DNA of 22,801 bases from a virus: positions 1 through 22,801 of the IMG/VR virus record IMGVR_UViG_3300048642_000079; one strand, written 5' to 3'. Below the pieces are notes generated by a model. The model ran no database searches. It saw only the letters and a program-made list of their open reading frames with translations, and was not told the DNA's origin. Positions 1 to 22,801 of the stretch are shown piece by piece. The position numbers and the translations under genes were made by a program. Within the stretch, counting starts at the first letter, position 1. Every line of letters starts with the position of its first letter.

Positions 1-72
1 GGGCAGTATACCGGCGTGACCCTGATCCCGAAGGGGAGCAACACCTTCCTGTTGATGGGGGCGCTGTCGTGA
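1..72 (+). CDS. C-terminal end of an upstream phage structural protein (partial)
   Basis: An open frame runs from the first base to a TGA at 70-72 and gives the last 23 residues of a protein, ending FLLMGALS. The start lies outside the window. Its stop overlaps the GTG start of the next gene in a GTGA junction, so the two are probably translationally coupled and belong to the same structural (tail/appendage) operon. The fragment is too short to name a family. Confidence 0.6.
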   Translation, partial: GQYTGVTLIPKGSNTFLLMGALS

Positions 73-881
73 GGCCGAACCAAGCTCTCATGGCAACCCT
101 GCTGGGCTCGGCGTCCGGCGCGGCTCTGGCCGTCAAGGACCAGAGGTTCTTCGTGGTCTTCGGGCCGCAGAAAGACCGCATGTCCGTCGCCGTGCAGCAG
201 GCGTATGCCATCGTGGACGGCTCGCAAAGCGGCCTCCTCATCTCGGGCAACGGGGCTCATGTCGGCGTCGGGAACCAAGGCTCCCTGACCAGCATCGACG
301 TGCCCCTCCCGGCTACGGCCGAGAACGGCGACACCTTCGTCATGCACGTCATGCACCGCTCGGCGCTGACGACGCCCGCAGGCTGGACCCTGCAAGGCAC
401 CAGCGCGGCCACCAGCACGGCCTCACAGCAGCTCTCGGTTCTCACGCGGGTCAAGGACGGCTCGGAAGGATCGACGGTCACTGTGACGCAGGCCAGCGCC
501 GGGAGGCTGATCGGGCAATGCGTCTCGGTCGAAGGCTCGATCTCCTCGATTTCCTTCAGCTCCGGTGTGACCAACGGCGGCAACACTGGCTCGATGGTCT
601 CCGGCGCGGTCAGCGCCACCAACGGGATCGCGCTGATCGGCTTCTCGTGGACCAATACGACATCTTGGTATAACGGGGATCGGGGCTTCCGCGCGAAGTT
701 TTGCGAAACGATGGGAACCACCCATTACGAGGAGTGCCGGATGGGCGTCGGGCTCTACTACGGGCTCCCTGACATTGACGAGGCCAGCGGCGTGAGCGGC
801 CGTCACATCTACCTCAACGAAGGCACCTATTCCACGGGCTCGGACTACAACTGGACCGTGACCGTGATCGAAGCGACGTAA
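69..881 (+). CDS. Putative phage tail/appendage structural protein
   Basis: A 270-residue protein starting at GTG 69, chosen because GTGA overlaps the upstream stop; ATG 90 is an alternative. It is rich in Ser, Thr, Gly and Val with few charged residues, as expected for an all-beta phage fibre or tail decoration protein. No signal peptide or clear catalytic motif is visible. I do not recognise a named family. It lies between another structural gene end and a second beta-rich protein 10 bases downstream, just before the lysis cassette, where tail-tip and fibre genes usually sit. The role in the virion is inferred from composition and position only. Confidence 0.6.
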   Translation: MRPNQALMATLLGSASGAALAVKDQRFFVVFGPQKDRMSVAVQQAYAIVDGSQSGLLISGNGAHVGVGNQGSLTSIDVPLPATAENGDTFVMHVMHRSALTTPAGWTLQGTSAATSTASQQLSVLTRVKDGSEGSTVTVTQASAGRLIGQCVSVEGSISSISFSSGVTNGGNTGSMVSGAVSATNGIALIGFSWTNTTSWYNGDRGFRAKFCETMGTTHYEECRMGVGLYYGLPDIDEASGVSGRHIYLNEGTYSTGSDYNWTVTVIEAT

Positions 882-891
882 GGAGCGCCCC

Positions 892-1902
892 ATGACCATT
901 CTCTTCGTCGGGAATACCCCGGCTCAGTTCTACGCCAGCTCGGCCGAGCTGGAATACGACACCAGCACCGAGCATCGCGATTCGGACTTCGTGCCGAACG
1001 ACATCGGCTACACCGTCTCGGAGGGGGGCACGACCTACTTCGATCACGAGCTGGATTCGGAGGTGACGGACTTCTGGCTTCACTACCGCATGTATTTCCC
1101 GCGCGTGGACAACTTCAACGTCCTCGACAACCAGCGGTGGGTCACGCTCTACGATGGCTCCGACAACGTGCTGCTGCGGTTCGAGGGGCACCGGCCGAAC
1201 AACTGGATCGACGTGGTGGGCGACACCACGGGCGTCGGCGCGAGCTTCGGCCTCGGCCAGATGCGGAGCTTCACCATCGACATCCATGTCGAGGTGAACG
1301 GCACGACCGACATCACCGGCACGCTCTATGTGAACGGGGCCAAGGTCTCGACGGCGACGGTCGCGAATACCGGCGGCCGGGGCGGCGTGGCCCGCGTCCT
1401 CTGGGAAAACTACAACACGACCCAGCTCAACTCCGGTTCGCAGGACACCTCGCACGTCTCCGAGATCATCATGACGAGCGGCGAGCCTACGCGCGGCTGG
1501 CGGCTGGCGCAGCTCAACCCGAGCGCGGCCGGGAACCACACCGACTTCACCGGCACGCCGGACACGCTGGCTGACGGCGATCTCGCCAGCGGCGTCTCGG
1601 CCGGGGCCGATGGGGATCGCATGTCCAACACGCTGACGGCCTACGGCGGCCCGGCGACGGCTTCGGGCATCCGGGCCGTGGTCGCGGCGACGGTGGCGGC
1701 GAAGGGCGATGCTGGTCCTGACCGGCTGTCGCAGAGCGTGCGGATCGGCGGGACGGACTATGACGGCACGCCGGTCGATCTGGCAACCGAGTATCAGCCC
1801 CTCTTCACGATCTGGGACAACGACCCGGCGTCCGGGGTCGGCTGGGACACGGCCGACTTCGCAACCATGGAGCTGGGCCTGCTGGCCGAGGTGGCCCCGT
1901 AA
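892..1902 (+). CDS. Putative tail fibre/appendage protein with concanavalin A-like (LamG-type) fold
   Basis: A 336-residue protein with ATG at 892 preceded by AAGGAG at good spacing. Residues about 45-200 alternate aromatic and polar strands (for example DFWLHYRMYFP, RWVTLYDG, LRFEGHRPNNWIDV, LYVNGAKV), the look of a concanavalin A-like/LamG jelly roll used by phage proteins to bind surfaces. Residues about 205-336 form a second beta-rich domain containing WRLAQLNPSAAG and ending MELGLLAEVAP, which resembles C-terminal modules of other phage tail proteins. It is probably a host-range or virion-surface protein. The fold is inferred from the strand pattern; no enzyme motif is evident. It is the last structural gene before two hairpins and the endolysin. 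Confidence 0.55.
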   Translation: MTILFVGNTPAQFYASSAELEYDTSTEHRDSDFVPNDIGYTVSEGGTTYFDHELDSEVTDFWLHYRMYFPRVDNFNVLDNQRWVTLYDGSDNVLLRFEGHRPNNWIDVVGDTTGVGASFGLGQMRSFTIDIHVEVNGTTDITGTLYVNGAKVSTATVANTGGRGGVARVLWENYNTTQLNSGSQDTSHVSEIIMTSGEPTRGWRLAQLNPSAAGNHTDFTGTPDTLADGDLASGVSAGADGDRMSNTLTAYGGPATASGIRAVVAATVAAKGDAGPDRLSQSVRIGGTDYDGTPVDLATEYQPLFTIWDNDPASGVGWDTADFATMELGLLAEVAP

Positions 1903-1911
1903 CCTTGCTCT

Positions 1912-1927
1912 GACGCCCGGCGGCGTC
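1912..1927 (+). terminator. Short GC hairpin after the structural genes (possible weak terminator)
   Basis: GACGCC (1912-1917), loop CGGC, GGCGTC (1922-1927) forms a perfect 6-bp stem nine bases after the stop of the preceding gene. It is followed by TAT rather than a T-run, so termination would be partial at best. Confidence 0.35.
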
Positions 1928-1930
1928 TAT

Positions 1931-1963
1931 GGTGACTCCCATCCAACTGGTATGGGAGTCACC
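1931..1963 (+). promoter_or_regulatory. 12-bp hairpin that buries the endolysin ribosome binding site
   Basis: GGTGACTCCCAT (1931-1942) pairs perfectly with ATGGGAGTCACC (1952-1963) across a 9-base loop. The only good Shine-Dalgarno for the endolysin ATG at 1967, GGGAG at 1954-1958, lies inside the 3' arm and pairs with CTCCC at 1936-1940. The hairpin would block ribosome loading unless opened, for example by ribosomes, a protein, or a transcript starting inside it. Pairing is seen directly; the regulatory role is inferred. Confidence 0.6.
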
Positions 1964-1966
1964 TTC

Positions 1967-3133
1967 ATGACCACCGACATCTTCAAGGGGAAAGCAAAGC
2001 CCCTCGACGCCTACGACATCGCGATCCTCGCGCACCGGATCGACGTGTCCGAGGACCACATGCAGGCGTTCCTCAACGTCGAGAGCCGGGGGCGCGGCTT
2101 CGACCGCCACGGCCGTCCGACGATGCTTTTCGAGCCGCATGTCTTCTACCGGCACCTCGAAGGGGCCGAGCGCGACAATGCGGTCAAGGCCGGTTTGGCC
2201 TACCCGCGCTGGGGCGAGAAGAAGTATCCCTCCGACTCCTACCCGCGCTTCGAGGAAGCCTACGAGATCAACCCCCGGGCCGCGATCATGGCCGCCTCGT
2301 GGGGCTCGACGCAAATCCTCGGCGAGAATTACGCCATGGTCGGCTACGACTCCCCGGAGGACATGCTGGCCGATTTCATGGACGACGAAGAGAACCACGT
2401 CGAGGCGATGGTGAAATACATCCTCGCCACGGGGATCGCCGACGACATGAAGGCCGGGCGCTGGGCAACCGTGGCCCGCATCTACAACGGCCCGGGCTAC
2501 GCGAAGAACGGCTACGACAAGAAGCTGGCGGCCGAGTATGCCAAGCTCCGGGGCATCCCGGACTCTGGCTGGAAGCCCGACGCGCCGGACCCGGATCGTC
2601 TGACCATCGCCGACGCGGCCACCCTGCGCACCGTGCAGCAGCGGCTCCATGACCTCGGCTACCCCGAGGTTGGCAAGATCGACGGCATCTGGGGCACCAA
2701 GCTCCGGGCCGGTGTGCTGGCCTTCCGGGCCGACAACGGCCTGCCCATCGTCTCGGACATCGACCAGCAGCTCCTCTCGGCCCTCATGGTGGCCCCGAAG
2801 CGCCAGATCGCGGAGACCCGCGCAGAGGCCACGGTAGGCGATCTCCGGGCCGCAGGGAGCCGCACCATCGAAAGCTCGGACAAGGCCAAGGGTGCGGCGG
2901 CCGTAGGGGCCGCAGGCGGCGGCGTAGCGGCCGTCATCGACGTGCTGAAGCCCGACGAGCTGGCCGGGCAGTTCACGGGCCTCTGGGGCAGCGTGCAGCC
3001 CGCTATCGAGGCCATGAAGGACATGAGCCCCTACGTCGCGCTTGGCCTCGGGGCCTATATCCTGTATCAGCTCTTCTTCGTGGATAAAGTCCGCGTCGAG
3101 GATCACCGGGAGGGGAAGCATGTGGGCCGCTAA
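1967..3133 (+). CDS. Endolysin: N-acetylmuramidase with peptidoglycan-binding domain and C-terminal membrane segment
   Basis: A 388-residue protein expected to cleave the glycan backbone of peptidoglycan at lysis. Residues about 16-198 match the N-acetylmuramidase (DUF3380) family: AFLNVESRGRGFD carries the probable catalytic Glu39, followed by LFEPHVFYRHL and SWGSTQILG. Residues about 212-273 form a PG_binding_1 domain (TVQQRLHDLGY, KIDGIWG). The C-terminus is unusual: an Ala/Gly-rich stretch (309-323), then a hydrophobic helix at about 355-372 (YVALGLGAYILYQLFF) and a basic tail, so the enzyme may be membrane-tethered. ATG 1967 is chosen because GGGAG lies 8 bases upstream; the frame is open further upstream, but that stretch overlaps the preceding gene. 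The 3' end overlaps the spanin gene by 14 bases. Confidence 0.88.
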   Translation: MTTDIFKGKAKPLDAYDIAILAHRIDVSEDHMQAFLNVESRGRGFDRHGRPTMLFEPHVFYRHLEGAERDNAVKAGLAYPRWGEKKYPSDSYPRFEEAYEINPRAAIMAASWGSTQILGENYAMVGYDSPEDMLADFMDDEENHVEAMVKYILATGIADDMKAGRWATVARIYNGPGYAKNGYDKKLAAEYAKLRGIPDSGWKPDAPDPDRLTIADAATLRTVQQRLHDLGYPEVGKIDGIWGTKLRAGVLAFRADNGLPIVSDIDQQLLSALMVAPKRQIAETRAEATVGDLRAAGSRTIESSDKAKGAAAVGAAGGGVAAVIDVLKPDELAGQFTGLWGSVQPAIEAMKDMSPYVALGLGAYILYQLFFVDKVRVEDHREGKHVGR

Positions 3134-3458
3134 CGCTCTGAGCTTCCTCCTCGGCCCGAGCGGGCGAATCATCCTACTCGTTGTTGCGTTTGCCGGGTGG
3201 ACGATCTACCAAAGGTATGACGCAACCCGTGATTGCAACGAGGCCCACGCGACCGCCGAGCTGAAGGAGGCGAAGAGGCAAGCCGAGCTTTCCCGGGAAA
3301 TTGCAGAAGAGGCTCGGAAAGAAGCCGATCAGGCCCAATCCGAGATCGAGGAATTGGAGGCCAGAAATGCGCAGCTCCGGGAAGACATTCAAAGCCTGCC
3401 GACCGCTGGCTGTGCTATCCCTCCTGACATTGCTGATCGGCTGCGGAACATCCGCTGA
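3120..3458 (+). CDS. Rz-like inner-membrane spanin (i-spanin)
   Basis: A 112-residue protein with the plan of i-spanins: a short N-terminus, one membrane helix at about residues 15-27 (RIILLVVAFAGWTIY), then a charged coiled coil (about 38-95, rich in Glu, Ala, Lys and Gln) and a short tail. It would span the periplasm and join an outer-membrane lipoprotein partner to fuse the membranes at lysis. ATG 3120 has GGGAGGGG just upstream and overlaps the endolysin end. The partner gene starts inside it in another frame, the classic Rz/Rz1 arrangement. The assignment rests on architecture and position, since spanins diverge strongly in sequence. Confidence 0.85.
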   Translation: MWAANALSFLLGPSGRIILLVVAFAGWTIYQRYDATRDCNEAHATAELKEAKRQAELSREIAEEARKEADQAQSEIEELEARNAQLREDIQSLPTAGCAIPPDIADRLRNIR

Positions 3459-3657
3459 CGGCCCGGCAGCGTATCAGGCCCCGCCCCTCGATCCGAGGGA
3501 CGAGAAGGATTGCTACGACCCCGGCGTGGGCGATGAGGCGCTGGCCTCCCTTGGGGACAACCGGGTGGCCCTCGCCGATTGCAGGCGGAAGCACCGCAAC
3601 GTGGTCCGGCAGTATAACCGGGTCAGGGCCGATCTCGGGCAGAAGGGGCCGCAGTAA
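3367..3657 (+). CDS. Rz1-like outer-membrane spanin lipoprotein (o-spanin), overlapping the i-spanin gene
   Basis: A 96-residue lipoprotein precursor. ATG 3367 follows GGAGG (3356-3360) at 6 bases; an earlier in-frame ATG has no comparable site. Residues 1-25 form a basic and hydrophobic signal peptide ending in the lipobox LIGC, with lipidated Cys26. The mature part (about 71 residues) begins GTSADGPAAY and has a Pro-containing stretch (APPLDP) like other Rz1 proteins, then a charged helical end. The first 92 bases lie within the i-spanin gene in a different frame and the rest extends past it, so the pair is overlapping rather than fully embedded. It is predicted to reach the outer membrane and bind the i-spanin C-terminus. 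Confidence 0.85.
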   Translation: MRSSGKTFKACRPLAVLSLLTLLIGCGTSADGPAAYQAPPLDPRDEKDCYDPGVGDEALASLGDNRVALADCRRKHRNVVRQYNRVRADLGQKGPQ

Positions 3658-3941
3658 TGCTCTGGGGCAAAGGTGACAGTTCCAAACTTCAGGATCGGGA
3701 GGTGGCAACGCTTTCCGATCTTCGTCGTATGGTCGAGACGGGCCACATCGTCGCGCTCACGCCCGACCAGAGCGAGCTTGCTCTTCGGGCGCTGGACTTC
3801 TACGGCAGCTTCGAGTCCTCGCTTCGGCTCATGAAGTCGCTGCGGAACGGGCTGGTCTTGGCCGGTTTCTTCATCACCCTCTGGTGGGCGACGGAAGGCC
3901 AGATCATCGACTATCTTCGCGACCGGCTGGGAGGCCAATGA
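3657..3941 (+). CDS. Small membrane protein, holin candidate
   Basis: A 94-residue protein starting at ATG 3657 in a TAATG junction with the o-spanin stop. It has a charged N-terminal two-thirds (DLRRMVETGHIVALTPDQ) and one membrane helix at about residues 64-79 (NGLVLAGFFITLWWATEG) followed by IIDYLRDRLGGQ. A single-helix protein in a lysis cassette with no other obvious holin makes it a holin candidate, but its long soluble N-terminus is unlike typical holins. It overlaps the next gene by ATGA. The function is inferred from position and topology only. Confidence 0.6.
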   Translation: MLWGKGDSSKLQDREVATLSDLRRMVETGHIVALTPDQSELALRALDFYGSFESSLRLMKSLRNGLVLAGFFITLWWATEGQIIDYLRDRLGGQ

Positions 3942-4435
3942 TGAACAAGCTGAAGAGCTACGCCTTCTGGAAGAACCGCCTGATCGAGCTGACGCTGGCG
4001 ATCATGCTGGGGTGGACGACGATTCAGATCATCCAGTATCGCGAAGACCAGTCCCGGGCCGAGATCGAGCCGACCGACTGGTTCGAGGTCTTCGAGGTCT
4101 ACGTGCCCGATCACCCCGCCGGGAGCAATCCGAACCTCGTCTATGACCGGGTGATCCGGGAGCCCTTCCGGGGCTTCTGGGTGGCCGAGGTGCAGCAGCG
4201 CGACCGGCTGACCGATGCGGCCAGCTTCAACGCCTGCACGGGCTCCGGGGTGGCCGACTACGCGCCTGAAGACGTGCTGCCGGATCGCACCGTTTCTTGG
4301 GAGTGGTTCATGGGTCGGCCGTGCAACGTCGCCCCCGGCACCTACCGGATTCAGATCACCTACGACATGCGCCGGGACGACTACCCGACGAAGCGGATCG
4401 TGGTCTTCTCGAATACCTTCAAGGTCACGCCCTAG
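3938..4435 (+). CDS. Membrane-anchored protein of unknown function in the lysis region
   Basis: A 165-residue protein. ATG 3938 overlaps the upstream stop (ATGA), with GGGAGG a few bases before; ATG 3941 would also work. One membrane helix lies near the N-terminus (about residues 15-34, LIELTLAIMLGWTTIQIIQY). The remaining 130 residues are outside the membrane and look beta-rich, with two Cys in the middle (FNACTG and RPCNVAPG), a possible disulfide, and an Ig-like end (GTYRIQITYDM, VVFSNTFKVTP). I do not recognise a family. The location suggests a lysis accessory or antiholin-like role, unproven. Its stop shares CTAG with the stop of the convergent gene. Confidence 0.65.
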   Translation: MMNKLKSYAFWKNRLIELTLAIMLGWTTIQIIQYREDQSRAEIEPTDWFEVFEVYVPDHPAGSNPNLVYDRVIREPFRGFWVAEVQQRDRLTDAASFNACTGSGVADYAPEDVLPDRTVSWEWFMGRPCNVAPGTYRIQITYDMRRDDYPTKRIVVFSNTFKVTP

Positions 4436-4614
4436 AGCTTGGTCCACGGCCCGGGGAATTCCCGGGCCTTCCGCTCCTTGGTCATCCGCTTCGCGGCCTC
4501 TCGCTCCTCCATCCGGGAGAAACGGCCGCTTTGACGCACCGCACCGAGGAGGAAGCCGATCAGGACCGCGTAGACGATAACGGCCGCGACGAACCCGATC
4601 CGAACCCAATCCAT
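4432..4614 (-). CDS. Small single-span membrane protein (60 aa)
   Basis: The protein has one membrane helix at residues about 5-27 (RIGFVAAVIVYAVLIGFLLGAV) followed by a basic and acidic cytoplasmic tail (RMEEREAAKRMTKERKA). ATG 4614 directly abuts the stop of the methyltransferase gene, so it is the last gene of the minus-strand region and probably coupled to it. Its stop overlaps the stop of the convergent lysis-region gene through the palindrome CTAG (4432-4435). I do not recognise it. Confidence 0.65.
   Translation of the reverse strand: MDWVRIGFVAAVIVYAVLIGFLLGAVRQSGRFSRMEEREAAKRMTKERKAREFPGPWTKL
4448..4468. terminator. Strong hairpin at the convergent junction (probable bidirectional terminator)
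   Basis: GGCCCGGG (4448-4455) and CCCGGGCC (4461-4468) flank GAATT, giving an 8-bp GC stem 12 bases after the plus-strand stop. On the plus strand it is followed by TTCCGCTCCTT, a poor T-tract. It lies inside the last codons of the minus-strand gene ending at 4432, so it could stop late transcripts before they run antisense through the early region. Termination is inferred. Confidence 0.5.
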
Positions 4615-5364
4615 CTAGATCAGCTCCTTCATGAGCGCGGCCAGCTCGGGGTCTTCGCCGTGCGCGGCCGGGCTGAATTTGCCGACCTCGTTGCCCATCT
4701 GGTCCCAGCCTGCCCGGTTGGTGCGGGCGAACAGCTCGCAGTAGGGGCCGGGGACAAGCGCCTCGATCCGCTCGTAGGTCTCGTCCGGCTTCCGGCTATG
4801 CTCGCGCCTCTGGGCCACGATGAGCCGCCTCACGGCCTTGCTCTGGCGCTTGGGGGCACCTTTCGTCGCCAGCCAGCAGTCCTCGGGGTTGGCGCGGGTC
4901 CAGAAGCCCATGCCCTTGAACCATGTCGCGTCGTCCAGAGCCGGGCCGGGCTCCTTGTTGGTCTTGGCCCAGCAGAAGGCCCGGGTCTTGTAGGTGAAGC
5001 CCCACGCGGCGATCACGTCGAGCGCCATGGCGAGATGCGTGTCGATGGTCCACATGAAGAGGGCGCAGTCCTTGGCGGCCAGCTCGCCGACCGGCAGGGC
5101 CTTGATCTCGTCCAGCGACATGCAGTCGTAGTGGGTCTCGGGCGAGCGGTCCTTGCCCTTGTCCGAGCGGGTCATGAAGGACCACGGAGGATCGGCGAGG
5201 ATCGCGCCGTAGTGCCACTTCTTCAGCCCGACCAGCGGACCCTCGGTGAAGGCCGCGCCGGGCGCGTGCGGGCAGCTCTGGGCCTCCTCGTCGTCGCGGC
5301 AGGGCTCCGGGGTCACGAGGCCGCAGGCGGCGCAGATCGAGGTCGATTTTTTGCGAGGGATCAC
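4615..5364 (-). CDS. MT-A70 family DNA N6-adenine methyltransferase
   Basis: A 249-residue protein from GTG 5364, which overlaps the upstream stop in GTGA; the open frame extends further upstream but only over the neighbouring gene. An N-terminal segment with Cys11, Cys14, Cys22 and Cys31 may bind zinc. The MT-A70 core follows: AILADPPWSF with catalytic DPPW at 58-61, ALFMWTIDTHLAMALDVIAAWGFTYKT split as ALFMWTIDTHL and WGFTYKT, GFWTRANPEDCWLATKG, and REHSRKPDETYERIE near the end, all typical of phage MT-A70 enzymes. It would transfer a methyl group from AdoMet to adenine N6, probably in phage DNA, for example to evade restriction. The target sequence cannot be read from here. Confidence 0.88.
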   Translation of the reverse strand: MIPRKKSTSICAACGLVTPEPCRDDEEAQSCPHAPGAAFTEGPLVGLKKWHYGAILADPPWSFMTRSDKGKDRSPETHYDCMSLDEIKALPVGELAAKDCALFMWTIDTHLAMALDVIAAWGFTYKTRAFCWAKTNKEPGPALDDATWFKGMGFWTRANPEDCWLATKGAPKRQSKAVRRLIVAQRREHSRKPDETYERIEALVPGPYCELFARTNRAGWDQMGNEVGKFSPAAHGEDPELAALMKELI

Positions 5365-5627
5365 GGTTCTACTTTCGTCAGGGTGGTCAGGATGTCGAGG
5401 GGCGGATCGGCCGGGCGTTTGCAGTCGTGCATCCACTCGATCTGGAAGCGCAGCACGGACTCGAAGGCCATCGCCATGTCGAAGCCCACGGTCTCGGCGC
5501 GGTGCCGGGCGAGGAGGAGATCGGGCAGCACGCGGTCGCGGTCCTCGGCCATGCCCACCCTGCGCAGGATCAGGGCGTTGGTGCTGATCTGGGACATCAT
5601 GAGACGGTCTTGCTCGCGGGCGTTCAT
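5361..5627 (-). CDS. Hypothetical protein (88 aa)
   Basis: Starts at ATG 5627, with GAGGAGG 7 bases upstream, and overlaps the stop of the upstream gene by ATGA. The product is mostly helical (MNAREQDRLMMSQISTNAL, then DLLLARHRAETVGFDMAMA) with an LRFQIEWMHDCK stretch near the end. There is no membrane segment or recognised motif. Overlaps on both sides tie it to the LigA-related gene and the methyltransferase. Function unknown. Confidence 0.65.
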   Translation of the reverse strand: MNAREQDRLMMSQISTNALILRRVGMAEDRDRVLPDLLLARHRAETVGFDMAMAFESVLRFQIEWMHDCKRPADPPLDILTTLTKVEP

Positions 5628-5938
5628 ATCACGGCCTCCTCGGCGTAGTAGGTGCTGTAGAGCCGGTGCAGGCTCGGCTTGTCGGGGTGGTGGTGGACCC
5701 ACATGCCCGTGTCCGGCTCGAAGTAGACCCGGAAGAAGAGATCGAGCTGGCGGTTGCCGGTGGCCTCCTCGGGCCGGATCGAGCGGGCCAGCTCGTCGTA
5801 GTCCGCGTCGCTCATCACCGGATCGCCCACGATCTCGTAGGCATAGGCGGCCACGGCGACGCGGATGCGATTCCTGATCTCGGCCGAGAATTCGACCGGG
5901 CGCTTCTTCTTGCGCGGGATCAGCGGCAGCTTGGTCAT
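5624..5938 (-). CDS. LigA-related small protein (stand-alone domain Ia-like)
   Basis: A 104-residue protein. After a basic N-terminus (PLIPRKKKRP) it contains AAYAYEIVGDPVMSDADYDEL, which closely resembles the start of NAD-dependent DNA ligase domain Ia (the segment reading Y-x-DxPxxSDxEYD in LigA that binds nicotinamide mononucleotide). The adenylation domain with its KxDG lysine, the OB fold and the BRCT domain are absent, so it cannot be a ligase by itself. Such proteins are often annotated as LigA-related in phages. It may bind NAD/NMN or a partner; that is inference. It overlaps both neighbours by ATGA. Confidence 0.65.
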   Translation of the reverse strand: MTKLPLIPRKKKRPVEFSAEIRNRIRVAVAAYAYEIVGDPVMSDADYDELARSIRPEEATGNRQLDLFFRVYFEPDTGMWVHHHPDKPSLHRLYSTYYAEEAVI

Positions 5939-6285
5939 TTCTTGCCCGGCTTGGCCCGGGGCGGCGCGTCTTCCTCTACGGCCTCGCCGGTCGGCTCCAT
6001 GCGCAGCTTGCGCAGCGCCTCGGCGTATTCCGAGACGCCCGGGAACCAGTCCACCTCGATCCCGATCCGGGACAAAGCCCTGACCCGCAGCTCGATCTCG
6101 CGGCCCATGATCTTGCCGACGATGGCGGTCACATGCTCGCGCTCGTCGTGGATCATCTTGCCTTCGATGTAGCGGCCCTTCAGCGTCAGACCGATGGACT
6201 TGATTCCGTCCCGGGCCTCGCGGTCGATCTCGCCGATCTCCTGAAGGAGCCTCCCGGCGTCGGAGATAGTCGAAGCGTCTTTCAT
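5935..6285 (-). CDS. Hypothetical protein (116 aa)
   Basis: Starts at ATG 6285 in a TGATG junction with the GapR stop and ends overlapping the next start (ATGA). The sequence is helical and charged: SDAGRLLQEIGEIDREARDG, then KGRYIEGKMIHDEREHV, and a Pro/Lys-rich tail ending RAKPGKK. No family is recognised. Tight coupling to gapR suggests it is co-expressed with the chromatin protein, but a joint function is not shown. Confidence 0.65.
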   Translation of the reverse strand: MKDASTISDAGRLLQEIGEIDREARDGIKSIGLTLKGRYIEGKMIHDEREHVTAIVGKIMGREIELRVRALSRIGIEVDWFPGVSEYAEALRKLRMEPTGEAVEEDAPPRAKPGKK

Positions 6286-6593
6286 CACAGCATCCCCAGA
6301 GCTTCCATATACATTTCGAGGATCGCGTCCTCCTCGGCGATGTCGTCCCGGTTGCGCTTGCGCAGGCCGATCACCTTCTTCATGACCTTCGTGTCGTAGC
6401 CGCGAGCCTTCGCCTCGGCCATGACCTCTTTCTGCTGTTCCGCGATGTCTTCCTTCTCGGCTTGCAGGCGCTCCCACCGTTCGATGAATTGGCGCAGCTC
6501 CGAGGCGGTGACGCGGTAGCTCGCGTCGCCAGAGGAGGAGGACTCGTCGTCCTCCTCCATCATGCGAGCGATGTCTTCCATCGACGTTGCCAT
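6285..6593 (-). CDS. gapR: GapR-family DNA-binding protein (DUF2312)
   Basis: A 102-residue protein with an acidic and Ser-rich N-terminus (EEDDESSSS) and a full GapR/DUF2312 domain at about 28-102: ELRQFIERWERLQAEKEDI, EVMAEAKARGYDTKVMKKVI, LRKRNRDD and a terminal ILEMYMEALGML, nearly the alphaproteobacterial consensus. Cellular GapR of Caulobacter clamps overtwisted AT-rich DNA and stimulates gyrase and topoisomerase IV ahead of replication. A phage copy could condense or mark phage DNA, or recruit host topoisomerase. No clear Shine-Dalgarno precedes ATG 6593, which lies 2 bases after the upstream stop, so translation is probably coupled. Confidence 0.9.
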   Translation of the reverse strand: MATSMEDIARMMEEDDESSSSGDASYRVTASELRQFIERWERLQAEKEDIAEQQKEVMAEAKARGYDTKVMKKVIGLRKRNRDDIAEEDAILEMYMEALGML

Positions 6594-6595
6594 GG

Positions 6596-7192
6596 TCAGA
6601 TCAGATCGTCGTCTTCGTCGTCCTCGTCCTCGGCGTCGGGCTCTTCGGCGTCCGGGATCGGGGCGTAGTTCTTGATCTGATCGACCGTCATCACGTCGAT
6701 GGTCTTCTTCAGCTCGGCGAAGTCGTCGCGCTTGATCTTGGTCAGCTTCGTGCTGGCCTTGGGCGCGTTCTCCCCGCCATCGACTTGGAACACGAATTCG
6801 TATTCCCCGTCATCGTAGCGCCAGAACGACTTGTTCTTGAAGGCGCTGGTGGTCCACTCGATGTCGAGGGCACCTTCGCCTTGCTCGTCGTCCGGCTCGG
6901 GCTCGGCGGCCGCCTTGGCCTTGGCCGTCTTCGGGGGCTTCGCGCCGCCTTCCAGCCATGCCTCGACGGTCTCGTAGGTGAAGCCCGTGGTGGGGTCCGT
7001 CACCATGCCGCACGGGAAGAGGATCGCGGAGCCCGCGATGACACGGTGGACGCCATTGCCGGTGAGCGGCTGGGGCATGGCCGTGTCGGCCTTCTCGTGG
7101 GGAATCCACGCGATGATGGGCTCCTTCAGGAAGCCCTCGGACGCGCCGGGCGTGATCGTGACCACGTAGGTCTTGGGGTTTGCAGGGATCAT
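6596..7192 (-). CDS. Unknown protein with a strongly acidic C-terminal tail (possible ssDNA-binding protein)
   Basis: A 198-residue protein from ATG 7192 with AAGGAAAGG upstream. The N-terminal half is beta-like (TYVVTITPGASEGF, EPIIAWIPHEK, IAGSAILFPCG); an Ala/Lys/Pro linker follows (PPKTAKAKAAAEPEP); a second folded part contains DIEWTTSAFKNKSFWRYDDG and EYEFVFQVDGG; it ends in EEPDAEDEDDEDDDLI. Such an acidic tail tipped with a hydrophobic residue recalls single-stranded DNA-binding proteins (bacterial SSB, T7 gp2.5), and replication genes are near. No OB-fold signature can be proven by eye, so this is a suggestion only. Confidence 0.55.
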   Translation of the reverse strand: MIPANPKTYVVTITPGASEGFLKEPIIAWIPHEKADTAMPQPLTGNGVHRVIAGSAILFPCGMVTDPTTGFTYETVEAWLEGGAKPPKTAKAKAAAEPEPDDEQGEGALDIEWTTSAFKNKSFWRYDDGEYEFVFQVDGGENAPKASTKLTKIKRDDFAELKKTIDVMTVDQIKNYAPIPDAEEPDAEDEDDEDDDLI

Positions 7193-7204
7193 GTTGGCCT
7201 TTCC

Positions 7205-7612
7205 TTAGCCGTAGTGGTGCTTGATGAGTGCAGCGATCCGGTCGGAGATCGCGGCGGCGGCATCCGCATGGGTCACACCGGCAGGAACGCCAAGGAACCA
7301 GCGGTGCGCCATGTGGATGATCTCGGCCTCCCGGGGCGGGATGACGTTCTGGGAGGTGTAGTCGAAGATCGGGAGCTGGGTGCGGGCGATGGGCGGCGGC
7401 CCCCAGCGTTCGGTCTCCCGGACGCGGATGTAGCAGACGTTCATCGCCTTCTCCAAGTCCTGCTTCCCGCCCTTGTCGTCGTGGCGGTGGACATACTTGA
7501 TGATGGTGTGGATCGCCGAGTCGTAGCCGTTGGCGAGGGACAGGGTGAATGGCTGGATCGCGACCTTCTCGTAGTGGTCGCCGCCGACTTGGCGGGTAAT
7601 CATCTCAGGCAT
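7205..7612 (-). CDS. DUF3310 family protein (SaV-like, nucleotide-kinase annotated)
   Basis: A 135-residue protein. Residues about 8-60 match DUF3310: VGGDHYEKVAIQPF, then LANGYDSAIHTIIKYVHRHD, DKGGKQDLEKAMN. The family is widespread in phages and sometimes labelled a nucleotide kinase, but its activity is not established. The second half (IPPREAEIIHMAHRWFLGVP) is not recognised. ATG 7612 follows AGGACCACCAG and a 128-base leader that carries a promoter and a hairpin, so it is the first gene of the last minus-strand unit. Confidence 0.8.
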   Translation of the reverse strand: MPEMITRQVGGDHYEKVAIQPFTLSLANGYDSAIHTIIKYVHRHDDKGGKQDLEKAMNVCYIRVRETERWGPPPIARTQLPIFDYTSQNVIPPREAEIIHMAHRWFLGVPAGVTHADAAAAISDRIAALIKHHYG

Positions 7613-7640
7613 CTGGTGGTCCTTCTGGTTGTCAGGTTGT

Positions 7641-7672
7641 CCCCGGCTCGGCCCGTGACCTCCGAGCCGGGG
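7641..7672 (-). promoter_or_regulatory. Perfect 11-bp leader hairpin upstream of the DUF3310 gene
   Basis: CCCCGGCTCGG (7641-7651) and CCGAGCCGGGG (7662-7672) pair perfectly across a 10-base loop. The hairpin lies between the promoter at 7714-7742 and the start codon at 7612. No T-run follows on either strand, so it is more likely a leader structure (stability, processing or protein binding) than a simple terminator. Confidence 0.55.
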
Positions 7673-7713
7673 GTCGCCTCACCGGGAGGAGGATGGCGAG
7701 GACGACGCGGCCG

Positions 7714-7742
7714 AGCATAGTCAACCGCAAGTCGCCAGTCAA
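7714..7742 (-). promoter_or_regulatory. Sigma-70-type promoter for the DUF3310-to-methyltransferase unit
   Basis: On the minus strand, -35 TTGACT (7742-7737), a 17-bp spacer beginning GGCGACTT, and -10 TATGCT (7719-7714). The -35 box overlaps the stop codon of the gene ending at 7739. The first 14 bases match the promoter at 20241-20269 exactly. Transcription would start near 7707. Confidence 0.65.
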
Positions 7743-8098
7743 CGCTTCTTCAGCTCGGCCGTTGCAAGAGCCTCGGAGAGCTGCTTGTCCTCCATCCACG
7801 TATTCTGCCCGCCCTTGTCCCGGCAGAGGTTGGTCCGGGGATCGTAGATCACCGCGTTGTTCGGGAGGTGCCCCTTGCAGACGGTGTGGACATCCCCCGA
7901 GCCGTCCGGGGAATTCGCCGGATCGTTCATGAAGGCGTTGCCGTAGCTGTAGAACATCGTCAGCCCGTTCCGGTCGCAGTAGTAGCACTGGACGCGCGAG
8001 CTGGGGGTGATGTCGTAGTAGAGCGGGCGGCCGTCCTCCCGGGCCGGGGGGAGCTTGCGGCTGGCGGCGGCTTGGGCGCGGCGTTCGCGGCGGTTCAT
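7739..8098 (-). CDS. Small zinc-finger-like protein (119 aa)
   Basis: Starts at ATG 8098, 2 bases after the DHFR stop, with GGAGG upstream. It opens with the Arg-rich MNRRERRAQAAASRK, a common phage protein start, then carries CYYC (about 38-41) and later VHTVCKGHLP with Cys and His and a further Cys, a plausible zinc site. Function unknown; the composition suggests nucleic-acid binding. It closes the unit that includes ThyX and DHFR. Confidence 0.6.
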   Translation of the reverse strand: MNRRERRAQAAASRKLPPAREDGRPLYYDITPSSRVQCYYCDRNGLTMFYSYGNAFMNDPANSPDGSGDVHTVCKGHLPNNAVIYDPRTNLCRDKGGQNTWMEDKQLSEALATAELKKR

Positions 8099-8100
8099 GG

Positions 8101-8559
8101 TTAGTTCATCCTCCGGGATTGCGGACTCACCCCGAGGAGGTCCGGCAGGAAAAGGTTGCTCGGCTTGCGGAAGGCCACGCGCCGAATGAAGAGCTGCTGC
8201 ACGAAGGGCATGAAGGTGTGGTAGGTCTCGTGCCCGCCGATGATGAAGATCGGCTTCCTCTGCCCCTGTGCGGCGGTCATGAAGGCTTCCGGCGTGAAGG
8301 AGATTCCCGGCGGCCGGTGCCAGACCATCACCATAGCGTTCCACGGCGGCTCGGAAAAGCCGTTCTCGACCATGAGGTCCATGGTCCGCTTCCCCGTGAT
8401 GACCACGCTGTCCTCGGTGAGCCCCGAGACGAATTGCTCCCAGAAGCGGGCCTCGTCCGGGTTGGAGAAGATGGGCAGCTCGCCCTTGCGGCCGATGCCG
8501 CCATGGTGGTCCACGGCGGCGATCAGGTTGACTTGCGGCATGTTGCTGGCGAGGCTCAT
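8101..8559 (-). CDS. folA: Dihydrofolate reductase
   Basis: A 152-residue protein close to the usual DHFR length. It shows the DHFR blueprint: NLIAAVDHHGGIGRKGELP (residues 11-29, nucleotide and substrate loop), the acidic residue of the folate site in NPDEARFWEQ, SVVITGKRTM (51-60, NADPH-binding turn) and IFIIGGHETYHTFMP (104-118). It would reduce dihydrofolate to tetrahydrofolate with NADPH. The start overlaps the ThyX stop by ATGA, so the two thymidylate-pathway enzymes are translationally coupled. ThyX does not itself make dihydrofolate, so DHFR may instead raise the general folate pool or serve host ThyA. Confidence 0.88.
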   Translation of the reverse strand: MSLASNMPQVNLIAAVDHHGGIGRKGELPIFSNPDEARFWEQFVSGLTEDSVVITGKRTMDLMVENGFSEPPWNAMVMVWHRPPGISFTPEAFMTAAQGQRKPIFIIGGHETYHTFMPFVQQLFIRRVAFRKPSNLFLPDLLGVSPQSRRMN

Positions 8560-9560
8560 TCGTAGGCATCCTCCGGCACACCCAGCGCCTTCTCGAAGGC
8601 ACGATGCTCCCGCTCCCCGACACCATCGGGCCGGGGCACGCCCAGCTCTACGCGATCAGCCAGCAGCTTGCGCAGGGCTTCCATCTCGATCCGGGAGAAG
8701 GTGTGAGCCCCCATCACGTAGTCCTCGAACGCCTCGAAGGTCCACGGGCACCACTGGCGCACGAGATCGCAGATGACCTCGGCGTAGTCCCGAATCTCCT
8801 TCTGGGCGTGCGGGTCGGCCCGGAGCGAGAGGAAGCGCAGCAGATTGTGCAGATCGACCTTCCAATACCATTGCGTGTAGACGTTCGGCGGGACGACCAT
8901 GCGGGCCAGCTCCCGGGCCATGCCGTGCTTCCCGGTGTGCGGCTCCCGGCCGTCCAGAACCTCCCGCTCTGCATCCGGGTCTGCCCCACACCGGCCGGGG
9001 ATGACATACTGGTCGCCGTCCTCGTTGAACCACGGCCAGCCGGTGTGCAGCTCCTCGTAGAGCTGGTAGGAACCCTCGCTCTGCTGGCGGATCGTCTCGC
9101 GCATGGCGAAGCGCACATCCTCCGGCAGAACCCCGGCGCGGCCCTGCTTGTTGTCGAGGCTCTGGGGCTGGATGTCGTCCACGTCCGGGATGTAGAATTC
9201 GCGGTCGAGGATCGAGTAGCGGGCGCTGGCCTCGTTCACGTTGGCCGTCCGGTGGCGAATCCACTGGCGGGCGACGAAGATCGGCAGCTTCACATGCAGC
9301 TTCAGCTCGCACATCTCGAAGGGGGTGCTGTGCCGGTGGCGCATGAGGTAGCGGATCAAGCCCCGGTCTTCCCGGACGGTCTTGGTGCCGGTGCCGTAGC
9401 TGACCCGGGCGGCCTGCACGATGGCCTTGTCGTCGCCCATGTAGTCCACGACGCGGATAAAGCCGTGGTCGAGGACGTTGTGGGTCCGGCCGATCTCGGC
9501 GTCCATTTTCTCGTTGAACGGGCGGGTCATCTCGCCCTCGTTTTCGATCTCAGCGTCCAT
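8556..9560 (-). CDS. thyX: Flavin-dependent thymidylate synthase ThyX
   Basis: A 334-residue protein that would convert dUMP to dTMP using FAD, NADPH and methylene-tetrahydrofolate. The ThyX signature RHR-x7-S is at 102-112 (RHRTANVNEAS), followed by ARYS; upstream are ARVSYGTGTKT and RHRHSTPFEMCELKLHV split over residues 74-90, and downstream YWKVDLHNLLRFLSLR and the metal-free dUMP-binding Arg region. It is longer than typical ThyX (about 220-250 aa) because of an insert at about 145-210, as in several phage enzymes. ATG 9560 is preceded by AGGAG. An odd repeat of MDAEI occurs at residues 1 and 19. Confidence 0.92.
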   Translation of the reverse strand: MDAEIENEGEMTRPFNEKMDAEIGRTHNVLDHGFIRVVDYMGDDKAIVQAARVSYGTGTKTVREDRGLIRYLMRHRHSTPFEMCELKLHVKLPIFVARQWIRHRTANVNEASARYSILDREFYIPDVDDIQPQSLDNKQGRAGVLPEDVRFAMRETIRQQSEGSYQLYEELHTGWPWFNEDGDQYVIPGRCGADPDAEREVLDGREPHTGKHGMARELARMVVPPNVYTQWYWKVDLHNLLRFLSLRADPHAQKEIRDYAEVICDLVRQWCPWTFEAFEDYVMGAHTFSRIEMEALRKLLADRVELGVPRPDGVGEREHRAFEKALGVPEDAYE

Positions 9561-9816
9561 TCGCTCTCTCCTGATCTCTGAATTCGGCCATGGTCAGCCC
9601 GGCGATGGAGTCGCCGCACTGGCCGCAGTTGTGGGGGCCGCAGGCCGCGCACTGGAACACCCCGTCCTTCAGGACGAAGCCCCGCCGCGCGGCCCGGCGC
9701 TCATACTCCCGGTATTCCTCCAAGGGCATGGCGATGGCCTTCTGCCCGGCGAGGAGCGCCACGAGGGACGCCAGCCTGCCGGGCACATGGGCGACGATAG
9801 CGATGCGCTTAGTCAT
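9550..9816 (-). CDS. Small zinc-ribbon protein (88 aa)
   Basis: ATG 9816 is chosen because it has a GGGAAG site upstream and overlaps the upstream stop by 8 bases; ATG 9831 would add five residues. The N-terminus MTKRIAIVAHVPGRLASLVA is hydrophobic and basic; residues about 55-70 carry CAACGPHNCGQCG, a C-x2-C-x4-C-x2-C zinc knuckle. Function unknown. It overlaps the start of thyX by 11 bases. Confidence 0.6.
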   Translation of the reverse strand: MTKRIAIVAHVPGRLASLVALLAGQKAIAMPLEEYREYERRAARRGFVLKDGVFQCAACGPHNCGQCGDSIAGLTMAEFRDQERANGR

Positions 9817-10216
9817 GCTTCCCGCGCACATGCTCGATGGCCTTCTCCGGGTCCGCGCCGCGCCAGTCGGGCCAGTCCCGCAGCTCGTTCTTGCCCTGCT
9901 TCGAGACGATCAGACGGACGGCCTCGGCGGCCACGCGGTCGAAGGTCCAGTTCGGGCGGGCGGCCGAGATCGCGCGGGTCAGCCCATCGAGCCCGAGGAC
10001 CGCCACGTCCGTCCATTCGGCGGCGGCGGCCATGTGCATCGCCAGCTCCGGTTGGTCATCGTAGGTCTTGGGCTTCGGGTCGGCGTGGTAGCACTTCTCG
10101 ACCTCCTTCAGCTCCTTCTTGATGTGGTCGGTCACGCCCTTGGTGCGCGGCCCGGGGCCGAAGGTGGCGCGGCTGAAGGCGGCCTGCCGGGTGAGGTGGG
10201 CGACAAAATCTGTCAT
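9809..10216 (-). CDS. DUF550/MazG-like dATP/dGTP pyrophosphohydrolase
   Basis: A 135-residue protein from ATG 10216, preceded by GGAGAAA. It matches the DUF550 (dATP/dGTP diphosphohydrolase, N-terminal) family: QAAFSRATFGPGPRTKGV (11-28), HIKKELKEVEK (31-41) and AAEWTDVAVLGLDGLTRA (65-82). Glu35, Glu38, Glu67 and Asp70 fit the MazG-type metal-binding set. It would hydrolyse dNTPs to dNMP and pyrophosphate, shaping the nucleotide pool. Members of this family accompany PurZ in diaminopurine-genome phages but also occur in ordinary phages. It sits between the TopoVI-A-like gene and thyX. Confidence 0.78.
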   Translation of the reverse strand: MTDFVAHLTRQAAFSRATFGPGPRTKGVTDHIKKELKEVEKCYHADPKPKTYDDQPELAMHMAAAAEWTDVAVLGLDGLTRAISAARPNWTFDRVAAEAVRLIVSKQGKNELRDWPDWRGADPEKAIEHVRGKHD

Positions 10217-10283
10217 GTTCGATTTCTCCGGTTTTTGCGACACGCCGCTCGGGACGTGTAAAGGAATCGCGGGTTTCTGAGCG

Positions 10284-11204
10284 TCAGAGGTCGGTATCGT
10301 TGAGGCTGTCGATCAGGTCCGAGACCTCGTGCCAATGCTCGCGGACGCCGCGCAGGCGGGCACGCTCGGTCCTCTCCCTCTCCTCGGCCTCGTCCCACGG
10401 CCCGGGGTCGATGTGCGGCCGGATCGCGTCCCGGATCAGCCCCACCAGCACCGCCGGTTCGAGGGCGTCCAGCTCCCAGCTCGTGCGGCCGTGCCGGGCG
10501 ATGTAGTCGGCGGCCCGGGAGTCGGTGATCTTGGCCGGGTTGGGCGGCGGGGAATACTGGTCGATCTGGTCGCGGTTGAGCGCGATCCTCTGCACCTCGA
10601 CCTCGCCGTAGGACAGGATTTCCAGCCGGTCGCGGTTGTCCCGGGTCATGTCGAGGCCCGAGGGGTCATGGTCGCCGAGGTGGATCACCAGAGGCTCCTT
10701 GCCCGCGTCACGGGCGGCCTCCATGCGCTTCCCGGCCCGGTATGCCTCGGACACCGAGAGGTAGCCCTTGCAGGCCATGTAGCCGACGCGCATGGGGCGC
10801 ACGGCACGCTCGACCACGGAGGCCAGCGCCTCCTTCTCGACCCAGACCTCGATATAGCGATCCTGATCGGCCCAGCGGTCGGCGGCGTAGGCGTAGGGGA
10901 GGTCTTCGAGGATCGTGTCGATGTCCTCCTCGACCAGCCAGCCGTTCATGCTCCGGCCCCGGTCCTCGATCCCGTCCCACGGCAGCAGGCCAGCGAGCCG
11001 GGCGTCGGCGATCACCGAGCCGAGCTTCTTGTATTCCTTGTCGTTGTTCGGGATCAGGTCGCGGCTGACAAACTGGTAGTAGAGCTGGCGCAGGGTCAGC
11101 GTGTAGCCGTCGCTCTGGTAGGCGCGAATGATCGCGTCGGCTTGGTCGATGATCGCCAGACTCGACTTGCGGAATTCCTTGGTGATGAACGTCTCGTAGC
11201 TCAC
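10284..11204 (-). CDS. Topoisomerase VI subunit A/Spo11-like protein (tyrosine plus Toprim)
   Basis: A 306-residue protein from GTG 11204, 3 bases after the upstream stop. Residues 35-50 read TLTLRQLYYQFVSRDL, which looks like the catalytic-tyrosine helix of Spo11/TopoVI-A (RDIYY), with Tyr42/Tyr43 as candidates. A Toprim domain follows: YIEVWVEKEAL with Glu123 and PLVIHLGDHDPSGLDM with Asp178 and Asp180, the metal-binding Glu and DxD. A conserved SPPPNPAKITDSRAADYIA segment and WELDALEP lie near 230-265. The family is common in phages and usually called hypothetical. It may cut or bind DNA without a TopoVI-B partner, as proposed for Mini-A proteins. No B subunit is seen here. Activity is inferred. 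Confidence 0.75.
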   Translation of the reverse strand: MSYETFITKEFRKSSLAIIDQADAIIRAYQSDGYTLTLRQLYYQFVSRDLIPNNDKEYKKLGSVIADARLAGLLPWDGIEDRGRSMNGWLVEEDIDTILEDLPYAYAADRWADQDRYIEVWVEKEALASVVERAVRPMRVGYMACKGYLSVSEAYRAGKRMEAARDAGKEPLVIHLGDHDPSGLDMTRDNRDRLEILSYGEVEVQRIALNRDQIDQYSPPPNPAKITDSRAADYIARHGRTSWELDALEPAVLVGLIRDAIRPHIDPGPWDEAEERERTERARLRGVREHWHEVSDLIDSLNDTDL

Positions 11205-11207
11205 GGG

Positions 11208-11309
11208 TCAGCCCTTCTTCTGGTTCGCCGCGATGATGTGCAGCGGGATCGTGATGAACAGCGCGACCGGGAAGAGGAAGATCGCGGCGAGGTGCAGCAG
11301 CCAGAACAT
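11208..11309 (-). CDS. 33-residue membrane microprotein
   Basis: ATG 11309 has a perfect AAGGAGG with 8-base spacing, placed inside the 3' end of the upstream gene, and the TGA at 11208 lies 3 bases before the next GTG start. The product has one membrane span, LLHLAAIFLFPVALFITIP, and a short polar basic end (AANQKKG). No family assigned; such peptides can be holin-like, immunity or membrane regulators. The strong binding site is the main support. Confidence 0.65.
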   Translation of the reverse strand: MFWLLHLAAIFLFPVALFITIPLHIIAANQKKG

Positions 11310-11312
11310 AGG

Positions 11313-11501
11313 TCAGTCCTCCTTACGTTTCTTGACCGGCACAAGCTCGGTCTGGCCGATGGTGATGGAGCCCCGGCGTTCCAGCTCCTTGGTCAGCTCC
11401 TCGATCCCGAGATCGAAGAGGTAGCGGGCGAGGCGGTAGCCGAGGTAGAGGCCACCGAGGAGCCCGAAGAGGAAGCCGAGGAGGGTGCCGAGGTAGATCA
11501 T
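11313..11501 (-). CDS. Small glycine-rich membrane protein (62 aa)
   Basis: ATG 11501 is preceded by AAGGACTGACC. Residues about 3-28 form a glycine-zipper membrane helix (GTLLGFLFGLLGGLYLGYRL) and the rest is charged, ending VPVKKRKED. Gly spacing suggests helix packing or oligomers. The stop is 3 bases before the next start. Unrecognised; location is the membrane by prediction. Confidence 0.6.
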   Translation of the reverse strand: MIYLGTLLGFLFGLLGGLYLGYRLARYLFDLGIEELTKELERRGSITIGQTELVPVKKRKED

Positions 11502-11503
11502 GG

Positions 11504-11926
11504 TCAGTCCTTGATGGCGGGCCGGAGGTGGCGCGGAATCGTCTTCCACTCCTCCTGCACGGTGGCGGGCCAGATCGAGTAGGGGGTTTCGAGGAGCGGG
11601 AATTCGTGCTTGGTCCCGTCCCCCGTGGTGATGGTCAGCTTGGCGCGGCGCGGGGCGTGGCGGATGTTCCCGTAGGCCCCCACCTTGCAGCTCCCGTGCT
11701 TGAACGCGCCGGGGAAGAAGTCCTGAATCCGCAGGCTGGTGTGCAGCTTCTTGCGCAGGCCCTTGGCGGTCTCCTCCTTGCGTTCCAGCTCGGCGAGGAT
11801 GTCGTCCGGGGTGGGCGTGACGGGCCGGGCCATATCCCAGCTCGTCTCGAAGCCGCACGCCGCGCAGACGGCACGGCCGGGCATGTTCGCTTGGATGAAG
11901 TCGTGGGCGTGGTTCTTGCAGGTCAT
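11504..11926 (-). CDS. Hypothetical protein with N-terminal zinc-binding motif (140 aa)
   Basis: Starts at ATG 11926 after AGGACCAGAGC. Near the N-terminus Cys3, His5, His8, Cys21 and Cys24 (TCKNHAH and CAACGFET) can form a zinc site. The middle is helical and basic (ILAELERKEETAKGLRKKL) and the C-terminal part seems beta-rich (RRAKLTITTGDGTKHEF). I do not recognise the family. It is separated from the upstream gene by a 132-base leader with large hairpins. Confidence 0.6.
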   Translation of the reverse strand: MTCKNHAHDFIQANMPGRAVCAACGFETSWDMARPVTPTPDDILAELERKEETAKGLRKKLHTSLRIQDFFPGAFKHGSCKVGAYGNIRHAPRRAKLTITTGDGTKHEFPLLETPYSIWPATVQEEWKTIPRHLRPAIKD

Positions 11927-11948
11927 GCTCTGGTCCTCGTGTCAGGGT

Positions 11949-12057
11949 CCATCGGGCCGCCTTGGGACATGGGCTTGGGGCGACGGCCCGATGGGGTTGC
12001 CGGGAGGTCCGCGCGGTAGCACAGTCCCTCACCTCCCGGCCCGGGCAGGGAACCCGG
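11949..12057 (-). promoter_or_regulatory. Structured leader with three consecutive hairpins
   Basis: The gap between the genes ending at 12059 and starting at 11926 holds three stems: CCATCGGGCCG (11949-11959) with CGGCCCGATGG (11984-11994), 11 bp around a 24-base loop; GCCGGGAGGT (11999-12008) with ACCTCCCGGC (12031-12040), 10 bp around a 22-base loop; and CCGGG (12041-12045) with CCCGG (12053-12057). All pairings are perfect. No T-run or tRNA pattern is present. Confidence 0.55.
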
Positions 12058-12058
12058 T

Positions 12059-12328
12059 TTACTCGAAGTTGGTGATCCCGGCCGCCTTCAGGTCGGCGAT
12101 CAGCTCCTCCTTCGTGTCGTAGGCGAGCGTCGAGAATTCAAGGCGCTCGTCCTCGGAGTCGTAGTCGAAGACCTCGGCCGAGTAGCCGTTGCCCCCGAAG
12201 CCGTCTTCGCCGGGCTCTTCTTCCAGAACGGCCGTGGCGACATCGGCGTCCATCCCCAGCTCGTCCATGGCCTCGACCAGCTCGGCGTGGCCCTTGGGGC
12301 GGGGATCGTTGAACATGCTGCGCTTCAT
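12059..12328 (-). CDS. Small acidic protein (89 aa)
   Basis: Starts at ATG 12328 after AGGACCAC. The product is rich in Asp and Glu (EAMDELGMDADVATAVLEEE, VFDYDSEDERLEF) with a helical end (EELIADLKAAGITNF). Small acidic early proteins of phages often act as inhibitors or DNA mimics, but nothing specific identifies this one. It follows the DUF932 gene after a 64-base gap that contains two palindromes. Confidence 0.55.
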   Translation of the reverse strand: MKRSMFNDPRPKGHAELVEAMDELGMDADVATAVLEEEPGEDGFGGNGYSAEVFDYDSEDERLEFSTLAYDTKEELIADLKAAGITNFE

Positions 12329-12364
12329 GTGGTCCTCATCGTTGAGGGTTTCAGGGAGGGGTGG

Positions 12365-12390
12365 CGGGGGCCCCCGAAGCGGCCCGGGCC
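12365..12390. repeat. Two adjacent perfect palindromes in the gap after the DUF932 gene
   Basis: CGGGGGCCCCCG (12365-12376) and GGCCCGGGCC (12381-12390) are separated by four bases, just after the stop of the upstream minus-strand gene. They may form a compact structure or act as dimer-binding sites. No T-run follows. Confidence 0.45.
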
Positions 12391-12392
12391 GA

Positions 12393-13496
12393 TTACTTGA
12401 CCGCGACCAGATCGAGGATGTTGCCACCCTTCCGCTCGATGGCGACGCGGGCGTCTTGGTGCGGGATCGTCTTGGCGTAGGCCGTGACGGCCGTGGTGGC
12501 GTCCCAGACGGTCTCGATGGGGCGGCCTTCCTCGCGCTCGTGGGCGGCTTGGATGGCCTTCGCCTCGCTCTTGGTGAAGCGGCTGGCGAGGAATTTGTCG
12601 AGATCGTCATCGACGCGCTTCTGCTGGGCCTCGGCGATGGTCTGTTCGATGGGCGCGGCCGAGGCGTGCGAGTATTCCATCAAGACCGGGCTGATCTCTT
12701 CGAGCCAGCGATCCGGGGCCGAGCTGGTGTGGCGCAGGCGAATCTCCTTGAAGTCCTGCACGCCCCAGACGATCCGGTTCATGCACACATAGTCGAAGAG
12801 GAAGAACGCCGCGCCGATGCTCTGGGAGCCGACCTCGGAGTTCCAGACGAAGAAGCCGCGAGCGAGCGAGCCGCCCTGACCGTTCCGGCGATCCTTCATC
12901 TCGATCCGGTTGGTCTCGTCGGCGAGGAAGACGAAGATGTCGCGGTCGGAGCCGTAGATCGTCGTGTTGTCGCGGGTGATGTCAACCTGCTTGCCGAATT
13001 CGCCGGGGACGCGGAAGTCGCCCGTGCGGCCGTCACCGAATTTCTGGATCAGGGCCGAGGTGATGTCCGAGTTCCAGACCCGGCCGTAGTTCGGGCCGGT
13101 GGCCGCCCGCAGCTCGTTGGTCACGTCGCCGGTCGAGGTCCGCAGCAGCTTCACATCCTCGGCGTCGCGGTTGAAGCGCAGACCGTAGTTCATGCAGTCG
13201 GCCACGATAGGCGCGGGCAGCTTGCGGAGGTAGGAGGCGGGAGCGCCGGAGAGCTGGGCGAGCTGGCCGAAGGACCAGTGGGTCGGGTCGGCGAGGCCGT
13301 CTTCCCCGGCGATGGTGATGCCCTTGATCGGGTCGGCGGCGTGGGGCTGGACTTCGATCTGGCGGGTCGAGATCGTGCGCTGGGTCGAGGCTTCCCGGGA
13401 GGCGATGGCCTTCTGGTTCAGCTCGGTCAGGGACAGGAAACGCTCGTCTGCCGGACGGGAGGCCCACTGGCGGGATGCTTGCATCAGGGTAGTCAT
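12393..13496 (-). CDS. DUF932 (phage/plasmid-like TIGR03299) family protein
   Basis: A 367-residue protein typical in length for DUF932. Recognisable segments are WSFGQLAQLSGAPASYLRKL (residues about 74-93), LRAATGPNYGRVWNSDI, DIFVFLADETNRIE, GFFVWNSEVGSQSIGAAFFL and RIVWGVQDFKEIRLRHT, which recur in this family across phages and plasmids. The biochemical role is unknown; a link to DNA replication or anti-host functions has been suggested for some members but is not established. It is the first gene after the promoter at 13559-13587, which suggests high early expression. Confidence 0.85.
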   Translation of the reverse strand: MTTLMQASRQWASRPADERFLSLTELNQKAIASREASTQRTISTRQIEVQPHAADPIKGITIAGEDGLADPTHWSFGQLAQLSGAPASYLRKLPAPIVADCMNYGLRFNRDAEDVKLLRTSTGDVTNELRAATGPNYGRVWNSDITSALIQKFGDGRTGDFRVPGEFGKQVDITRDNTTIYGSDRDIFVFLADETNRIEMKDRRNGQGGSLARGFFVWNSEVGSQSIGAAFFLFDYVCMNRIVWGVQDFKEIRLRHTSSAPDRWLEEISPVLMEYSHASAAPIEQTIAEAQQKRVDDDLDKFLASRFTKSEAKAIQAAHEREEGRPIETVWDATTAVTAYAKTIPHQDARVAIERKGGNILDLVAVK

Positions 13497-13558
13497 GGGT
13501 CGCTTAGTTCCTTCTCAGGGTTTTGCTCCAAGAGGGTGATTCCCTCCCGGTGAAACGA

Positions 13559-13587
13559 CATATAGGCTACCCACGGTAGATAATCAA
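13559..13587 (-). promoter_or_regulatory. Sigma-70-type promoter for the DUF932 unit
   Basis: On the minus strand, -35 TTGATT (13587-13582), 17-bp spacer, -10 TATATG (13564-13559). The spacer holds the inverted repeat CTACC-GTG-GGTAG, a possible operator, and ends GGTAGCC, as does the promoter at 20241-20269. The leader then carries a small stem (13532-13546). Confidence 0.65.
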
Positions 13588-13621
13588 GAGAAAAATGGTC
13601 TAGGCCGTTTTCAGCCCGGGT

Positions 13622-13646
13622 GGGAAGGGGGCCGAAGCCCCCTCCC
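13622..13646 (-). terminator. Hairpin after the ribonucleotide reductase gene (probable terminator)
   Basis: On the minus strand, GGGAGGGGGC, loop TTCG, GCCCCCTTCCC (one-base bulge) begins 2 bases after the nrdJ stop. A stable UUCG-type loop on a GC stem is typical, but no T-run follows directly; a TTTTT occurs about 30 bases later. It separates the first and second minus-strand units. Confidence 0.6.
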
Positions 13647-13648
13647 GA

Positions 13649-16195
13649 TCAGCCGCATTTGCTGTGACCGCAGCTCGTGCAGACCTCGCAGCCGCCCTCG
13701 GGCTTCAGGGCATACTCCCCGCAGCTCGGACACCGGCTCAGCGGGCCGTGGGCGATGTCGTTGACGGCGAGGCTCTGGGTGGCGTCCTCGGGCCATGCGA
13801 CGCCCGTGCTGCCCTCGTGGCCGTAGGGGGGCACGCTCTGGGCCTTCCGGTAGGCTTGCTCGATGGTGGTGACGCCCGGCATGGCCTTGATGGTCTGAGC
13901 CGGGCCGCCGACCTCCATATGCTCCTTCAGCTTCGTGCCGATGGCCGCGACGAGCGAGGGCTGGTAGCCCCGCTGGCCCCAGAAGCCGCCGGTCGCCGTC
14001 GAGTGAATCTGCTTCAGCTCGCCGGGGATGAAGTCGGCCGAGAAGGGACGCCGCATGACGGCCGAGATCATCCGGGCCAGTGCGGTCATCCATTCGTCGT
14101 GGGTCGGATCGCTCGACCGCAGGAAGACCTCGAAGGGCCGGACCACGCCGTTCTCTTCGATGTCGTTGACGGTCAGGTAGACCGCATCCAGACTCCCGAC
14201 CTTGATCTTGTAGGTCGAGCCGGTCAGCGCCTCCGGGCGATCCGGCAGCACAGCCGGGCCGTAGTGCGCGGCGGCGGCCTCGGGCTCCCACTCGTGGGCG
14301 TTGGCCTCGACCTCGATCTCCGGCTCCTCCTTGGGCTTCTCCTCGACGCTCAGCACCGACCCGGTGATTTCGTTCGGCCGGTAGGTGGTGCAGCCTTTGC
14401 AGCCGGACTCGTAGGCGTCCATGTAGACGTTGGCGAAGTCATCGAACGAGATGTCTTCGGGCAGGTTGATCGTCTTCGAGATCGAGCTGTCGATCCACAT
14501 CTGGGCCACGGCCTGCATCGCGAGGTGCTGGTCAGGCGTGAGCGTCTGGGCCGTCACGAAGTAGCTGGGCAGCTCGCCGTAGGTGAAGTCCGGCCCGGGC
14601 AGGAGATCGCCGTCCGGGTCATCTTCGAGGCTGTCATGCCACTTGCGATAGAGCGCCACGGCATAGTCCTCGACGCGCTCCTCGGTCTTCGAGCCGTCCT
14701 TCTGAAGCACCTTGCGGATGTAGCCGAAGTCGAACATGGGCTCGATCCCGCCGGACACGTTGCCCGCGTAGAGCGAGATGGTGCCGGTGGGGGCGATGGA
14801 GAGGAGGTGCGAGTTGCGGATGCCGTGCTGCCGGATGTCGTCAATGACATCGGCGGGCATACGCTCGGCCGCGAAGGTGCCCGGGGCGAGGTAGCCTTCC
14901 GCCTCGAACGCCGGGAACGCGCCCTTCTCCTTCGCCAGCTCAATCGAGGCGCGGTAGGCTTCGACGGCGATGAATTCCAGCACCTTCCCGGTCAGCTCGC
15001 GGGCTTCGTGCGAGCCGTAGTCGCGGCCGGTCATGGCGAGCATGTCGGCGAGGCCGGTGACGCCCAGACCGATCCGGCGCTTCTGCTGGGACTCGTGGGC
15101 CTGTTGGGGCAGCGGGAAGAGGGACACATCGTTCACGTTGTCCATCATCCGCACGGCGGCCCAGACGGTGCGGCGCAGCTTCTTCGGGTCGATCCCGGCA
15201 TGGCCGATGGAGCCCCCTTTGAAGTCGGTCTTCATGCCCTTGATCCGCTCCCAGACCGGCGTGCGGACCATCTTGGCGAGGTTGATCGAGCCCAGCAGGC
15301 ACGCGCCGTAGGGGGGCAACGGCTGTTCGCCGCAAGGATTCGTAGCGGCGATTTTCTCGCAGTAATTCAAGTTGTTAGCGTGGTTGATGCGGTCGATGAA
15401 GATCACCCCGGGCTCGGCCGCCGCGTAGGTGGCGTGCATGATCTTCTCCCAGAGGTCCACGGCCCGGACGGTGCGGTAGACCTTGCCGTTGAACATGAGG
15501 TGCCAGTCGGCGTCGTGCTTGACGGCTTCCATGAACGGATCGGTGACGAGGACGGACAGGTTGAACATGCGGAACCGGGCCGCGTCCTGCTTCGCCGTGA
15601 TGAAGTCTTCGATGTCGGGGTGGTCGCACCGCATGGTGCCCATCATCGCCCCGCGCCGGGAGCCCGCCGACATGACCGTGCGGCACATCGAGTCCCAGCA
15701 GTCCATGAAGGTGAGCGGCCCAGAGGCGTCGGCCCCCAGCTTCTCGACCAAGGCCCCCTTGGGCCGGATCGTGCTGAAGTCGTAGCCGATGCCGCCGCCC
15801 TGCTGCATGGTCAGCGCGGCCTCGCGGAGCATCGAGAAGATGCCATCCATGGAGTCGGGGATCGTGCCCATCACGTAGCAGTTGAAGAGCGTCACGGCCC
15901 GGCCAGTGCCCGCGCCAGCGACGATCCGGCCCGCCGGGATGAACGCGAAGTCGGCCATGGCCTCGGCGAAGCGTTCGGTCCAGACTTCCTTCTCGGCGGG
16001 CAGCTCGGCGTCGGCCAGAGCTTCGGCGATCCGGTAGATCGTGTCGTCCACGGTCCCGTCGATGGGCTCCTGCGTCTTGTTGTCCTTGAAGCGATACTTC
16101 ATGTCCCAGATTTGCTCCGAGATCGGAGCCGAGAACCGGGTCGGTGCGATGGCGCGGCCGCCGCTCTCGCGCATCTTGTCGTAGAGGTTGGTCAT
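13649..16195 (-). CDS. nrdJ: Class II (adenosylcobalamin-dependent) ribonucleotide reductase
   Basis: An 848-residue enzyme reducing ribonucleotides to deoxyribonucleotides with vitamin B12. NPCGE at 286-290 holds the thiyl-radical Cys288; Cys106 (FNCYV) and Cys299 (YGACLLGSINL) form the redox pair, with the same 11-residue spacing as in characterised class II enzymes. GGGIGYDFSTIRPKG (133-147) and GSRRGAMMGTM (178-188) are also typical, as is APTGTISLYAGNVSGGIEP split near 500. The C-terminus has a zinc-ribbon-like set (CPSCG, CEVCTSCGHSKCG) that supplies the reducing thiols. No B subunit (nrdF) is needed. It needs B12 from the host, as expected for many marine alphaproteobacteria. A hairpin directly follows. 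Confidence 0.95.
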   Translation of the reverse strand: MTNLYDKMRESGGRAIAPTRFSAPISEQIWDMKYRFKDNKTQEPIDGTVDDTIYRIAEALADAELPAEKEVWTERFAEAMADFAFIPAGRIVAGAGTGRAVTLFNCYVMGTIPDSMDGIFSMLREAALTMQQGGGIGYDFSTIRPKGALVEKLGADASGPLTFMDCWDSMCRTVMSAGSRRGAMMGTMRCDHPDIEDFITAKQDAARFRMFNLSVLVTDPFMEAVKHDADWHLMFNGKVYRTVRAVDLWEKIMHATYAAAEPGVIFIDRINHANNLNYCEKIAATNPCGEQPLPPYGACLLGSINLAKMVRTPVWERIKGMKTDFKGGSIGHAGIDPKKLRRTVWAAVRMMDNVNDVSLFPLPQQAHESQQKRRIGLGVTGLADMLAMTGRDYGSHEARELTGKVLEFIAVEAYRASIELAKEKGAFPAFEAEGYLAPGTFAAERMPADVIDDIRQHGIRNSHLLSIAPTGTISLYAGNVSGGIEPMFDFGYIRKVLQKDGSKTEERVEDYAVALYRKWHDSLEDDPDGDLLPGPDFTYGELPSYFVTAQTLTPDQHLAMQAVAQMWIDSSISKTINLPEDISFDDFANVYMDAYESGCKGCTTYRPNEITGSVLSVEEKPKEEPEIEVEANAHEWEPEAAAAHYGPAVLPDRPEALTGSTYKIKVGSLDAVYLTVNDIEENGVVRPFEVFLRSSDPTHDEWMTALARMISAVMRRPFSADFIPGELKQIHSTATGGFWGQRGYQPSLVAAIGTKLKEHMEVGGPAQTIKAMPGVTTIEQAYRKAQSVPPYGHEGSTGVAWPEDATQSLAVNDIAHGPLSRCPSCGEYALKPEGGCEVCTSCGHSKCG

Positions 16196-16237
16196 AAGTG
16201 CTGTCCTATATCGAGCGTGAATCGGTGAGCGTGGACG

Positions 16238-16741
16238 CTACGCCCACGGGTGGTTGTGGGCAAGGGGGTCGTCCACAAGATGCAGTTTCGCGGCCGCCAT
16301 GAAGGCCCCGCAGCCCTCCTCGTCAATCCGCTCCTGCACCATGTCGAAGGAGCCGGAGTAGATGATCCAGTAGCCGAGGGCCTTGCCGATGAATTCCCGG
16401 GCGAAGCCCTCGACCAGCTCCTTGGCGTAGAGGGCCATGATCCGCTCCTCGGCCACGCTGTAGTCGATCTCGGCCGCCGGGCGCTTGAACCGCTCCTCGA
16501 CCCAGCTCTCGGACAGGTTCGGCGTGCCCTCCACGATGTAGGGCTGAAGGCCATAGGCGTGCCGCATCTGCTTGCGGAGATCGCGCAGCATGGCCTCGGT
16601 CTTGCCCGGCGCGGCGGGCTTCAGGAATTGCACCTCCGGCCCCTTGGCGGGCCAGCGGCCGGTCACGGTGCCGCCGCGCTCCGTGGTGCCCGTCATGGCG
16701 TCCATGAGGCGCTGCTGGTGGGGGTAGACCTTCTTGCCCAT
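16238..16741 (-). CDS. Hypothetical protein upstream of nrdJ (167 aa)
   Basis: ATG 16741 is chosen because GGGGGG lies 7 bases before it; GTG 16747, which overlaps the upstream stop, would add two residues. The sequence has a basic N-terminus (GKKVYPHQQRLMDAM), a helical middle (KTEAMLRDLRKQMRHAYGLQ) and a mixed C-terminal part with REFIGKALGYWIIYSGSF, ending HNHPWA. No known motif. Its place just before nrdJ does not by itself show a role in nucleotide reduction. Confidence 0.6.
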   Translation of the reverse strand: MGKKVYPHQQRLMDAMTGTTERGGTVTGRWPAKGPEVQFLKPAAPGKTEAMLRDLRKQMRHAYGLQPYIVEGTPNLSESWVEERFKRPAAEIDYSVAEERIMALYAKELVEGFAREFIGKALGYWIIYSGSFDMVQERIDEEGCGAFMAAAKLHLVDDPLAHNHPWA

Positions 16742-16743
16742 GG

Positions 16744-17382
16744 TCACACCCCCCGGCGCTTCAGGCGCTCGCTGACGTGCTTGATGTCGGCTTCGAGGCG
16801 CTGGACCTCGGAGAGCGCGAGCTTGGCCTTGGCGGCCGCCTCCTTGGCGTCCTCCTTCAGCATGTCCAGCTCGGCCCGCAGCTCGACCAGCGCCGGGTCG
16901 GGACCGGCCGGACCGAAGTTGTCCTCGCGGACCTCGCGCACCCAGCCGACCGGCACCTTCAGCTCGGCCGCGATGGAATCGTCTGTCACGTCGAGGGCGT
17001 AGCAGTTGTTCGCCGTGTCGTAGGCGTCGTCAATCGCTCGGAAGATCGAACGCTTGGCGTCGCGGGTCAGCTCGCGCGGCGGCGTCTCGGACGGGCTGGG
17101 CTTGGCGGTGGTCTGGCTGGGCACGGTGGCCTCCTTCGGCGGGTTGGCGTGGTCGGGGCATAGGTGCTGCCCCTTCTTGGCGTCGGTCTTCCATCCGGCC
17201 CGCCCGGCGGCCTTGTAAACCTGATCGGGCGGGCGGCGGTGCCGGTTGACGGTCATGTCGTAGCAGGCACCGCAGCCGGGGACGCTGCACTCGACGCGCT
17301 GGGCACGCCCTGTCGAGATGCCCCGCTCATCGGTGATGGGCACCTCGGCGATGTAGGCAAAGTCGTCACGGGTTCTGCCCAT
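16744..17382 (-). CDS. Putative DNA-binding protein: zinc module, helix-turn-helix and coiled coil
   Basis: A 212-residue protein from ATG 17382 (TAATG junction with the HD gene stop). Residues 32-40 and 73-78 give CSVPGCGAC and HLCPDH, a possible split zinc site. A Pro/Ser/Thr-rich linker follows (84-102). Residues about 104-158 look like a helix-turn-helix (TDDSIAAELKVPVGWVREV). The C-terminus (163-208) is a coiled coil (LRAELDMLKEDAKEAAAKAK) with a basic end. It may be a phage regulator or replication accessory protein; this is inferred from domain order. Confidence 0.6.
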   Translation of the reverse strand: MGRTRDDFAYIAEVPITDERGISTGRAQRVECSVPGCGACYDMTVNRHRRPPDQVYKAAGRAGWKTDAKKGQHLCPDHANPPKEATVPSQTTAKPSPSETPPRELTRDAKRSIFRAIDDAYDTANNCYALDVTDDSIAAELKVPVGWVREVREDNFGPAGPDPALVELRAELDMLKEDAKEAAAKAKLALSEVQRLEADIKHVSERLKRRGV

Positions 17383-17939
17383 TACTGGCTCCGTGCCCAT
17401 TCGATCAGCGACGGCCCCTGCATCATCCAGCGAGCCCGCGTGGGGGCGTTCCACTCCTCGGGCTCCTCACCCAGCGCGAAGACCCATTCCAGCGTCTCGG
17501 CGGCCTTGTCGTAGCGGTGGACGAGGCTGCGGGCCATCGGGCTCGGGGTGCCCACGTTGGCCGCCATGTGGATCGCGTGGTCGAGCGCCATTTCCAGCCG
17601 GTGCAGGGCATCGGTGTGCTGGTAGAGGAAGGTCTTGATCGGGCCGATGATGTCGCCCGTGATTCCCTCGTGGTAGTCGTGGAAATGCGCGTAGGTGATG
17701 AGGTCGGCCTTGTAGTTGCCGAGGGGGTCCAGCTCCTCGACGCTCTCGCCCTCGATCAGCTTGCAGACGAGCATGGTGTGCTGCCAGACGGTCAGGGCCT
17801 TGGGCTGGCCGCCGAACCGCTTGATGGTCCGCAGCTTGTTCTCGATCTCGTCCAGCTTGATCTCCTCGACCTTGGGCTGGTTGAGGTCAGCGATCAGCAT
17901 GGGGCCGCTCTGAAAGCGGACTTCGCGGGGACGGTGCAT
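17382..17939 (-). CDS. HD-domain (deoxy)nucleotide phosphohydrolase, YfbR/DatZ-like
   Basis: A 185-residue protein. The HD-domain residues are His54 (LTVWQHTMLV), His87-Asp88 (YAHFHDYHEG), Glu91 and Asp96 (GDIIGPIK). The segment TIKRFGGQPKALTVWQHT is typical of the phage HD family that includes the dATP triphosphohydrolase DatZ as well as YfbR-type 5'-deoxynucleotidases. It would remove phosphate groups from a deoxynucleotide, in the cytoplasm; the exact substrate cannot be read. With NrdJ, ThyX and the DUF550 enzyme it forms a set that shapes the dNTP pool. ATG 17939 is used; Met14 is an alternative. Confidence 0.8.
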   Translation of the reverse strand: MHRPREVRFQSGPMLIADLNQPKVEEIKLDEIENKLRTIKRFGGQPKALTVWQHTMLVCKLIEGESVEELDPLGNYKADLITYAHFHDYHEGITGDIIGPIKTFLYQHTDALHRLEMALDHAIHMAANVGTPSPMARSLVHRYDKAAETLEWVFALGEEPEEWNAPTRARWMMQGPSLIEWARSQ

Positions 17940-17940
17940 G

Positions 17941-18423
17941 TCAGGTTCCTCTCGTTGCGTCGGCGGCCAGAGCGTCGAAGGTGGTCAGGCCGTAGAGGAC
18001 CGCCTGCACGTCGATGCGCAGGGCGATCAGGTTGATCCAGTAGGCGTCGTAGCCGCCGCTCGCGCCGTCCTTCTTCTCGGCGAGGTCCACGATGACCTCG
18101 GCCGGGCGCTCGCGCAGGCATGTGTCCAGCGACTCGCCCCGGGCCTGAAGCTCGCGACGCAGCTCCAACAGGCGGGCCGGGCCGGGCTCCGTGTCGAAGA
18201 CCAGCGGCTTCATCGGGCCGCCGAGGTTGACGAGCTTCCACTTGCTCGCGTTGGCCGAACGCATGGCCTCCGGGATCATGGCGGCCAGACCGGCGGGGAT
18301 GTCCCCCACCGGCACGGCGATGCCATACTTGCCGTTCATGTGGTCAACCCGGTCGAGGCTCGGGAAATGGATCGAGCTGATCTGGAAGGCGAAGCGGGCG
18401 GCGACGTTGCTGGGCAGGGTCAT
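17941..18423 (-). CDS. Hypothetical protein (160 aa)
   Basis: Starts at ATG 18423 in an ATGA overlap with the upstream stop and ends 1 base before the HD gene start. Its sequence mixes short strands and helices (ARFAFQISSIHFPSLDRV, LLELRRELQARGESL, WINLIALRIDVQAVLYGL). No family, membrane segment or metal motif is seen. Function unknown. Confidence 0.6.
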   Translation of the reverse strand: MTLPSNVAARFAFQISSIHFPSLDRVDHMNGKYGIAVPVGDIPAGLAAMIPEAMRSANASKWKLVNLGGPMKPLVFDTEPGPARLLELRRELQARGESLDTCLRERPAEVIVDLAEKKDGASGGYDAYWINLIALRIDVQAVLYGLTTFDALAADATRGT

Positions 18424-18995
18424 TCGGGCATGTCCTCGATCAGCGAGTCAGCCTCGTCGCGGATGCGGGTCAGCTCGTTCTCGTAGTCGCCATACACCTC
18501 GTCGTAGGTCTGGCCGTCGCCGTTGACGAGATCGGGGTCTTCGTCTTCGGCCGCGTCCTCGGGCCGCTGGTCGAAGTCGGCCTCCTCGGGCTCTTCGAGC
18601 TGGTCCATCTCATCGGCCAGCCCTTCCAGCTCGTCGGCCTTGGACTCGCACTGGTTGGCCCGCTCTTCGAGCATCTGTCCGGTCTCGCCCTGCTGAAGCC
18701 CCTCAGGCATGTTGTCGAAGGAGCCCTGCGCCTCCTGCCCGGCGTCCCGGATCGCTTCGGCTGCGGCCCGGATGTCCTCGGCCTCCTTGCCGCTCTCGTC
18801 CCACGTCTCCTGCGCGGCGAGGTAGGCGCTCTTGAAGGCCGAGGTGGTGAGCTGGCTGGGCTTCAGCGGCGTCTTCGAGCGCAGGGTGATCCCGCCGCGC
18901 TGCTGCTTGATCTTGGCGGTGTAATACATCTCGCCCTTGGCGATGCCTTGGGCGGGGTAGTCCTTGCGGGCTTTGCGGTAGTGAACGCGGGGCAT
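18420..18995 (-). CDS. Hypothetical acidic, helical protein (191 aa)
   Basis: ATG 18995 follows AGGACCAGAC. A basic N-terminal head (MPRVHYRKARKDYP, GIAKGEMYYTAKIKQQRGG) gives way to a long acidic helical region that looks coiled-coil (about 75-135; ERANQCESKADELEGLADEM) and ends in Asp/Glu-rich sequence (AAEDEDPDLVNGDG). The head resembles a short segment seen in other phage proteins of unknown function. No catalytic motif. Confidence 0.6.
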   Translation of the reverse strand: MPRVHYRKARKDYPAQGIAKGEMYYTAKIKQQRGGITLRSKTPLKPSQLTTSAFKSAYLAAQETWDESGKEAEDIRAAAEAIRDAGQEAQGSFDNMPEGLQQGETGQMLEERANQCESKADELEGLADEMDQLEEPEEADFDQRPEDAAEDEDPDLVNGDGQTYDEVYGDYENELTRIRDEADSLIEDMPE

Positions 18996-19043
18996 GTCTG
19001 GTCCTTGTCGCTCAGGTTTCAGGTTGGTGGTGGGGGCCTATCG

Positions 19044-19403
19044 CTAGGCCAGAATCCGTTTCAGCAGCAGGGCCGCCAGCGCGGCGACGTAGACCGCGCC
19101 AGCGCCGGGCAGCGGCACGTTGGCGTCCACGCCCGAGCCGTTGAAGACGAAGGCAAGGCACGCCTCGTCCCCATACTTCTCGTGACAGGGCACTTGCTCC
19201 TCGCAGGTAGGGGGCAGGGTGAGCCCCTTGCCCACCACCACCAGCGGCTCGCGGTCGTCCCGGGGCCAGATCGCGTCGAGCGAGGCTTCCGGGAGGCACG
19301 GGTCGCCCTTGAAGTCGGTGCCCAGCAGATCGTCCAGCGTGACCGGCTGGTCGGAGATGACGATGACCGGGATGTCGTGCTTCGGGTCGGTGGTGGTGGA
19401 CAT
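19044..19403 (-). CDS. Small protein with C-terminal membrane anchor (119 aa)
   Basis: Starts at ATG 19403 after a GGAG site. The soluble part has four Cys (residues 36, 67, 73, 82) and no N-terminal signal peptide. The C-terminus reads VPLPG (96-100), a hydrophobic helix (about 101-114, AGAVYVAALAALLL) and KRILA. This looks like a tail-anchored protein. The VPLP-helix-basic order recalls the VPLPA-CTERM sorting tail of alphaproteobacteria, but without a signal peptide that reading is weak. The Cys set suggests an oxidised or metal-binding fold. Function unknown. Confidence 0.6.
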   Translation of the reverse strand: MSTTTDPKHDIPVIVISDQPVTLDDLLGTDFKGDPCLPEASLDAIWPRDDREPLVVVGKGLTLPPTCEEQVPCHEKYGDEACLAFVFNGSGVDANVPLPGAGAVYVAALAALLLKRILA

Positions 19404-19415
19404 GATGGTCTCCGA

Positions 19416-19745
19416 TCAGGCGTCGAGCATTTCGCGCGAGGCGACGGCCGCGCCGCCGGGGTGCTTCGAGCGCAGGAGGTCAGCCTTCAGCTTGCGCATC
19501 TGGGCCTTGACCGACTGGCGCTCCATGCGGCGGCGCACCTGACGGCTGGTGGGCGGCGAGCTGGCCTTCCGCTTCTTCTCGGCCTTCTTGCGGGCCTTCG
19601 CCTCTTCCTTCTCGCGGGCGATCCGGCGGGCCGTGCCCTGACCCGTGGGGCCGAAGTCATAGGCCGGGGTCATAATCATCCGCTGAAGCTGGTCAGCGAA
19701 CCGGGCGACGACGAAGGTGGCGTTGGGGGCGGCTACGATTGCCAT
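19416..19745 (-). CDS. Small, very basic protein (109 aa), possible nucleic-acid binder
   Basis: ATG 19745 with AAGGA 10 bases upstream; the frame is open further upstream but over the neighbouring gene. After MAIVAAPNATFVVARFADQL the protein becomes strongly basic: REKEEAKARKKAEKKRKAS, then SRQVRRRMERQSVKAQMRK. This points to DNA or RNA binding, without a recognised domain. It is 12 bases upstream of the next gene's start and forms part of the first early unit. Confidence 0.6.
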   Translation of the reverse strand: MAIVAAPNATFVVARFADQLQRMIMTPAYDFGPTGQGTARRIAREKEEAKARKKAEKKRKASSPPTSRQVRRRMERQSVKAQMRKLKADLLRSKHPGGAAVASREMLDA

Positions 19746-19819
19746 GGTGGGTAGTCCTTTCGCTTGATGTTTCCGGCTGGGCCGGTAGCCCAACCGTAGG
19801 TCCGAATCCGTCTGGCGGT

Positions 19820-20200
19820 CTAGTCCACGAAGCGGACGATGATCTCCTTCGGAGCGAGGCCGAATTGCGCGACCAGCTTCGAGGCGATCTCGTTGCGAGC
19901 GCCGATGTGGCGGCACGGGTCCATCATGATCCCGACGCCCATCTTGCCCACCTGATGAGCGTGGAAGGCGTTGTAGATCGGCTGGATGTCGGCCGGGCGG
20001 CCCTTGTAGATGATGATGGTGGTGGTCTCGATCCCGAGCGCGGCCATGACGGTGAAGAGCTTGCCTTCCGCCTCGGCCTTGTCCTCTTCGGCGGCGCGGA
20101 GTTCCTGCCGTTCACGGCGCTCGCGCTGGGCGGCTTCAAGGCGCGTCTCGAAGCGCATGTTGGAGAGATCGTGATCGGGGGTCTGGGATTGGTCCGGCAT
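19820..20200 (-). CDS. Hypothetical protein, first gene of the early region (126 aa)
   Basis: Starts at ATG 20200 after AGAGGACCAG, about 35 bases downstream of the expected start of the 20241-20269 promoter. The N-terminal half is a charged helix (RLEAAQRERRERQELRAAEE), followed by an alpha/beta part (GIETTTIIIYKGRPADIQPI, GVGIMMDP, PKEIIVRFVD). No family recognised. Position right behind the best promoter suggests an immediate-early product, perhaps host-directed. Confidence 0.6.
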   Translation of the reverse strand: MPDQSQTPDHDLSNMRFETRLEAAQRERRERQELRAAEEDKAEAEGKLFTVMAALGIETTTIIIYKGRPADIQPIYNAFHAHQVGKMGVGIMMDPCRHIGARNEIASKLVAQFGLAPKEIIVRFVD

Positions 20201-20240
20201 CTGGTCCTCTGGTCCGGTGGGAATCAGGTCTTGCCCCGAT

Positions 20241-20269
20241 TACATAGGCTACCAGAAGTCGCCAGTCAA
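20241..20269 (-). promoter_or_regulatory. Sigma-70-type promoter of the main early unit
   Basis: On the minus strand, -35 TTGACT (20269-20264), 17-bp spacer beginning GGCGACTT and ending GGTAGCC, -10 TATGTA (20246-20241). It is the closest to consensus in the window and is backed by three CGAGCGAC repeats just upstream. Confidence 0.72.
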
Positions 20270-20310
20270 GTCGCTCGTGATTGGTCGCTCGGGATTCCCC
20301 CGGTCGCTCG
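20270..20310 (-). repeat. Three CGAGCGAC direct repeats upstream of the early promoter
   Basis: Perfect copies of CGAGCGAC (minus strand) at 20277-20270, 20291-20284 and 20310-20303, spaced 14 and 19 bp, directly upstream of the -35 box. Placement suits activator or repressor binding sites. Confidence 0.6.
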
Positions 20311-20325
20311 ACTGAATCCGTTTGG

Positions 20326-20388
20326 GGAAATTCAAAATGAAAAGGCGGAATCCGTTTCGCGGGGACCAGACCGCTAGCGAATTCCGCC
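20326..20388 (-). terminator. Rho-independent terminator of the 20456-20944 gene
   Basis: On the minus strand the hairpin starts AGGCGGAA (20388-20381), continues with an inner stem (GCGAA/TTCGC type, 20380-20376 and 20359-20355) and closes with TTCCGCCT (20349-20342), followed at once by TTTCATTTTG. A GC stem with a T-rich tail fits an intrinsic terminator that insulates the main early promoter from upstream transcription. Confidence 0.65.
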
Positions 20389-20455
20389 TAAAGATTCCAC
20401 GCTGGTATGGGACCAACCGTGATACCTGACAACCCGGAACCTAGACCGAATCGCC

Positions 20456-20944
20456 TCAGTAGGCAACAGGTTGTTGGAGATACTGGCAAGCCTCTGTGGT
20501 TTCCGGCCCCCACCTCCCGCCATTTGCGTTCCAGCGGACCCGGCAGAGCTGGGCGAGAGCGAGGCGACGTTCCTCTGCCTCGGGGATCGGCGCGGCGTTC
20601 GGCCGGTAGGCCATCCGCGTGTCGATCTGCTTCAGATCGCGGTGCAGCTTCTCGATGCAGGACCGCATGACATCCCAGCCGAGGGGCGCGGTAGCTTCGA
20701 GGCACAAGGCGGTCTCGCGATCCGGGATCAGGATCGGCTCGTCGGTAGAACGAGCGTGGGTGTGGACATAGGCCACGGCCTCGGGCGTCGCCTCCCTCAC
20801 GCTGATCTGCGCGGCCGGGGCGTCGCGGCCTACTGCGGATTCAACCGCATGGAACAGCGCCGAGGGGTTGGGAAAGATCAGGATAGCGCCCGTCACAAGG
20901 GCGGCGAGGGAATTGAGCGTCCAACTGGTCATTTGCTTCAGCAT
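20456..20944 (-). CDS. Exported or membrane-anchored protein of unknown function (162 aa)
   Basis: The N-terminus has a hydrophobic helix (about residues 8-25, WTLNSLAALVTGAILIFP) suitable as a signal anchor or signal peptide. The remainder is soluble with several Cys (LCLEATAPLG, RSCIEKL, QLCRVRW, EACQYLQ), likely disulfide-bonded if periplasmic. No family recognised. It has its own promoter-like sequence and terminator and is separate from the main early unit. A periplasmic role such as superinfection exclusion is possible but unsupported beyond topology. Confidence 0.65.
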   Translation of the reverse strand: MLKQMTSWTLNSLAALVTGAILIFPNPSALFHAVESAVGRDAPAAQISVREATPEAVAYVHTHARSTDEPILIPDRETALCLEATAPLGWDVMRSCIEKLHRDLKQIDTRMAYRPNAAPIPEAEERRLALAQLCRVRWNANGGRWGPETTEACQYLQQPVAY

Positions 20945-20993
20945 GGTCCAATGCTCCGGGTGCTAGGTGATCTCGTCAGCCCCCGGTAGCTGG

Positions 20994-21035
20994 TCTCAGA
21001 TCAGGTCGGCTCCTTGCCGTGGCCTGATCCTGAGA
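20994..21035. repeat. Inverted repeat at the start of the 20944 gene leader
   Basis: TCTCAGATCAGG (20994-21005) pairs with CCTGATCCTGAGA (21023-21035) with a single bulged base, around a 17-base loop. It overlaps the end of the candidate -10 box and the expected transcription start, so it could be an operator or a 5'-end hairpin. Confidence 0.5.
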
Positions 21036-21062
21036 GATAATCGAAGCGGCTCAATCTGTCGA
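21034..21062 (-). promoter_or_regulatory. Possible promoter for the 20456-20944 gene
   Basis: On the minus strand, -35 TCGACA (21062-21057), 17-bp spacer, -10 TATCTC (21039-21034). Match is moderate. The -10 touches a long inverted repeat (20994-21035). Confidence 0.4.
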
Positions 21063-21416
21063 GAGCCCTGTCCGATCTCGGGTCGCTGGCGTTCTGCGCG
21101 CACCGTGCGCAAAAATTTTTGAACGGGCTCGGCCTCCAAAGTAGCGGGAAAAATTTTGAACGGGCCAGACTCCCGAAGTAAGGGCGGCCCCCGCCATCCC
21201 CCTCATAGCATGAACGCGCTCGACGCGGAATGGTTCACCCACGCGCCCGCACCCACGCGCCCGCACGCGCGTATACGCACGCGCACGCGCACGAGGGGAG
21301 GGGGCAACCCATTGAAAAACAACACTTTTTCGGGGCCGGGAGCTGGCCCGGATCGGGCTAACCCATTGAAAACAAAGGAAGCGGCGGAATCTGGCCCGTC
21401 TGGCCCGGATCGTGGG
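21063..21416. other. Repeat-rich non-coding region, AT-box part (candidate origin/packaging/regulatory region)
   Basis: No convincing gene. Contents in order: a GCGCA-CCG-TGCGC stem (21098-21110); two copies of an AT-box repeat, A5T5GAACGGGC at 21111-21128 and A5T4GAACGGGC at 21149-21165, 38 bp apart; a perfect 14-bp tandem repeat CCCACGCGCCCGCA (21238-21251, 21252-21265); a 32-bp alternating purine-pyrimidine tract (21262-21293); and two copies of AACCCATTGAAAA (21306-21318, 21360-21372) 54 bp apart. Confidence 0.6.
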
Positions 21417-21608
21417 GAGCTGGCGGCCGAAGAGCTGGCGGCGGCGGGAGCTGGCGGCCCCGGCTGGCCCGGATCGTGGCGGCGGGAGCTGGCCCGGGAG
21501 CTGGCCCGGGAGCTGGCGGCGGGAGTTGGCGGCGGGAGCTGGCCCGGGAGCTGGCGGCGGGAGCTGGCCCGGGAGCTGGCGGCGGCGGGAGCTGGCCCGG
21601 GAGCTGGC
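21417..21608 (+). repeat. GAGCTGGC array at about 12-bp spacing
   Basis: Twelve exact copies of GAGCTGGC plus one GAGTTGGC (21523) lie in 192 bp, starting at 21417, 21432, 21448, 21486, 21498, 21510, 21536, 21548, 21561, 21573, 21589 and 21601; one more copy is at 21340. Units are GGGAGCTGGCCC or GGGAGCTGGCGG. Translated frames give only Pro/Gln/Leu/Ser or Gly/Ser/Trp low-complexity peptides, so I treat it as non-coding. Confidence 0.7.
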
Positions 21609-21686
21609 CCGGCCGGATAGGGGACTCCCGCGTGGGCACGCGCGGGAGCGTTCCCCGGGGCCGTGGCGTCCATTAGCTACCGCCAG

Positions 21687-21715
21687 TTGCCAATGGGGGA
21701 GAATCGCCCTATAAA
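21687..21715 (+). promoter_or_regulatory. Sigma-70-type promoter for the 21782 gene
   Basis: -35 TTGCCA (21687-21692), 17-bp spacer, -10 TATAAA (21710-21715). A leader with a small stem (GGGCA and TGCCC near 21745) runs to AAGGA, 8 bases before the ATG at 21782. Confidence 0.65.
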
Positions 21716-21781
21716 CTGGCCTACGGCCCACGGCGGGCCGGGGGCACTTGTGCCCGGACCACAACCGAAAGGAACCTGACA

Positions 21782-22717
21782 ATGACCACGCTTGCCACCC
21801 TGACCCTTGCCCACGCGGCCCCGCTTCCGGCCGTGCTGACTTCCGCCAACGTGCTGGCAATGACGGCCGGACTCGCGGCCGAAGGCGGCCCCGCTTCGGG
21901 CCGTGCCCGGGCCATGCTTTCCGGTGAAACGGCCGTTACCTTTTACGGCCCGGACGGCCGCGCGGTTGCGACCATGACCCGGCCCCGCATGTATGGCGAC
22001 GCGGCCGCCAACCCGGACGCGGCCGGGCTTTTCCGGCTCAACGCAACGGACGGCCGACTCGTCGCGGTCTTCGCCAGCGTCCCCACGCTCGCCAAGGTCC
22101 GGGACGCGCTTTGCGCCTATATCCGGCCGGTTGACCGGGCCGCGATTGAAGACGCCACGGACTCGGCCCTTCGCGAAGAGGAAGGCGACGCGCTGGCGGC
22201 CGTGACCCGCAACCATGAAACCGCCGCCGCCGCGTCTTTCGATACCTTCCGGGCTTCGGCCCTTTGCCGGGCAATCCGCGCGGCCCGCCGCCTTGCCATG
22301 GCCCGCGAAGAGCTGGCCCGCCGCGCGGCCCCGGCTTGCCGCGATTGTGGCGAAGAGCTGGACAAGGAAGCGGCCCCGCATGGGCAATGCTGGAATTGCT
22401 GCTATGCGGTCCCGGCCCGGCCCGAAGAGCTGACCGAAGAGGACTCGGCCCTTATCCGCCGCGTCATGCGTCGCGCGGCCGTCCCGTCCCCCACGATCCG
22501 CAGCAAGGAAGAGCTGGCCCGCATGGCCGAAGCCCCCGGGCTGGCGGGGGAGCTGGCCCGCGAAGGCTTGGCGGCCGTCTATGTGCCCCGCGCGGCCGAC
22601 TCCGGGGGCTTCCCCCTCTACGCTTTCCGCGAAGACGCCAAGGGCCGCCGCCGCGCCTATGACGCGGAAGAGCTGGACTCCATGGCCTACGGCCCCGCGC
22701 TGGCGGGGCTGGTCTAA
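21782..22717 (+). CDS. Zinc-ribbon protein of unknown function with atypical codon use (311 aa)
   Basis: ATG 21782 with AAGGA at 8 bases and a strong promoter upstream. The protein is very Ala-rich. It has an N-terminal region with VTFYGPDGRAVATMTRPRM (52-70), a basic helix (RAIRAARRLAMAREELARRA, 163-182), a zinc ribbon with Cys186, Cys189, Cys203 and Cys206 (CRDCG, CWNC) and a C-terminal part with SKEELARMAEAPG. Glu is coded mainly by GAA and Leu often by CTT, unlike the GAG/CTC habit of its neighbours. I do not recognise it; the zinc ribbon and basic helix suggest nucleic-acid binding. It sits next to the repeat region and could act there, by inference. Confidence 0.7.
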   Translation: MTTLATLTLAHAAPLPAVLTSANVLAMTAGLAAEGGPASGRARAMLSGETAVTFYGPDGRAVATMTRPRMYGDAAANPDAAGLFRLNATDGRLVAVFASVPTLAKVRDALCAYIRPVDRAAIEDATDSALREEEGDALAAVTRNHETAAAASFDTFRASALCRAIRAARRLAMAREELARRAAPACRDCGEELDKEAAPHGQCWNCCYAVPARPEELTEEDSALIRRVMRRAAVPSPTIRSKEELARMAEAPGLAGELAREGLAAVYVPRAADSGGFPLYAFREDAKGRRRAYDAEELDSMAYGPALAGLV

Positions 22718-22794
22718 TGATCGGGGAAGCCGGACTCGGCCGCCTCTTCCTCTTGCTGGCCCTTGTGCTGGCCCTCCCCCTCTTCGGGGGCTGA
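22717..22794 (+). CDS. 25-residue hydrophobic peptide
   Basis: ATG 22717 overlaps the upstream stop in TAATG. The product is a short head (MIGEAGLGR) and one hydrophobic run (LFLLLALVLALPLFGG). Translational coupling supports it, but it is short and its stop is inside the hairpin at the window edge, so it may be chance. Confidence 0.4.
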   Translation: MIGEAGLGRLFLLLALVLALPLFGG

Positions 22795-22801
22795 AGCCCC
22801 G
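22785..22801 (+). terminator. Hairpin at the window edge
   Basis: GGGGC (22787-22791), loop TGAA, GCCCC (22796-22800) follows the 21782 operon. A T-run, if any, would lie beyond the window, so its role as terminator is open. Confidence 0.4.

Follow-up and report, generated by a model that had tools for sequence, protein, structure and literature searches.

Spo11, the enzyme that cuts DNA in meiosis, has the DNA-cutting half of topoisomerase VI (Topo VI) as its ancestor and probably descends from a topoisomerase no longer capable of strand passage. The Mini-A family was reportedly named by Takahashi et al. in 2020 (NAR Genom Bioinform lqz021), in a paper whose abstract is said to separate Mini-A from Topo VI and VIII by a C-terminal motif. 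A 2021 topoisomerase review presents Mini-A proteins as truncated homologues of Top6A that occur in archaeoviruses and bacteriophages, and its example of the family is 'Pseudomonas phage NP1 Mini-A' (PMC7614492). The related Topo VIII enzymes have weak activity only (PMC7614492), and SPO11 dimers alone cut DNA in vitro and remain bound to the 5' termini (PMC11922746). In the literature examined, no biochemistry of any Mini-A protein was found reported.

The stretch of DNA analysed here, termed the window, comprises 22,801 nucleotides of the virus record IMGVR_UViG_3300048642_000079 and carries a gene that a preliminary description, made from the letters alone, had proposed to encode a Mini-A-like topoisomerase or nuclease lacking a B subunit. 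The gene is a further member of the already described Mini-A family, from an uncultured phage. The reading favoured here, with a probability of roughly 0.65, is that Mini-A is a B-less relative of Topo VI-A and Spo11, acting as an ATP-independent homodimer that makes 5'-phosphotyrosyl double-strand breaks.

The window gene, its family and its neighbours

The original observation on the gene was confirmed: the open reading frame at 10284-11204 is real, and its strand, which had been left unstated, is minus (Table 1). Translation starts with GTG at 11204 and stops with TGA at 10286-10284. The plus strand is likewise open across the interval, but without any Mini-A motif. A 33-residue reading frame terminates directly upstream of the start, and a promoter and terminator scan returned nothing above chance. 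Elsewhere in the window, a GC-rich tandem repeat array occupies 21440-21612; its units are 12, 25 and 38 bases long, GCTGGCCCGGGA being one example.

Table 1. Positions of the Mini-A gene, its predicted elements and neighbouring genes in the window.
Feature	Position	Strand	Remarks
Mini-A coding sequence	10284..11204	minus (reads 11204 to 10284)	306 aa + stop, GTG start
5Y-CAP winged-helix domain, residues ~12-83	10956..11171	minus	AlphaFold2 of residues 1-112, VIA alignment to 1d3y_A 72-143
Toprim domain + C-terminal region, residues ~107-264	10413..10886	minus	VIA Z 10.9 to 1d3y_A
LRQLYYQ motif, residues 38-44	11073..11093	minus	Arg39 and Tyr43 invariant; Tyr43 the predicted nucleophile
Glu123 codon (VWVEK), Toprim metal-site acid	10836..10838	minus	invariant in 192; aligned with Topo VI-A Glu202
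Asp178-His179-Asp180 codons (LGDHDPSG), Toprim DxD	10665..10673	minus	Asp178 and Asp180 without exception in 192; Topo VI-A counterparts in the alignment Asp254/Asp256
WELDAL, residues 243-248	10461..10478	minus	Glu244, candidate partner of Arg39 in a cleavage-restraining clasp
dATP/dGTP pyrophosphohydrolase (PF04447), downstream neighbour	9809..10243	minus	E 1.7e-11
ThyX thymidylate synthase, downstream	8556..9560	minus	PF02511, E 2e-54
DUF932 protein, upstream	12393..13496	minus	
Ribonucleotide reductase large subunit, upstream	13649..16195	minus	

The Mini-A name given earlier proved correct, as the protein is 42% identical over 282 residues (E 9e-70) to NP1 gp49, the reviewed example of the family (PMC7614492), which has the same length and the same catalytic set. 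The window protein and all 53 aligned relatives match phrog_6247, 'DNA topoisomerase' in PHROGs (E 6e-105 for the window protein). The window protein also has 33% identity to an archaeal plasmid protein whose deposited name is 'Topo Mini-A'. The C-terminal W-E-L-D-A-L is nearly invariant in 192 family members and differs from the Topo VI sequence. By itself the protein gave no match in Pfam or NCBIfam, and PDB sequence searches with it or its profile found nothing; weak TP6A_N matches occur in 10 of 53 relatives and weak DUF2399/JetD_C matches in some members. On two points the preliminary description needs correction: the family is not simply left as hypothetical, since it bears the name DNA topoisomerase in PHROGs and in many phage records of RefSeq, and the novelty was overstated, bacteriophage Mini-A having already been described.

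The earlier statement that relatives occur in mobile elements is borne out by loci from GenBank phages, IMG/VR contigs, bacterial genomes and plasmids, in keeping with carriage by bacterial or archaeal viruses and other mobile elements. Matches were obtained by tblastn in 76 phage records with very different hosts, in hundreds of viral contigs (at least 554 stretches), in 47 plasmids and in bacterial and one archaeal genome assemblies. About 35 Streptomyces plasmids (hits H133-H150) carry distant relatives annotated as hypothetical proteins, with 29-34% identity among the matches listed, and these may represent a separate Mini-A branch. In Pseudomonas phage PIP (L295:3902-5294) and RDJL Phi 1 (NC_015466, 14385-15274), the Mini-A region is annotated as at least two short genes and the match is weak or in two pieces, which suggests frameshifts or sequencing errors.

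Nothing qualitative sets the window Mini-A apart from those described, and its setting is a Sessunavirus-like gene order. Synechococcus virus S-ESS1 and the window have in common the order MT-A70, DUF3310, dihydrofolate reductase (DHFR), ThyX, a pyrophosphohydrolase-like stretch, DUF932 and ribonucleotide reductase. Downstream of the window Mini-A, DHFR lies beyond ThyX, and an MT-A70 methyltransferase gene is located further along. The distance between pyrophosphohydrolase and DUF932 is ~0.8 kb in S-ESS1 versus 2.2 kb in the window, and no Mini-A match was detected anywhere in the 60 kb of S-ESS1. The Mini-A gene is thus accessory, having been gained or lost independently of the nucleotide-metabolism module. 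Positions 14359-16013 of S-ESS1 (L293) form an unannotated 1.65-kb gap in RefSeq in which small open reading frames occur, one of them related to the window pyrophosphohydrolase.

Fold, active site and candidate clasp

The full-length AlphaFold2 model of Mini-A, built with 53 sequences, reached a mean pLDDT of 94.4 and a pTM of 0.84. Foldseek with the whole model yielded one significant match only, M. mazei Topo VI-A (E 5e-4), possibly due to a differing angle between the two domains, and none of the full-length matches from a viral structure library was informative. Because of this poor yield, the winged helix was predicted and searched separately. With a second structural aligner, the best match of the Toprim half was M. 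jannaschii Topo VI-A (1d3y_A; Z 10.9, rmsd 3.0 Å, 139 residues). Close behind came MksG (Z 10.7), JetD (Z 10.2), further Topo VI structures, small Toprim proteins and Spo11.

The N-terminal domain modelled alone likewise matched 1d3y_A best, at residues 72-143 (Z 7.8, rmsd 2.3 Å, 69 residues), with an unrelated structure next at Z 6.4; this match, too, came from the second aligner, Topo VI-A not being shown in the Foldseek ranking for the isolated domain. A Z below 8 is, by the aligner's own note, not decisive alone. The aligned ranges, 12-83 and 72-143, are offset by 60 at both ends, so that Tyr43 falls on Tyr103, the catalytic residue of 1D3Y. As Topo VI-A ranked first in both domain searches and Tyr43 lies on this tyrosine, the winged-helix match is convincing despite the Z of 7.8, and the predicted fold does contain the 5Y-CAP domain. 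Since the winged helix begins at residue 12 in Mini-A versus ~70 in Topo VI-A, the N-terminal ~60 residues are missing.

LRQLYYQ (38-44), Glu123, Asp178 and Asp180 were located exactly as first described, and the proposed Spo11/Topo VI-A active-centre elements are kept, the three acids being paired with the Topo VI-A metal triad. Conservation was counted over 192 non-redundant family members, and R39, Y43, N53, Y58, R69, G72, D81, R84, E123, K124, S150, D178, D180, G183, A208, Q213 and P220 are invariant in all of them (192/192), which is not a matter of chance. Residue 42 is Tyr in 186 members, Phe in five and His in one; as Tyr43 never varies and Tyr42 does, Tyr43 is the likely nucleophile on these counts. 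The spacing of four from R39 to Y43 equals that from R102 to Y106 in M. mazei Topo VI-A, for which the roles of R102, Y106, E202, D254, D256 and E342 have been described (PMC13040014); the M. mazei numbering was verified on the chain sequence. In a profile-profile alignment against 63 Topo VI-A sequences, RQLYY pairs with RDLFY, E123 with Glu202 and DxD with DxD. The hhalign score was modest at full length (P 0.006, probability 6%) and P was 0.0006 for the N-terminal halves, with reversed-profile controls at P ~0.3, so the link to Topo VI-A is carried mainly by the fold and the active-site positions. Pairwise dN/dS between the window gene and five relatives was 0.23-0.41, and the family looks catalytically alive from its sequences.

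The closeness of MksG and JetD in the Toprim search, together with the DUF2399/JetD_C matches, would also suit a nuclease of that type, directed at competing plasmids or phages or at host DNA and leaving no covalent 5' adducts. Such a role is improbable, since MksG has no tyrosine at the 5Y-CAP position (PMC10123090), where Mini-A has its invariant Tyr43, and since neither SMC or Jet partner genes among the annotated neighbours nor a PADLOC defence-system match were found.

For Topo VI of M. mazei, R102 and E342 form a salt bridge that appears to keep the tyrosine off the metal site, the E342Q variant cuts more readily, and the position of the winged helix tracks Topo VI-B motion (PMC13040014). 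Glu342 lies in E-x-[QE]-[AS]-[LFM] and is Glu in 63/63 Topo VI-A sequences. Glu244 of Mini-A is kept in 191/192 members, the exception (L007) being a locus with a shortened reading frame. C-terminal hhalign of Mini-A against Topo VI-A did not pair Glu244 with Glu342, and the clasp is therefore read at motif level, from the common E-x-[DEQ]-[AS]-[LFM]. On this motif, the Arg-Glu clasp of Topo VI and Spo11 is probably kept in Mini-A, as Arg39-Glu244.

ATPase searches and proposed mode of action

No B subunit was found in the window, as had been noted: no HATPase_c match was returned, and the 306-aa protein itself has no GHKL region. The record being a 22.8-kb fragment, absence there alone is weak evidence, and the weight lies with the family as a whole. 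The GHKL ATPase domain (PF02518) was not detected in 43 Mini-A-bearing records, nor the Topo VI-B transducer domain (PF09239) in 37, in searches that took in five complete phage genomes and in which the positive controls worked. Mini-A adjoins genes of many kinds, for DNA polymerase, helicase, primase, exonuclease, integrase and PAPS reductase, and in the census of 121 neighbouring genes each family was found 3 times at most. With no recurring neighbour there is no obvious replacement partner, and a conserved one encoded next door is unlikely; an ATPase partner from the host or a distant locus is conceivable.

Mini-A might be imagined as one half of a split topoisomerase, its GHKL ATPase, e.g. 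a GyrB/ParE-like one, being supplied by the host or another phage protein, because Topo VI requires its B subunit for strand passage and the apparently kept clasp residues restrain the winged helix, which in Topo VI follows the motion of Topo VI-B. This is the least probable of the readings considered: the domains sought are absent from the 43 and 37 records, Mini-A lacks ~60 N-terminal residues of Topo VI-A, no neighbour recurs, and the hosts are very diverse.

A genuine topoisomerase, one that needs no ATP to relax or decatenate DNA by cutting, swivelling or passing, and resealing, and so aids phage replication, is unlikely, though less so than a split or MksG-like enzyme. It would fit the PHROGs and RefSeq name, the ATP-independent relaxation of supercoils by one Topo VIII (PMC7614492), the ability of SPO11 to reseal nicks (PMC11922746) and the place of the NP1 gene, between DNA ligase and a Sak4-type recombinase. 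Against it, the name 'DNA topoisomerase' rests on homology, no ATPase or gate partner was found, and S-ESS1 without Mini-A indicates that the gene is not required to replicate that genome type.

In the favoured reading of Mini-A as a B-less double-strand cutter, the protein would work as a homodimer, in which the winged helix of each protomer would bring its Tyr43 to the Mg2+ site of the other (Glu123, Asp178, Asp180). Each Tyr43 would attack one of the two strands, so that both are broken and the protein is left bound to the 5' ends. Without an ATPase subunit, Mini-A would cut, and perhaps reseal, with no ATP-driven strand passage, in a manner more Spo11-like than Topo VI-like. An Arg39-Glu244 clasp would probably prevent the tyrosine from reaching the metal site as long as the protein does not sit on suitable, bent or crossed, DNA. 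Judging from the gene neighbours, we infer that the accessory protein probably opens the DNA of the phage, or of the host, so that it can recombine or replicate. A bolder version, put forward tentatively, would make phage Mini-A a self-sufficient, clasp-regulated Spo11 that delivers programmed double-strand breaks without an ATPase, is fully active in hundreds of diverse phages and starts phage recombination or replication.

Comparison with known systems

The window protein agrees with the described Mini-A of NP1 in length, catalytic set, phage carriage and absence of a B subunit, and the gene itself is ordinary for the family. What is added here is that Tyr43 is favoured over Tyr42 as the nucleophile and that no ATPase is detectable across the family, together with the candidate clasp, the missing N-terminal ~60 residues and the accessory status.

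MksG and JetD have the Toprim fold in common with Mini-A, and MksG cuts without ATP (PMC10123090); they are found in SMC-type defence operons, whereas the window Mini-A adjoins nucleotide-metabolism genes. Topo VIII is, like Mini-A, a type IIB enzyme of mobile elements, but has its own or a fused ATPase part. Topo VI-A (M. jannaschii 1D3Y, M. mazei 2Q2E/9O0G, S. shibatae 2ZBK) shares the 5Y-CAP and Toprim fold and the Arg, Tyr, Glu, DxD and E-x-[DEQ]-A-L positions, with identity below 20% in structural alignments of the Toprim half. In comparison with it, Mini-A also lacks a stretch before the C-terminal motif, and the B subunit of Topo VI, comprising GHKL ATPase and transducer, has no counterpart found for Mini-A.

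Spo11 has the same fold (8URQ/8URU, Z 8.7-8.8) and the same predicted tyrosine and metal site, and mouse SPO11 can cut without any partner (PMC11922746). Unlike Spo11, Mini-A is a phage gene, and no Rec102/TOP6BL-like partner was seen. The predicted R39-E244 clasp makes the control of Mini-A testable, and the phage family, which has retained nothing but the cutting half and has its active site intact, offers a small and tractable natural comparison for Spo11.
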